Source of the DNA: Microvirga sp. 17 mud 1-3
GTDB lineage: Bacteria > Pseudomonadota > Alphaproteobacteria > Rhizobiales > Beijerinckiaceae
DNA length: 64,000 nucleotides
Direction: 5' to 3'
Assembly: GCF_003151255.1 (NCBI RefSeq)
Contig: NZ_CP029481.1
Coordinates: forward strand, 434,001 to 498,000
Positions within the stretch are counted from its first letter, which is position 1. Each line of letters starts with the position of its first letter. Below are positions 1 through 64,000 of the stretch, in pieces. A program made the position numbers and the translations under genes. The notes beneath the pieces were generated by a model. That model saw nothing but the letters and a program-made list of their open reading frames with translations. It had not been told where the DNA came from and did not search any database.

Positions 1-153
1 GAGGCTGCCGAAGAGACGCCCGTCCTGAAGGCGCAGGGCAAAGAAGTCGCGAAAGACGAGCCAGTTGATGAGAAAGACGATCAGGAGCGCAGCGAGCTGC
101 GGAAACCCCTTGGGCAAGGTGCGCGGAGCAGCAGCCTGGATTGCGCCTCTCAT
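1..153 (-). CDS. ytfT: Sugar ABC transporter permease, N-terminal fragment (YtfT-like)
   Basis: Partial gene running off the left edge; only the first 51 codons are inside the window. The N-terminus has a short polar stretch and then a hydrophobic helix (about residues 20-36, rich in Ala, Leu, Ile, Val), as expected for the first membrane span of a monosaccharide ABC permease. Its ATG directly follows the TGA of the upstream ATPase gene with no gap, so the two should be translationally coupled. The YtfT assignment comes mainly from the neighbouring YtfQ- and YtfR-type genes, since too little sequence is visible to classify it alone. Confidence 0.75.
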   Translation of the reverse strand, partial: MRGAIQAAAPRTLPKGFPQLAALLIVFLINWLVFRDFFALRLQDGRLFGSL

Positions 154-1662
154 TCAAAAGCTCGCGATGGTTGTCATGATGGTATCGGCATTCACCTCGT
201 CGCCCGAGAGCTCCCGCACATGCCGACGGTCGCGGAGCACGACCACGCGATCGCTGTAGGACGCGATCTCTTCGAGCTCAGAGGAGATGACGAGAAGAGC
301 AAGTCCGTCCTCGCAAAGCTGCTCGATCAGGCGGATGATCTCCGCATGTGCACCCACGTCGATCCCGCGTGTGGGTTCGTCAAGGATCAGGAACCGTGGT
401 TCGGTGGCGAGCCAGCGGGCAAGGAGTGCCTTCTGCTGGTTGCCTCCCGACAGCAGCCCAATAGGCTTTTCCGCATCGGGGGTGCGGATATCGAGAAGCT
501 TGATGAAGCGCTCGGCAATGTCCTCCTGCCTGCGTCTTGGGATCAGACGCAGCCAACCGCGCTGTGCCTGGAGCGCCAGGATGATGTTTTCGCGAACTGA
601 CAGCTCAGCCACGATTCCTTCCGTCTTGCGGTCTTCGGGCGTGAACCCGAACCGCAGCCGGGCTGCCTCGCGGGGCGTGGCGATGCGCACGGGCTTGCCG
701 TCCACGAAGGCTTGGCCACTGTCCGCACGCTCGATGCCGAACATCAATCTCGCCGTTTCCGTACGACCGGAGCCGAGGAGGCCCGCAAGACCCACCACCT
801 CGCCGGGACGCACCGCCAGATCGAACGGCTCGACGAGCCGGCGCTTGCCGTAATCCTTGAATGCGACCAGCGGCTCACCCATGACGGCGCTCCGCTGATT
901 ACGATGAAGGGCCTCCGCCGCGAGTTCGCGCCCGAGCATCATGGAGACAAGCTCGATCCGTGGCAGGTCGGCGATCGGGCGGGAGCCCACGAGGCGTCCA
1001 TTGCGCAACACCGTGATCCGGTCGCAGATCGCATAGACCTGGTCGAGAAAGTGCGTGACGAACACGATGCCGATGCCACGGCTCTTGAGATCCCTCAGGA
1101 TCTTGAAAAGGATTTCGACCTCATGCGCATCGAGGCTCGCCGTCGGCTCGTCAAGGATCAGCACCTTGGCCGAGAGATCGACCGCACGGGCGATGGCAAC
1201 GATCTGCTGGACGGCCACCGAATAGGTGCTCAGAGGATTGGCAACATTGATGTCGAGCCCGTAGCTTGCGAGCAACTCCTCCGAGAGGCGCCGCATCTCG
1301 CCTGTGCGGACGAGGCCGAAACGGTGCGGCTGGCGGCCGATGTAGAGATTGTCCGCGACCGACAGGTTCGGCAGAAGATTGACTTCCTGATAGACGGTTC
1401 CGATACCCAGTGAGAGCGCATCCGCAGGATCCCGCGCTTCGAATTCCTGCCCGTCGAGGCGAATGGTTCCGGCATCGCGTCTGAAGACACCGGTCAACAC
1501 TTTGATCAGCGTCGACTTGCCGGCGCCGTTCTCGCCGAGCAGTCCGTGGATCTCGCCCGCATCCAGCGCGAAATCCACGTGGTCCAGCGCCTGCACGCCC
1601 GGAAAACCCTTCGTGAGGCCCCGGATCTCAAGGAGCTTGGGCTGCTCTGTCAATTCCGGCAT
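154..1662 (-). CDS. ytfR: Sugar ABC transporter ATP-binding protein (YtfR-like)
   Basis: A 502-residue duplicated ATPase of the monosaccharide (CUT2) class that would energise pentose or galactofuranose-type sugar uptake at the inner membrane. The first nucleotide-binding domain has a full Walker A (GENGAGKST, about residues 43-51) and a Walker B ending LDEPTASLD. The second has a degenerate P-loop (GLLGSGRTE) but an intact signature (LSGGNQQK) and Walker B (LDEPTRGID); this asymmetry is normal for the RbsA/YtfR family. It lies between the binding-protein gene upstream and the permease gene downstream on the same strand. A GGGGA Shine-Dalgarno precedes the ATG. Substrate specificity is inferred from the close resemblance of the adjacent binding protein to YtfQ. 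Confidence 0.93.
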   Translation of the reverse strand: MPELTEQPKLLEIRGLTKGFPGVQALDHVDFALDAGEIHGLLGENGAGKSTLIKVLTGVFRRDAGTIRLDGQEFEARDPADALSLGIGTVYQEVNLLPNLSVADNLYIGRQPHRFGLVRTGEMRRLSEELLASYGLDINVANPLSTYSVAVQQIVAIARAVDLSAKVLILDEPTASLDAHEVEILFKILRDLKSRGIGIVFVTHFLDQVYAICDRITVLRNGRLVGSRPIADLPRIELVSMMLGRELAAEALHRNQRSAVMGEPLVAFKDYGKRRLVEPFDLAVRPGEVVGLAGLLGSGRTETARLMFGIERADSGQAFVDGKPVRIATPREAARLRFGFTPEDRKTEGIVAELSVRENIILALQAQRGWLRLIPRRRQEDIAERFIKLLDIRTPDAEKPIGLLSGGNQQKALLARWLATEPRFLILDEPTRGIDVGAHAEIIRLIEQLCEDGLALLVISSELEEIASYSDRVVVLRDRRHVRELSGDEVNADTIMTTIASF

Positions 1663-1688
1663 TGCGTCCCCGAATACCCAGATGCGAG

Positions 1689-1714
1689 GCAGCAGGCGGT
1701 TGCCCGCCTGCTGC
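1689..1714 (-). promoter_or_regulatory. Intercistronic hairpin between ytfQ and ytfR
   Basis: An 11-bp perfect inverted repeat (GCAGCAGGCGG / CCGCCTGCTGC) with a 4-nt loop sits in the 70-bp gap after the binding-protein stop and before the ATPase start. There is no T-run, so it is unlikely to be a full terminator. Such hairpins commonly stabilise the upstream binding-protein message or attenuate the downstream genes, giving an excess of binding protein over membrane components. The repeat is seen directly; the function is inferred. Confidence 0.6.
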
Positions 1715-1732
1715 TCTGGTCACGTAACGATC

Positions 1733-2695
1733 TCAGTAGAGATCCTTGCGCTTCTCGTATTCGGCCTTGGCGGTCTCGGGCGTGAAGACCTTGGATTCCG
1801 TCTGAATCCACTTCTTCGGCATCGTCCCGTCCTTCTTGAAGGCGACCAGCGCGTCGAGGGCCGGGCCCGCCATGTTTGGCGTCAGCTCCACCGTGACATT
1901 GGCCTCGCCATCGGCCATGGCCTTGAAAATGTCCGGAACGCCGTCGATGGAGACGATCTTGATGTCCGTTCCGGGCTTCAGGCCCGCTTCCTTGATGGCC
2001 TGAATGGCGCCGATCGCCATGTCGTCGTTGTGCGCGTAGACGGCGCAGATGTTCTTGCCGCCGCCTTCGGCCTTGATGAAGCTCTCCATCACTTCCTTAC
2101 CCTTGGTGCGGGTAAAGTCGCCGGACTGGGTGCGGATGATCTTCATGCCGGGATTGGCGGCGACGACCTGATCAAAACCCTTCTTGCGGTTGATCGCCGG
2201 GCTCGAGCCGACCGTGCCCTGGAGTTCCACCACGTTGCACTTGCCGCCGGTTTCCTTGGCGAGCCACTCGCCGGCCACCTTGCCTTCATAGACCGTGTCC
2301 GAGGTCACGGCCGTGAGGTAGAGGGACTCGTCCTTCGTGTCGATGGAACGGTCGAGCAGCACGACCGGGATCTTGGCGTCCTTGGCCTCTTTCAGGACCG
2401 CATCCCACCCGGTCGATACGACCGGCGCGATGAAGATCGCATCGACGCCCTGGGCGATGAAGGAGCGGACAGCGCGGATCTGGTTTTCCTGCTTCTGCTG
2501 CGCGTCTGAGATCTTCAGATCGACGCCGCGCTTTTCGGCCTCGCTTTTCGAGACCTTCGTCTCGGCAGCCCGCCAGCCGGATTCGGATCCGACCTGGGAA
2601 AAGCCGATGGTCATCTTGGTCTGAGCGTAGGCGACGCCTGAGGACAGCATCAGAGCGGCCATGCCGATTGTCGTCAGAAGGTGACGGGCCTTCAT
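1733..2695 (-). CDS. ytfQ: Periplasmic sugar-binding protein (YtfQ-like)
   Basis: A 320-residue Periplasmic_binding_4 family receptor. Residues 1-24 form a Sec signal peptide ending ...VAYA. The mature N-terminus (MTIGFSQVGSESGWRAAE) is almost identical to that of E. coli YtfQ, and the motifs QKQENQI, DAIFIAPV, LLDRSID, VELQGTVGSS, YAHNDDM and SIDGVPDI also match. E. coli YtfQ binds galactofuranose and, more weakly, related sugars; here the divergent arabinonate-type dehydratase makes L-arabinose or a relative a plausible ligand. It is the first gene of a minus-strand operon with the ATPase and permease genes and has a GGGAGAG Shine-Dalgarno about 6 nt before the ATG. Confidence 0.93.
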   Translation of the reverse strand: MKARHLLTTIGMAALMLSSGVAYAQTKMTIGFSQVGSESGWRAAETKVSKSEAEKRGVDLKISDAQQKQENQIRAVRSFIAQGVDAIFIAPVVSTGWDAVLKEAKDAKIPVVLLDRSIDTKDESLYLTAVTSDTVYEGKVAGEWLAKETGGKCNVVELQGTVGSSPAINRKKGFDQVVAANPGMKIIRTQSGDFTRTKGKEVMESFIKAEGGGKNICAVYAHNDDMAIGAIQAIKEAGLKPGTDIKIVSIDGVPDIFKAMADGEANVTVELTPNMAGPALDALVAFKKDGTMPKKWIQTESKVFTPETAKAEYEKRKDLY

Positions 2696-2851
2696 GCGTT
2701 CTCTCCCTGAATTTCTCGTTGCTCTTCGACTTTAGCAGCCTTAACAGCCGCCTATTAGTACTATTATATGAACCGAAGTGAACGCCTATACAACCAAAGT
2801 CGCGGTCTTTGGGCTCCTTGGGGCGACACATTGTTTCGAAGGCGAGAGCGG
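2696..2851. promoter_or_regulatory. Divergent promoter region, transporter / sugar-acid dehydratase
   Basis: This 156-bp gap separates the minus-strand transporter operon from the plus-strand catabolic genes and must hold promoters for both. Its middle is locally AT-rich (2750-2770), with an 8-bp perfect palindrome TAGTACTA at 2756-2763, a plausible operator core for a LacI- or GntR-type sugar regulator. No such regulator is encoded in the window. The palindrome is seen; its role is inference. Confidence 0.45.
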
Positions 2852-4585
2852 ATGAGCGACAACGACAGGCGCCCTCTACGCAGCCAGGCGTGGTTCGGGC
2901 GGCAGGACAAGATGGGCTTCTATTACCGCTCGTTTCTGAAGAACAGCGGCTTTCCCCAGGACCAGTTCGACGGACGCCCGGTGATCGGCATCTGCAATAC
3001 CTGGTCCGAGCTCACCCCCTGCAACGCCCATTTCCGCACCATTGCCGAGCACGTGAGGTACGGCGTGCTCGATGCCGGGGGCTTCCCGCTCGAATTCCCC
3101 GTCTCGTCCCTCGGCGAGGTGACGATGCGCCCCACGGCCATGCTCTTTCGCAATCTCGCGGCCATGGACGTCGAGGAGGCGATCCGCGCCCACCCCCTCG
3201 ATGGCGTCGTGCTCCTCATGGGCTGCGACAAGACCACCCCTGCCTTGCTCATGGGCGCGGCCTCCGCGGATCTGCCCACCATCGGCGTCTCCGGCGGACC
3301 GCAGCTGCGCGGGGTCTATCGCGGCAAGATCATCGGCTCCGGCACCAACATCATCTCCATGAGCGAGCAGCTGCGCGCCGGAGAAGTGACACTGGAGGAG
3401 TTTCACGAGGCGGAGAGCGCCATGAATCGCTCCGCCGGCCACTGCATGACCATGGGCACCGGCTCCACCATGGCGTCCATGGTCGAGGCGCTCGGCGTCG
3501 GCTTGCCCGAGAATGCCGCGATCCCGGCAAGCGATGCCCGTCGCAACCATCTCGCCCGCATGGCCGGTCGGCGCATCGTCGAGATGGTGCACGAGGATCT
3601 CCTGCTCTCGAAAATCATGACGCGGCAGGCATTCGAGAACGCAATCCTCACGCTGGCGGCCATTGGGGGCTCGACCAACGCGGTGGTGCACCTTCTGGCG
3701 ATGGCCGGCCGCGCGGGCGTCGACCTGACGCTGGACGACTTCGATCGCCTGGGGCGCGACGTTCACTGCCTCGTCGACCTCATGCCTTCCGGCCGCTTCC
3801 TGATGGAGGATTTCTATTATGCCGGCGGATTGCCGGTCGTGCTCCGCACTCTGGGCGAGCGTGGATTGCTACATAAGGAGGCGCTGACCGCGAACGGCAA
3901 GCCGATCTGGGACAATGTCAAGGATGCGCAGTGCTGGAACCGGGAGGTCATCACCACCTTCGAGGAGCCGTTCAAGCCACAGGCCGGCATCGCGGTGCTG
4001 AAGGGAAATCTTGCGCCGAACGGCGCCGTCATCAAGCCATCCGCGGCCTCGCCCGAGCTGATGCGGCATACCGGCCGCGCCGTCGTGTTCGAGTCCATCG
4101 AGGAGCTTCATCATCGCATCGACGACGATACGCTCGATATCGACGAGACCTGCATCATGGTCCTCAAGAACTGCGGCCCCAAAGGCTATCCGGGCATGGC
4201 CGAGGTGGGCAACATGCCGTTGCCGCGGAAGCTGCTCAAGAAGGGCGTTCGCGACATGATCCGCATCTCGGATGCGCGCATGTCCGGCACCGCCTATGGC
4301 ACGGTGGTGCTCCATGTGGCGCCCGAGGCCGCGGCCGGCGGTCCGCTGGCCCTGGTGCAGAGCGGCGACCTGATCACCCTGGATGTCGCCGCCCGCAGCC
4401 TGCATCTGCACGTCGAGGCGGACGAGCTCGAGCGCCGGCGCGCCGCTTGGGCGCCACCGCTTGCGCATGCCACGCGTGGCTACGCCAAGCTCTACATCGA
4501 TCACGTGATGCAGGCCGACAAGGGCGCCGACCTGGACTTCCTCGTCGGCCGAACCGGGGCGCCCGTACCACGCGACAACCATTGA
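2852..4585 (+). CDS. L-arabinonate dehydratase-like IlvD/Edd family enzyme
   Basis: A 577-residue member of the IlvD/Edd dehydratase family, which uses an Fe-S cluster to remove water from sugar acids or dihydroxy acids. The three conserved cysteine motifs are present: TPCN (Cys57), GCDKTTP (Cys125) and GHCMTMGTGSTM (Cys198). The C-terminal motif ISDARMSGT carries the catalytic serine of the family. Length and spacing fit the pentonate (L-arabinonate) dehydratase branch, EC 4.2.1.25, which makes 2-keto-3-deoxy-L-arabinonate. A longer frame opens at 2768, but the ATG at 2852 has a GAGAGCGG ribosome site and the family N-terminus. The next gene encodes the following pathway step, and a sugar ABC transporter is divergent. 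Exact substrate among pentonates and hexonates is not certain. Confidence 0.88.
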   Translation: MSDNDRRPLRSQAWFGRQDKMGFYYRSFLKNSGFPQDQFDGRPVIGICNTWSELTPCNAHFRTIAEHVRYGVLDAGGFPLEFPVSSLGEVTMRPTAMLFRNLAAMDVEEAIRAHPLDGVVLLMGCDKTTPALLMGAASADLPTIGVSGGPQLRGVYRGKIIGSGTNIISMSEQLRAGEVTLEEFHEAESAMNRSAGHCMTMGTGSTMASMVEALGVGLPENAAIPASDARRNHLARMAGRRIVEMVHEDLLLSKIMTRQAFENAILTLAAIGGSTNAVVHLLAMAGRAGVDLTLDDFDRLGRDVHCLVDLMPSGRFLMEDFYYAGGLPVVLRTLGERGLLHKEALTANGKPIWDNVKDAQCWNREVITTFEEPFKPQAGIAVLKGNLAPNGAVIKPSAASPELMRHTGRAVVFESIEELHHRIDDDTLDIDETCIMVLKNCGPKGYPGMAEVGNMPLPRKLLKKGVRDMIRISDARMSGTAYGTVVLHVAPEAAAGGPLALVQSGDLITLDVAARSLHLHVEADELERRRAAWAPPLAHATRGYAKLYIDHVMQADKGADLDFLVGRTGAPVPRDNH

Positions 4586-4620
4586 CAACGGATTGAGATT
4601 ACGAACCGAAGGAGAAAGGC

Positions 4621-5559
4621 ATGGCCTTGTCTGGAAGAAGCTCCACGCGCCCCTATCGCGGTGTCTATCCCGTGGTGCCGACCATCTTCGACGAGGATGG
4701 CCGCCTCGACCTCGAAGGGCAGAAGCGGGCGGTCGATTTCATGATCGACGCGGGCTCCGACGGCCTGTGCATCCTGGCGAATTTCTCCGAGCAGTTCGCC
4801 CTGAGCGATGCGGAGCGCGAGCTGGTGATGCGAGCCATGCTCGACCATGTCGCCGGCCGGGTGCCCGTCATCGTCACCACGAGCCACTTCTCGTCAGACC
4901 TCTGCGTCGAGCGCAGCCGCCGCGCCGAGGAGGCGGGCGCCGCGATGGTGATGGTCATGCCGCCGTTCTTCGGCGCGACGCTGCGGGTCTCCGAGACGGG
5001 CATCTACGATTTCTTCCGCCGGGTGTCGGACGCTATCGGCATACCGATCATGATCCAGGATGCGCCCATGGCCGGGACCCCGCTCTCGGCCGGCTTCCTG
5101 GCGAAGATGGCGCGGGACATTGCCCAGGTGTCCTATTTCAAGATCGAGGTGCCCGGCACCGCCGCGAAGCTGCGCGAGCTGATCGCCCTGGGCGAGGATG
5201 CCATCGAGGGGCCCTGGAACGGCGAGGAGGCGATCACACTGATGGCGGACCTGGATGCGGGCGCCACGGGTGCCATGACGGGCGGCGGGTTTCCTGACGG
5301 TATCCGGCAGATCATCGATCCCTATGGGGCAGGCGACCGTGAGGCGGCCTTGGCCGCCTACGAGCGCTGGCTTCCCCTGATCAACTACGAGAACCGGCAA
5401 TGCGGGCTTCTGGCCGCCAAAGTGCTCATGAAGGAGGGCGGCGTCATCCGCTCCGACTGCGTCCGCCATCCGCTGCAGCCCCTGCACCCGCAAACGCGCA
5501 AGGGCCTGATCGAGATCGCGAGCCGCCTCGATCCGGTCGTTTTGCGCTGGGGGCGATAG
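4621..5559 (+). CDS. 2-keto-3-deoxy-L-arabinonate dehydratase-like, DapA/NAL superfamily
   Basis: A 312-residue (beta/alpha)8-barrel of the dihydrodipicolinate synthase / N-acetylneuraminate lyase superfamily. The Schiff-base lysine is visible at about residue 174 in SYFKIEVPGT. The N-terminal YRGVYPVVPTIFDEDG and the IQDAP motif in place of the DapA YNxP motif fit the 2-keto-3-deoxy-L-arabinonate dehydratase branch (EC 4.2.1.43), which yields alpha-ketoglutarate semialdehyde. It follows the arabinonate dehydratase gene by 35 bp with a strong GAAGGAG site, so both are probably one operon. The sugar dehydrogenase, lactonase and final semialdehyde dehydrogenase of this pathway are not in the window. 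Confidence 0.82.
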   Translation: MALSGRSSTRPYRGVYPVVPTIFDEDGRLDLEGQKRAVDFMIDAGSDGLCILANFSEQFALSDAERELVMRAMLDHVAGRVPVIVTTSHFSSDLCVERSRRAEEAGAAMVMVMPPFFGATLRVSETGIYDFFRRVSDAIGIPIMIQDAPMAGTPLSAGFLAKMARDIAQVSYFKIEVPGTAAKLRELIALGEDAIEGPWNGEEAITLMADLDAGATGAMTGGGFPDGIRQIIDPYGAGDREAALAAYERWLPLINYENRQCGLLAAKVLMKEGGVIRSDCVRHPLQPLHPQTRKGLIEIASRLDPVVLRWGR

Positions 5560-5590
5560 GGATAGGCGGAGCGGAGCCAACCGGCGGGCA

Positions 5591-6064
5591 TCAACCGCGC
5601 CGTGCCGCGTCGATGGCGGCCACGTCGATCTTCGTCATGTTCATCATCGCGTCAAATGCGCGCTTGGCTTCGCCGCCGCCTGCCGCCAGGGCCTCCATCA
5701 AGGTCCGCGGCGTGATCTGCCAGGACACGCCCCACTTGTCCTTGCACCAACCGCATGCGCTCTCCTGGCCGCCATTGCCGACGATGGCGTTCCAGTAGCG
5801 GTCGGTCTCGGCCTGATCCTCGGTGGAGATCTGGAACGAGAAGGCCTCGTTGTGCTGGAAAGCCGGGCCCCCGTTGAGACCGAGACAGGGGATGCCCGCA
5901 ACCGTGAATTCAACGGTCAGGACGTCGCCCTCCTTGCCGGACGGGTAGTCTCCGGGTGCCCGGTGCACGCCATGCACTGCGCTGTCGGGAAAGGTCTCGC
6001 AATAGAAGCGGGCAGCCGCCTCGGCGTCCTTGTCGTACCAGAGGCAGATCGTGTTCTTTGCCAT
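5591..6064 (-). CDS. VOC family (PhnB-like / glyoxalase fold) protein
   Basis: A 157-residue protein with the PhnB-like 3-demethylubiquinone-methyltransferase fold: the N-terminal TICLWYDKDAEAAARFY motif, then TVEFTVAGIPCLGLNGG, ISTEDQAETDRYW, and a WGVSWQITPR strand near the C-terminus. These pieces alternate as in the paired beta-alpha-beta-beta-beta units of the vicinal oxygen chelate superfamily. The frame stays open to 6157, but the ATG at 6064 has an AAGGA site and the conserved family start. It is convergent with the preceding dehydratase gene. Substrate and reaction are unknown; many relatives lack any demonstrated enzyme activity. Confidence 0.85.
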   Translation of the reverse strand: MAKNTICLWYDKDAEAAARFYCETFPDSAVHGVHRAPGDYPSGKEGDVLTVEFTVAGIPCLGLNGGPAFQHNEAFSFQISTEDQAETDRYWNAIVGNGGQESACGWCKDKWGVSWQITPRTLMEALAAGGGEAKRAFDAMMNMTKIDVAAIDAARRG

Positions 6065-6172
6065 GACGGTTCCTTTCCCCTTGAAGGCAACGCCCGCCAT
6101 TCTCGGCCCAAGCTCTTCCGAAATGGTTAGCGAGTAACCTTCCGTCGATGCGGCCACCCTGACCGCACGGAA

Positions 6173-6289
6173 TCAGGCGAAGGCTGAGCCGAACCAGACA
6201 ACCAGGAAGGTCACGAGAACCGCAATGGCTCCCCATTCGGAAGGGTTCAGGCTGCGGGAGAAGGCGGAGGGGTGTGGGCTCTTGCTCAT
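6173..6289 (-). CDS. Possible small single-span membrane protein (38 aa)
   Basis: A short frame of 38 codons: a polar, proline-containing N-terminus (MSKSPHPSAF), an amphipathic SLNPSEWG stretch, then a hydrophobic helix of about 16 residues (AIAVLVTFLVVWFGSAF) up to the stop. The layout resembles small single-pass membrane proteins. I see no strong Shine-Dalgarno and have no family match, so it could be chance. It sits between the VOC gene and tRNA-Ala in otherwise empty sequence. Confidence 0.35.
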   Translation of the reverse strand: MSKSPHPSAFSRSLNPSEWGAIAVLVTFLVVWFGSAFA

Positions 6290-6563
6290 CGTCGGTACCG
6301 GTCAGTCAGGACGTCCGCCATGTGCCGTTGCGGGCCGAGGCGGGTTCGGGCTCATACGGAACCGTTACGATGTCCTGGGCCTTCCGGCTGTGCCCGAGAG
6401 CACATGCCCCCTCACGCCCCTCGGAAGACGGGCGAGCGATGCACCTGCATCCCTGCAGGGTTGGCTTACCAGCGGAGCGCTCAGCGCGGCGTCATAGGCC
6501 GCCACAAGGCTGCGCGCCAGGGGCCCGACGTTGGAAAGGCTCGACGTAGGTTATGGGGAAGAC

Positions 6564-6640
<77 letters not shown>

Positions 6641-6813
6641 GGTCTGGCATGAAGACCAAGCGGCGGACTTTTAGGCCTGAGCGCTTCCGTCTGTCAATCG
6701 GGATCCAAGGGGCTCTGCCCACTTTCGTGACCCGGGGCGGGCAGGGCGCGTCCGGGTTGTTCCGCCGGGCCAGGAACGCTACATGACGAACGCCCGATCC
6801 TGACGAGTTTCCC

Positions 6814-7116
6814 ATGCGATCCCTGCTCGAAGTCATCCTCCTGGCCCTCCAGCTCTACACCTACCTCATCATCGCCTCGGCGATCCTGAGCTGGCTGGTG
6901 GCCTTCAACGTGATCAACACCCGCAACGACGTCGTCCGGTCCATCCTGAGCTTCCTGGATGCGGTCACAGAGCCGGCCCTGCGGCCGATCCGGCGCATCC
7001 TGCCGAATCTCGGCGGCATCGACATCTCGCCCGTGATCCTGATCCTCCTCATCATCTTCCTGCAGAACCTGCTGATCCGGCTGATGCAGCAATACATTCC
7101 GGCGAACCTCCTCTAG
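6814..7116 (+). CDS. yggT: YggT family integral membrane protein
   Basis: A 100-residue protein with two hydrophobic helices (about residues 3-28 and 68-90) flanking a cytoplasmic segment containing [27 protein letters not shown], split here as [15 protein letters not shown] and [12 protein letters not shown]; the P-x-R-R-x-(I/L)-P core is the YggT hallmark. Family members affect envelope or osmotic homeostasis in some bacteria, but no biochemical function is settled. It starts a tight plus-strand group with the DUF167 gene (8-bp gap) and folD, the usual yggT-DUF167 pairing of proteobacteria. Confidence 0.9.
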
Positions 7117-7124
7117 GCCGCTCC

Positions 7125-7439
7125 ATGCCGTGCCGGCCCCGCAGCGGCGGGATCGAGATCCGGGTCCGGGCGACCCCGCGCGGCGGGCGTGATGCCGTGG
7201 AGGGCATCGAGGCCCTGGCCGACGGGAGCCGGGTCCTGAAGGTCCGGGTCCGGGTGGCGCCGGAGGACGGGGCCGCCAACGAGGCCGTCCGGCGGCTCCT
7301 GGCCAAGGCGCTCGGCGTGCCGGCCTCGGCCGTGACCCTGGCGACCGGCGCAACCGCCCGGCTGAAGACGTTTTTCATCGAAGGCGATGCCGCCGCCCTC
7401 GCGGCCCGCTTCGCCGCCCTGACAGGACAGGATTCATGA
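7125..7439 (+). CDS. DUF167 (YggU) family protein
   Basis: A 104-residue protein of the YggU/DUF167 family of small alpha/beta proteins. Visible family motifs are [14 protein letters not shown] near residues 11-25, [18 protein letters not shown] in the middle, and the [15 protein letters not shown] strand-turn near the C-terminus. No enzymatic role is established for the family. Its last codon and stop overlap the start of folD (ATGA arrangement), so the two are likely translationally coupled. Confidence 0.9.
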
Positions 7440-8329
7440 GCGCGACCATCATCGACGGAAAAGCCTATGCGGCCGGCCTGCGGAGCCGGATTGCCGGGGC
7501 AGTGGCGGATCTCGGCCGGCAAGGCATCCGCCCCGGCCTGGCAGTAGTCCTGGTGGGCGAGGATCCGGCGAGCCAGATCTATGTGCGCAGCAAGGCGAAG
7601 CTCACGGTCGAGGCCGGCATGGCCTCCTTCGAGCATGTGCTGCCTGCCTCCACCAGCGAGGCGGAGCTCCTCGCCCTTGTGGCCCGGCTCAATGCGGATC
7701 CGGCCGTCGATGGCATTCTCGTGCAGCTGCCCCTGCCGAAGCAGATCGACGCCCAGAAGGTGATCGAGGCCATCGATCCGGCCAAGGACGTGGACGGGTT
7801 CCACCCGGTCAATGCCGGGCGCCTGATGACCGGGGTACCGGGCTTCGTGTCCTGCACGCCCCTGGGCTGCCTGCTCCTGATCCGCTCCATCCGGCCGGAC
7901 CTCGCCGGGCTCGATGCGGTCGTGATCGGGCGGTCCAATATCGTCGGCAAGCCGATGGCGCAGCTCCTACTCTCCCAGAGCTGCACGGTCACGGTTGCCC
8001 ATTCCCGGACCCGCGATCTGCCGGAGGTCTGCCGCCGGGCCGACATCCTGGTCGCGGCGGTCGGCCGCCCCGAGATGGTGCGGGGCGACTGGGTGAAGCC
8101 CGGCGCCATCGTCATCGATGTGGGCATCAACCGGGTGCCGAACCCGGCCGCCGGAGAGGGCAAGACCCGGGTCGTGGGCGATGTGGCCTACGAGGAGGCC
8201 GCCCGGGTGGCGTCCGCCATCACGCCCGTGCCGGGCGGCGTCGGGCCGATGACCATCGCGTGCCTGCTGCGCAATACCCTGGAGGCCGCCTGCCTGCGGC
8301 GGGGCCTCCCGATGCCGGCACTCGACTGA
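7436..8329 (+). CDS. folD: Bifunctional methylenetetrahydrofolate dehydrogenase / cyclohydrolase
   Basis: A 297-residue FolD, which interconverts 5,10-methylene-, 5,10-methenyl- and 10-formyl-tetrahydrofolate with NADP in the cytoplasm. Seen motifs: the catalytic Tyr/Lys region [40 protein letters not shown], the nucleotide-binding [11 protein letters not shown], and [10 protein letters not shown] near the end. Length is typical of the family. It overlaps the preceding DUF167 gene by 4 nt and is convergent with the following secreted-protein gene. Confidence 0.97.
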
Positions 8330-8351
8330 TCCGGCCCTCCGGGCGCTCCGG

Positions 8352-9032
8352 TCAGTTCGTCGCGAAGCAGTAGAACAGGCCCGCGCCGCCGGTGCTCTTC
8401 AGGGCGTCCTGGCTGCAGCCGCCCCGGGAGGGATGGGACGTGTTCCAGGACTTGGCCGGGGGCGTTTCGTCCAGGCCCATGCGGTCGTGGTGGCCCAGCA
8501 TGACGGCGCCGTCCGTTCCGCTCTTCGTCCAGTTGCCGCAGGTCCGGTCTTCGCCGGGCGGGAAGGCGGTGCCGTCCGCCTGGGTCCCGGTGAGCATGTC
8601 GTGCGTGTTCGGCGTGTCGCCCCGGCCTTTCACGGTCTCGCCCTTTTCGGTCAGGGCCGTTTCCTTCGTCAGGTTGTTGGCGCCGTGCAGCTCGGCGACG
8701 TCCTTGGCGATGACGACGCCCTTGGCGTTCTGCCAGGGGCCGCGGCCGATCCGGTCGCGGGCATTGATCGCAGGCGTGCCGCCGGCCGCCTGGGTCGAGA
8801 GATAGGCGTGCCAGGTCTTCTGGCCGGCGCCGGCGGCTTGCGCGAGGGACTGGCAGTGCCGGTCCGCGCCCTCGAGGCCGCCGAGATCCGCGCCTTTCCC
8901 TGAGCCGACGCTGGTGACGAAGAACGTCATATCGGCCGCGCCGCCGGCGCTCTGGGCCCGTGCCGAATGGACTGGGGCCAGGACGAGAACGGCCATGGAG
9001 GCCGCGAGCCAAAGGCTGCCTGTTCCGCGCAT
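8352..9032 (-). CDS. Secreted lectin-like / endostatin-fold protein
   Basis: A 226-residue exported protein with a signal peptide (residues 1-26, ending SARAQ). The mature part starts TFFVTSVGSGKGADLGGLEGAD, reported here only as TFFVTSVG then GADLGGLEGADRHC, followed by WHAYLST, AINARDRIG, a central polar region, and RTCGNW, GGCSQ and FYCF near the end. Four cysteines could form two disulphides. This pattern is found in alphaproteobacterial proteins annotated as lectins with a C-type-lectin/endostatin-like fold. Ligand and role are unknown; a periplasmic or extracellular location is inferred from the signal peptide. It is a single minus-strand gene. Confidence 0.72.
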   Translation of the reverse strand: MRGTGSLWLAASMAVLVLAPVHSARAQSAGGAADMTFFVTSVGSGKGADLGGLEGADRHCQSLAQAAGAGQKTWHAYLSTQAAGGTPAINARDRIGRGPWQNAKGVVIAKDVAELHGANNLTKETALTEKGETVKGRGDTPNTHDMLTGTQADGTAFPPGEDRTCGNWTKSGTDGAVMLGHHDRMGLDETPPAKSWNTSHPSRGGCSQDALKSTGGAGLFYCFATN

Positions 9033-9160
9033 ATGTCTTCCTCCGGTGCGCCCTTGTCATGCGGGCGATGACAGGAGGCTAACACGGGGCCGGCAGCGGC
9101 CTGATTGAAAACTCCGTGATGGCCAAGCCTTGGTAGGGCAGGGGGAGCCCACCGGCTGCG

Positions 9161-9206
9161 CTTAAAGCCACGGGCGTGAGCCAGAGCTCAAGTCCGTGGC
9201 TTTAAG
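9161..9206. repeat. Perfect 13-bp inverted repeat, possible bidirectional terminator
   Basis: CTTAAAGCCACGG at 9161-9173 is repeated inverted as CCGTGGCTTTAAG at 9194-9206 with a 20-nt loop that contains a further small inverted repeat (GAGC / GCTC). It lies downstream of the minus-strand lysR gene and upstream of the secreted-protein gene. AT-rich ends and a short following TTTCTGTTATT suggest a terminator or palindromic repeat; no second copy is in the window. Confidence 0.55.
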
Positions 9207-9224
9207 TTTCTGTTATTGAACATC

Positions 9225-9267
9225 TTTTCACGCAAAGCCGGCTCCCACTTTTGCGCCCGATGCTCTA
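9225..9267 (-). repeat. Intergenic hairpin repeat starting at the lysR stop codon (copy 1)
   Basis: On the minus strand the element reads from the TAG stop of the lysR gene through CATCGGGCGCAAAAG, then a GTGGGAGCCGGC core and TTTGCGTGAAAAG. CGCAAAAGTGG and CCGGCTTTGCG form an imperfect hairpin. A second copy with the same relation to a stop codon is at 43364-43406. It resembles the short GC-rich repeats common between Rhizobiales genes. Confidence 0.75.
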
Positions 9268-10152
9268 AGATCGGCTGCGCAGATGCTCCACGAGCTGCCG
9301 GGCCGAGGGCGCGAGGGTGTCCATGGAGCGGATGCAGAGGGTGAGGTCGCGGGCGGCCCAGGAATCCTCCAGGGCCACGATGGCGATATCCATGGTGCGG
9401 GTGGCGCGCTGGGCCGTGGTCTCAGGCACGATGCCGAGGCCCACCCCGGCTTCCACCATGCGGCACACCGCATCGAAGCTGCGCAGCTGGACCCTCAGGC
9501 GCAGGGGCTTGCCGATGCGCCCCGCCTTGTCGGCCAGGAAACGCTGCAGGGCGCTCGCCCGGTCCAGGCCCACGAAGTCGTGCCCCAGCACCTCCGCGAA
9601 GGCGACGGAGCGGCTGGCCGCGAGGGGGTGGTTCCGGCCCACCACCAGGACGAAGCGGTCGCTCCGGAACGGGAAGGTCTGGAGTCGGCCCGTATCGACC
9701 GTTCCGGCCACGATGCCGATATCGCCCACCCCTTCGGCGATCATCCCGACGATCTCGTCGGAAAGACGTTCCTCCAGATCGATGGAGACCTGCGGGTGCC
9801 CGGCCAGGAAGGCGCCGAGCGCCTCCGGCAGGAACTCGGTCAGCGCATTGGTGTTGGACAGGATCCTGATCTGTCCCGCGAGCCCGCCCATGTACGCGCC
9901 CAGATCCTCCCTCAGCCGCTCGGCCTGGGCCAGCATGGCCCGGGCATGCTGGAGCAGGGTCCGGCCGGCCGGGGTCGGCACCACCCCCTGCCGGTTGCGC
10001 AGGAGCAGCGGCGCGCCGAGGGATTTTTCCATGTTGCGGATGCGGGTGCTGGCGGCGGCGAGCGCCAGATGGGCGCGCTCCGCCCCGTGGGTGATGCTGC
10101 CCGCCTCGACCACGTGGCGGAAGAGGCTCAGGTCGGTCAGGTCGAATTGCAT
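9265..10152 (-). CDS. LysR family transcriptional regulator
   Basis: A 295-residue LysR-type regulator. Residues 1-60 form the winged helix-turn-helix (DLSLFRHVVEAGSITHGAERAHLALAAASTRIR, cited in parts: FRHVVEAGSITHGAERA and AAASTRIRNMEKSLG), followed by the linker helix and a LysR-substrate domain (IRILSNTNALTEFLPEAL onward). The frame extends to 10350, but the ATG at 10152 has AAGGA six nt upstream and gives the normal N-terminus. It is divergent from sdhC across 196 bp. LysR genes often control the divergent neighbour, but control of sdh here is only a possibility. Inducer unknown. Confidence 0.9.
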   Translation of the reverse strand: MQFDLTDLSLFRHVVEAGSITHGAERAHLALAAASTRIRNMEKSLGAPLLLRNRQGVVPTPAGRTLLQHARAMLAQAERLREDLGAYMGGLAGQIRILSNTNALTEFLPEALGAFLAGHPQVSIDLEERLSDEIVGMIAEGVGDIGIVAGTVDTGRLQTFPFRSDRFVLVVGRNHPLAASRSVAFAEVLGHDFVGLDRASALQRFLADKAGRIGKPLRLRVQLRSFDAVCRMVEAGVGLGIVPETTAQRATRTMDIAIVALEDSWAARDLTLCIRSMDTLAPSARQLVEHLRSRS

Positions 10153-10348
10153 GGCATCCTTCGTGTTTCGCGAAGGTAGATTAGAATAATGACAGATTGC
10201 GCAAGAGGCGAGCTTAAAGCAAACTTCGCGGCTGACGAAGTGTGCACCTGTCATCGGTTGTGCGGAAGATGCATTGCGATGGTCCCGCGCTTCAGTTACG
10301 AACCATTCCAAATCGTGTGCGACATTTTCGTCGATCAGGAGCGAACGC

Positions 10349-10744
10349 ATGGCTGAGGTGAAGGTGGCCCCCAGGCCCTTGTCCCCGCATCTGCAGATCT
10401 ACCGCTGGACCTGGACCATGGCCATGTCGGTCGTCCATCGGGCAGCCGGCATCGCCCTCTACGGGGGCATTGCGCTCTTCGCGATCTGGCTCGTGGCCCT
10501 CGCGTCCGGGCCCCGCGCCTTCGAGACGGTGCACTGGTTCTTCGGCTCGCCGCTCGGGCTCCTGATCCTGTTCGGCTATACCTGGGTGCTCCTCCACCAC
10601 ATGCTCGGCGGCGTCCGCCATCTGGTGTGGGATTTCGGGCACGGGATGGAGCCGGGCGTTCGCATCAACATGGCCCGCTTCACCCTCATCGGGTCGGTCG
10701 TCCTGACGGTCCTGATCTGGGCCGTCGCCCTGCTGCTGTTCTGA
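10349..10744 (+). CDS. sdhC: Succinate dehydrogenase cytochrome b556 subunit
   Basis: A 131-residue membrane anchor of complex II. It starts with RPLSPHLQIYRWTWTM and MSVVHRAAGIALY, the SdhC signature including the quinone-site Ser/Arg region. Three membrane helices follow; LLHHMLGGVRHLVWDFGH holds the haem-ligand histidine region. The ATG at 10349 has AGGAGCG upstream. First gene of sdhCDAB; the next gene follows after 14 bp. Confidence 0.95.
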   Translation: MAEVKVAPRPLSPHLQIYRWTWTMAMSVVHRAAGIALYGGIALFAIWLVALASGPRAFETVHWFFGSPLGLLILFGYTWVLLHHMLGGVRHLVWDFGHGMEPGVRINMARFTLIGSVVLTVLIWAVALLLF

Positions 10745-10758
10745 CGGAGACGAGTTCC

Positions 10759-11175
10759 ATGGCCGACAACAGGGTCGATACCCGCGTTTCCATGCGCACC
10801 CCGCTCTCCCGCGTGAAGGGCCTCGGCGCCTCCGGGCACGGGGTGGAGCATTGGTGGATCCACCGCGTCACGGCGGTGTCGAACATCCCGCTCATCATCG
10901 CGTTCGTCATCATCGTGGCGGCCCTCGCGGGCTCCTCCTACGAGCAAGCGATCGCCATCGTGTCTCATCCGCTCGTCGCGATCATCCTCCTCCTGGCCGT
11001 CATCTCGGTGACGAACCACATGCGGCTGGGCATGCAGATCGTCATCGAGGACTATGTCCACGACAAGGGTCTGAAGATCGCCGCGGTGATCGCCAACAAT
11101 TTCTATGCCGTGATCATCGCCGTCGCGTGCCTCTACGCGATCCTGAAGGTCAGCCTCGGCCGGATCCTGATCTAA
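10759..11175 (+). CDS. sdhD: Succinate dehydrogenase hydrophobic membrane anchor subunit
   Basis: A 138-residue anchor with three predicted membrane spans. [20 protein letters not shown] is the typical alphaproteobacterial SdhD N-terminus, followed by [13 protein letters not shown], and [18 protein letters not shown] holds the conserved His and the Asp-Tyr pair near the quinone site. The frame is open upstream into sdhC, but the ATG at 10759 gives the normal start. It lies between sdhC and sdhA with short gaps of 14 and 13 bp. Confidence 0.93.
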
Positions 11176-11188
11176 AGGAGTTCACCCC

Positions 11189-13003
11189 ATGGCCCAAGCA
11201 ACCAACATCAACGGCAAGGCCTACACGATCATCGACCACACCTTCGACGTGGTCATCGTGGGCGCCGGCGGCGCAGGCCTTCGCGCCACCGTCGGCTGTT
11301 CCCAGGCCGGCCTGCGCACCGCCTGCATCACCAAGGTCTTCCCGACCCGCTCGCACACCGTGGCGGCGCAGGGCGGCATCTCGGCCTCCCTCGGCAATAT
11401 GGGGCCGGATGACTGGCGCTGGCACATGTACGACACCGTGAAGGGGTCGGATTGGCTCGGCGACCAGGACGCCATCGAGTATCTCTGCCGCCACGCGCCG
11501 GCCGCCGTCTACGAGCTGGAGCACTGGGGTGTGCCCTTCTCCCGCACGGAAGAAGGCAAGATCTACCAGCGCCCCTTCGGCGGCATGACCACGGAATACG
11601 GCAAGGGCACGGCCCAGCGCACCTGCGCGGCTGCGGACCGGACCGGCCACGCGATCCTGCACACCCTCTACGGGCAGGCGGTTCGCAACCAGACGAACTT
11701 CTTCATCGAGTATTTCGCCCTCGACCTGATGATGAACGACGAAGGCCGCTGCATCGGCGTCGTCGCGCTCGACCAGTCGACCGGCGAGATCCACCGCTTC
11801 CGCGCCCACATGACCATCCTGGCCACGGGCGGCTACGGACGCGCCTATTTCTCGGCCACCTCCGCCCATACCTGCACGGGTGACGGCAACGCCATGGTGC
11901 TGCGCGCCGGCCTGCCGCTGCAGGACATGGAGTTCGTCCAGTTCCATCCGACCGGCATCTACGGCGCGGGCTGCCTCATCACCGAGGGCGCGCGCGGCGA
12001 GGGCGGCTATCTGACCAATTCCGAGGGCGAGCGCTTCATGGAGCGCTATGCGCCCTCCGCGAAGGACCTCGCGTCCCGCGACGTGGTCTCCCGCGCCATG
12101 ACCATGGAGATCCGGGCCGGCCGCGGCGTCGGCAAGAATAAGGACCACATCTATCTCCACCTCGACCACCTCGATCCGAAGATCCTGCATGAGCGCCTTC
12201 CGGGCATTTCCGAGAGCGCCAAGATCTTCGCGGGCGTCGACGTGACGAAGGAGCCGATCCCGGTCCTCCCGACCGTCCACTACAACATGGGCGGCATCCC
12301 GACGAACTACCACGGCGAGGTGCTGACCCTGAAGAACGGCAACCCGGATACGGTCGTGCCGGGCCTCATGGCGCTGGGCGAGGCGGCCTGCGTGTCGGTT
12401 CACGGGGCGAACCGCCTCGGCTCCAACTCGCTCATCGACCTCGTGGTGTTCGGCCGCGCGGCCGGCCTGCGCTGCGCCGAGATCCTGACCCCCAACGAGA
12501 AGCATGCGGACCTGCCGAAGGACGCGGATGCCCTCGCGCTCTCCCGCCTCGACCGCTTCCGTCACGCCAACGGCTCGACCCCGACGGCGGAACTGCGCCT
12601 CGAGATGCAGAAGACCATGCAGAACAACTGCGCGGTGTTCCGCACCGGCGAGGTCCTGGCTGAGGGCAAGAACCTCATCCACAAGGTCTGGAGCGCCGCC
12701 GCAGACATCAAGGTCACGGACCGCTCGCTGATCTGGAACACGGATCTCTACGAGACCCTTGAGTTCGACAACCTCATCGGCCAGGCGGTCGTGACCATGG
12801 AAGGCGCGCTCAACCGCCAGGAATCCCGCGGCGCCCATGCCCGCGAGGACTTCCCGGACCGCAACGACAAGGACTGGATGAAGCACACCCTCGCCTGGCT
12901 CGACGACACCTCCCACAAGGTGACGCTCGATTACCGGCCGGTGCACACCTACACCATGTCGAACGAGATCCAGTACATCGAGCCGAAGGCTCGCGTGTAT
13001 TGA
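11189..13003 (+). CDS. sdhA: Succinate dehydrogenase flavoprotein subunit
   Basis: A 604-residue catalytic subunit that oxidises succinate to fumarate and passes electrons to SdhB. The FAD-binding GAGGAGLRA is near residue 29, and [10 protein letters not shown] carries the histidine that binds FAD covalently. [11 protein letters not shown] and TEGARGEGG contribute to the dicarboxylate site, and [11 protein letters not shown] is the C-terminal flavin motif. Length and order are typical. An AAAGGAG ribosome site lies upstream in the 13-bp gap after sdhD. Confidence 0.98.
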
Positions 13004-13098
13004 CGGCAGACATCCCGGCCGGGTCCGCCCGGCCGGCCATGCCCACCCGGGCCAGGATATGGCCGGGGCATGATGCAGCAGAGGCAAGGTAAGACCGA

Positions 13099-13881
13099 AT
13101 GGCCCAGTTCACCCTCCCCAAGAACTCCCAATACACCGAAGGCAAGAAGTGGCCGAAGCCGGCCAATTCGAACCACGTGCAGGAGTTCCGCATCTATCGC
13201 TGGAACCCGGACGACGGCGCGAATCCGAAGATCGACACCTATTACGTTGACCGGGACGATTGCGGCCCGATGGTTCTCGACGCCCTGCTGTGGATCAAGA
13301 ACAAGGTCGACCCGACCCTGACCTTCCGCCGCTCCTGCCGTGAGGGCATCTGCGGCTCCTGCGCCATGAACATCATGGGGCAGAACACGCTGGCCTGCAC
13401 GCTCGGCATGGACGATTGCAAGACCGACAGCATCAAGATCTATCCCCTGCCGCACATGCCGGTGATGAAGGATCTGGTGCCGGACCTCACAAGCTTCTTC
13501 GCCCAGCACGCCGCCATCGAGCCCTGGCTGCAGACCGAGACGCCCGAGCCCGAGACCGAATGGCGCCAGACGCCGGAGGAGCGCTCGAAGCTCGATGGCC
13601 TCTATGAGTGCATCCTGTGCGCCTGCTGCACCACCTCGTGCCCGAGCTACTGGTGGAACGGCGACCGCTTCCTAGGGCCGGCCGCCCTGCTCCAGGCCTA
13701 TCGCTGGCTCATCGACAGCCGCGACGAGCATACGGGCGAGCGCCTCGACAACCTGCATGATCCGTTCCGGCTCTATCGCTGCCACACGATCATGAACTGC
13801 GCCAATACCTGCCCCAAGGGCCTCAACCCGGCCAAGGCCATCGCCGAGATCAAGAAGATGATGGTCGCGCGGACCGTGTGA
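13099..13881 (+). CDS. sdhB: Succinate dehydrogenase iron-sulphur subunit
   Basis: A 260-residue subunit carrying three clusters: the [2Fe-2S] motif [12 protein letters not shown], the [4Fe-4S] motif [16 protein letters not shown], and the [3Fe-4S] region [17 protein letters not shown]. It links SdhA to the quinone site. Separated from sdhA by 95 bp that is GC-rich and contains small inverted repeats, and followed by a clear terminator, so the operon is sdhCDAB. Confidence 0.98.
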
Positions 13882-13903
13882 CGCTTGTATGCAACACTTT
13901 GAC

Positions 13904-13929
13904 AAAAGGCGCCTCGGGCGCCTTTTTTT
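13904..13929 (+). terminator. Rho-independent terminator of sdhCDAB
   Basis: AAAAGGCGCC (13904-13913) pairs perfectly with GGCGCCTTTT (13917-13926) around a 3-nt TCG loop, and the T-run continues to 13929. It begins 23 bp after the sdhB stop, a textbook intrinsic terminator. Confidence 0.95.
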
Positions 13930-14055
13930 GTCGCGGGCGACGCCATACTCTTCGGACGAGTTTCAAGGTCGAGCCTGCACGACCGGATCCGGCGGAACGG
14001 GTCGCGGCCATGCGCATTGGTGTCGGGCATACGGCCAAGCATGATGAGGACGATG

Positions 14056-14634
14056 ATGAAAAGCCCCTTCTGGATCGTGACGGCGACGATCTGCTCCGCG
14101 CTGACCCTCGGCGCCTGCTCTTCGGCGCGCCTCGGTGGGGCTCCGATCCGCAGCGCGTCGGCCGCGCCCGCGAGCCCCGCCCCTGTGGAGGCGGTGCCGT
14201 CCGGGCCCGTGATGTCCGCTCCCCTGCCGCCGCTCGAAGGCCAGCCCCTCCCGCCTGTTGCGGGCGCGCCCATGTCGGGCATGCCGGGCGCCGAGCAGGA
14301 GGTCGCAGGGCTTCCGCCGCCGGCTGCTCCCGCGCCGGCCGCGGCGCCTGCGCCGTCCAGCCGCACCGCCATGGTGGGCAACTGGACCGCGACAGTCGCC
14401 GGCGGCAGTTGCCGGGTGCAGCTCACCAGCTCCCCGTCGCTCGACCTCTACCGGGCCTCCGCCTCGGGCTGCCCGAGCCAGGACCTGTCGAAGATCTATG
14501 CCTGGGATTACCGGGACGGCGAGGTATATCTCTACCAGACGGGCGGCGCCGTCGCGGCTCGCCTGCGCGGCTCGTCCGGCTCCCTGAACGGCGTCCTCGC
14601 CAAGTCGGGCGCGCCCCTCACGCTCTCGCGATAG
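14056..14634 (+). CDS. Lipoprotein with C-terminal AprI/Inh-like domain
   Basis: A 192-residue probable lipoprotein: signal helix PFWIVTATICSALTLGAC with lipobox LGAC, then an Ala/Pro-rich linker of about 80 residues, then a compact C-terminal domain (VGNWTATVAGGSCRVQL, YRASASGCPSQDL, WDYRDGEVYLY, LNGVLAKSGAPLTLSR). The pattern WxAxVxGxxCxVxL and a second Cys about 25 residues later fit the AprI/Inh family, whose founding members inhibit metalloproteases. Several in-frame ATGs exist; 14056 is best spaced from GAGGA at 14046-14050. The linker is low complexity. Inhibitor activity is not assured. Confidence 0.75.
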   Translation: MKSPFWIVTATICSALTLGACSSARLGGAPIRSASAAPASPAPVEAVPSGPVMSAPLPPLEGQPLPPVAGAPMSGMPGAEQEVAGLPPPAAPAPAAAPAPSSRTAMVGNWTATVAGGSCRVQLTSSPSLDLYRASASGCPSQDLSKIYAWDYRDGEVYLYQTGGAVAARLRGSSGSLNGVLAKSGAPLTLSR

Positions 14635-14674
14635 GCCGTTTGCGCTCGGAGCGGGAGAAGAGTATCGGTCTCGC

Positions 14675-15883
14675 GTGCCCCACGATCCTTCCCTTCCGTC
14701 ACAATCCCTGTCGTCGAAATCCATGGCCGCCCGCTACGACGCGCTCGTGCGGGCCGGCGCCATCGAACACGACCCGGCTCAGATCAAGCTCGTCGCACGT
14801 CTCGACGCCCTTGCCGAAAGCCTGAGCGGCTTCCGCCTGGCGCGGAAGAACAGCGCCCTCGGCTGGCTGTTCGGCAAGCGCAACCCCGCGCCGCCCAAGG
14901 GCCTTTACGTCTGGGGATCGGTCGGGCGCGGCAAGACCATGCTCATGGACCTCTTCTACGAGGGGCTGTCCGTCCGGCGGAAGCGCCGGGTGCATTTCCA
15001 TGCCTTCATGGCCGACGTGCACGGGCGCATCCACGCCTTCCGCCAGAAGCTGAAGACCGGGCAGGTGAGGGGAGACGATCCCATCGCGCCCGTGGCGGAG
15101 GAACTGGCGCAGGAAGCCTGGGTCCTCTGTTTCGACGAGTTCACGGTCACGGACATCGCGGACGCGATGATCCTCGGGCGGCTCTTCACGGCCCTGTTCG
15201 CCCATGGGGTCGTGGTGGTGGCCACGTCCAACGTGGAGCCGGACCGGCTCTATGAGGGCGGGCTGAACCGCACCCTCTTTCTGCCTTTCATTTCGCTGCT
15301 GCGGGAGCGGATGGACGTCCTCAAGCTCGAGGCCCGCACGGATTTCCGCCTGGAGAAGCTCGCCGGGAGCCCCGTCTATCATACGCCCGCCGATGCGCGA
15401 GCCCATGAGGCCCTGACCCGGGCATTCCGGAGCCTGTCGGGCCGCAGCCATGGGGAGCCGGTCACGCTCACGGTAAAGGGCCATCCGGTCGAGATCCCCG
15501 AGGCTGCTGGCGGGGTCGCGCGCGCCACCTTCGCGCAGCTCTGCTCGGTCCCCCTGGGGGCGGCCGATTACCTTGCCATCGCCGAGGAGTTCCATACGCT
15601 CATCCTGGAGGACATTCCCCGGATGGACTTCGATCGCCGCAACGAGGCCAAGCGCTTCATCATGCTGATCGACGCGCTCTACGATTCCCACGTGAAGCTC
15701 CTGGCCTCCGCCGAGGCCGAGGCGCCCGAGCTCTACCAGGCCGATACGGGCCGCGAAGCCTTCGAGTTCGACCGGACCGTGTCGCGCCTCATCGAGATGC
15801 GCTCGGGGGACTACCTGTCCCTGCCGCACGGACCGGTGGATTCGGCCGATTCCGGCCAGAGCACGGGCCTGGTCGAGACATGA
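14675..15883 (+). CDS. zapE: ZapE / AFG1-like cell division ATPase
   Basis: A 402-residue AFG1-type P-loop ATPase. Walker A is WGSVGRGKTMLM (about residues 80-91) and Walker B is LCFDEFTVTDIADA; ATSNVEPDRLYEGGLNR and EDIPRMDFDRRNEAKRF are family signatures. E. coli ZapE acts on FtsZ rings, and the mitochondrial homologue AFG1/LACE1 aids respiratory-complex turnover. The start is uncertain: GTG at 14675 gives the length used here, and ATG at 14723 (MAARYDALV) is the alternative; neither has a strong ribosome site. The stop overlaps the TetR start. Confidence 0.93.
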   Translation: MPHDPSLPSQSLSSKSMAARYDALVRAGAIEHDPAQIKLVARLDALAESLSGFRLARKNSALGWLFGKRNPAPPKGLYVWGSVGRGKTMLMDLFYEGLSVRRKRRVHFHAFMADVHGRIHAFRQKLKTGQVRGDDPIAPVAEELAQEAWVLCFDEFTVTDIADAMILGRLFTALFAHGVVVVATSNVEPDRLYEGGLNRTLFLPFISLLRERMDVLKLEARTDFRLEKLAGSPVYHTPADARAHEALTRAFRSLSGRSHGEPVTLTVKGHPVEIPEAAGGVARATFAQLCSVPLGAADYLAIAEEFHTLILEDIPRMDFDRRNEAKRFIMLIDALYDSHVKLLASAEAEAPELYQADTGREAFEFDRTVSRLIEMRSGDYLSLPHGPVDSADSGQSTGLVET

Positions 15884-16512
15884 AGCGGCCCCGCGGCGGC
15901 TCCCTTCGCTTCGCGGGGGCATCCGCTCCGGCCGATACCCGTCTCCTCGCCATCGCGGCCGATCACCTGAAGCGCCTGGGGCCACGTCAGGTCACGGTGA
16001 TCGGCATCGCCGAGGCGGCGGGCATGACCCACGCCAATGTCTACCGGTACTTCCCGTCCAAGGCGGCCCTCATCGACGCGGTGGCCGGGCAGTGGCTCAG
16101 GTCCCTCGAGGCGCTCATCGCCGACATCGCCGATGCGCCGGACCCGGCCGACGACAAGCTGGAGCGGCTGATCCAGGCCTCGGCCCGGACCCATCGCGAG
16201 CTGCTCAAGGAGAATCGGCATCTCTTCGACGTCTATTGCGCCGCTACGGAGACCTCCCGCCCCCTGGTGCGCAAGCATCGGGCCCGCATGCGCCAGCTCA
16301 CGGAGCGTGTTCTCGACGAAGGGATCGCGACGGCGAAGTTCGACCCCCGGGACCGGGAGCGGGCGCTTGCCCTCGTGACGGACATGTCCCACCGGTTCAT
16401 CAATCCCTTGACCGTGCGGCTCGACGCCGACATGCCCCAGGAGGTTCTCGACCAGCGCCTCGCGGCCGTGATCCGGGTCATGCTCCGGGCTCTATCAACC
16501 GGTATGGTGTAA
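15880..16512 (+). CDS. TetR family transcriptional regulator
   Basis: A 210-residue TetR-type repressor. The DNA-binding part is near residues 20-65: ADHLKRLGPRQVTVIGIAEA then GMTHANVYRYFPSKAALIDAV, the canonical helix-turn-helix with YRYFPSK. The C-terminal half (RTHRELLKENRHLFDVY onward) matches the TetR_C domain of the type found beside zapE in Rhizobiales. It overlaps zapE by 4 nt (ATGA), implying coupled translation. A cluster of TGTAAC half-sites begins at its last codons. Ligand and targets are unknown. Confidence 0.9.
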   Translation: MKRPRGGSLRFAGASAPADTRLLAIAADHLKRLGPRQVTVIGIAEAAGMTHANVYRYFPSKAALIDAVAGQWLRSLEALIADIADAPDPADDKLERLIQASARTHRELLKENRHLFDVYCAATETSRPLVRKHRARMRQLTERVLDEGIATAKFDPRDRERALALVTDMSHRFINPLTVRLDADMPQEVLDQRLAAVIRVMLRALSTGMV

Positions 16513-16541
16513 CGGCGGTTACAAAATCGGAAATTTGTAAC
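16508..16541. promoter_or_regulatory. Cluster of TGTAAC/GTTACA half-sites, candidate operator
   Basis: TGTAAC (16508-16513), GTTACA (16518-16523) and TGTAAC (16536-16541) form two overlapping palindromes: TGTAAC-N4-GTTACA, and an 8-bp pair GTTACAAA (16518-16525) / TTTGTAAC (16534-16541). It covers the end of the TetR gene and the start of the 227-bp gap before mdh. TGTAAC-N4-GTTACA is typical in size and symmetry of TetR-family operators. Binding is inferred, not shown. Confidence 0.5.
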
Positions 16542-16628
16542 GACTTATTGTCCGATCCGGCAATCGACCTAAAGCCTTGGGTCCCAAGGGCTTTCATGAA
16601 AAGGCCTATGACTTAGCCGGCAAATTAA

Positions 16629-17702
<1,074 letters not shown>

Positions 17703-17711
17703 GGGCGAGGG

Positions 17712-17752
17712 TGAGCGGCGAGCGAACTTTCCAAACGCTCTCGCCGCTCACT
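17712..17752. repeat. 12-bp perfect inverted repeat between mdh and sucC
   Basis: GTGAGCGGCGAG (17712-17723) and CTCGCCGCTCAC (17741-17752) flank a 17-nt loop in the 99-bp mdh-sucC gap. No T-run follows, so it may stabilise or attenuate rather than terminate. The adjoining CTCGCTGCTCGCCATTCGCC is the sort of sequence found in short palindromic repeats of this group. Confidence 0.6.
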
Positions 17753-17801
17753 TGGACTCGCTGCTCGCCATTCGCCATCCGCTAATTGAAAGCGCGAACA
17801 C

Positions 17802-19001
<1,200 letters not shown>

Positions 19002-19012
19002 GGTACGCGCTG

Positions 19013-19900
<888 letters not shown>

Positions 19901-19916
19901 GGCGAGGGGACGTCTC

Positions 19917-20411
19917 ATGGCGCCGCAACCGGGAGCAGAACATCTTCGCCTCCAGGCCCTCGCCGGGCTCTGGACCGGGGAGGAAGTGCTCTCGGACACC
20001 CCCTGGATGGAGGGTGGTCCTGCGGCGAGCCATGTGGACAATCGGATTGCGCTTGGCGGTTTCCTGCTGGAGCAGGATTACCGCCAGGAGCGGGACGGCC
20101 GCGAGACCGTCCAGGCGAAGGGTCTGTTTACGTACGATTCAGATCGGAACGAATACAGGCTCTTCTGGTTCGACAATCTTGGGTTCCCGCCGGCCGATCC
20201 GGCAGGCGGATCCTGGGAGGGCGATACGCTCACGGTTCTGCGCCGGTCGCCGCGCGCAATCGCCCGTCACACCTTCGCCATCCGCAACGCTCACGAGTAC
20301 GAGCTTGCCATCGAGAATTCATGGGACGGCGGCGCCAGCTGGATGCCTGTCATGACAGGCCTCTACCGGCGCCGTCCCGAGGACCCCCATCCTCTGTCGC
20401 TTAAGGAATAA
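19917..20411 (+). CDS. DUF1579-like small protein between sucD and sucA
   Basis: A 164-residue protein with motifs of the DUF1579 / heme-binding-like beta-barrel type: LQALAGLWTGEEVLSDTPW, VDNRIALGGFLLEQDYRQ, LFTYDSDRNEYRLFWFDN, GSWEGDTLTVLR and ENSWDGGASWMPVMTGLYRR. Length and the repeated W-x-G strands fit an up-down beta structure. GAGGGGA at 19904-19910 places the ATG at 19917. It lies in the same direction inside the suc block, 16 bp after sucD and 5 bp before sucA, so it should be co-transcribed. Function is unknown, and this insertion is unusual for the operon. Confidence 0.8.
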   Translation: MAPQPGAEHLRLQALAGLWTGEEVLSDTPWMEGGPAASHVDNRIALGGFLLEQDYRQERDGRETVQAKGLFTYDSDRNEYRLFWFDNLGFPPADPAGGSWEGDTLTVLRRSPRAIARHTFAIRNAHEYELAIENSWDGGASWMPVMTGLYRRRPEDPHPLSLKE

Positions 20412-20416
20412 CGATC

Positions 20417-23377
20417 ATGTCCCGCCAGGACGCCAACGAAGCTTTCCTCAACACCGCTTTCCTCTACGGGGCGAATGCGCCCTATATCGAGGAGCTCTAT
20501 GCCCGCTACCAGAACGACCCGTCCTCGGTCGATGCGGAGTGGCAGGCCTTCTTCGGGGCGCTCAAGGACGACAAGCAATCCGTCGTCGAGAACGCCCGCG
20601 GCGCCTCCTGGAAGAAGCCGAACTGGCCCGTTGCGGCCAACGGGGAGCTGATCTCGGCCCTCGACGGCAACTGGGCCCAGGTCGAGAAGGCGGTCGGCGA
20701 CAAGATCAAGGCGAAGGCGACCGAGAAGGGTTCCGAGATCAGCCAGGAGCAGGTGCTCCAGGCGACCCGGGATTCGGTGCGGGCCATCATGCTGATCCGC
20801 GCCTACCGGGTGCGCGGCCACCTCCATGCCAAGCTCGACCCGCTCGGCATCAATCCGCGCCCGAACGACCAGGAACTGCATCCCTCCCATTACGGCTTCA
20901 CGGATGCCGATTGGGACCGCCGGATCTTCCTCGACAACGTGCTCGGGCTCGAATTCGCGACCATCCGCGAGATCGTCACGATCCTGGAGCGCACCTACTG
21001 CCAGACCCTCGGCGTGGAATTCATGCACATCTCCGATCCGGCCGAGAAGGCCTGGATCCAGGAGCGCATCGAAGGCCCCGACAAGGAGATCACCTTCACG
21101 CGCGAGGGCAAGCGGGCGATCCTCAACAAGCTCGTCGAGGCGGAAGGCTTCGAGAAGTTCCTCGACCTGAAATACACCGGCACCAAGCGCTTCGGTCTCG
21201 ACGGCGGCGAGTCGCTGATCCCGGCCCTTGAGCAGATCATCAAGCGCGGCGGCAATCTCGGCGTGCAGGAGATCGTTCTCGGCATGGCCCATCGTGGCCG
21301 CCTGAACGTGCTCACCCAGGTCATGGGCAAGCCGCACCGGGCGCTCTTCCATGAGTTCAAGGGCGGCTCCTTCGCGCCCGACGACGTGGAGGGCTCGGGC
21401 GACGTGAAGTACCATCTCGGCGCTTCCTCGGACCGCACCTTCGACGGCAACAACGTCCACCTGTCGCTGACCGCGAACCCCTCGCACCTGGAGATCGTCG
21501 ATCCGGTGGTGCTCGGCAAGGTCCGCGCCAAGCAGGACCAGCACGGCTGCTCGCCGGACAACCGCACGGCCGTAATGCCGCTCCTCATCCACGGCGACGC
21601 GGCCTTCGCGGGCCAGGGCGTGGTGGCGGAGTGCCTGGGCCTGTCGGGCCTGCGCGGCCACCGCACCGGCGGCTCGATCCATTTCATCATCAACAACCAG
21701 ATCGGCTTCACGACCGATCCGCGCTTCTCGCGCTCGTCTCCCTATCCGTCGGATGTGGCGAAGATGGTGGAGGCGCCGATCTTCCACGTGAACGGGGACG
21801 ACCCGGAGGCCGTGGTCTTCGCCGCGAAGGTCGCGACCGAGTACCGCCAGAAGTTCCAGAAGCCGGTCGTGGTCGACATGTTCTGCTACCGTCGCTTCGG
21901 TCACAACGAGGGCGACGAGCCGTCCTTCACCCAGCCGCTGATGTACCGCAAGATCCGGTCGCACCCGACGATCCTGGAGCTCTATTCCAAGAAGCTCCTG
22001 GCTGAAGGCGCCGTGACGGAGGCGGATATCGACGAGATGCGGAGCGCCTGGCGCTCGAAGCTCGAGGCCGAGTTCGACATCGCCCAGAACTACAAGCCCA
22101 ACAAGGCCGACTGGCTCGACGGGCGCTGGGCCGGCCTCAAGGCCGTCCGCGAGGACCAGGACGATCCGCGCCGCGGCCAGACGGGCGTTCCGGTCGAGAC
22201 CCTGAAGAACATCGCCAAGGCGCTGACCACGGTTCCGGAGGGCTTCCACGTCCACCGCACGATCCAGCGCTTCCTCGACAACCGCAAGAAGATGATCGAG
22301 ACCGGCGAGGGCATCGACTGGGCCATGGGCGAGGCGCTCGCCTTCGGCTCGCTCCTGCTCGAAGGCCATCGCGTGCGCCTGTCCGGCCAGGACGTGGAGC
22401 GCGGCACCTTCTCGCAGCGTCACTCGGTGCTGGTCGACCAGGAGAACGAGGAGCGCTACACGCCCCTCAACCACATCCGCGAGGAACAGGCCCGCTACGA
22501 GGTCATCAACTCGATGCTCTCGGAGGAGGCGGTCCTCGGCTTCGAGTACGGCTATACCCTCTCGGAGCCGAACGCCCTGACCCTGTGGGAGGCCCAGTTC
22601 GGCGACTTCGCCAACGGCGCCCAGGTGGTGTTCGACCAGTTCATCTCGTCGGGCGAGCGCAAGTGGCTGCGCATGTCGGGCCTCGTCTGCCTGCTGCCGC
22701 ACGGCTATGAGGGCCAGGGCCCCGAGCACTCCTCGGCCCGCCTCGAGCGCTGGCTGCAGATGTGCGCCGAGGACAACATGCAGGTGGCGTATTGCTCGAC
22801 CCCGTCGAACTACTTCCACATCCTGCGGCGCCAGCTGAAGCGGGAGTTCCGCAAGCCCCTGATCCTGATGACGCCGAAGTCGCTGCTGCGCCACAAGCGC
22901 GCCGTGTCGCCCTTGAGCGCGATCTCGGAGGGCACGTACTTCCATCGTGTCCTGGCGGATGATGCGCAGCGGCTCTCCGACGGCATCAAGCTCGTCAAGG
23001 ACGACAAGATCCGTCGCGTGGTGATCTGCACCGGCAAGGTCTATTACGACCTCTACGAGGAGCGGGAGAAGCGCGGGATCGACGACGTCTACCTGATGCG
23101 CGTCGAGCAGCTCTATCCGTTCCCGGCCAAGTCGCTCGCGGCGGAGCTCGCCCGGTTCAAGAAGGCCGACGTGGTGTGGTGCCAGGAGGAGCCCAAGAAC
23201 ATGGGATCCTGGACCTTCGTCGAGCCCTATCTGGAATGGGTGCTCAAGACCGCCGGCTCGAAGGTGGACCGTCCCCGCTATGTGGGCCGCGCAGCCTCCG
23301 CGGCCACGGCCACGGGTCTGATGTCCAAGCACCTGGCGCAGCTGCAGGCTTTCCTCGACGAGGCTTTCGCGGCTTAA
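20417..23377 (+). CDS. sucA: 2-oxoglutarate dehydrogenase E1 component
   Basis: A 986-residue thiamine-diphosphate enzyme that decarboxylates 2-oxoglutarate and hands the succinyl group to SucB. The N-terminal E1 domain starts FLNTAFLYGANAPYIEELY. The TPP core has GMAHRGRLNVLTQVMGK, HLGASSDRTFDG and GDAAFAGQGVVAE; the pyrimidine domain has GFEYGYTLSEPNALTLWEAQ and LPHGYEGQGPEHSSARLER. The C-terminal MRVEQLYPFPAKSL and WCQEEPKNMGSW are typical. It is followed by sucB after 63 bp. Confidence 0.98.
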   Translation: MSRQDANEAFLNTAFLYGANAPYIEELYARYQNDPSSVDAEWQAFFGALKDDKQSVVENARGASWKKPNWPVAANGELISALDGNWAQVEKAVGDKIKAKATEKGSEISQEQVLQATRDSVRAIMLIRAYRVRGHLHAKLDPLGINPRPNDQELHPSHYGFTDADWDRRIFLDNVLGLEFATIREIVTILERTYCQTLGVEFMHISDPAEKAWIQERIEGPDKEITFTREGKRAILNKLVEAEGFEKFLDLKYTGTKRFGLDGGESLIPALEQIIKRGGNLGVQEIVLGMAHRGRLNVLTQVMGKPHRALFHEFKGGSFAPDDVEGSGDVKYHLGASSDRTFDGNNVHLSLTANPSHLEIVDPVVLGKVRAKQDQHGCSPDNRTAVMPLLIHGDAAFAGQGVVAECLGLSGLRGHRTGGSIHFIINNQIGFTTDPRFSRSSPYPSDVAKMVEAPIFHVNGDDPEAVVFAAKVATEYRQKFQKPVVVDMFCYRRFGHNEGDEPSFTQPLMYRKIRSHPTILELYSKKLLAEGAVTEADIDEMRSAWRSKLEAEFDIAQNYKPNKADWLDGRWAGLKAVREDQDDPRRGQTGVPVETLKNIAKALTTVPEGFHVHRTIQRFLDNRKKMIETGEGIDWAMGEALAFGSLLLEGHRVRLSGQDVERGTFSQRHSVLVDQENEERYTPLNHIREEQARYEVINSMLSEEAVLGFEYGYTLSEPNALTLWEAQFGDFANGAQVVFDQFISSGERKWLRMSGLVCLLPHGYEGQGPEHSSARLERWLQMCAEDNMQVAYCSTPSNYFHILRRQLKREFRKPLILMTPKSLLRHKRAVSPLSAISEGTYFHRVLADDAQRLSDGIKLVKDDKIRRVVICTGKVYYDLYEEREKRGIDDVYLMRVEQLYPFPAKSLAAELARFKKADVVWCQEEPKNMGSWTFVEPYLEWVLKTAGSKVDRPRYVGRAASAATATGLMSKHLAQLQAFLDEAFAA

Positions 23378-23440
23378 ATGCCGCGAAGGATCTCAACCCC
23401 TTTCCCACGGGCCCCCGGGCCCTGAAACGACAAGACGAAC

Positions 23441-24679
23441 ATGGCAACCGAAATCCGCGTACCCACCCTCGGTGAATCCGTTTCAGAGGCCACCATCGGC
23501 CGCTGGTTCAAGAAGCCCGGCGACCCGGTGAAGGCCGACGAGCCCGTCGTGGAACTCGAGACCGACAAGGTTACCCTCGAGGTCAATGCTCCGGCGAGCG
23601 GCACTCTGGGCGACATCCTGGCCAAGGACGGCGAGACGGTGACGCCCGGCGCGGTGCTCGGCTCCGTCGTCGAAGGCGGCGCCGCTGCGGCTGCACCCGC
23701 CGCCAAGGCAGAGGCCCCGAAGGCAGAGGCTCCCAAGGCCGCTCCGGCTGCGCCCGCCGCTCCGGCTCCCGCAGCCCCCGGCGCCGCTAAGGACCATGGC
23801 CCCGCGGTCGCCCGCATCGCGGCAGAAAGCGGCGTGAGCCCGGCCGGTGTCGCCGGCACCGGCAAGGACGGCCGCGTCACGAAGGGCGACATGCTCGCCG
23901 CCGTCGCGACCGGCGCCGCCGCGCCCGCTGCGGCTCCGGCCCCGGTTCAGGTGCGTGCACCTTCGGCTCCGGTGGATGCCGAGCGCGAAGAGCGCGTGAA
24001 GATGACCAAGCTGCGCCAGACCATCGCGCGCCGCCTGAAGGATGCCCAGAACACCGCCGCCATGCTGACCACGTTCAACGACGTGGATATGAGCGCCGTC
24101 ATGGCCCTGCGCAGCCAGTACAAGGACGTGTTCGAGAAGAAGCACGGCACGAAGCTCGGCTTCATGGGCTTCTTCACCAAGGCGGTGATCCAGGCCCTCA
24201 AGGACGTCCCGGCCGTGAACGCCGAGATCGACGGGCAGGACATCGTCTACAAGAACTACTATCACATCGGCATCGCGGTCGGCACCGAGAAGGGCCTCGT
24301 GGTGCCGGTGGTGCGCGACGCCGACCAGCTGTCGATCGCCGGCATCGAGAAGACGATCTCCGATTTCGGCCGCCGCGCCCGCGACGGCAAGCTCTCCATC
24401 GACGAGATGCAGGGCGGCACCTTCACGATCACCAATGGCGGCATCTACGGCTCGCTCATGTCGACGCCGATCCTCAACGCGCCGCAATCGGGCATTCTCG
24501 GCATGCACCGCATCGAGGAGCGCCCCGTGGTGCGTAACGGCCAGATCGTGGCCCGCCCGATGATGTATCTGGCGCTGTCCTACGATCACCGCATCGTCGA
24601 CGGCAAGGAAGCCGTGACCTTCCTGGTGCGCGTGAAGGACGCCCTCGAGGATCCGGCGCGCCTCGTCCTCGACCTGTAA
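23441..24679 (+). CDS. sucB: Dihydrolipoyllysine-residue succinyltransferase (E2)
   Basis: A 412-residue E2 core with one lipoyl domain (lipoyl Lys43 in [10 protein letters not shown]), an Ala/Pro/Lys-rich linker (about residues 80-115), a peripheral subunit-binding domain ([20 protein letters not shown]) and a catalytic acetyltransferase domain ending in [15 protein letters not shown] with the active His. It transfers succinyl groups to CoA. A hairpin-rich repeat separates it from lpd. Confidence 0.98.
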
Positions 24680-24687
24680 GAAACACC

Positions 24688-24781
24688 TCGTCATGCCCGG
24701 CCTCATGGCCGGGCATCCACGCCTTCCGAGCCGGGCGGCCGTCCCAAGACGTGGGTGGCCGGGACAAGCCCGGCCATGACG
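24688..24781. repeat. Palindromic repeat pair between sucB and lpd
   Basis: Two GC-rich hairpins: ATGCCCGGCC-TCAT-GGCCGGGCAT (24693-24716, 10-bp perfect stem) and GGCCGGG-ACAAG-CCCGGCC (24757-24775). The motif with TCATGGCCGGGC and its inverse is a common intergenic repeat in Rhizobiales. It occupies most of the 120-bp gap, with no T-run, so readthrough into lpd is likely. Confidence 0.7.
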
Positions 24782-24799
24782 TCCAAGGGGATGACTCCC

Positions 24800-26200
24800 A
24801 TGTCCTACGATCTCATCGTCATCGGTACCGGCCCGGGCGGCTATGTCTGCGCCATCCGCGCCGCGCAGCTCGGTCTCAAGACCGCGGTCGTCGAGAAGCG
24901 CAAGACCCACGGCGGCACCTGCCTCAATGTGGGCTGCATTCCCTCGAAGGCGCTGCTCCATGCTTCCCACATGTTCGAGGACGCGCGGGACCACTTCGCC
25001 CATCTCGGCATCGGCGTGAACGCGCCGAAGCTCGACCTCAAGCAGATGCAGGCCTTCAAGCAGGAAGGCGTCGACGGCAACACCAAGGGCGTGGAGTTCC
25101 TCCTCAAGAAGAACAAGATCGACGCTTTCCACGGCACCGCGCGCATCGCGGCTGCGGGCCAGGTGGAGGTAACGGGCGAGGACGGGTCCAACCAGATCCT
25201 CCAGACCCGGAACATCGTCATCGCGACGGGCTCCGACGTCACGCGTCTGCCCGGCATCGAGATTGACGAGAAGACGATCGTGTCCTCGACCGGGGCGCTC
25301 GAACTCGCAACCGTGCCGAAGCGCCTCGTGGTCATCGGCGCAGGCGTCATCGGCCTCGAGCTCGGTTCGGTGTGGCGCCGCCTCGGCTCCGAAGTGACGG
25401 TGGTGGAATATCTCGACCGCATCCTGCCCGGCATGGACGGCGAGGTCGCCAAGAACTTCCAGCGCATCCTCTCCAAGCAGGGCTTCCAGTTCAAGCTCGG
25501 CGCCAAGGTCACGAAGGTCGAGAAGGGCGCCAAGGGCGCGACGCTCACCTTCGAGCCGGCCGCCGGTGGCGCTGCCGAGACCCTCGAGGCTGACGTGGTG
25601 CTCGTCGCCATCGGCCGCGTGCCCTACACGCAGGGGCTGGGCCTCGACGAGCTCGGCGTGCAGAAGGACAATCGCGGCCGCATCCACACGGACGCGCATT
25701 TCTCCACCAATGTCACGGGCATCTATGCCATCGGCGACGTGATCGCCGGCCCCATGCTGGCCCACAAGGCGGAGGATGAGGGCGTGGCCGTGGCCGAGAT
25801 CCTGGCCGGCAAGGCGGGCCACGTGAACTACGACGTGATCCCGAGCGTCGTCTACACCTCCCCGGAAGTTGCTTCCGTCGGCAAGACCGAGGAGGAATTG
25901 AAGGCGGCCGGCATCGCCTACAACGTGGGCAAGTTCCCGTTCACGGCCAATGGCCGCGCCAAGGTGAACCGCACCACGGACGGCTTCGTGAAGATCCTGG
26001 CGGACGCCAAGACCGACAAGGTGCTCGGCGTTCACATCATCGGCGCGGAAGCGGGCAACCTCATCCACGAGGCGGTGATCGCTATGGAGTTCGGCGGTTC
26101 GTCCGAGGACATCGCCCGCTCCTGCCATGCGCATCCGACCCTTGCGGAGGCCGTGAAGGAAGCGGCGCTCGCCGTCGAGAAGCGCGCGATCCACATGTAA
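24800..26200 (+). CDS. lpd: Dihydrolipoyl dehydrogenase (E3)
   Basis: A 466-residue flavoprotein disulphide reductase that reoxidises the lipoyl group of SucB using FAD and NAD. Seen: FAD-binding [18 protein letters not shown], the redox cysteines in [13 protein letters not shown] (Cys41, Cys46), the NAD-binding [22 protein letters not shown], and the C-terminal HAHPTLAE with the catalytic His-Glu pair. The frame opens at 24755, but AAGGGG at 24785-24790 places the ATG at 24800. It ends the suc block apart from tdk. Confidence 0.97.
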
Positions 26201-26207
26201 GCCGCCG

Positions 26208-26828
26208 ATGGCGAAGCTTCACTTCCTCTACTCGGTGATGAATGCAGGCAAGACCACCCATCTCCTGCAGGTTCGCTACAACTACATCGAGAACGGCGGC
26301 CATGTGCTGCTGTTCACGAGCCTCATCGACGACCGGTTCGGCATCGGCCAGGTTCGGTCCCGCATCGGGATCGAGGCGGACGCAATCCCGCTGAAGAGCA
26401 CGGACGATATCGGCGCGCTGGTCGCTGCGGAACATGCGCAGCGGCCGGTCACGGCCGTCCTCATCGACGAGGTCCAGTTCATGACCGCCGACCAGGCGCG
26501 CCAGCTCGCCTGGATCGTGGACGAGCTGAACGTGCCGGTCATGGCCTACGGGCTCAAGAACAATGTCTACGGCACCCTGTTCAGCGAGGCGATCGCCGTC
26601 ATCATGGCGCTCGCGGACGATTTCCAGGAAATCAAGCAGCTCTGCCATTGCGGCCGCAAGGCCACGATGATCCTCAAATACGACCGCAACGGCGAGGCCG
26701 TTCGCTCCGGCGAGGTGATCGAGATCGGCGGCGAGGGCCGCTACGTCTCTGTCTGCCGCTCCCACTGGACCAAAGGCGACATCGGCCCCGCGGCCCGGCA
26801 ATTGCTGACCGCCACGGCGGCGGAATAG
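26208..26828 (+). CDS. tdk: Thymidine kinase
   Basis: A 206-residue type II thymidine kinase that phosphorylates salvaged thymidine with ATP. The P-loop SVMNAGKTTHLL is at residues 9-20, DEVQFMT is the Walker B/catalytic region, and a zinc-ribbon-like CHCGRK with a later Cys (SVCRSH) is present. It starts 7 bp after the lpd stop, so it is probably co-transcribed with the dehydrogenase genes, an unusual functional pairing. Confidence 0.94.
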   Translation: MAKLHFLYSVMNAGKTTHLLQVRYNYIENGGHVLLFTSLIDDRFGIGQVRSRIGIEADAIPLKSTDDIGALVAAEHAQRPVTAVLIDEVQFMTADQARQLAWIVDELNVPVMAYGLKNNVYGTLFSEAIAVIMALADDFQEIKQLCHCGRKATMILKYDRNGEAVRSGEVIEIGGEGRYVSVCRSHWTKGDIGPAARQLLTATAAE

Positions 26829-26850
26829 CGGGACACGCAACTCTTCCGCC

Positions 26851-27053
26851 CACGGATCTCAAGTTCACGCGGGAAGCGCAGTCCTGCTCTCCTCTCCACA
26901 GGGGAGGGGAAACCGGTTGTGCGCGACCGCTCCACCGCTTCTCCCTCTCCCGGATGGGAGAGGGGGTGTTGGCGCAGGACTTTCAGACCGTAGCGCTCAC
27001 ACCCCCACCCTGGCCCTCCCCACAAGGGGGAGGGAAAGCCGTCGCGCCCGCTT
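26851..27053 (+). repeat. Dispersed intergenic element, copy A (about 200 bp)
   Basis: Begins with CACGGATCTC, passes through GGAAGCGCAGTCCTGCTCTC and a CCCTCTCCCGGATGGGAGAGGG hairpin (given here in parts: CCCTCTCC / GGAGAGGG), then the core GTGTTGGCGCAGGACTTTCA and GACCGTAG, then CTCACACCCCCACCCTGG and CCCTCCCCACAAGGGGGAGGG. Copies B (27625-27795, inverted) and C (36911-37132) share this order. No protein is encoded; it looks like a small palindromic intergenic repeat or MITE-like element. Confidence 0.75.
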
Positions 27054-27068
27054 GTTCTTTGTTTGTTC

Positions 27069-27097
27069 TTGACAGGCTGGTCAAGCTAAGCTATATC
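27069..27097 (+). promoter_or_regulatory. Sigma70-like promoter facing a gene-free region
   Basis: TTGACA at 27069-27074, a 17-bp spacer, and TATATC at 27092-27097: a perfect -35 box and a 4/6 -10 box at ideal spacing, in an AT-rich island within GC-rich DNA. No plus-strand gene starts within 1.7 kb downstream (priA is at 28873, beyond minus-strand xerC). It may therefore drive a non-coding transcript. Confidence 0.55.
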
Positions 27098-27098
27098 C

Positions 27099-27430
27099 TT
27101 GCACACCTGCTCCCGCCGAGGGGCGCGCTCGCGAGGCGTCGCCGAATGCGGGGAGCGGAACGGTCCTGTGGTCCCACCCGACGCAAGGTGGGGCGCAGGT
27201 GGCCCCGGCAGAGCCGGAGGTCCGGGCTGGCCCGGCGCCGCGTGCGGTTCTCACCGCAAGGCCGCGTCCGGGCAGTACGTGGACCTTCCGCGGCCGGTCC
27301 GCCGAAACAAACCGTGCGCGCTGACGCTTCGGCTCACCGCATTATCCCTCATCCCCTCAGAGCCGGAGCGATCCTCTCGTCCCCCTCGATCCTGCTGTCT
27401 CCTCCGGGCTTCACCGCCCGGAGGACGCAG
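27099..27430 (+). ncRNA. Candidate structured non-coding RNA
   Basis: A roughly 330-nt, very GC-rich stretch directly after a promoter-like sequence, with no convincing reading frame. Complementary blocks: CACCTGC (27104-27110) with GCAGGTG (27195-27201) closing a domain; CCCACC with GGTGGG around GACGCAA-like spacer; CCGGC-AGA-GCCGG; GCGGT-TCTC-ACCGC; GGACC with GGTCC; and a 10-bp perfect stem TCCTCCGGGC / GCCCGGAGGA (27400-27425) near the end. No match to SRP RNA, RNase P RNA, 6S or tmRNA signatures was seen. Transcription and ends are unproven, and it may instead be part of a repeat. Confidence 0.35.
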
Positions 27431-27470
27431 CGGCATGCCTTCAGGGCGCCATCGTCATTCCCAAGCGCTT

Positions 27471-27622
27471 TCCGTCATTCCGGGGCGCCGCAGGCGAGCC
27501 CGGAACCCATAACCCCCAGCGTCTCAGAATGAAGAGCTGTCAGAACCGCTGCGCTTTGTCCTGCATCGCCAGCGTTTATGGGTTCCGGGCCCAGCGCTTC
27601 GCGCTGTCCCGGAATGACGGAG
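27471..27622. repeat. Inverted-repeat element with TCATTCCGGG ends
   Basis: Left arm (27471-27512) reads TCCGTCATTCCGGGG ... CCCGGAACCCATAA; right arm (27586-27622) reads TTATGGGTTCCGGG ... TCCCGGAATGACGGA. Arms of about 40 nt pair over most of their length around a 73-nt centre. The GTCATTCCGGG end also occurs at 40959-40999. This is a typical Rhizobiales intergenic palindrome. Confidence 0.75.
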
Positions 27623-27624
27623 GA

Positions 27625-27795
27625 AGCGCGACACTTCCCCTCCCCTTTGTGGGAAGGGTCAGGGTGGGGGTGTGAGGACTACGGTCTGAAAGTCCTGCGC
27701 CAACACCCCCCTCTCCAACTCTTCCCCACAAGGGGGGAGAGGGCGGCATAGCGCCTCCCGCGAACACCCGAAATCCACAGGGGAAGGAGAGTAGG
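27625..27795 (-). repeat. Dispersed intergenic element, copy B (inverted)
   Basis: The reverse complement shows the same order as copy A: GTGGATTTCGGGTGTTCGC, a GAGAGGGGGGTGTTGGCGCA core continuing GGACTTTCAGACCGTAG, then CTCACACCCCCACCCTGA and CCCACAAAGGGGAGGGGAA. With copy A it forms an inverted pair enclosing about 570 bp that contains the promoter, candidate RNA and the TCATTCCGGG palindrome. It ends 45 bp from the xerC stop. Confidence 0.75.
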
Positions 27796-27839
27796 ACAGG
27801 GCGTGGCACTGGGCCCTTTGGGTCGGATCCGCCTCGCGA

Positions 27840-28817
27840 CTATTTCCTCCGCGCCCGGGGATGGGCCGAATCGAAAGCGTCCATGAGGCGGGTGGCATCG
27901 ACCTTGGTGTAGAGCTGGGTCGTCGAGAGCGAGGCGTGGCCCAGGAGTTCCTGGATGCCGCGCAGGTCGCCGCCCCGGGCCAGGAGATGGGTCGCAAAGG
28001 AGTGGCGCAGGGCGTGGGGTGTCGCGCTGGCCGGCAGGCCGAGGGCGCCGCGCAGCTCCTCCACGGCGAGCTGGATGATTCGCGGCGAGAGCGGGCCGCC
28101 TCTCGCGCCGACGAAGAGCGGGCCCTCCGGCGGCAGCGCATAGGGGCACAGGTGGAGATAATCCTCCACGGCCCGCTGGATCGGCGAGATCACGGGGACG
28201 CTGCGCATCTTGCCGCCCTTGCCCGTGACCGTGATCGAATCGATGCCGTTGACGGGGGCATCCCGGCGCTGGAGCCCGAGCGCCTCGGAGATGCGCAGAC
28301 CCGCCCCGTAGAGCAGGGACAGGACCGCCGCGTCCCGCGCCAGGATCCAGGGTTTCCGGTTCTCCCCCGCCCGCAGCTCCGTGTCCGTCACGGCGACGGC
28401 GGAGGCGGCCGAGAGGGGGCGGGGCAGGTTCCTGTCGACCTTCGGAGTGCGAATCGCCGCGAAGGCCGAGGCCGTGCCGTGGCCCTCCCGCTCCAGATGG
28501 CGCGCAAAGGAGCGAAGCGCCGCGAGCTGGCGCATGAGCGAGCGGCTCTGCACCGATCCCATGCGCCTCGCCGCCAGGAAGGAGCGGATGTCGAGGGGCT
28601 TGAGCTCCAGGATCGCCCTCACGGAGGGCGGCTCGCCGAGATGCCCGGTGAGAAAGGTCAGGAACTGCCGCAGGTCGCGGGCATAGGCCTCCACGGTCTT
28701 GGGCGAAAGCCGCCGCTCCTTGGCCAGGGAGGCGAGCCACTGCATCGCCTCCTGGCGCGTATCGGCCGCGCCGGGCAGGACGAGATCGAGGGCGGACGGG
28801 GAATCGCTGCTTGACAT
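27840..28817 (-). CDS. xerC: Tyrosine recombinase XerC
   Basis: A 325-residue tyrosine recombinase that resolves chromosome dimers together with XerD. The N-terminal SAM-like core-binding domain has SPKTVEAYARDLRQFLTFL. The catalytic domain shows Arg in GAGLRISEALGL, Lys in TGKGGKMRSVPV, HALRHSFATHLL with the His-x-x-Arg pair, and GHASLSTTQLYT with the second His and the nucleophilic Tyr. All active-site residues are present, and length and motifs fit chromosomal Xer rather than a phage integrase. It is divergent from priA across 55 bp. No dif-like site was recognised nearby. Confidence 0.92.
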   Translation of the reverse strand: MSSSDSPSALDLVLPGAADTRQEAMQWLASLAKERRLSPKTVEAYARDLRQFLTFLTGHLGEPPSVRAILELKPLDIRSFLAARRMGSVQSRSLMRQLAALRSFARHLEREGHGTASAFAAIRTPKVDRNLPRPLSAASAVAVTDTELRAGENRKPWILARDAAVLSLLYGAGLRISEALGLQRRDAPVNGIDSITVTGKGGKMRSVPVISPIQRAVEDYLHLCPYALPPEGPLFVGARGGPLSPRIIQLAVEELRGALGLPASATPHALRHSFATHLLARGGDLRGIQELLGHASLSTTQLYTKVDATRLMDAFDSAHPRARRK

Positions 28818-28872
28818 GGTCCCGCTTTATGCAAGGCAGACAGGGTAGAAGGGACAGGTTAATCCGATCCGA

Positions 28873-31035
28873 ATGACGAACCAGGTCGCCGATGTCCTCA
28901 TTCCGCTCGCGCTGGACACGGCCTACAGCTACGCGGTGCCCGATGGGCTGACCCTCCAGGAGGGGGACGTGGTGCAGGTGCCCCTCGGCACCCGCGAGGT
29001 GGCGGGTGTTGTCTGGAGCCTCCGGCCCGGCTCGGGTGCCAATTTCAAGGCCGTGACGGGGCGAATCGAGGCGCCGTCCCTGTCGCCGAACATGCGCAAA
29101 TTCCTCGATTGGGTCGCCTGGTACACCCTCGCGCCCAAGGGCTCCGCCCTCGCCATGGGGCTCAAGCTCGTGGACGGGGAGCGGCCAGAGGCGGTCCGGG
29201 TCGGCGTGCGCCTTGTCGGGACGCTCCCGAAACGGATGACGCCTGCCCGGCAGAGGGTCGTGGATGTGGCCCGGGACGGCCTCGTGCGCCTGAAGCGGGA
29301 CCTCGCCCAGGAGGCCGGCGTCAGCGCCGGGGTCCTCGACGGCCTGATCGACGAGGGCACCCTGGAGACCGTGACCCTGCTGGCTGAGCCTGCGGCCGAC
29401 ATCCCGGATCCGGATTTCCGCCATAACGATCTCTCGGAGGACCAGCGCGCCGCCGCCGACACTCTGGTGGCGACCCTGGCCGAGGACCATGCGCCCGTGA
29501 CCCTCCTCGAGGGCGTCACTGGCTCCGGCAAGACAGAGGTTTACTTCGAGGCCGTGGCCGAGGCGATCCGGCAGGGGCGGCAGGCACTGATCCTGATGCC
29601 CGAGATCGCCCTCACGGCCCAGTTCCTCGACCGGTTCGCGGCCCGATTCAGCGTCAAGCCCGCCACGTGGCATTCGGGCGTGACGGGCCGCAAGCGCGAG
29701 AGGCTCTATGCGGGCATCGCGTCCGGGGACGTGAAGGTGGTGGCGGGCGCCCGCTCGGCCCTGTTCCTGCCCTATGCCGCGCTCGGCCTCATCGTGGTCG
29801 ATGAGGAGCACGAGACCGCCTACAAGCAGGAGGACGGGGTCCATTACCACGCCCGGGACATGGCGGTGGTGCGCGGGCGGATCGAGAACGCCGCCGTCGT
29901 CCTGGCCTCCGCAACTCCCTCCATCGAGAGCCGGGTGAACGTGGAGCGCGGCCGTTACCGCCATGTGCAGCTGCCCGAGCGCTTCGGCGGGCGGCAGCTG
30001 CCCCATATCCGGGCCGTCGATCTGCGGCGGGAGCAGGTGCCCAAGGGGCGCTGGTTGTCGCCGGCCCTGGTCGCAGCCATGGAGGAAAATCTGGGCCGGG
30101 GCGAGCAGGTGCTCCTGTTCCTCAACCGCCGGGGCTACGCGCCGCTCACCCTCTGCCGGGCCTGCGCCCACCGCTACGAATGCCCCAATTGCTCCGCCTG
30201 GCTGGTGGAGCACCGCTTCCGGCGGGCCCTCGTCTGCCACCATTGCGGCCATGTGGAGCGCACGCCCCAGGCCTGCATCGCCTGCGGCAGCATCGATTCC
30301 CTGGTCTCCTGCGGACCGGGCGTGGAGCGGATCGCCGAGGAGGTGGCGGAGCTGTTCCCGGACCGGCGCGGCATCGTGCTCTCCAGCGATTTTCCGGGCG
30401 GGACCGAGCGCCTGCGCCGGGAGCTCGCGGCCATCGCGGCGGGCGAGTTCGACATCGTGATCGGGACCCAGCTGGTCGCCAAGGGGCACAACTTCCCGCT
30501 CATGACCCTGGTCGGCGTGCTCGATGCGGATATCGGCCTGACCTCCGGCGACCCCCGGGCGGCGGAGCGCACCTTCCAGCTCCTCCAGCAGGTCACGGGC
30601 CGTGCGGGACGCGGCGAGAAGCCGGGCCGGGCCCTGGTCCAGACCTGGCAGCCGGACCACCCGGTCATCGCGGCCCTGGTCTCGGGCGATGCCGAGCGAT
30701 TCTACCGGGAGGAGACCCGGGTGCGCGAGTTGGCGGGCCTGCCGCCCTTCGGGCGCCTGGCCTCCCTCATCGTGTCGGCGGCCGAGCGCGAGGCCGCAGA
30801 GGCCCATGCCCGGGCCATGGCCCGAATCGCCGAGCCGCCGCCCGGAGTCGCGGTTCTGGGGCCCGCAGAGGCGCCCCTCGCGCTGATCCGAGGCCGCTAC
30901 CGCTTCCGCCTCCTGGTGAAGACCGAGCGGGAGGTGGACCTCCAGGGCTACCTGCGCGCCTGGATGGCGCGCTGCCCCAAGGCCAAAGGCAATACCCGCG
31001 TCACCATCGACGTGGACCCCCAGAGCTTTTTGTGA
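28873..31035 (+). CDS. priA: Primosomal protein N' (replication restart helicase)
   Basis: A 720-residue 3'-5' DNA helicase that reloads replisomes at stalled forks. The N-terminal DNA-binding domain starts VADVLIPLALDTAYSYAVPDG. Walker A is GVTGSGKTEVYFE (from about residue 214), with DEEHETAYKQED as Walker B. Zinc-binding cysteines appear in CRACAHRYECPNC and CHHCGHVERTPQACIACG. GTQLVAKGHNFP and QVTGRAGRG are helicase motifs V and VI. The priA-atpHAGDC neighbourhood is seen in other Rhizobiales. Confidence 0.96.
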   Translation: MTNQVADVLIPLALDTAYSYAVPDGLTLQEGDVVQVPLGTREVAGVVWSLRPGSGANFKAVTGRIEAPSLSPNMRKFLDWVAWYTLAPKGSALAMGLKLVDGERPEAVRVGVRLVGTLPKRMTPARQRVVDVARDGLVRLKRDLAQEAGVSAGVLDGLIDEGTLETVTLLAEPAADIPDPDFRHNDLSEDQRAAADTLVATLAEDHAPVTLLEGVTGSGKTEVYFEAVAEAIRQGRQALILMPEIALTAQFLDRFAARFSVKPATWHSGVTGRKRERLYAGIASGDVKVVAGARSALFLPYAALGLIVVDEEHETAYKQEDGVHYHARDMAVVRGRIENAAVVLASATPSIESRVNVERGRYRHVQLPERFGGRQLPHIRAVDLRREQVPKGRWLSPALVAAMEENLGRGEQVLLFLNRRGYAPLTLCRACAHRYECPNCSAWLVEHRFRRALVCHHCGHVERTPQACIACGSIDSLVSCGPGVERIAEEVAELFPDRRGIVLSSDFPGGTERLRRELAAIAAGEFDIVIGTQLVAKGHNFPLMTLVGVLDADIGLTSGDPRAAERTFQLLQQVTGRAGRGEKPGRALVQTWQPDHPVIAALVSGDAERFYREETRVRELAGLPPFGRLASLIVSAAEREAAEAHARAMARIAEPPPGVAVLGPAEAPLALIRGRYRFRLLVKTEREVDLQGYLRAWMARCPKAKGNTRVTIDVDPQSFL

Positions 31036-31064
31036 TTCACCGGGTCCGACCCACGAGAGAGAGC

Positions 31065-31625
31065 ATGCCGAAGATCGTCCACTGCATCCGCCACGGCCAG
31101 TCCACCTTCAACGCCCATTTCGCCGAGACCGGCTGCGACCCGATGCATCCGGACGCGCCGCTGACGGAGCTGGGCCGCAGGCAGGCGGCCGAGCGGGCCC
31201 TGGAGCTGCGGCAGCATTCCTACGAACTCGTGGTGACCTCGCCCCTGACCCGGGCGATCCAGACGACCCTCGGGATCTTCGGAGAGCACCCGGCGACGCC
31301 GCCGATCCTCGTCGAGTGCCTGCACAGGGAATCTCTGGAGAGCAGCTGTGACGTGGGCCGGGCCCCGGCCCTCCTGTCGCAGGACTTCCCCCATCTTGCC
31401 TTCGACCACCTGGAGGAAATCTGGTGGCACAACGTGGGCGAGCCCGACGAGCGCGGCTTCGTCTGCGAGCCGGCCGAGACCCTCGCGGAGCGGGTCCGGC
31501 GGTTCCGCGGCTGGCTTGCGGACCGGCCCGAGAGCTTCATCGCGGTGGTCGGCCATGGAACGTTCTTCTATCACCTGACGGGGCGGCAATTGCAGAACTG
31601 CGAGGTCGCAACCCTCGCCCTGTAG
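31065..31625 (+). CDS. Histidine phosphatase family protein
   Basis: A 186-residue protein of the phosphoglycerate-mutase-like branch. The phosphoacceptor motif is CIRHGQSTFN (His at residue 8), followed by TSPLTRAIQTTLGIF with the second active-site Arg, and VVGHGTFFYHLTG with the second His. Thus the catalytic RHG core is intact. It begins 29 bp after priA with a GAGAGAG site. Substrate is unknown; sugar phosphates, phosphoproteins or nucleotides are all possible in this family. Confidence 0.88.
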   Translation: MPKIVHCIRHGQSTFNAHFAETGCDPMHPDAPLTELGRRQAAERALELRQHSYELVVTSPLTRAIQTTLGIFGEHPATPPILVECLHRESLESSCDVGRAPALLSQDFPHLAFDHLEEIWWHNVGEPDERGFVCEPAETLAERVRRFRGWLADRPESFIAVVGHGTFFYHLTGRQLQNCEVATLAL

Positions 31626-31832
31626 GGCCGGCGTCATTCGCCTGCGGCGGAACAGCCTCGGCTCTTGTTCCGCCTCGCCTTGCGCCTGCCGGAAACCCAT
31701 GCTAGTGCACCGCTGCCTGACGGGCGGAGCGACTTCCCCTCTGGCTCATTTCCACCGACCTGACGGGTTTCCCGAGAGAGCCTTCGCGGCTCGCCCGGTT
31801 CGAAGCCCTTAAGACTTGAGAGAGACGATTAA

Positions 31833-32404
31833 GTGGCGCAAAGCGGTTCGCAAGAAGGACCCCTCCTGTCGGGCGTAGCGATGCGCTACGCCTCGGCGCT
31901 GTTCGAACTCGCTCAGGAAGCGAATGCCGTGGACGCCGTCGCGGGCGATCTCGGCCGCTTCGGACGGCTGATTCAGGAAAGCGCGGATCTGCAGCGTCTG
32001 ATCCGCAACCCGGTCTTCACGGCCGAGGAGCAGGCAGGCGCCATCAGCGCCATCCTCGATCGGGCGGGCGTTTCCGGCCTCGCCGGCAACTTCATCCGGC
32101 TCGTGGCGTCCAAGCGCCGCCTGTTCGCCCTGCCGGATATGATCCGGGCCTATGGCGATCTCGTGGCAGACGCCAAGGGCATCGTCCGTGCCCAGGTGAC
32201 CCTGGCCGAGGCGCCTTCCGACAAGGTGATGAACGATATCAAGGCGGCGCTGCGCGACGTCGCCAAGGCTGACGTCGCCCTCGACGTCAAAATCGACCCG
32301 AGCCTCATCGGCGGGCTGATCGTGAAGATCGGCTCCCGCATGGTGGATGCCTCGGTGCGCACCAAACTCAATTCCATTCGTCTAGCGATGAAAGAGGTCC
32401 GCTG

Positions 32405-32405
<1 letters not shown>
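31833..32405 (+). CDS. atpH: ATP synthase F1, delta subunit
   Basis: A 190-residue delta subunit joining the F1 head to the b-subunit stalk. [20 protein letters not shown] is the conserved N-terminus, and [23 protein letters not shown], given as [16 protein letters not shown], is the C-terminal signature. The start is GTG at 31833, which gives the family N-terminus and follows an AGAGAG site; no ATG fits. A weak TTGCGC-N17-TAGTGC promoter-like sequence lies at 31680-31708. The stop overlaps the atpA ATG by one base. F0 genes are absent here, as usual for alphaproteobacteria. Confidence 0.95.
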
Positions 32406-33934
<1,529 letters not shown>

Positions 33935-33971
33935 GCTTCAACCGGGTCACCGGAGAGGATAGGGCCGCTCG

Positions 33972-36321
<2,350 letters not shown>

Positions 36322-36432
36322 TTCATTCGACACGAGCCGCTCCGGGCCCTCCCGGCCTGGAGCGGTATCCTGATTCAACACCAGAACGTTCCCGGACTTC
36401 CGCTTGCTGCGGCCGGATGACGAGGGGCTGAT

Positions 36433-36834
36433 ATGGCGACCTTCACCTTCGAACTCGTCTCTCCCGAGCGCGTGCTGTTCTCCGGCGCCGTCGACGCGGT
36501 CGTGCTGCCGGCGGTCGAGGGCGACATGACGGTTCTCGCCGGGCACGCGCCGATGATGACCGCTCTCAAGACCGGCTTCCTCGTCGTCACGGATACGCCC
36601 GGCAACGGCAAGCGCATCCTCATCCGCGGCGGCTTTGCGGATATCAATCAGAACGGCCTCACCGTCCTGGCCGAAAAGGCTCTTCCGGCCGAGGAGCTGA
36701 CGCAGGACGTGCTCGACCGTGAGATCCTGCAGGCCGAGATGCAATACGATGCCACCAACGACCTTGCGGCGAAGCACGCGGCGGAAGCAGCCGTGGCCCA
36801 GCTTCGAGAGGCCAAGGCGGCTCTCAACTTCTGA
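36433..36834 (+). CDS. atpC: ATP synthase F1, epsilon subunit
   Basis: A 133-residue epsilon subunit with the N-terminal beta-sandwich (FELVSPERVLFSG, EGDMTVLAGHAPMM, IRGGFADINQNGLTVLAE) and a C-terminal helical part rich in Ala and Glu that can inhibit ATP hydrolysis. The gap to atpD is 111 bp and contains a GC-rich imperfect inverted repeat (CCGCTCC ... GGAGCGG). An intrinsic terminator follows 10 bp after the stop, ending the operon. Confidence 0.96.
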   Translation: MATFTFELVSPERVLFSGAVDAVVLPAVEGDMTVLAGHAPMMTALKTGFLVVTDTPGNGKRILIRGGFADINQNGLTVLAEKALPAEELTQDVLDREILQAEMQYDATNDLAAKHAAEAAVAQLREAKAALNF

Positions 36835-36843
36835 TCCGAAAAC

Positions 36844-36869
36844 AACCCGGCCCGGCGCCGGGTTTTTTC
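36844..36869 (+). terminator. Rho-independent terminator of atpHAGDC
   Basis: AACCCGGC (36844-36851) pairs with GCCGGGTT (36857-36864) around a 5-nt loop, and Ts continue to 36868. It sits just after the atpC stop. Confidence 0.93.
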
Positions 36870-36910
36870 TTGCTCAAAGGCCCCTGTAGAGCGCCGACGG
36901 AACTCTCTCG

Positions 36911-37132
36911 TCACGGATCTCGGGTGTTCGCAAGAAGCGCTGCGCTGCTCTCCTCCCCACGGATCTCGGGTGTCCCCGAGATCCGCTCCCTCAAGACGCA
37001 AGTCGGGAACACCCGACTTGCGGTGGGGAGGAGCTGGAGGTGGGGGTGTGAGCACCAGCCTGGATTCAGTCCTGCGCCGACACCCCCACCCTGGCCCTCC
37101 CCACAAGGGGGAGGGAATTCCGTCGCGCTTCG
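36911..37132 (+). repeat. Dispersed intergenic element, copy C, with two perfect hairpins
   Basis: Starts CACGGATCTCGGGTGTTCGC and AAGAAGCGCTGCGCTGCTCTC, as in copy A. Inserted in the middle are two perfect hairpins: CGGATCTCGGG / CCCGAGATCCG (36960-36985, 4-nt loop) and CAAGTCGGG / CCCGACTTG (36999-37020, 4-nt loop). The right part, GGTGGGGGTGTGAG ... CAGTCCTGCGCCGACACC ... CCCTCCCCACAAGGGGGAGGG, matches the cores of copies A and B. It fills most of the gap between the atp and putA terminators. Confidence 0.75.
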
Positions 37133-37207
37133 TCCTGATCTCACTGCCCTCACTGCCGGATGCACCCCCGGCGAATCACGTCCCGGACGGTACAGCCCTG
37201 CAGCAAC

Positions 37208-37235
37208 AAAAATCCCCGGGGGTGAGCCCGGGGAT
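37208..37235 (-). terminator. Rho-independent terminator of putA
   Basis: Read on the minus strand, ATCCCCGGG pairs with CCCGGGGAT around a 6-nt loop and is followed by TTTTTG. It lies 33 bp beyond the putA stop. Confidence 0.92.
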
Positions 37236-37267
37236 GATGAAACAGACACGTAAAGCCGTAACCCTGC

Positions 37268-40200
37268 CTATTCGCCCATAGCGATCAGGTTCGCGTTGCC
37301 GCCGGCTGCGGCCGTGTTGACGGTGAGGGTCTGCTCGGTCGCGAAGCGCAGGAGGTAGTGCGGGCCACCCGCCTTCGGGCCCGTGCCCGAAAGTCCATGC
37401 CCGCCGAAGGGCTGCACGCCCACCACGGCACCGATCATGTTTCGGTTCACATAAACGTTGCCGACCGAGAGACGGTCGGCGATCTGTGCCACGGTCGCGT
37501 CAATGCGCGAATGGACCCCCAGCGTCAGGCCGTATCCCGTGGACTCGATCGCATGAAGCATCTCGTCGAGACGGTTCGCCCGATAGCGGACTACGTGCAG
37601 GATCGGGCCGAACACCTCCTCGGCCAGGGCCTGCGGGCGGTCGAGCTCGAAGATATGCGGAGCCACATAGGTGCCGGCCGAAGGCGCCTCGCCCGCGTAA
37701 TGTACCTTGGCGGACTTCGTCATGGCCCGCACATGGGCCTCGAGCCGCTCCTTCGCCTCGCTGTCGATCACCGGACCGACCTGGGTCGGGACGTCGCGCG
37801 GGTCGCCGAGCTTCAGCTCACGGGCGCTGCCGGCGATCATCTCGATCATCCGATCCGCCACATCGTCCTGAACCATCAGGAGGCGCAGGGCCGAGCAGCG
37901 CTGGCCGGCGGATCGGAAGGCCGACATGACCACGTCGTCGGCCACCTGCTCCGGCAGGGCCGTGGCGTCAACGATCATGGCGTTGATGCCGCCGGTCTCG
38001 GCGATCAGCGGAACGATGGCGCTGTCCTTCGCCGCGAGGGTCCGGTTGATGAGGCGCGCCACCTCCGTCGAACCCGTGAACACGACGCCGGCCACATGGG
38101 GGCTCTCAACAAGGCGGGCACCGACGCGCCCGTCGCCCGGAACGAGCTGGAGGGCCGAGACTGGGACGCCGGCCTCATGGAGAATTTTCACGGCGAAGGC
38201 CGCAATCAGGGGCGTCTGCTCGGCGGGCTTCGCCACGACCGCATTGCCCGCCATGAGGGCGGCCGTCACCTGGCCGAGGAAGATGGCGAGCGGGAAGTTC
38301 CAGGGCGAAATGGCCACGAAGACGCCGCGCCCCCGCAGGCGCAGCACGTTGCTCTCGCCCGTGGGGCCGGGCATCTGCTCCCCAGTGCCGAAGAGCGTCT
38401 TGCCCTGCACCGCATAGTAGCGACAGAAATCCACCGCCTCGCGTACCTCGGACACTGCGTCGTCGAGGGTCTTGCCGGCTTCAACCTGGAGGAGATGGAG
38501 CAGGGCGCCGCGCCGCTCCTCGAGGAGGTCCGCCGCCCGCTGCAGGGCTCTGGACCGTGTCTCGGCGGCGGTGCGGCTCCAGGGTGTAAAGCCCGCAAGA
38601 GCTGCCATCATAGCCTTGTCGGCGGTCTCAGGGGAGGCTTCCGTCACCTCTCCGACCACGCTCGTCCTGTCGATGGGGCTGATGACGGGCCGCTTCTCCC
38701 CTGTTGCGGGCTTCCCGTCGATCAGCGGTTCCGCGCGGAAAGCCTGCTTCGAGCCTCTTGCGATCTCGGCCAGAAGCCCTTCGAGGGCGGCACGATGGCC
38801 GAATTCCACGCCCCGGGAATTGGCACGGTCCGGCCCGTAGAGGTCCCGGGGCAGGGGCAGCCTCGGGTGCCGCGCCTTGTCGGGCGAGACGATGATGTCG
38901 GCGGGGCGCTTGAGGAGCGCCTCCACGGGCGTGTTCTCGTCGGCCGCCACAGATACGAAGGAGGAGTTCGCGCCGTTCTCGAGAAGCCGTCGCACAAGAT
39001 AAGCCAGGAGGTCCCGGTGGCCGCCGACCGGCGCATAGGTGCGGCAGGCGAGGCCCGGCTCGTCGTCGAGAAGACGCCCATAAAGCGCCTCGCCCATGCC
39101 GTGCAGGCGCTGGAACTCGTAGCCCTCCGTCCCGTCGGCGCGCTCGATGATGGAAGCGACGGTCAGGGCGTTATGGGTCGCGAACTGGGGATAGATGCGG
39201 GGGCGCAAGGCCAGCAGCTTCTCGGCGCAGGCCATGTAGTTGAGGTCGGTCATCGCCTTGCGGGTGAAGACCGGGTAGTCGTCGAGCCCGCGCTCCTGGG
39301 CGCGCTTCACCTCCGTGTCCCAATAGGCGCCCTTGACGAGGCGCACCATCAGGCGCCGGTCGTGGCGCTCCGCCATGGCGGCAATCGCGTCGATCACCGC
39401 GCCGGCGCGCTTCTGATAGCCCTGGATGGCGAGGCCGAACCCGCTCCAGTCGGCGAGCGACGGATCGGCCACAACCGCCTCGATCACGTCGAGCGAGAGT
39501 TCCAGCCTGTCGGCCTCCTCGGCATCCACGGTGAAGTTGAGCTCATGGGCCTTGGCCTTCTGCGCCAGCTCGACCACGAGAGGCACGAGCTCACGCATGA
39601 CGCGCTCCCGGCTCGTCGCCTCGTAGCGCGGGTGCAGGGCCGAGAGCTTGACCGAGATGCCGGGGCGGTTCGGCAGGGGCTCGTTGCCGGCCGAGCGGCC
39701 GATGGCCTCGATGGCGGCCGCATAGGATTCGAAATAGCGCCGGGCGTCATCGGCCGTGCGGGCGCCTTCGCCCAGCATGTCGAAGGAATAGCGGTAGAGC
39801 CGGCCCTTGCTGGAGCCCGCCCGCTTCAGGGCCTCGTCGATGGTCTGGCCCAGCACGAAATGGTTGCCCATCACGCGCATGGCCTGACGCGTCGCGGTGC
39901 GCACGGCCGGAAGGCCGAGGCGCTTGGTGAGCTGGCGCAGAATGCCCTCCGGGGTCTCGCCCGGCTGGATGATGCGGGCCGTGATTCCGAGAGCCCAGGC
40001 CGAGGCGGAGACCAGGAAGGCGTCGGACTTGGCCTCGTGCCCGGCAAAATCCGCCTGTCCCAGCTTGTCTTCAATGAGACGGTCGGCGGTCGCCGCATCG
40101 GGAACCCGCAGCAGCGCTTCCGCCAGGACCATCAGGGCAAGGCCCTCCTTCGTGGACAGCGCATATTCCCGCAGCATCTCCTCGACGCCACCCAGGCCGC

Positions 40201-40366
40201 CGCCCTTGGCGCGGATCGCCTCGATCAGGCGCGTGGCCCGCTCGTCGATCCGCCGCTCCCGCTCCGAGGACAGGCGCGCGCCGGCCAGAAGCCGGGCGGC
40301 GATGGCCTTGTCGTCCTCCGCATAAGGCGGATCGAAGGGCAAAGGGGCGGTCGTGGCGTGGTTCAT
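37268..40366 (-). CDS. putA: Bifunctional proline dehydrogenase / L-glutamate gamma-semialdehyde dehydrogenase
   Basis: A 1032-residue PutA oxidising proline to glutamate in two steps with FAD and NAD. The N-terminal arm (residues 1-150) leads to the FAD barrel, with LVKGAYWDTEVKRAQERGLD and YPQFATHNALTVA. The aldehyde-dehydrogenase half shows ISPWNFPLAIFLGQV, FTGSTEVA, AETGGINAMIVD and the active Cys in RSAGQRCSALR; the end contains FGGHGLSGTGPKAGGPHYL. There is no N-terminal ribbon-helix-helix DNA-binding domain, so unlike enterobacterial PutA it should not repress itself. A divergent Lrp-type regulator is the likely controller. The ATG has GGGAGAA upstream. Confidence 0.97.
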   Translation of the reverse strand: MNHATTAPLPFDPPYAEDDKAIAARLLAGARLSSERERRIDERATRLIEAIRAKGGGLGGVEEMLREYALSTKEGLALMVLAEALLRVPDAATADRLIEDKLGQADFAGHEAKSDAFLVSASAWALGITARIIQPGETPEGILRQLTKRLGLPAVRTATRQAMRVMGNHFVLGQTIDEALKRAGSSKGRLYRYSFDMLGEGARTADDARRYFESYAAAIEAIGRSAGNEPLPNRPGISVKLSALHPRYEATSRERVMRELVPLVVELAQKAKAHELNFTVDAEEADRLELSLDVIEAVVADPSLADWSGFGLAIQGYQKRAGAVIDAIAAMAERHDRRLMVRLVKGAYWDTEVKRAQERGLDDYPVFTRKAMTDLNYMACAEKLLALRPRIYPQFATHNALTVASIIERADGTEGYEFQRLHGMGEALYGRLLDDEPGLACRTYAPVGGHRDLLAYLVRRLLENGANSSFVSVAADENTPVEALLKRPADIIVSPDKARHPRLPLPRDLYGPDRANSRGVEFGHRAALEGLLAEIARGSKQAFRAEPLIDGKPATGEKRPVISPIDRTSVVGEVTEASPETADKAMMAALAGFTPWSRTAAETRSRALQRAADLLEERRGALLHLLQVEAGKTLDDAVSEVREAVDFCRYYAVQGKTLFGTGEQMPGPTGESNVLRLRGRGVFVAISPWNFPLAIFLGQVTAALMAGNAVVAKPAEQTPLIAAFAVKILHEAGVPVSALQLVPGDGRVGARLVESPHVAGVVFTGSTEVARLINRTLAAKDSAIVPLIAETGGINAMIVDATALPEQVADDVVMSAFRSAGQRCSALRLLMVQDDVADRMIEMIAGSARELKLGDPRDVPTQVGPVIDSEAKERLEAHVRAMTKSAKVHYAGEAPSAGTYVAPHIFELDRPQALAEEVFGPILHVVRYRANRLDEMLHAIESTGYGLTLGVHSRIDATVAQIADRLSVGNVYVNRNMIGAVVGVQPFGGHGLSGTGPKAGGPHYLLRFATEQTLTVNTAAAGGNANLIAMGE

Positions 40367-40477
40367 GGCGTTCTCCCTGAGGTGGGCGGATCATAGGAGA
40401 GAGAATGCCGCGCTTCGATGGCAATTTGCGGGAGCTTGCCTTAAGAAAAACGGCGAAACAGCTTCAAGGACGCGAAA

Positions 40478-40939
40478 ATGACGGAGATCGACCGGATCGA
40501 TCGAAAGATCCTGAAGTGCCTCCAGAGCGAGGGGCGGATCGCCACCGTTGAGCTTGCCGAAAAGGTCGGGCTTTCGCCCACCTCCACGAGCGAGCGCATG
40601 AAGCGGCTGCAGCGGGAGGGCTACATCGCGGGGTTCGGGGCCCGGCTCGATCCGCACCGGCTCGGGCTCGAACTTCTGGTCTTCGTGGAAGTGTCCCTGG
40701 ACAAGACCACGCCCGACGTCTTCGAGAAATTCGCCGCCGCAGTCCGCCGGGCGCCCGAGGTCCTGGAATGCCACATGGTAGCCGGCGGCTTCGACTATCT
40801 GGTCAAGACCCGCGTCGCCGACATGGCCGCCTATCGCCACTTCCTGGGCGAGATCCTCCTCGCGCTGCCGGGCGTCAAGGAGACCCGCACCTATGCGGTG
40901 ATGGAGGAGGTAAAGAGCGACGGGCTGCTGCCGGTTTAG
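40478..40939 (+). CDS. putR: Lrp/AsnC family regulator, probable PutR
   Basis: A 153-residue Lrp/AsnC-type regulator: an N-terminal helix-turn-helix (IDRKILKCLQSEGRIATVEL, GLSPTSTSERMKRLQREGYI) and a C-terminal RAM/AsnC ligand-sensing domain (LELLVFVEVSLDKTTPDV, CHMVAGGFDYLVKTRVADM, LPGVKETRTYAVMEEVKS). Divergent from putA with a 111-bp intergenic gap. Known PutR proteins of alphaproteobacteria activate putA when proline is available; that role is inferred here from position and family. Confidence 0.9.
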   Translation: MTEIDRIDRKILKCLQSEGRIATVELAEKVGLSPTSTSERMKRLQREGYIAGFGARLDPHRLGLELLVFVEVSLDKTTPDVFEKFAAAVRRAPEVLECHMVAGGFDYLVKTRVADMAAYRHFLGEILLALPGVKETRTYAVMEEVKSDGLLPV

Positions 40940-40958
40940 GGCGATCCAAAGAGCAGGT

Positions 40959-40999
40959 GTCATTCCGGGCCCGCACGTGAAGGCGCGTCCCGGAATGAC
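40959..40999. repeat. TCATTCCGGG hairpin repeat
   Basis: GTCATTCCGGG (40959-40969) and CCCGGAATGAC (40989-40999) form an 11-bp perfect stem. Same end sequence as the larger element at 27471-27622. It lies between the convergent putR and terC genes and could serve as a bidirectional terminator structure, although no T-run is present. Confidence 0.75.
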
Positions 41000-41025
41000 G
41001 AAGGTGATGTCGCTATCGTACGATG

Positions 41026-42027
41026 TCAGTGGGCATCCAGCTTGGCCGGCTCGTTGCGCGTCTTCCACAGGCTCCAGGCCACGCCTCCGCCGAGAAGGCC
41101 GAAGGTCACGCCAAGCGAAACCAGGGCCGGAATCTTGTCGAGGCCGAGGGCATCGGCCAGGAAGATCTTGGTGCCGATGAAAATCAACACCAGCGCGAGG
41201 GCGTATTTCAGGTAGTGGAAGCGGTGGACCATGGCCGCGAGGGCGAAGTAGAGCGCGCGCAGGCCGAGGATCGCGAAGATATTCGACGTATAGACGATGA
41301 ACGGATCCGTCGTGATGGCGAAGATGGCCGGCACCGAATCCACCGCGAAGACCACGTCGGCGATCTCGATGAGAACGAGAGCCAGGAACAGCGGCGTCAT
41401 GAACCGGGCCGGCCTGCCGGTGGAGGGATGAGGCTTCCTCACGAAGAAATGTTCGCCGTGATGCTCGTCCGTCACGTTGAAGTGCCGACGCATGAAGCGC
41501 AGCACGGGATTTCGGGCGATGTCGTAGTCCTTGTCGGAGAAGACCAGCATCTTGATGCCGGTGGCGATCAGGAATGCGGCAAAGACGTAGAGCACCCATG
41601 AGAACTGCGCGATAACGGCCGCGCCAAAGCCGATCATGATCGCGCGCAGGACGATGACGCCGAGGATGCCCCAGAACAGCACCCGGTGCTGATAGACCCG
41701 CGGCACCGCGAAGAAGCCGAAGATCATCGCGATGACGAAGACGTTGTCCATCGCCAGCGCTTTTTCGAGGGCGAAGCCCGTCAGGTAGTTCAGGCCCGAT
41801 TCAGGCCCGAGCGTCCACCAGACGAAACCGCCGAAGAGCAGGCCGAGCGTGATGTAGAACGCGCTGAGGAGAAGGCTCTCGCGCACGCCGATTTCCCGGT
41901 TCGTGCGGTGGAACACGCCGAGATCGAGGGCGAGGAGAGAAATGACGATGCCGAGAAACGCAAGCCACATCCAGAGAGGCTTGCCGAGCCAGCCGGCGAG
42001 GAGAACTTCGAGCATGACCGAACCCAT
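41026..42027 (-). CDS. TerC/Alx family integral membrane protein
   Basis: A 333-residue TerC-family protein with about eight to nine hydrophobic spans. Family motifs seen: LDLGVFHR, TGFALEKALAMDNVFVIAMI and LVLIEIADVVFAVDSVPAIFAI, both carrying conserved acidic residues within membrane helices. A cytoplasmic loop (DEHHGEHFFVRKPHPSTG) is histidine-rich. Relatives include tellurite-resistance TerC and the manganese exporter Alx (MntP-independent), so metal export is plausible. Starts at 42027 or 42015 (MLEVLLAGW) are both possible. I looked for an upstream manganese riboswitch and did not find a convincing one. Confidence 0.9.
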   Translation of the reverse strand: MGSVMLEVLLAGWLGKPLWMWLAFLGIVISLLALDLGVFHRTNREIGVRESLLLSAFYITLGLLFGGFVWWTLGPESGLNYLTGFALEKALAMDNVFVIAMIFGFFAVPRVYQHRVLFWGILGVIVLRAIMIGFGAAVIAQFSWVLYVFAAFLIATGIKMLVFSDKDYDIARNPVLRFMRRHFNVTDEHHGEHFFVRKPHPSTGRPARFMTPLFLALVLIEIADVVFAVDSVPAIFAITTDPFIVYTSNIFAILGLRALYFALAAMVHRFHYLKYALALVLIFIGTKIFLADALGLDKIPALVSLGVTFGLLGGGVAWSLWKTRNEPAKLDAH

Positions 42028-42292
42028 GTGTTGAACCCGTCGGTTCCGACATCACGAATGCGTCCCGCATCCGCCAGAGGGGCCCGGTCACCGACCGTTC
42101 CTAAGTGGGAAGGGCTGTCGCCAGGATCAAGGCCCCGTCCGATAAGCCTCTTGAAACCAATGGGCACCATGGCGCTTGACGAGGCGAGCCGATCTGCTTG
42201 CATGGGCGGATAACGAATAACGACAGGCCGGAACCGGCAGGGCAGAGGAAGGCCCGCCATCCAGGACCGAAACCAGAGGAGGAAGTGACGTG

Positions 42293-43336
42293 ATGTCCCG
42301 GAAGGGTGCAGCCAAGCTGAGAGGGTGGATCGCGGGAATTGCCGCAGGGCTCGCCGCGCTTTGCGCCTCCGCTGCCGTGCAGGCGCAGACGCCCATCCGG
42401 TTCAGCCTGGACGGGCGCTGGGAGGGCACGGCCGCTCCCTTCGCGGTGGCGATGGAGAAAGGCTACTTCAAGGCCGAAGGTCTCGACGTCACCATCGAGC
42501 CCTCCGCCGGCTCGCGCGAGGCCTTGATGCGGGTAACGGCGGAGAATTTCGAGGCTGCCGTCGCCGACGTGAACGGCTTGGCGCGCCTTTTGCACGACAA
42601 GCCCGAAACCGGCGCGATCGCCGTCATGATAATCCAGGACCGCCCGGCCTACGCCATCGTCGGGCGAAAGAGCCGGGGTATTTCGACGGATCTTGCGAGC
42701 CTCCAGGACAAGAAGTTCGGCGCTCCGCAGGCGGATGCCGCCTATGCCATGTGGCCGGTGTTCAAGATGGCGAACGCCATCGACGATTCGAGCATGACGT
42801 TCGAGAATGTCGGTATGGCCGTCCGCGAGCCGATGCTGGCACAGGGGGAGGTCGATGCGGTCTTCGGCGCGGCGACCACGTCCTACATCAATCTCAAGTC
42901 CCGGGGCGTGCCCGTGGAGGATATCGTCACGCTTCTCATGAGCGAGCACGGAGTCGAGGCCTATGGCAGCGCCGTCGTTGTCTCGGAGAAGTTCGCGAAG
43001 GACAATCCCGAGGCCGTAAAGGGCCTGCTGCGGGCGATCCTGCGGGGCTTCAAGGATACGGCGAAGGATCCCGAGGGAACCGTCGAGACCGTTCTCGTCC
43101 GCAACGACCTCGCGCGGAAGGATGTCGAACTCGAGCGACTGCGCATGGCGCTCGATCAGAACATCCTCACGCCGTGGGTCAAGGAGAACGGGATTGGCGG
43201 CATCGACCAAGAGCGCTTCGCGAAGGCCCTCGATCAGATGTCGGCTGCGCTGGAGTACAAGACGAAGCCGAAGGCCGAAGACCTGTTCACGGATGCCTTC
43301 CTGCCTCCCGCCGAGGAGCGCAAGATCGCTCCATGA
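42293..43336 (+). CDS. Orphan NMT1/THI5-like ABC substrate-binding protein
   Basis: A 347-residue periplasmic binding protein of the NitT/TauT/SsuA (NMT1-THI5) class with a signal peptide of about 33 residues (ending AAVQAQ). IRFSLDGRWEGTAAPFAVAM and EKGYFKAEGLDVTIEPSAGS are typical of binding proteins for thiamine precursors, sulfonates or nitrate; DGRWEG resembles the THI5-like group. GAGGAGG precedes the ATG at 42293; a GTG three bases upstream is possible. No permease or ATPase gene is adjacent, so it must pair with a transporter elsewhere. Ligand unknown. Confidence 0.85.
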   Translation: MSRKGAAKLRGWIAGIAAGLAALCASAAVQAQTPIRFSLDGRWEGTAAPFAVAMEKGYFKAEGLDVTIEPSAGSREALMRVTAENFEAAVADVNGLARLLHDKPETGAIAVMIIQDRPAYAIVGRKSRGISTDLASLQDKKFGAPQADAAYAMWPVFKMANAIDDSSMTFENVGMAVREPMLAQGEVDAVFGAATTSYINLKSRGVPVEDIVTLLMSEHGVEAYGSAVVVSEKFAKDNPEAVKGLLRAILRGFKDTAKDPEGTVETVLVRNDLARKDVELERLRMALDQNILTPWVKENGIGGIDQERFAKALDQMSAALEYKTKPKAEDLFTDAFLPPAEERKIAP

Positions 43337-43363
43337 GCCTTTATGGTTCTGGTCTTGTCGGTC

Positions 43364-43406
43364 CTTTCACGCAAGAGCGGTCCCCGCTTTTGCGCCCGAT
43401 GATCTA
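43364..43406 (-). repeat. Intergenic hairpin repeat starting at the cobW stop codon (copy 2)
   Basis: On the minus strand it runs from the TAG stop through CATCGGGCGCAAAAG, a CGGGGACCGC core and TCTTGCGTGAAAGG. CGCAAAAGCGG and CCGCTCTTGCG form a hairpin with one mismatch. It matches copy 1 at 9225-9267 both in sequence and in beginning exactly at a TAG stop codon. Confidence 0.75.
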
Positions 43407-44573
43407 GCGCCTCAGGGAGAGCGGATTGTCCGCAAGGGCCGCGGCATCGGGGGCGTCGACCTGCGGCTTGCCGAGAAAGGCGTTCCAGAGCGTCTCGACG
43501 GTTTCCTTCTCCAGGCCGTCGACGATGAAGACCAGCCGGCTGCGCCGGTCCTCGCTCGGCCAGCGCGGAAGGACGGCCGGGACATGGATCACATGCTGCA
43601 CCCCATGGATGACCACCGGGTGCTCGGGATCCTCGGCCAGGGCGACGAGACCCTTCACGCGCAGGAGCTTCGCGCCCTGCGTCGAGCGCAACAGGTCGAG
43701 AAACATGTCGAGGGTGCCCTGCCGGATCGGCTGGTCGCTGGCGAGGCAGAAGGCGCGGATCTGCTCATCATGCCGGTTCACGTCGTGATGGTGTGCGTGC
43801 CCATGTCCATGCCCATGCCCAAGCTCGCGTCCATGATGGTGCTCATGCCCGTGCTGATGGTCGTGGCTGCGCCGCTCGGCCTCCTCGATGGCCTCGGTCT
43901 TCAGCCATTCGGCTACGTCCGCGATCTTGCCGCCCAGGTCGAACAGGCCGCCTGACACGATGGCCTCGGCCCGTGCATCCGCCGGGAGGATCGTCGCGCC
44001 GGGATTGAGCCGGTGGAGACGGTCCTGCAGGTGCGCGAGGCTCTGCGCATCCGACACGAGATCCGCCTTCGTCAGGACGATCCGCTCCGCGACGGCGACC
44101 TGCCGCACAGCTTCTGCATGAGCATCAAGAGTGGCTTCCCCGTTCACCGCATCGACGACCGTGACCACGCCCTCGACCGCGTAACGCATCGAGAGATAGG
44201 GGTGATAGAGAACCGCATGCAGGATCGGGGCCGGATCCGCGAGGCCGGTCGTCTCGATGACGACCCGGCGGAACGGGGCGATTCGCCCATTGTCGCGCTT
44301 GCGTAAAAGATCCTCAAGGGTTGCGATGAGATCGCCCCGCACCGTGCAGCACAGGCAGCCGGCGGAGAGAAGCACCATGTTGTCATCTACCTTCTCGACC
44401 AGGAGATGGTCGAGGCCGATCTCGCCGAACTCGTTGATGATGACGACGCTGTCGCGGAGCGACTCATGCTGGAGCAGCCGATTCAGGAGCGTCGTCTTGC
44501 CGGCTCCGAGGAAGCCGGTGAGGACGGTCAGCGGGATCGGCGGCACCGGGCCGGTGGGGCGTGAATCCGACAT
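43404..44573 (-). CDS. CobW/COG0523 family GTP-binding metal chaperone
   Basis: A 389-residue G3E GTPase. Walker A is TGFLGAGKTTLLN near residue 20; the metal-binding CxCC-type motif is SAGCLCCTVRGDL; VVIETTGLADP and VLTKADLV are switch and base-recognition motifs. A long histidine-rich insert (about residues 236-263, repeated GHGH/HHH) precedes the CobW C-terminal domain. The family includes zinc metallochaperones (ZigA, ZNG1-like) and CobW. Three bases separate its start from the stop of the upstream DMT-transporter gene, so they are co-transcribed. No Zur box was recognised; zinc is likely but not proven. Confidence 0.92.
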   Translation of the reverse strand: MSDSRPTGPVPPIPLTVLTGFLGAGKTTLLNRLLQHESLRDSVVIINEFGEIGLDHLLVEKVDDNMVLLSAGCLCCTVRGDLIATLEDLLRKRDNGRIAPFRRVVIETTGLADPAPILHAVLYHPYLSMRYAVEGVVTVVDAVNGEATLDAHAEAVRQVAVAERIVLTKADLVSDAQSLAHLQDRLHRLNPGATILPADARAEAIVSGGLFDLGGKIADVAEWLKTEAIEEAERRSHDHQHGHEHHHGRELGHGHGHGHAHHHDVNRHDEQIRAFCLASDQPIRQGTLDMFLDLLRSTQGAKLLRVKGLVALAEDPEHPVVIHGVQHVIHVPAVLPRWPSEDRRSRLVFIVDGLEKETVETLWNAFLGKPQVDAPDAAALADNPLSLRR

Positions 44574-44576
44574 GGG

Positions 44577-45473
44577 TCAATCCGTGGGTACGACGGGCGC
44601 GGTGCGGGACCGCTCGAGGAGAATATTGGTGACGATGGCAGCAAGCACCAGACCGCCGCCGAGGGCCTGGACCGGGCCGATGCTCTCACCGAGGACGAGT
44701 GTAGACGCCACGGTCGAGACGACCGGCTCGATGCAGTAGATGATCCCGGCCGCCACCGCGGAGATCCGGCCGAGGGCGACGATCTGGAACAGGAAGCCGA
44801 TCACGTAGCCGGCGATCGTCATCGCGACCGCGAAGGGCGCAAGGGCGAGGGCGGCGGGCGAGGCCATCTGGCCGGTCAGGGCGCCGGCGATGATCGCGGC
44901 CGGCAGGACGATCAGATGGATCCAGAACATCTTGGCGGTCAGGCTCGTCTTCCGGCAGCGGGCCGCCGCGAAAAACTGCGTGGCCGTGGCAGCTGCCGCT
45001 CCGAGGGCCAGGACGAGGCCCCGCCAGTCGAGCCCTCCGAAGGCGGGACCGACCACGAGGACGATCCCGAACAGCGCCACGGCCACCACGCCGGACAGGG
45101 CCGGCGTCAGCCGCGTGCCCTCGACGAACGGGGAGGCGAGCACGATGAAGGTGGGATAGGCATAGAACAGGACCGCCGCCACCGTGACCGGGATGAAGGC
45201 GACTGAGGAAACGTAGCAAAGGCCGACGAAGGCGGTGGATATGCCTAAGACCGCCATCGTGGCCCGCTCCTCCCGGGCGACCGCAAGCGAGTGCCGCAGC
45301 GCGACGGCCGCCGCTCCGACCAGCGCCAGCATCAGCAGCACGCGATAGACCACGACGGTCGGGCCGGAGACGCCGCCGAGGGCCGCGACACGGGCATAGA
45401 CGATGTTGAGGCCGTAGAGGCCGGCCGAGCCCAGGGCGAAAACAAGGCCGCTGGCAGGGGAGGGGACGGACAT
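44577..45473 (-). CDS. EamA family (DMT) transporter
   Basis: A 298-residue ten-helix drug/metabolite transporter with two EamA repeats: the first starts LVFALGSAGLYGLNIVYARV and the second begins near LDWRGLVLALGAAAATATQF; YCIEPVVSTVASTLVLGESI is the typical final-helix motif. The ATG at 45473 was preferred over an upstream GTG at 45485; neither has a clear ribosome site. It is directly upstream of the CobW-type GTPase. Substrate unknown; the pairing suggests a link with metal or metabolite homeostasis. Confidence 0.85.
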   Translation of the reverse strand: MSVPSPASGLVFALGSAGLYGLNIVYARVAALGGVSGPTVVVYRVLLMLALVGAAAVALRHSLAVAREERATMAVLGISTAFVGLCYVSSVAFIPVTVAAVLFYAYPTFIVLASPFVEGTRLTPALSGVVAVALFGIVLVVGPAFGGLDWRGLVLALGAAAATATQFFAAARCRKTSLTAKMFWIHLIVLPAAIIAGALTGQMASPAALALAPFAVAMTIAGYVIGFLFQIVALGRISAVAAGIIYCIEPVVSTVASTLVLGESIGPVQALGGGLVLAAIVTNILLERSRTAPVVPTD

Positions 45474-45604
45474 GGGGGCAATCACGATGGACGGACATCG
45501 TTTGCCCGGTTCCCGCGCGATTGCAAGAGCGTGCCGGAGGGCGCCCCCATATACTGCCGGTCAGGCGGCCCGCGCTGCCTGCGCAGGTCCGGTCAATGTG
45601 CCGA

Positions 45605-47005
45605 TCAGTTCTTGGCGTTCTTCGCCTTCGCAGGCGCTTCGGCCGCGGCCTGGCTCTTGCCTTTCTCGGGCTTCGCCTTGCCTTTCTGGTCGCTGACAGG
45701 CTTCACGCTGATGCTGTCGCGGGCCTTGGTCTTTGGCGTGTCCTTGCCCTTGTCCTTTGAGGCGCTCGCCGTGTCGGCACTTTTGGTCGCCTTGCCCTTG
45801 GCGTCCTTGGATTCCTTGGTCGAATCCGAATCCTTGGTGGCCTTCGAGGCTGCCTTCTTGGTGCTCTTCTTGCTTGCTGCCTTCTTGGCCTTCTCGGCGG
45901 CTTCCTCCTTGGCGGCCTGGGCCGCAAGCTCGGCCTCGGACGGCGGAGTAAGCCCAACCCAGACCCGCTCCGGCTCAACGGCCGAGCGTGGACCGAGGGT
46001 CGTGCGGGTGGGCTGCGCCGTGCCCGCAAAGGCCATCACGTCGGACGAGAAGAGGTTGGGAATGCCCGGGTGGCCGCCATTGGCGACGGTGGTCTGGCTG
46101 TCCTCTTCTTCAGGCATGGGCCCGCGGCGGTCGCAAATGACGGAGCGCATGTCCGGAGGCGTGTGGACGGAGGAGGCCGGGAGGGCCGTGAGCGTCGGGT
46201 TGGACGATCCGGCGAGGCTGTTGAAGCCCCGGTCGAACAGCTCCGCGGCCTTCATGGTGCGCTCGTTGGCCGAAGGTGCGCCGAGCACCACGGTGATCAG
46301 GTGCCGTCCGTTGCGCGTCGCGCTCGCCACCACGTTGAACCCTGCCGAGCAGATGAAGCCAGTCTTCATGCCGTCGGCGCCTGGATAGCGGCCGATGAGG
46401 CCGTTGGTGTTGCGCATGATCCGGCGGCCGTACTGGATGGCGCCGATATCGAACAGGCCCTGGTATTCGGGAAAATCGTTGAACAGGGCACGGGCCAGGA
46501 TTGCCATGTCGCGGGCCGAGGTCTGGTTGCGCTCGTCGGGCAGGCCGTGCGGATTGGCGAAATGGCTCTCGTGCATGCCGAGGGCCTGAGCCTTCTGGTT
46601 CATGACCTCGGCAAAGCTCTCGATCGAGCCGCCGAGATTTTCTGCGATAGTCGCCGCGACGTCGTTCGCGGATTTGACCATGATGATCTTCAGGGCGTTG
46701 TCGAGGCGGATCTGAGTGCCCGGCTTGAAGCCCATCTTCGAGGGCGGGAGAGCTGCGGCTTCCGGCGAGACGGTGAGCAGCGTGTCCATCTTCGCCTGGC
46801 CGGAGCGCACCGCGTCGAGCGCCACATAGGTGGTCATCAGCTTGGTGATGGAAGCCGGGAACCAGGGATCCGTCGCCCGCTCGGCGTGAAGGACGCGGCC
46901 CGTCTCGGCCTCGACGACGAGCGCCGGACTGGCCGCCAGGGCCGATCCGCCCATGAGAGCCGCCAGGCTGAAGGCTGTCATACGGAGGGCACGGCTGACG
47001 TTCAT
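45605..47005 (-). CDS. D-alanyl-D-alanine carboxypeptidase with Lys/Ala-rich tail
   Basis: A 466-residue peptidase S11 (PBP5/DacA-like) protein that trims peptidoglycan pentapeptides. A signal peptide covers residues 1-24 (MNVSRALRMTAFSLAALMGG then SALA). The catalytic triplets are present: SITK (Ser52-Lys55), SAN in MVKSANDVA, and KTG in GMKTGFICSAG. Instead of the usual C-terminal amphipathic anchor there is a tail of about 110 residues rich in Lys, Ala, Ser and Thr with repeated KKAAS/KDSDS units. The tail may bind wall polymers or nucleic acids nonspecifically. The frame extends to 47086, but the ATG at 47005 begins the signal peptide. Confidence 0.92.
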   Translation of the reverse strand: MNVSRALRMTAFSLAALMGGSALAASPALVVEAETGRVLHAERATDPWFPASITKLMTTYVALDAVRSGQAKMDTLLTVSPEAAALPPSKMGFKPGTQIRLDNALKIIMVKSANDVAATIAENLGGSIESFAEVMNQKAQALGMHESHFANPHGLPDERNQTSARDMAILARALFNDFPEYQGLFDIGAIQYGRRIMRNTNGLIGRYPGADGMKTGFICSAGFNVVASATRNGRHLITVVLGAPSANERTMKAAELFDRGFNSLAGSSNPTLTALPASSVHTPPDMRSVICDRRGPMPEEEDSQTTVANGGHPGIPNLFSSDVMAFAGTAQPTRTTLGPRSAVEPERVWVGLTPPSEAELAAQAAKEEAAEKAKKAASKKSTKKAASKATKDSDSTKESKDAKGKATKSADTASASKDKGKDTPKTKARDSISVKPVSDQKGKAKPEKGKSQAAAEAPAKAKNAKN

Positions 47006-47148
47006 CAGGAACGACTCCACGAGAGAAACTGGCATGGGGAGGGCTTGCGACGGCCCTGATTGCAGTGGACTATTTTTATGCCTCAAGCCTGGCTTTGGCT
47101 AGGCGCAGGCAATAAGTCCTTTCATAGCCACCCTTCATAAGGGATTCC

Positions 47149-48093
47149 ATGGCAAGAGCATGGCAAGAGCCGTGCGGATTCAAGATCGGTATGACCTCCT
47201 CCTATCTCTGGATACCCGTGACACTGGCCGCCGCGGCGGCCCAAACCGGCCGGAACGCGACCCAGCGCCGGCTGACGCAGACCATCGGGACCGTGGGCGC
47301 GACCCAGGTGCGGTTCCTTTATGGTTTTCCCTTTGCGCTTCTGGCCCTCGGTGCGGTCCGGGTCCTGCTCGGCGAGCCGATCCCGACCCCGACCGGAACC
47401 TTCCTGCTGTTCGTCCTGGCCGGCGCGACGGCCCAGATTCTCGCCACGGCGCTGATGCTGGCCGCCATGCGCGAGCGCTCCTTCTCGGTCGTGACGGCCT
47501 ATATGAAGACCGAGCCGGTACAGGTCGCGCTTTTCGGAATTGTGATCCTGGGCGATGTCCTGTCGGCTGGCGCAGGCCTCGGAATCGCGATCGCGACGCT
47601 CGGCGTCGTGCTCATGTCCTTGAAGCCCGGCACGGAATTGAGCGCGGCGGGCCTGCGTCCGACCGTCTACGGCATCGCCTCCGGCGCCTTCTTTGCCCTG
47701 GCGGCAATCGGTTTCAGGGGCGCGATCCTGGCCCTGCCGGAGGGATCCTTCGTCATGCGCTCCACCGCCACCCTGGCCTGGGCGCTCGGCACGCAGACTT
47801 TCCTTCTCCTGATCTGGCTCGGTCTCTTCGACCGCAAGGCCCTCGTCGAAAGCTTCAAGGCCTGGCGCCCATCCCTCGGTGCAGGCTTCCTTGGCGCACT
47901 CGCCTCCCAGTTCTGGTTCATCGGCTTTTCGCTGACCACGGCCGCGAATGTGCGGACCCTGGCCCTCGTGGAGGTGCTGATGGCTCAGGCAGTCTCCCAC
48001 CGCCTGCTGTCCCAGGCGACGACACGGCGCGAGATTCTCGGCATGGTGCTGATCCTGGCCGGAGTCGGGATGCTTCTCATCGCCCAGCATTGA
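47149..48093 (+). CDS. EamA-like DMT family transporter
   Basis: A 314-residue membrane protein with about ten hydrophobic helices of the drug/metabolite transporter superfamily, starting YLWIPVTLAAAAAQTGRNA and containing FVLAGATAQILATALMLAAM, YMKTEPVQVALFGIVILGD and WFIGFSLTTAANVRTLALVE. ATG 47149 has AAGGGA upstream; ATG 47191 (MTSSYLWIP) is an alternative that removes a charged leader. Divergent from the carboxypeptidase gene across 143 bp. Its TGA overlaps a TTGACA box that probably serves the next gene. Substrate unknown. Confidence 0.83.
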   Translation: MARAWQEPCGFKIGMTSSYLWIPVTLAAAAAQTGRNATQRRLTQTIGTVGATQVRFLYGFPFALLALGAVRVLLGEPIPTPTGTFLLFVLAGATAQILATALMLAAMRERSFSVVTAYMKTEPVQVALFGIVILGDVLSAGAGLGIAIATLGVVLMSLKPGTELSAAGLRPTVYGIASGAFFALAAIGFRGAILALPEGSFVMRSTATLAWALGTQTFLLLIWLGLFDRKALVESFKAWRPSLGAGFLGALASQFWFIGFSLTTAANVRTLALVEVLMAQAVSHRLLSQATTRREILGMVLILAGVGMLLIAQH

Positions 48094-48139
48094 CATAGGG
48101 TCCGGCTTGATCCGATAACCAAACGATATATTGGATCAA
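48090..48139 (+). promoter_or_regulatory. Promoter with overlapping 11-bp inverted repeat (operator-like)
   Basis: TTGACA (48090-48095), an 18-bp spacer and GATAAC (48114-48119) form a sigma70-like promoter. TTGATCCGATA (48107-48117) and TATTGGATCAA (48129-48139) are inverted copies with one mismatch around an 11-bp spacer; they cover the -10 box and the transcription start region. The repeat is AT-rich, so a DNA operator is likelier than an RNA terminator. The next gene starts at 48154, leaving a very short leader. Confidence 0.55.
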
Positions 48140-48153
48140 AGAGAACATTCCCG

Positions 48154-49290
48154 ATGTCCGAGGCGGCCGAAGCCCCCCGCTACCGCAACGTCCAGGTTGG
48201 CGACCCGGCCCCCTGGTTCCGCCAGAAGTCGACGAGCAATCCCGATTATGCCTTCGATACGGCGGCCGGCCGGTACATCGTGCTCTGCTTCTACGGAACG
48301 GCCTCCGACGAAGCGGGGCGGCGGGCGCTGGCTGCGGCCGAGGGGCCATGTCGCGACCTCTTCGACGACGACAGGATCGCGTTCTTCGGCGTGAGCATGG
48401 ATCCGGGCGATGCAGCGGAGGGACGAGCCCGCGAGAGCATGCCCGGAATCCGCCATTTCTGGGATTTCGACGGCACCGTTGGGCGCCTTTACGGGGCTCT
48501 TCCTGAAGGGGGTCAGACAGCGCCCATATCCATGCGCCGATTCTGGATCGTGCTTAACCCGACTCTGCGCGTGCGGGCCGTATTCCCATTCAGGCCGGAT
48601 GGCAGCGATTGCGAGGAGGTCGCGGCCTATCTGAGGAATCTCCCGCCGGTGCAATTCTTCGGCGGCTTCGAGATCCCCGCGCCCGTACTGGTGATCCCGG
48701 ATGTCTTCGAGCCGGCGCTCTGCCGCCACCTGATCGGCCTGTACGAAGCGCATGGCGGCGAGGAATCCGGCTATATGCGGGAGATCGAGGGCAAGACCGT
48801 GCCGGTCCACAATCATAGCCACAAGCGGCGCAGGGACTACATCATCGAGGATGACGCCCTGATCCGGCAGCTGCAGGAACGGGTAATCCGCCGCGTCAAT
48901 CCCGAGATCGCGAAGGTGCATTGCTTCCGCCCGACCCGGATGGAGCGGTACATCGTGTCCTGCTACGCGGCCGAGGAAGGGGGCCATTTTCGGGCGCACC
49001 GGGACAACACCACCCGCGGCACCGCCCATCGGCGCTTTGCCCTGTCCATCAATCTCAATTCGGGGTTCGAAGGCGGGGAGGTCCATTTTCCGGAATACGG
49101 CCCTCGCGGCTACAAGGCGCCGGCCGGCGGGGCGGTGGTGTTTTCCTGCGCGCTTCTCCATGCCGTGTCCCGGGTCACGGAAGGGCGGCGCTTCGCCTTT
49201 CTGCCCTTCCTCTATGACGAGGCTGCGGCCAAGGTCCGGGAGGCCAACAATGCCCATCTCGGCGAGGAGGTCGGGGCCTACAAGGCATAG
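48154..49290 (+). CDS. Redoxin-like / 2-oxoglutarate-Fe(II) oxygenase fusion
   Basis: A 378-residue two-domain protein. Residues about 15-165 resemble an AhpC/TSA-type redoxin (VGDPAPWFRQKST, YIVLCFYGTASDEAG, IAFFGVSMDP, HFWDFDGTVGRLYG, FWIVLNPTLRVRAVF), but the position of the peroxidatic cysteine is occupied by TASDEAG, so peroxidase activity is doubtful. Residues about 175-365 form a prolyl-4-hydroxylase-like domain with the iron ligands His282-x-Asp284 (GGHFRAHRDNTTRG) and His336 (LLHAVSRV), and Arg345/346 positioned to bind 2-oxoglutarate. Thus the oxygenase half looks active. Substrate unknown; peptide or small-molecule hydroxylation are both possible. It has its own promoter and operator-like repeat. 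Confidence 0.85.
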   Translation: MSEAAEAPRYRNVQVGDPAPWFRQKSTSNPDYAFDTAAGRYIVLCFYGTASDEAGRRALAAAEGPCRDLFDDDRIAFFGVSMDPGDAAEGRARESMPGIRHFWDFDGTVGRLYGALPEGGQTAPISMRRFWIVLNPTLRVRAVFPFRPDGSDCEEVAAYLRNLPPVQFFGGFEIPAPVLVIPDVFEPALCRHLIGLYEAHGGEESGYMREIEGKTVPVHNHSHKRRRDYIIEDDALIRQLQERVIRRVNPEIAKVHCFRPTRMERYIVSCYAAEEGGHFRAHRDNTTRGTAHRRFALSINLNSGFEGGEVHFPEYGPRGYKAPAGGAVVFSCALLHAVSRVTEGRRFAFLPFLYDEAAAKVREANNAHLGEEVGAYKA

Positions 49291-49370
49291 CTCTCTGCTC
49301 ACAACGATCTTGCCGACGGGGCGCTTGCGGCCCATTCTCAAGGCCAGCCAATCTTGAGGAGAACCGCTCC

Positions 49371-50537
49371 ATGACAGCCTGCATCGTCGGCTGGGCCCAT
49401 ACCCCCTTCGGCAAGCTCGATGCCGAGACAGTCGAGAGCCTGATCGTCCGCGTCGTGAACGAGGCGCTCGACCATGCCGGAATCGGCCCCGAGGACGTGG
49501 ACGAGGTCGTGCTCGGCCATTTCAACGGCGGCTTCTCCCCCCAGGAATTCACGGCCTCCCTGGTGTTCCAGGCGAGCGACCGGTTCCGCTTCAAGCCGGC
49601 GACCCGGGTCGAGAACGCCTGCGCCACGGGGTCGGCCGCCGTGCATCAGGCCATCAAGACTATCGAGGCGAAGCGTGCCCGGACGGTTCTGGTGGTCGGC
49701 GTCGAGCAGATGACGACCACTCCGGGGCCGGAGATCGGCAACATTCTGCTCAAGGCCTCGTATCTGCCGGAGGACGGCGACACCAAAGGCGGCTTCGCGG
49801 GCGTATTCGGGCAGATCGCCGGGCTGTACTTCCAGCGCTACGGCGACCAGTCGGACGCCTTGGCGATGATTGCCGCGAAGAATCACCGGAACGGGGTCGA
49901 TAACCCTTACGCCCAGATGCGCAAGGACCTGGGCTTCGAGTTCTGCCGCACCGAGAGCGACAAGAACCCCTTCGTGGCGGGCCCGCTGAAGCGGACGGAC
50001 TGCTCCCTGGTGTCGGACGGCGCGGCCGCCCTCGTCATCGCCGATACGGAGACGGCCCTGCGCATGAAGCGCGCGGTCGCCTTCCGGGCGACGGCCCATG
50101 CGCAGGACTTCCTGCCCATGTCGAAGCGGGACATCGTCCAGTTCGAAGGCTGCGCCGAAGCCTGGCGGCGGGCCCTCGATCAGGCCGGAATCGCGCTGAC
50201 CGATCTGTCTTTCGTCGAGACCCACGATTGCTTCACCATCGCAGAGCTCATCGAATACGAGGCCATGGGCCTGACGCCTCCGGGCCAGGGCGCCATTGCG
50301 GTCAAGGAGGGTTGGACCGCTCGGGACGGCAAGCTGCCGGTCAACCCCTCGGGCGGCCTGAAGTCCAAGGGGCACCCCATCGGGGCCACCGGGGTCTCCA
50401 TGCATGCTCTCTCGGCAATGCAGCTTTGCGGCGAGGCCGGCGGGATCCAGGTCAAGGACCCGGTCCTCGGCGGCATCTTCAACATGGGCGGCGCCGCAGT
50501 CGCAAACTACGTGAGTGTGCTCGAGCGGATCAAATAA
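49371..50537 (+). CDS. Thiolase family (SCP2-type) acyl-CoA acyltransferase
   Basis: A 388-residue thiolase-fold enzyme of the SCP2/non-canonical acetyl-CoA acetyltransferase group. The nucleophilic cysteine lies in VENACATGSAAVHQAI, the second catalytic motif is THDCFTIAELIEYEAMGL, and GGLKSKGHPIGATGVSM contains the third conserved His. The PVNPSGGL segment is typical. Partner dehydrogenases or a DUF35-type OB protein are not adjacent, so the substrate cannot be assigned. It is convergent with bolA, 6 bp apart. Confidence 0.87.
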   Translation: MTACIVGWAHTPFGKLDAETVESLIVRVVNEALDHAGIGPEDVDEVVLGHFNGGFSPQEFTASLVFQASDRFRFKPATRVENACATGSAAVHQAIKTIEAKRARTVLVVGVEQMTTTPGPEIGNILLKASYLPEDGDTKGGFAGVFGQIAGLYFQRYGDQSDALAMIAAKNHRNGVDNPYAQMRKDLGFEFCRTESDKNPFVAGPLKRTDCSLVSDGAAALVIADTETALRMKRAVAFRATAHAQDFLPMSKRDIVQFEGCAEAWRRALDQAGIALTDLSFVETHDCFTIAELIEYEAMGLTPPGQGAIAVKEGWTARDGKLPVNPSGGLKSKGHPIGATGVSMHALSAMQLCGEAGGIQVKDPVLGGIFNMGGAAVANYVSVLERIK

Positions 50538-50543
50538 GGCCGC

Positions 50544-50825
50544 TCAGGCACGCCGATCCGGCTCTCCCGGAGCCCTCGCGTCAATCGCGAGGGCATGCAG
50601 GCCCCTGGCGAATGCGCCTTTGAGGGCCTCGTTCACGAGACGGTGGCGTTCGACCCGGCTCTTGCCCGAGAAGGCCTCCGACACGATATGAAGACGGAAA
50701 TGGGTCTCGCCGCCCTCGCGCCAGCCGGCGTGGCCGCGATGCTGTTCCGACTCGTCCGTGACAGTCAGATGAGTCGGGTGCAGGCGCTCCTGCAATTCCT
50801 GCGTGATCCAATCGGCGAGGGTCAT
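50544..50825 (-). CDS. bolA: BolA family protein
   Basis: A 93-residue BolA/IbaG-type protein. HLTVTDESEQHRGHAGW and THFRLHIVSEAFSGKSRVER are the family core, with RVERHRLVNEAL and HALAIDARAPGE near the end. BolA proteins pair with monothiol glutaredoxins to handle [2Fe-2S] clusters and influence morphology genes. The ATG at 50825 begins MTLADWITQEL; the frame upstream to 50897 is not needed. It is divergent from the J-domain gene by 88 bp, a neighbourhood shared by other Rhizobiales. Confidence 0.93.
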   Translation of the reverse strand: MTLADWITQELQERLHPTHLTVTDESEQHRGHAGWREGGETHFRLHIVSEAFSGKSRVERHRLVNEALKGAFARGLHALAIDARAPGEPDRRA

Positions 50826-50913
50826 GCGTATGGTAAACCTTTTTGAACGGGTCTGCGGCGAAAAGCGTCGAGGCCTTGGCTCCGGGCCGGAAGCCACTCA
50901 TAATCCCTGCGTC

Positions 50914-51528
50914 ATGGATCTCAACTCACCTCTTTTCGATCGCATCCGCATCAAAGCTGCCTGCGACGAGCCGCGCGAAACGGAAGGGCCCGTCTGCGAT
51001 CATCCGGATTGCAAGGCGGCGGGCGAATACCGGGCCCCGAAGGGCCGGGAGCACGAAGGTCAGTACTGGCGGTTCTGCCTCGCCCATGTGCGCGAATACA
51101 ACGCCTCGTACAATTACTTCGCCGGCATGTCGGACAATGCGGTGGCGGCCTATCAGAAGGACTCGGTCGTCGGCCACCGGCCGACCTGGGCCATGGGGGT
51201 GAATTCCAAGGCCGACAACAAGAAACAGGAGCGCGAGTGGGCCTATGTGGATCCCTTGGGGATCCTGCGCGGCGAGGATTTCCGGCAGGGACGCCGAAGC
51301 CGGGCGCCGGCCGAGCCGAAGCCGCCGCGCCATACGGGTCCGGTGCGCCGCGCCCTAGACGTGCTCGGCCTGGACGAGAACGCGGATGGCCCCGCCATCA
51401 AGGCCCAGTACAAGGCCCTGGTGAAGCGCTTCCATCCGGATGCGAATGGCGGCGACCGTTCCTACGAGGAGCGGCTGCGCGACATCATCAAGGCCCACGA
51501 CACCCTCAAGAGCGCGGGAATGTGCTGA
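50914..51528 (+). CDS. J-domain protein upstream of cobST
   Basis: A 204-residue protein with a C-terminal J domain (ALDVLGLDENADGPAIKAQY, then ALVKRFHPDANGGDRSYEE), including the HPD tripeptide that stimulates DnaK ATPase. The N-terminal half is not a classic DnaJ region: it has a CDHPDCKAAGEYRAPKG motif with two cysteines, a later Cys in RFCLAHVREYNASYNYF, and AMGVNSKADNKK. Thus a small zinc-binding module may be present. The ATG at 50914 gives the family start MDLNSPLFDRIRI. cobS follows after 132 bp. A chaperone role for the CobST AAA+ complex is a guess. Confidence 0.85.
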   Translation: MDLNSPLFDRIRIKAACDEPRETEGPVCDHPDCKAAGEYRAPKGREHEGQYWRFCLAHVREYNASYNYFAGMSDNAVAAYQKDSVVGHRPTWAMGVNSKADNKKQEREWAYVDPLGILRGEDFRQGRRSRAPAEPKPPRHTGPVRRALDVLGLDENADGPAIKAQYKALVKRFHPDANGGDRSYEERLRDIIKAHDTLKSAGMC

Positions 51529-51660
51529 GGGAAATCCGGCTGCGCAGCTTCGACATGCGACGATCCCGTTTGCGCCTGGGATGCATGATTGTTAAGTAAC
51601 CCTCTTGTGATCACTGGCGCTTGTGACAATTCGAACAAATCCGACCGAAAGGCCCTGACG

Positions 51661-52647
51661 ATGGCGACTACCGAGACAACGCCCCTCCTGCCGGACATGA
51701 AGGTTTCCGTCCGTCAGGTTTTCGGCATCGATTCGGATCTGGAGGTCCCGGCCTTTTCCCAGAGCGAGGAGCATGTGCCGGATCTCGATCCGGATTATCT
51801 CTTCGACCGGGAGACGACCCTGGCCATTCTGGCGGGCTTTGCGCGCAACCGCCGCGTGATGATCACGGGCTATCACGGCACCGGTAAGTCCACCCATATC
51901 GAGCAGGTGGCGGCCCGGCTCAACTGGCCCTGCGTGCGCGTGAACCTCGACAGCCACGTGTCCCGTATCGATCTTGTCGGCAAGGACGCTATCGTTCTCC
52001 AGGAAGGCAAGCAGGTCACCGCCTTCCAGGACGGTATCCTGCCCTGGGCCCTGCAGCACAACGTGGCGCTCGTCTTCGACGAGTACGACGCGGGTCGGCC
52101 CGACGTCATGTTCGTGATCCAGCGCGTGCTGGAGCAGTCGGGCAAGCTCACGCTTCTCGACCAGAAGCGGGTCATCCGGCCTCACCCGGCCTTCCGCCTC
52201 TTCGCCACCGCCAACACGGTGGGCCTCGGCGACACCTCCGGGCTCTATCACGGCACGCAGCAGATCAACCAGGGTCAGATGGATCGCTGGTCCATTGTCA
52301 CAACCCTGAACTACCTGCCGCACGACAAGGAGGTGGACATCGTCCTCTCCAAGGCGAAGCATTATCAGGAAAGCCCCGAGGGCCGCGATATCGTCAACAA
52401 GATGGTGCGCGTGGCGGATCTCACCCGCAGCGCCTTCATGAACGGCGATCTCTCCACCGTCATGAGCCCGCGTACGGTCATCACCTGGGCCGAGAACGCC
52501 GACATCTTCGGCGATACGGGCTTCGCGTTCCGCGTCACCTTCCTCAATAAGTGCGACGAGCTCGAGCGGCCCCTGGTGGCGGAGTTCTATCAGCGCTCCT
52601 TCGGCAAGGAACTGCCGGAAAGCGCCGTGAACGTGGCGCTGTCGTAA
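51661..52647 (+). CDS. cobS: Cobaltochelatase subunit CobS (AAA+)
   Basis: A 328-residue AAA+ ATPase of the MoxR-like group. Walker A is [14 protein letters not shown], Walker B is [14 protein letters not shown], sensor-1 is [19 protein letters not shown]. CobS with CobT drives cobalt insertion by CobN in aerobic cobalamin synthesis. CobN is not in the window, and the other cob genes are absent, as is common in this order where cobST stand apart. ATG 51661 was chosen as [11 protein letters not shown]. Confidence 0.94.
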
Positions 52648-52698
52648 GCCGCTGCCCCGGACCGTCCGGGCGCGCGGCGTATTTGATGGTTCTGGCGA

Positions 52699-52728
52699 TC
52701 CCGGCCTTTCGCGATGCTCCGGCCGGGA
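52699..52728. repeat. Hairpin repeat between cobS and cobT
   Basis: TCCCGGCC (52699-52706) and GGCCGGGA (52721-52728) pair perfectly around a 14-nt loop, followed by TGACGAGCAAGG. It is related in style to the CCCGG-type intergenic palindromes elsewhere in the window. Lacking a T-run, it probably does not stop transcription into cobT. Confidence 0.55.
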
Positions 52729-52747
52729 TGACGAGCAAGGGAATCCG

Positions 52748-54643
52748 ATGTCCATCTCGAACCGCAAGCCCGGAGACAAGAAGGAAGCGCCGACGGAGCC
52801 GTTGAAGCGCTCCATCGCGGGCTGCATGAAGGCCATCGCGCGCAAGCAGGATCTGGAGGTGACCTTCGCGTCCGACCGCCCGGCCATGATGGGCGACAAG
52901 GTGCGCCTGCCGGAGCCGCCCCGTCGGCTGACCGCGCACGACGCCGCCATCCTGCGCGGCTATTCCGATTCCATGGCGCTGCGGCTCGCCTGCCACGACA
53001 CGGCCTTGCACCGGAGGCTGGCGCCCGATGGCCAGGCGGCCCGCGCGGTCTTCGACGCGGTCGAGCAGGCCCGGGTCGAGTCCATCGGCTCCCGCCGCAT
53101 GTCCGGTGTCGCCTCGAACATCACGGCGATGCTGGAGGACCGCTATCACCGCGGCGGCAAGTACGAGGAGATTACGGATCGGGCCGATGCGCCGATCGAG
53201 GATGCAGTGGCGCTGATGGTCCGGGAGCGCCTGACGGGCCAGCGGCCTCCGGCCGCGGCCGCGAAGATCGTCGATCTATGGCGCGACTTCATCGAGGATC
53301 GGGCCGGCGACGACCTGGACGCTCTTCTCAAGAACATCGAGAGCCAGCGCGACTTTGCCCGCTCGGTCCGCGACCTGCTCTCCTCCCTCGATATGGCCGA
53401 CGAGGCCTCCCTCGATTCCGAGGACGAGGATAACGAGGAGGAGAACGAGTCCGAGCAGGAGCAGCAGCAGGGCGAGGGCGAAAGCGAGCAGGAATCGCAG
53501 GGCGACCGAGCCGAGACCGAAATCAGCGAGGATTCCAGCGACGAGATGGAGGAGGGCGCGAGCGAGGACGCTGACGGCCCTTCCGGGGAGCTGCCGGACG
53601 AGGCCGATGAGGCGGATTCCGAGAACGCTTCCGAATCCTGGCGTCCGCCGTCCCGGCACAACGAGGGGCGCGGGCCGGATTACAAGGCTTTCAGTACGCG
53701 GTTCGACGAGGTGGTCCATGCGGAGGACCTCTGCGATTCGGACGAGCTGACGCGCCTGCGCGCCTATCTCGACAAGCAATTGGCCCATCTCCAGGGCGTG
53801 GTCGGCCGTCTGGCCAACCGCCTGCAGCGCCGCCTTCTGGCCCAGCAGAACCGGGCCTGGGAGTTCGATCTGGAGGAGGGCACTCTCGACCCGGCGCGGC
53901 TTCCGCGTGTGGTCATGGACCCATTCCAGCCCCTGACCTTCAAGCAGGAGCAGGACACCAATTTCCGCGACACGGTCGTGACCCTGCTCCTCGACAATTC
54001 GGGCTCCATGCGCGGGCGGCCGATCACGGTTGCGGCCACCTGCGCGGACATCCTGGCGCGCACCCTGGAGCGCTGCGGCGTCAAGGTCGAGATCCTGGGC
54101 TTCACCACCCGCGCCTGGAAGGGCGGGCAATCCCGGGAAGCCTGGCTGCAGAGCGGAAAGCCTGCCAATCCGGGGCGGCTCAACGACCTGCGCCATATCA
54201 TCTACAAGCCCGCCGACGCCCCATGGCGCCGGGCCCGCAAGAATCTCGGGCTGATGATGCGGGAAGGGCTCCTCAAGGAGAACATCGACGGCGAGGCGCT
54301 GGATTGGGCGCACAAGCGCCTGCTCGGGCGCCCCGAGCAGCGCCGGATCCTGATGGTGATCTCGGACGGCGCTCCGGTCGACGATTCCACTCTCTCGGTC
54401 AATCCGGGCAATTACCTCGAGCGGCACCTCCGGCACATCATCGAGGAAATCGAGACCCGCTCGCCCGTGGAGCTGATCGCCATCGGCATCGGCCACGACG
54501 TAACCCGCTATTATCGCCGCGCCGTCACCATCGTCGACGCGGAGGAGCTCGGCGGTGTCATGACCGAGAAGTTGGCGGAACTCTTCGAGGAGAACCCTCC
54601 TTCGGCCACGCGGGCGGCGCCCCGGCGCCGAGCCTTCGCCTGA
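52748..54643 (+). CDS. cobT: Cobaltochelatase subunit CobT
   Basis: A 631-residue partner of CobS. The N-terminal half ([40 protein letters not shown]) is helical. Residues about 215-300 are a highly acidic, Glu/Asp/Ser/Gln-rich segment typical of CobT. The C-terminal von Willebrand A domain has the MIDAS motif [13 protein letters not shown] and [19 protein letters not shown], ending near [20 protein letters not shown]. The start uses ATG 52748 ([15 protein letters not shown]) with AAGG upstream. Confidence 0.95.
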
Positions 54644-54726
54644 GTGCCTGCGGCTTGACCGGGGCGGCCTTCTCGTCGAGGAGCCCGGCAGGTAACGTCG
54701 ATTTCCCCGCAACAGGGTCATGAGGC

Positions 54727-55758
54727 ATGAGGCTGAACCGCCGTCTGTTCCTGCTCGGCGGCGGCGTGGCCGCTGCCGGGGTTCTTGCCGGGCGCAGCTT
54801 CGCCCGTCCCCGGGCCCCTGATGCCGCCCTTCCGGTCGAGGTGTCGGCTCGGCCCATCGATCACCTGTCCGTGACGGATCAGGGCCGTAGCCGGTTCGGG
54901 GACCTGCAGTTCCGGGGCGGTCTCGACCTGCGCTCGTCAGAGAGCCGCTTCGGCGGCTTTTCGGGTCTCTGGCGCTCAGCCGATGGTCGCCGCCTCGTCT
55001 CGGTCGCCGACAATGCCCAGTGGCTGACGGCCCGGGCGCTGAATGCCGACGGGAGATTGGCCGGGCTGGCCGACGCAAAACTCGCGCCGCTGCTCTCCTG
55101 GGATGGGCGTCCCCTCGGCCGGACCCGCTACTACGATACGGAAAGTCTGACCATCTCGGGCGGCGTAGCCTATGTGGGAATCGAACGCCGGCATGCGATC
55201 GTCCGATTCGAGTGGGATGCCGACGGCGTGGCGGCCCGCGCCAGACCCGTGAAACTGCCGGATGCATTCCGGGGGACCATCGAGGCGCTGGGGAGCAACC
55301 AGGGCCTGGAGGCCATTGGAGTCGCGCCGCCGCGCTCTCCCCTGGCCGGGGCTCTCGTGGCCGTTGCCGAGAGCCCGCCCAGGCATGGTGAACCGATCCC
55401 AGGCTTCATCCTGACAGGGGCGCACAGGGGTGAGTTCTCGATCCGCCGCTCGAACGGCTACGATGTCAGCGACCTCGCATTCCTGCCCTCGGGCGATATG
55501 CTTCTTCTGGAGCGGCAGTTCTCGATCTTCGGAGGGTTCCGCAGCCGCCTGCGCCGGGTTGCCGCCGATGCTGTAAAGTCCGGGGCGGAGGTCGACGGAG
55601 CCGTCATCTACGAGAGCGACGCATCCCACGAGATCGACAACATGGAAGGGCTCGCGGTCCATCAGGAAGACGGCAGCACCGTCCTCACCCTGATCTCGGA
55701 CAATAATTTCAGCCCGCTGCAGCGAACCCTGCTGCTCGAATTCTCCCTGGAGCCGTGA
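54727..55758 (+). CDS. Esterase-like activity of phytase family protein, exported
   Basis: A 343-residue protein with a probable Tat-type signal (MRLNRRLFLLGGGVAAAGVL, with a second Arg pair less strict than the consensus). The mature part is a beta-propeller-like phytase/esterase domain: FGGFSGLWRSADGRRLVSVADN, given as GGFSGLWRSADGRRLVSVA, then YYDTESLTISGGVAYVGIER, NGYDVSDLAFLPSGDMLLLE and EIDNMEGLAVHQEDGS. Enzymatic activity in this family is poorly tested. It sits just after cobT in the same direction, a recurrent neighbour in Rhizobiales, but no link to cobalamin is evident. Confidence 0.85.
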   Translation: MRLNRRLFLLGGGVAAAGVLAGRSFARPRAPDAALPVEVSARPIDHLSVTDQGRSRFGDLQFRGGLDLRSSESRFGGFSGLWRSADGRRLVSVADNAQWLTARALNADGRLAGLADAKLAPLLSWDGRPLGRTRYYDTESLTISGGVAYVGIERRHAIVRFEWDADGVAARARPVKLPDAFRGTIEALGSNQGLEAIGVAPPRSPLAGALVAVAESPPRHGEPIPGFILTGAHRGEFSIRRSNGYDVSDLAFLPSGDMLLLERQFSIFGGFRSRLRRVAADAVKSGAEVDGAVIYESDASHEIDNMEGLAVHQEDGSTVLTLISDNNFSPLQRTLLLEFSLEP

Positions 55759-55769
55759 AACCCGACGCT

Positions 55770-56399
55770 TCAGGCCGGGCTTCTCTGCATCAGGGCCGGG
55801 CGCATCAGCCGCAGGACGAGGCCATAGGGCAGGATCGAGAAGATCGAGAGCGCCAGCTTGACCCCGTAATCGGCGATGGCCAGGGTCGTCCAGGGCAGGG
55901 CGATGCACTGGTCCACGATGCCGACCTTCGCCAGAAGGCCGTCGATGGTCTGGGAGGTGCCGGGCAGGGTGCCGCAATAGAATGCGAGCGAGAAGAAGAT
56001 CATCGTGTCGACGGCGGCCGAGATGGTCGAGGACGCGAAGGGCGGTAGCCACCAGGCCCGGTTGCGCAGCCGCGAGAAGATCGAGATATCGAGGAGCTGG
56101 GCCGTCAGGAAGGCGCTTCCCGACGCGATGGCGATCCGGGGTGTCGCCAGGATGACCGAGAGAACGACCGCCAGGGCAAAGCCTACATAGACGATTCGCC
56201 GGGCCCCTTTAGGGCCGAAGCGCCGGTTGGCGAGTTCTGTCACCAGGAACGAGAACGGATACGTGAAGGCGCCCCAGGTGAAATAATCCTGAAGGCCCCA
56301 GGCATGGAAGGGGTACTGGACAAGGATGTTCGAGGACAGCACCACCACGGTCATGGCCGCGAGGGCGATCGTGAAGTCACGGCGGTCGAGTCCGATCAT
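55770..56399 (-). CDS. yhhQ: Queuosine precursor transporter (YhhQ/VUT family)
   Basis: A 209-residue membrane protein with about six hydrophobic helices. TWGAFTYPFSFLVTELANRRFGP is reported as WGAFTYPFSFLVTELANRR, and AFLTAQLLDISIFSRLRNRA and DTMIFFSLAFY are VUT-family motifs. Relatives import preQ0/preQ1 for queuosine tRNA modification. The ATG at 56399 has AAGGGACG upstream. It lies 28 bp beyond the rpmB terminator; readthrough or its own promoter is possible. Confidence 0.88.
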   Translation of the reverse strand: MIGLDRRDFTIALAAMTVVVLSSNILVQYPFHAWGLQDYFTWGAFTYPFSFLVTELANRRFGPKGARRIVYVGFALAVVLSVILATPRIAIASGSAFLTAQLLDISIFSRLRNRAWWLPPFASSTISAAVDTMIFFSLAFYCGTLPGTSQTIDGLLAKVGIVDQCIALPWTTLAIADYGVKLALSIFSILPYGLVLRLMRPALMQRSPA

Positions 56400-56427
56400 G
56401 ACGTCCCTTCCGGTCTTGAAACAACGC

Positions 56428-56453
56428 AAAACGGGCGGCTTGACGGCCGCCCG
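56428..56453 (-). terminator. Rho-independent terminator of rpmB
   Basis: On the minus strand CGGGCGGC pairs with GCCGCCCG around a 6-nt loop and is followed by TTTTG. It begins 27 bp past the rpmB stop and lies between rpmB and yhhQ. Confidence 0.88.
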
Positions 56454-56479
56454 CTGCACAATCCGTCGAACGGTCGAGA

Positions 56480-56770
56480 TTAGCTCGCGGCGGCGAGCTT
56501 CTTCTCGATCTCGCGCTTGATCGCAAGGGCGCCCGTGGACAGCTCGTCGGCCTTGGCCTTGGCCAGGAAGGCGTCCAGGCCGCCGCGGTGCTCGACCGAG
56601 CGGAGAGCATGGGCGGACACGCGCAGGCGCACGGAGCGCTGAAGCGTGTCAGATTGCAGCGTGACGTTGCAGAGGTTCGGCAGGAACTTCCGCTTCGTCT
56701 TGCGGTTCGAGTGGCTCACCAGGTGGCCACTCAGCACGGCCTTGCCGGTCAGTTCGCAACGGCGCGACAT
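56480..56770 (-). CDS. rpmB: 50S ribosomal protein L28
   Basis: A 96-residue L28: [40 protein letters not shown], then [20 protein letters not shown]. It lacks the two CxxC pairs of zinc-dependent L28 proteins, so it is the zinc-independent form. AGGA lies eight bases before the ATG at 56770. It has its own promoter and terminator. Confidence 0.97.
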
Positions 56771-56876
56771 GGGTTCAATCCTATCATTCACGAGGGTCAC
56801 GGCTTCGTCCGCTGCGGGTTTGCCTGAACGCAGATCCCGCGGCTGCCGGACGCCAAAAGTCCTTGGAAGATGCGAG

Positions 56877-56906
56877 CCTATAGGCCGAAACGGTTCCCCG
56901 CGTCAA
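56877..56906 (-). promoter_or_regulatory. Candidate rpmB promoter
   Basis: On the minus strand TTGACG (forward 56901-56906) and TATAGG (forward 56877-56882) are 18 bp apart, about 105 bp upstream of rpmB. TTGAC plus TATAG-type boxes fit a housekeeping promoter of a ribosomal-protein gene. The leader holds no obvious structure. Confidence 0.5.
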
Positions 56907-57025
56907 GAATAGCGCGCTGTCGCACCGCGAATTTTGTAATATCGTGGTCACGATTTATTCTGATTCTCGTGAGAGGGGACCTCAGACCTCCGGGAATCGC
57001 CGGAAAACGCCCAGGGAAACGCCCC

Positions 57026-57850
57026 ATGCGCATGATCGCTCCAGCTGCTCTGGCGCTGGCCCTCGTCGGATTCGGCGCTCCCGGGAGGGCGCAGACCCTT
57101 CAGGTCGAGTATGACGTCACCTTGGCCGGGCTGACCCTCGGCAAGGCCGACCTGACCTCGACCTTCGAGGGCCCGAAATACAAGATGCAGGCGGGCGTGA
57201 AGCTGATGGGCCTTGCCAAGCTTCTCACGGGCGGCAAGGGCGCGGCCACCGCGGCCGGCACCATCGTCGGCCCTCAGCCCCAGCCGGCAAGCTTCGCGAT
57301 CACGTCCCGCTCCTCCGACGACCAGCGCACCGTCCGGATGGGCCTCGCGTCCGGCAACGTGGAAGCCGTCGAGATCGTCCCGCCTATCGAGGAGAAGCCT
57401 GACCGGGTCCCCGTGAAGGAGACCGACACGAAGGGCGTCGTGGATCCGATCAGCGCACTCCTCATGCCGACGGTCTCGGCCGGAACGCTGATGGACTCCA
57501 ACAATTGCAACCGGACCATCCCGGTCTTCGACGGCGCGGCCCGGTTCAACGTGGTCCTGAGCTACAAGGAGACCCGGCGGGCGGAGGTGCCCGGCTATAG
57601 GGGCCCGGTGCTCGTCTGCACGGCCCGCTACGTTCCGGTCTCGGGCCACAGGGCGCTGCGCCCCTCCACCAAGTTCATGGAGGAGAACAAGGACATGTCC
57701 GTGTGGCTCGCCCCGCTGGACCGGCAGAAGCTCCTGGTCCCCTTGCGGGTCTCGGTCCGGACGATGATCGGCGTCAGCGTGGTCGAGGCCTCGAAATGGG
57801 CCTTCGACGACACGGCCGGAGCCGTGCCGGTCTCCGGCTCGACTCAGTAA
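57026..57850 (+). CDS. DUF3108 domain-containing exported protein
   Basis: A 274-residue protein with a signal peptide (residues 1-23, ending APGRAQ) and a DUF3108 domain: LQVEYDVTLAGLTLGKADLT, KYKMQAGVKLMGLAKLL, VDPISALLMPTVSAG and CNRTIPVFDGAARFNVVLSY. The beta-rich pattern starting with an EYDV strand is characteristic. Periplasmic or outer-membrane association is inferred; function is unknown. AGGGAA lies before the ATG at 57026. A small palindrome ATCGTG-GT-CACGAT is at 56941-56954 upstream. Confidence 0.85.
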   Translation: MRMIAPAALALALVGFGAPGRAQTLQVEYDVTLAGLTLGKADLTSTFEGPKYKMQAGVKLMGLAKLLTGGKGAATAAGTIVGPQPQPASFAITSRSSDDQRTVRMGLASGNVEAVEIVPPIEEKPDRVPVKETDTKGVVDPISALLMPTVSAGTLMDSNNCNRTIPVFDGAARFNVVLSYKETRRAEVPGYRGPVLVCTARYVPVSGHRALRPSTKFMEENKDMSVWLAPLDRQKLLVPLRVSVRTMIGVSVVEASKWAFDDTAGAVPVSGSTQ

Positions 57851-58026
57851 GAGCCGGTTTTCTGTGGCAGAATTGACCGGCCATCCCCATATGACGAGGT
57901 GAACCCGCTCCGGGATGGAACCCGGATGCTTTGCGAAAGGCCCCGCAGGACGCCACCCGTGTGGATGGCTCACCGAGGCTCCCCCCATTCCAACCGGGAT
58001 TGCAGCCCATCGTCTCCCTTTCTGGC

Positions 58027-61000
58027 ATGACCCGCCGTTCCCTCCCCCCGCAGGTGCGCGCGCGCGGCGTTACGGCCGTGCTCGGCCCGACTAATACCGG
58101 CAAGACCCACCTGGCCATCGAGCGGATGCTCGGCCACGAGACGGGCATGATCGGCCTTCCGCTTCGGCTTCTGGCCCGGGAGGTTTATCAGCGCGTCGTC
58201 GAGAAGGCGGGCGCCCACAACGTCGCCCTGGTGACGGGCGAGGAGAAGATCAAGCCGGACCGACCCCGCTACTGGATCTCGACCGTCGAGGCGATGCCGC
58301 GAGACCTCGACCTTGCCTTCGTGGCCGTGGACGAGATCCAGCTCGCGGCCGATCTCGACCGGGGCCACGTCTTCACGGACCGGCTCCTGAACCAGCGGGG
58401 GCGGGAGGAGACCCTTCTCATCGGCTCCAACACCATGCGCCCCCTGATCGAGGCGTTGATCCCGGGCGTCCATGTGGTCACTAGGCCCCGCCTGTCGCAG
58501 CTCACCTTCGCGGGCGAGAAAAAGGTGTCGCGCCTGCCCCGGCGGACGGCGATCGTCGCCTTCTCGGCCGAGGAGGTCTATGCGATCGCGGAGCTGATCC
58601 GTCGCCAGCGCGGCGGGGCCGCGGTGGTGCTCGGCGCCCTGTCGCCCCGCACCCGCAATGCCCAGGTGGAACTCTACCAGTCCGGCGACGTGGAATATCT
58701 CGTCGCCACCGACGCGGTCGGCATGGGGCTCAATCTCGACGTGGATCACGTGGCCTTCGCGGCAGACCGGAAATACGACGGCTTCCGTTTCCGCAAGCTC
58801 TATCCGGCCGAACTGGCCCAGATCGCCGGCCGGGCCGGGCGCCATATGCGGGACGGCACCTTCGGCACGGCGGGACGCTGCCCGCCTTTCGATGCCGAAA
58901 CCGTCGAAGCGCTGGAGAATCATACCTTCGACCCGGTCCGGATCGTGCAATGGCGGAATCCGGACCTCGATTTCTCGTCCCTCGGCCGGCTGCGGGACAG
59001 CCTGTCCGAGCAGCCTCGGGAATACGGTCTGGTGCGGGCCCCCATGGGCGAGGACGTGGCGGCCCTCGAGGTTTTGGCCCGCGAGGACGATATCCAGGCC
59101 TTCGGACGGTCGAAAGTTGCTGTGGAACGCCTCTGGCAGGTATGCCAAGTTCCCGATTACCGGAAAGTATCTCCGCAGACCCATGCGGATCTCGTGGGGC
59201 AGCTTTACCGGTTCCTGATGAAGGAAGGGTCCGTGCCGGCGGATTGGTTTTCCCGCCATCTTCTGGCAATGGATCGGACGGATGGCGACATCGACACCCT
59301 GTCGAACCGCATCGCTCAGGTCCGGACCTGGTCCTTCGTCGCCAACCGTCCGGACTGGTTGAAGGATCCGGAGCATTGGCAGGGTGTTGCGCGTCAGGTA
59401 GAGGACAAGCTATCGGATGCGCTCCATGAACGTCTCGCCCAGCGCTTTATCGACAGGCGCACGAGCGTTCTCATGCGGCGCTTGAGAGAGAACACGATGC
59501 TCGACGCGGAAATCACGACCACCGGCGATGTCACCGTCGAGGGTCAGCACATCGGCCACCTGCACGGCTTTCATTTCGTGCCCGACCCTCAGGCCGACAC
59601 GGCGGAGGCCAAGACCCTGCGTAATGCGGCCAGCAAGGCGCTGGCGGGCGAGATCGAAGCCCGGGCCGACCGGTTTGCCGAAACGCCGGACACCATGCTC
59701 GTGCTGTCGAACGATGGAACGATCCGCTGGATGGGCGATCCGGTCGCCAAGCTGGAGCCCGGCGACAAGCTGTTCGAGCCGCGCCTGCGCATCCTCTCCG
59801 ACGAGCAACTGACCGGTCCGGCCCGCGACAAAGTCGACGGCCGCCTGCGGGCCTGGCTCAAGGCCTATGTGGTGCGCCTGCTCGGGCCGCTGATGGAGCT
59901 TGAACATTCCCAGGAGCTGACGGGCCTTGCCCGCGGCATTGCCTTCCAGATCGTCGAGGCGCTCGGCGTCCTGGAGCGCGCGAAGGTCCTGAACGACGTG
60001 CGCAGCCTCGACCAGGAGGCCCGCGGCGCCCTGCGCAAGGCCGGAATCCGGTTCGGCGCCTATCACCTCTACCTGCCTGCCCTTCTCAAGCCCGCACCGC
60101 GCATTCTCTCGGCGCAGCTTTGGGCGCTCCAGAACGGGGGCCTCGACCAGAAGGGCATCGACGAGATCGCTCATCTGGCCCAGTCGGGCCGGACTTCGAT
60201 TCCGGTCGATAAGGAGATCGCGGCAGGGCTCTATCGCGCGGCAGGCTTCCGTGTCTGCGGCGACCGGGCCGTGCGCGTCGACATCCTGGAGCGTCTGGCC
60301 GACCTCATCCGTCCCGCCATCGCCTATCGCCCAGGTGTGACGCCCGGTGAGCCGCCCGCGGGCGCTGCCGATGGCGAGACCTTCGTGCCGACCGTCGCCA
60401 TGACCTCACTGGTCGGGTGTGCGGGCGACGATTTCGCCACGATCCTCAAATCCTTGGGCTACGTGATGGAGCGGCGCCCCGGCCCGGCCATCACGGTGCC
60501 GCTGGTTCCCGCGCCTCAAGCTGTCGTTGCGGTACCGGCGACCGCAGAGGGCGGGCCCGTTGCCGAGATGCCCGCGGAGGCATCCGCCGAAGTGGGTCGT
60601 CCCACCGAGGCCGCTCTCGAGAGCGTCGAGGCGTCCGCCTTCGTTCCGCCGGAGGCCCCGGTGGCCGTGGAGGCGCCAGCCGCCGCTCCCGACGCAGCAC
60701 CCACCGTCGAGGTTTCGGCGGAAGTGCCCGCCGAGGCAGCTTCGGAGACGCCGGTGGAGACTCCCGCCGAACCCGAGATGGTCGAGGTCTGGCGCCAGCA
60801 CCGGCGCCACCACGAGGGCGGCCATGCCCGCCAGGGCCGCGGACGCCAGGAACGGGGCGAACGCCGTCCCCGCCAGGGCGACCAGCGGCAAGGTGAACAG
60901 CGTCATGGCGAGCAGCCCTCCGGCGAGCGCCCGCCGCGCCCGGACCGTCGGCCCGAGCGTCGGGAAGCGTCGGGAGAAGGCGGCAGGCCGCAGCAGGGCC

Positions 61001-61176
61001 GTCATTCGCGTGGCCCCGGCCGTCCCGACGAGCGCCGCGGACCTCCGCGGCACGGCAAGGGCTTTGAGCCGCGCCGGGATGCGGGGCACGAGCGCCGGGA
61101 GCGGCAGCCGGATCCGGATTCGCCTTTCGCGAAGCTCATGGCTCTCAAGGCCCAGCTCGAGGACAGCAAGAAGTGA
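58027..61176 (+). CDS. Suv3-like superfamily 2 helicase with basic low-complexity tail
   Basis: A 1049-residue helicase-related protein. Walker A is VLGPTNTGKTHLAIERML (residues about 18-35), the DEIQ Walker B variant is in VAVDEIQLAADLDRGHVF, and ATDAVGMGLNLDVDHVAFA and QIAGRAGRHMRDGTFG are motifs V and VI; DEIQ and the last two match mitochondrial Suv3 RNA helicases. A large middle region (about 330-820) has the Suv3-like C-terminal segments. The last 230 residues are an Ala/Glu/Pro/Val stretch followed by an Arg/His/Gly/Gln-rich region, likely an RNA-binding disordered tail. ATG 58027 (MTRRSLPPQ) was chosen; a TTG frame opens earlier. The S4-domain gene follows by 30 bp. Confidence 0.9.
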   Translation: MTRRSLPPQVRARGVTAVLGPTNTGKTHLAIERMLGHETGMIGLPLRLLAREVYQRVVEKAGAHNVALVTGEEKIKPDRPRYWISTVEAMPRDLDLAFVAVDEIQLAADLDRGHVFTDRLLNQRGREETLLIGSNTMRPLIEALIPGVHVVTRPRLSQLTFAGEKKVSRLPRRTAIVAFSAEEVYAIAELIRRQRGGAAVVLGALSPRTRNAQVELYQSGDVEYLVATDAVGMGLNLDVDHVAFAADRKYDGFRFRKLYPAELAQIAGRAGRHMRDGTFGTAGRCPPFDAETVEALENHTFDPVRIVQWRNPDLDFSSLGRLRDSLSEQPREYGLVRAPMGEDVAALEVLAREDDIQAFGRSKVAVERLWQVCQVPDYRKVSPQTHADLVGQLYRFLMKEGSVPADWFSRHLLAMDRTDGDIDTLSNRIAQVRTWSFVANRPDWLKDPEHWQGVARQVEDKLSDALHERLAQRFIDRRTSVLMRRLRENTMLDAEITTTGDVTVEGQHIGHLHGFHFVPDPQADTAEAKTLRNAASKALAGEIEARADRFAETPDTMLVLSNDGTIRWMGDPVAKLEPGDKLFEPRLRILSDEQLTGPARDKVDGRLRAWLKAYVVRLLGPLMELEHSQELTGLARGIAFQIVEALGVLERAKVLNDVRSLDQEARGALRKAGIRFGAYHLYLPALLKPAPRILSAQLWALQNGGLDQKGIDEIAHLAQSGRTSIPVDKEIAAGLYRAAGFRVCGDRAVRVDILERLADLIRPAIAYRPGVTPGEPPAGAADGETFVPTVAMTSLVGCAGDDFATILKSLGYVMERRPGPAITVPLVPAPQAVVAVPATAEGGPVAEMPAEASAEVGRPTEAALESVEASAFVPPEAPVAVEAPAAAPDAAPTVEVSAEVPAEAASETPVETPAEPEMVEVWRQHRRHHEGGHARQGRGRQERGERRPRQGDQRQGEQRHGEQPSGERPPRPDRRPERREASGEGGRPQQGRHSRGPGRPDERRGPPRHGKGFEPRRDAGHERRERQPDPDSPFAKLMALKAQLEDSKK

Positions 61177-61206
61177 CCACCCGGCGTCCGGCCCCTGCCG
61201 CCTGCG

Positions 61207-61509
61207 ATGCGTGAGGACCGGCAGCGGCTCGACAAATGGCTGTGGTTCGCGCGCTTCGCGAAGACCAGGACGCTCGCCGCGAAGCTCGTGACGAGCGGTT
61301 TTGTCCGGATCAACGGCCAGAGAGTCGAGAATGCCGCCAAGGCCCTGGCGATCGGGGACGTGATCACTCTGGCCCTGGCACGGACCACTCTCGTCCTCAG
61401 GGTCGAGGGTCTCGGCCAGCGCCGCGGCCCTGCACCAGAAGCAAGGCAGCTTTACGCAGAGCTGGGCCGTGACGTTGGGACGCTTGTCAGCGAACGCGAC
61501 AGCGAGTAG
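61207..61509 (+). CDS. S4-domain RNA-binding protein (HslR/Hsp15-like)
   Basis: A 100-residue protein with an S4 domain: RLDKWLWFARFAKTRTLAAK, LVTSGFVRINGQRVENAAK. E. coli Hsp15 (HslR) binds stalled 50S subunits that carry peptidyl-tRNA, freeing them for reuse. The S4 core is complete, and the C-terminal extension is short. It follows the helicase gene by 30 bp in the same direction, so the two probably act in RNA or ribosome handling together. Confidence 0.88.
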   Translation: MREDRQRLDKWLWFARFAKTRTLAAKLVTSGFVRINGQRVENAAKALAIGDVITLALARTTLVLRVEGLGQRRGPAPEARQLYAELGRDVGTLVSERDSE

Positions 61510-61562
61510 AGCGGCATGAGCTTGGCGCATCCTGACCCGAACCGACCCTCAGAGGACCGTTC

Positions 61563-61901
61563 ATGACCTACGTCGTCACTGAAAATTGCATCAAATGCAA
61601 ATACATGGACTGCGTGGAGGTGTGTCCGGTCGATTGTTTCTACGAGGGCGAGAACATGCTCGTCATCCATCCGGACGAATGCATCGATTGCGGCGTCTGT
61701 GAGCCGGAATGCCCTGCCGAGGCCATCAAGCCGGACGCGGAGCCGGGCTTGGAGCAATGGCTCAAGCTGAATGCCGATCTGGCGAAGTCCTGGCCGAACA
61801 TCACCCAGAAGAAGGAACCGCCTGCGGACGCAAAGGAGTTCGACGGCGTTCCGGGCAAGTATGAGAAATTTTTCACGCCCAATCCCGGCGAAGGGGACTG
61901 A
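61563..61901 (+). CDS. fdxA: Ferredoxin FdxA (7Fe type)
   Basis: A 112-residue ferredoxin with cysteines at about 9, 12, 17, 21, 25, 40, 43, 46 and 50: [18 protein letters not shown] and [16 protein letters not shown]. One [3Fe-4S] and one [4Fe-4S] cluster are expected. The C-terminal part ([39 protein letters not shown]) is typical of the alphaproteobacterial FdxA family. Separated by 53 bp from the S4 gene. Confidence 0.95.
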
Positions 61902-61950
61902 GCGACCTCGGCTATATCCGAATCCTTTTAACGCTTTTTGTGAAATATTT

Positions 61951-61979
61951 TTGCTTTTTCGGGGGGGCTGTGATAGGGT
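61951..61979 (+). promoter_or_regulatory. Weak candidate promoter of carD
   Basis: TTGCTT (61951-61956), a 17-bp spacer and TAGGGT (61974-61979) lie in the most AT-rich part of the 354-bp gap between fdxA and carD. The -10 match is poor, so this is tentative. The gap also holds a perfect 7-bp hairpin CCTCGCC-TTGGT-GGCGAGG at 62212-62230 just before carD and otherwise shows no gene. Confidence 0.3.
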
Positions 61980-62255
61980 TCTCACGAATGCAGTCGCTTG
62001 CGCCCGATATGTGCCAAATCCGCAGTTCGGCGGCCCACTATATGAAGCAGTGATGGAGACACGCCCTGTGACTTGAGGAAGTCCGCTGCCTCAGGTCGGG
62101 GGTTCGGGTGCGTTCTGACTACTGACTACTTCAGGGAGACGGGCGGAATAGTCAAGTTCCGCATTCGTCGATTTTTGTTCCGCCGGAGCCCTGTCCGACG
62201 AAACGACAGCCCCTCGCCTTGGTGGCGAGGAAGCATGCAAGGAGGCCTCTCTCGC

Positions 62256-62849
62256 ATGACGACCGCCAAGAAGTCCGCCCAGCGTCTCGGTTTCAAGACC
62301 GGCGAAGCGATCGTTTATCCTGCCCACGGCGTCGGCCGCATCACGGCCGTCGAGGAGCAAGAAATCGCGGGGTTCAAGCTGGAGCTGTTCGTGGTCTCCT
62401 TCGACAAGGACAAGATGGTCCTGCGGGTCCCGACCGCGAAGGCCGCGAGCGTCGGCATGCGTAAGCTCGCCGAGCCTGCCCTAGTCCAGAAGGCTCTGGA
62501 CGTACTGACCGGCCGGGCTCGCGTCAAGCGCACCATGTGGTCGCGCCGGGCTCAGGAATATGAGGCCAAGATCAATTCCGGCGACCTGATCGCCGTGACC
62601 GAGGTCGTCCGGGACCTTTACCGTTCGGAGGCCCAGCCGGAGCAGTCCTACAGCGAGCGCCAGCTTTATGAATCGGCTCTCGACCGCGTCGTGCGCGAGA
62701 TCGCTGCCGTGAACAAGATTACCGATACGGAAGCCCTCAAGCTCATCGAGCAGAGCCTGGCCAAGTCGCCCCGCCGCCTCGCCAAGGGCGCCGAGGGAGA
62801 TGCCGAGGCCGAAGGCGAGAGCGACGACCTGCAGGAAGAGGCCGCCTGA
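62256..62849 (+). CDS. carD: CarD family RNA-polymerase-binding transcription regulator
   Basis: A 197-residue CarD_CdnL_TRCF family protein. The N-terminal Tudor-like RNA-polymerase beta-binding domain has FKTGEAIVYPAHGVGRITAV and FVVSFDKDKMVLRVP; the helical C-terminal DNA-binding domain includes RTMWSRRAQEYEAKINSGD and YESALDRVVREIAAVNKI. The last 20 residues are acidic. ATG 62256 (MTTAKKSAQRLGF) was preferred; AAGGAGG is 11 bp upstream. ATG 62235 is also possible. CarD stabilises open complexes at rRNA and other promoters and tunes the stringent response. An intrinsic terminator follows. Confidence 0.93.
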   Translation: MTTAKKSAQRLGFKTGEAIVYPAHGVGRITAVEEQEIAGFKLELFVVSFDKDKMVLRVPTAKAASVGMRKLAEPALVQKALDVLTGRARVKRTMWSRRAQEYEAKINSGDLIAVTEVVRDLYRSEAQPEQSYSERQLYESALDRVVREIAAVNKITDTEALKLIEQSLAKSPRRLAKGAEGDAEAEGESDDLQEEAA

Positions 62850-62877
62850 TCGGCTTTTTCCCATCTCGACATGGAAC

Positions 62878-62909
62878 AAAAGGCCCGGGCGAAAGTCCGG
62901 GCCTTTTCT
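62878..62909 (+). terminator. Rho-independent terminator of carD
   Basis: AAAAGGCCCGG (62878-62888) pairs with CCGGGCCTTTT (62897-62907) around an 8-nt loop, 28 bp after the carD stop. The stem is 11 bp and symmetric, so it may work on both strands. Confidence 0.93.
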
Positions 62910-63019
62910 TGTCCGAGCGCTTGTCTTTGCAGGGTCGATCCCTATTTCTGCAAACCCGACAGAATTAAGCTGAACTTTTTCCCGCTTCGCTCGTTGTGTC
63001 CTTGCCAAGGGAGGACACA

Positions 63020-63892
63020 ATGGGAGAAATCTCTGGGGTTCGTCGTCGGTTCGTCCGTGCGGCCATGAATGCTCCATTCCTCGAACGCCAGGAGGAGCAT
63101 CTTCTTGCCGTGCGCTGGAAGGAGCAGCGGGACGAAACGGCCCTCCATCAGTTGACCGCCGCACATATGCGCCTCGTCATCGCGCTGGCGGCCCGCTTCC
63201 GCCATTACGGTCTGCCCATGGCGGATCTGGTTCAGGAGGGGCATGTAGGCCTCCTCGAAGCGGCTGCCAGGTTCGAGCCGGAGCGTGAGGTGCGGTTCTC
63301 CACCTATGCGACCTGGTGGATCCGCGCCTCGATCCAGGATTACATCCTCCGCAACTGGTCCATCGTCCGTGGCGGAACCAGCTCGGCCCAGAAGGCGCTT
63401 TTCTTCAATCTTCGTCGGCTCCGCGCACGGCTCACCCGCGGCGGTGAGGAGCGTATCGCATCGGAAGTTCACGAGAAGATCGCCGAGGCCATTGGCGTTT
63501 CACGGGCCGACGTGGCCCTGATGGATGCCCGGCTGTCGGCTCCGGACACCTCCCTCAACGCGCCCGTGCTCGACGCCGACTCTTCCAATTCCGCAGAGCG
63601 GGTCGAATTCCTGGTCGATGGCAGCCCCCTTCCAGATGAGAGCGTCAGCGATGTGATCGACAGCGAGCGCCGTGTCCGCTGGCTGCGGCAGGCCCTGGAG
63701 GTCCTCAATGAGCGCGAACTGCGCATCCTGCGGGCCCGCCGGCTCGATGACGAGCAGGTGACGCTGGAGTTTCTTGGAAACCGCCTCGGCATATCCAAGG
63801 AGCGCGTGCGCCAGATCGAAAACAGGGCCCTGGAAAAGCTGAAGCGCGCCCTGATGGAAAAATATCCCCAGGCCTCGGGCGCGTTCGTCTGA
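63020..63892 (+). CDS. rpoH: RNA polymerase sigma factor RpoH (sigma-32 family)
   Basis: A 290-residue heat-shock sigma factor. Region 2 shows HMRLVIALAARFRHYGLPMA, DLVQEGHVGLLEAA and RFSTYATWWIRASIQDYIL. The RpoH box appears as SAQKALFFNLRRLRARL, the segment that separates RpoH from other sigma factors. Region 4 near the C-terminus has GNRLGISKERVRQIENRALE. ATG 63020 has AAGGGAGGA upstream; a GTG at 62996 is an inferior alternative. Alphaproteobacteria often carry several RpoH paralogues; which one this is cannot be settled here. Confidence 0.94.
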   Translation: MGEISGVRRRFVRAAMNAPFLERQEEHLLAVRWKEQRDETALHQLTAAHMRLVIALAARFRHYGLPMADLVQEGHVGLLEAAARFEPEREVRFSTYATWWIRASIQDYILRNWSIVRGGTSSAQKALFFNLRRLRARLTRGGEERIASEVHEKIAEAIGVSRADVALMDARLSAPDTSLNAPVLDADSSNSAERVEFLVDGSPLPDESVSDVIDSERRVRWLRQALEVLNERELRILRARRLDDEQVTLEFLGNRLGISKERVRQIENRALEKLKRALMEKYPQASGAFV

Positions 63893-63938
63893 CGGCCTCG
63901 TCCGATATTCAGAAGCCGGATGGCCGGTCGAGACCCGG

Positions 63939-64000
63939 CTATTCGACTGCGATCTTATAGCGTTCCCCGACCTTCAGGCTGTCGCTGCGATCGAGGCCGT
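63939..64000 (-). CDS. C-terminal end of an unidentified minus-strand gene
   Basis: Only the last 19 or so codons are inside the window, ending GLDRSDSLKVGERYKIAVE and a TAG stop. The pattern of a short Gly-Leu-Asp segment followed by LKVGERYKI resembles the C-terminal end of M48-type metalloproteases with a LysM-like tail, but this is a weak match from few residues. It is convergent with rpoH. Confidence 0.45.
   Translation of the reverse strand, partial: GLDRSDSLKVGERYKIAVE

Follow-up and report, generated by a model that had tools for sequence, protein, structure and literature searches.

Fe(II)/2-oxoglutarate (2OG)-dependent oxygenases bind the metal and 2OG with an HxD...H triad and a downstream Arg, and hydroxylate a C-H bond of their substrate. 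Prolyl 4-hydroxylases (P4H) proper carry a 2OG-binding Lys after the distal His; an Arg at this place is the state of PHD2, PLOD and PiuC. To our knowledge, few bacterial oxygenases of the prolyl/lysyl-hydroxylase type have a known substrate. The active site of peroxiredoxins is marked by the motif P-xxx-(T/S)-xx-C. In collagen P4H, a catalytic domain of the P4H type depends for solubility and competence on its assembly with domains of thioredoxin fold: according to PMC9676403, its catalytic subunit becomes soluble and competent only with the protein disulfide isomerase (PDI) subunit, which comprises four thioredoxin-fold domains and whose cysteines are disulfide-bonded to the catalytic domain. 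In that system PDI forms a subunit of its own and bears CGHC cysteines, whereas the protein described here is a single chain with a peroxiredoxin-type fold and no such motif. The PKHD-type oxygenases PiuC, YbiX and CciO share the oxygenase fold and the HxD...H triad with our protein and provide its best sequence match in the PDB, but their PDB chains have 225-243 residues and thus lack a redoxin half; PMC12004947 describes them beside TonB receptors. P. putida P4H, algal P4H and PHD2 are about 14-17% identical to our protein, and their chains of 184-225 residues align with its oxygenase half only.

The window, i.e. the whole stretch of 64,000 nucleotides from Microvirga sp. 17 mud 1-3 that was analysed, encodes a protein with the following features (counts refer to 109 distinct full-length family members; compared loci and genomes bear L and G numbers, respectively):

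48154..49290, + strand: entire gene for the pseudo-peroxiredoxin / 2OG-Fe(II) oxygenase, a single open frame (378 codons and a stop)
48184..48651, + strand: peroxiredoxin-fold domain, residues about 11-166 (Pfam AhpC-TSA; profile against the PDB; structural matches to BCP/AhpE)
48295..48318, + strand: degenerate former active-site motif, residues 48-55, G-TAS-D-EA-G, with Gly55 at the position of the peroxidatic Cys (alignment with a BCP-like gene)
48676..49263, + strand: 2OG-Fe(II) oxygenase domain, residues about 175-370 (Pfam; profile; structural matches)
48997..49005, + strand: iron ligands His282 and Asp284 (H-R-D), each in 109/109 members
49159..49161, + strand: iron ligand His336, in 108/109 members
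49189..49191, + strand: Arg346, proposed to bind the 2OG carboxylate, in 109/109 members

An earlier note on this DNA had proposed that two folds are joined in this protein, and Pfam, profile and structure matches all bear this out. In Pfam searches of the whole protein, AhpC-TSA matched residues 15-132 barely above threshold (26.1 against a cut-off of 26; 28.4 when the N-terminal half was scanned alone), and 2OG-FeII_Oxy_3 matched residues 268-351 with a score of 40.4 against a cut-off of 27. When 69 family members were scanned at E<=0.01, the oxygenase model was found in 65 and AhpC-TSA in 50. The profile built from these 69 sequences identified BCP- and AhpE-type peroxiredoxins as relatives of the N-terminal half, and PiuC and LH3 as relatives of the C-terminal half. 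AlphaFold predicted the whole chain as a single, confident model (pLDDT 96.2, pTM 0.90), in which the N-terminal half (range 11-166) shows the thioredoxin-like fold of peroxiredoxins, with BCP and AhpE proteins as structural matches. The C-terminal half exhibits the double-stranded beta-helix typical of the 2OG-Fe(II) oxygenase superfamily, and its structural matches are prolyl/lysyl hydroxylases, including the known protein hydroxylases PHD2, algal P4H, P. putida P4H (in the structure with EF-Tu) and LH3.

The claim that the oxygenase half is intact can be extended to the family, given the near-complete conservation of His282, Asp284, His336 and Arg346 listed above; Tyr271 and Asp228 are also invariant (109/109 each). 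The role of Arg346 as the 2OG binder is proposed from its place 10 residues past the distal His. The Lys of P4H proper is not found there, as all 109 members have the Arg. In one locus (L047, same gene as L076) Leu replaces the distal iron-ligand His, while the HxD motif and the Arg are intact.

The redoxin half has a different history. It shares the fold and the overall sequence pattern with BCP/PrxQ and AhpE peroxiredoxins, but the peroxidatic position, which we placed by alignment with a BCP-like gene from one of the compared loci, is occupied by Gly55. The catalytic cysteine is thus indeed lost, as the earlier note stated, but this is not peculiar to the window protein: Cys is present in only 3 of 109 full-length members (L098, L123 and L105). 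Its absence from the remaining 106 rules out a recent loss in the window protein alone. No conserved substitute was found at position 55 among 79 members (one row for the genus), which have S (16), G (14), A (12), L (8), V (7), T (4) or other residues. Of the three Cys-bearing members only L098 retains the full P-xxx-T-xx-C pattern, and its Cys corresponds to F, Y or R in the three relatives of the same family that matched, out of four searched. Among 14 other retrieved relatives of L105 (L257-L270), one has Cys (L257, 89% identical), 12 have Ala and one has Asn, in a stretch that is otherwise BCP-like; another two genomes with a match yielded no locus. We therefore reject a broad sub-lineage with a live Cys for L098 and L105, the two of the three Cys members (not L123) whose kin were examined, as these kin mostly lack the residue. 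The position of the peroxiredoxin Arg, an assignment that rests on the alignment with one BCP-like gene, is Arg129 in the window protein and Arg in 47/109 members. We infer that the redoxin domain arose from a BCP-like peroxiredoxin that ceased to function as such at an early stage. Since no conserved residue replaces the peroxidatic Cys, peroxide chemistry at the former site is unlikely.

Analysis of the phylogenetic distribution does not support the suggestion that the two folds are rarely found together. The genome of the window, a single 4.4 Mb contig, contains one match to the gene. Exact peptide patterns, which find close relatives only, revealed whole-length conservation in Microvirga species when run against an all-species collection, and the identity among same-genus genomes is 69-79%. 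Among 61 genomes of relatives, 37 have a match at E<=0.001; a long, strong match (E<1e-80), and with it the fusion, was detected in 31 of 37 genomes of the genus (in G024 in two frames) and in 1 of 24 genomes from other families of the order. At the level of the class, 96 of 289 genomes have some match, a count that includes short hits to other PKHD-type oxygenases, and 58 of 289, own genome included, have one at E<=1e-30. Whole-genome searches covered the phylum, where 19 of 398 genomes match at E<=1e-15, all of them within the window's own class. The 109 sequences used for a quick tree span 35 numbered family labels of the class; the genus forms one clade, its nearest neighbour is a sequence of the same family, followed by a mixed group with members from Rhizobiales and Rhodospirillales, and many deeper forks are open. 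Two copies occur in tandem in G583, and several genomes carry two or more paralogues. Two annotated plasmid copies are labelled merely "2OG-Fe(II) oxygenase". As to a phage origin, no match to the family was found in the phage collection; the viral-contig collection yielded five loci, including a full-length copy whose 5 kb contig (L278) is possibly host DNA, and a structure search of viral models returned many oxygenases among its matches. The architecture is common in the class, but it does not appear to be already characterised: no paper on it is among those listed by literature searches on the fusion and related subjects, which had most subscription journals outside their scope, and the words "peroxiredoxin", "thioredoxin" and "fused" are absent from the main text of a review of bacterial protein hydroxylation (PMC4295552). 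Instead of being a rare fusion, the window protein belongs, as an ordinary member, to a family that is widespread in Alphaproteobacteria and apparently uncharacterised.

Both halves are kept under purifying selection. Within the genus (14 genes) the median dN/dS is 0.12 for the oxygenase half and 0.17 for the redoxin half, values calculated from 91 pairs (for the redoxin half, saturation left 85 of them) and rough because synonymous differences are large. The redoxin half is less conserved, with a mean column conservation of 0.51 against 0.68 for the oxygenase half (95 members). No fewer than two relatives, L103 (225 aa) and L122/L274 (about 212 aa), consist of the oxygenase alone, and the redoxin half is therefore dispensable in some lineages. 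Members broken over two frames (L124 and L240), and a redoxin half with no oxygenase match in the stretch analysed (L271), may represent frameshifts, assembly errors or pseudogenes.

In the window the gene (+) is preceded by genes for a D-Ala-D-Ala carboxypeptidase (-) and an EamA transporter (+), and followed by those for a thiolase (+), BolA (-), a DnaJ-domain protein (+) and a CobS-like ATPase (+). The ten other Microvirga loci that have long flanks share most of this order, but loci outside Microvirga do not. We detected no generally recurring neighbour outside the Microvirga loci; such negatives are approximate, because genes in unannotated loci were called with our own codon-usage script, which missed the family gene itself in L075, L083 and L108 and gave no genes in L152. 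The CobS-like protein is an AAA ATPase (51589-52647, Pfam CobS_N) and is followed by a long ORF (52748-54643) with an acidic-rich stretch and a VWA-like end, resembling by eye CobT of cobaltochelatase. On the other side, 43404-44573 (-) encodes what appears by eye to be a CobW/G3E-type GTPase with a His-rich stretch, likely a metal chaperone. The copy on plasmid pR132503 of Rhizobium leguminosarum adjoins DoxX, DNA-binding-domain, DUF692 and DUF2282 genes (L276, 7992-12117), and a similar DoxX/DUF692/DUF2282 set is present in G063 (L162/L095), which makes two places in all; we presume that such sets are metal-stress (bufferin-type) operons. Neighbours of two distant members (L112, 3955-4594, and L113, 6684-7326) resemble by eye another kind of 2OG-Fe(II) oxygenase.

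The best explanation, which we advance with roughly even confidence, is that the protein is a cytosolic Fe(II)/2OG-dependent oxygenase of the prolyl/lysyl-hydroxylase structural group (PiuC / LH3 / P4H-like), probably hydroxylating a residue of a protein or peptide. The protein would reside in the cytosol, as no signal peptide was seen by eye, and its oxygenase half would turn over 2OG. Its substrate would be a polypeptide, given that the closest structures are mostly protein hydroxylases, though PiuC may not be one. By analogy to PDI in collagen P4H, the pseudo-peroxiredoxin half may act as a redox-dead module that stabilizes the oxygenase and/or presents the substrate; substrate docking, one of two roles raised in the earlier note, would fit the data.

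A less probable alternative is a PiuC/CciO-like small-molecule hydroxylase acting on a metabolite or an iron ligand, in which the redoxin half would be no more than a structural appendage. A small-molecule substrate is possible because PiuC, which is close by sequence and fold, is suggested in PMC12004947 to act not on a protein but on a substrate that its TonB receptor carries. However, the window protein falls far under the NCBIfam cut-off for the PiuC/YbiX group (PRK05467; the best of four models scores 44.2 bits against 143), and Pfam scans of six window neighbours revealed no TonB receptor. A single TonB receptor query, which cannot find all receptors, matched near the oxygenase at one place only, in Niveispirillum (L088, L157 and L277 are the same place), and also in 3 of 39 control regions (L177, L180 and L187).

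The other role raised in the earlier note, a sensor, would have the redoxin half detect oxidation by another Cys or by binding, and gate the oxygenase. The fold is that of peroxiredoxins, three members have Cys at the old site, and homologous genes for an ECF sigma / anti-sigma pair lie upstream of the oxygenase in L015, L088, L093 and L102 (two of one family), while control regions contain sigma alone in two cases and anti-sigma in none. Against this reading, the variability of the old peroxidatic position disfavours a sensor that uses it, the only complete motif (L098) is not shared by its matched relatives, and the peroxiredoxin Arg is present in fewer than half of the members; we consider a redox or peroxide sensor quite improbable.

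An association with RTX and type I secretion genes is only a lead. In G208 and the related G724 (L135, L234), in L014 and in G713 (L232), the gene immediately downstream on the same strand is an RTX gene, and in L015, L004, L008 and L249 an RTX gene lies within 3 kb; RTX repeats were confirmed by Pfam in three neighbours. A complete ABC-MFP-TolC set is found directly upstream of the oxygenase in G102 (L138), and in G580 (L144) the oxygenase, a TauD-like gene (by eye) and ABC-MFP genes are consecutive on one strand. That the enzyme is a maturase, hydroxylating RTX proteins or others secreted by the type I route ahead of their export, is nevertheless very unlikely: within about 10 kb on each side, RTX or type I secretion genes were counted at 7 of 39 loci and in 2 of 39 same-genome control regions (Fisher p = 0.077), RTX matches are widespread (33 of 45 of these genomes), the immediate-neighbour pattern was noticed post hoc, and no RTX gene is present near the window gene or in most Microvirga loci examined.

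Returning to the protein or peptide hydroxylase that we favour, its boldest form, which we regard as speculative and on the whole unlikely, would be a bacterial equivalent, within one chain, of the pairing of collagen hydroxylase with PDI: a retired peroxiredoxin, now a redox-dead docking subunit, would pass a particular polypeptide, which in some lineages might be an RTX export protein, on to the hydroxylase. Alphaproteobacteria would then possess a protein hydroxylation that has so far gone unrecognised. As a finding on the window the result is of moderate weight, the protein being a member of a common family. Nonetheless, a pseudo-enzyme domain selected beside an intact oxygenase offers a clear opportunity to ask which function a peroxiredoxin fold can serve once it is redox-dead, and as members occur in 35 numbered families of the class, with plasmid copies that bear a generic label, a single assay would annotate many genes.
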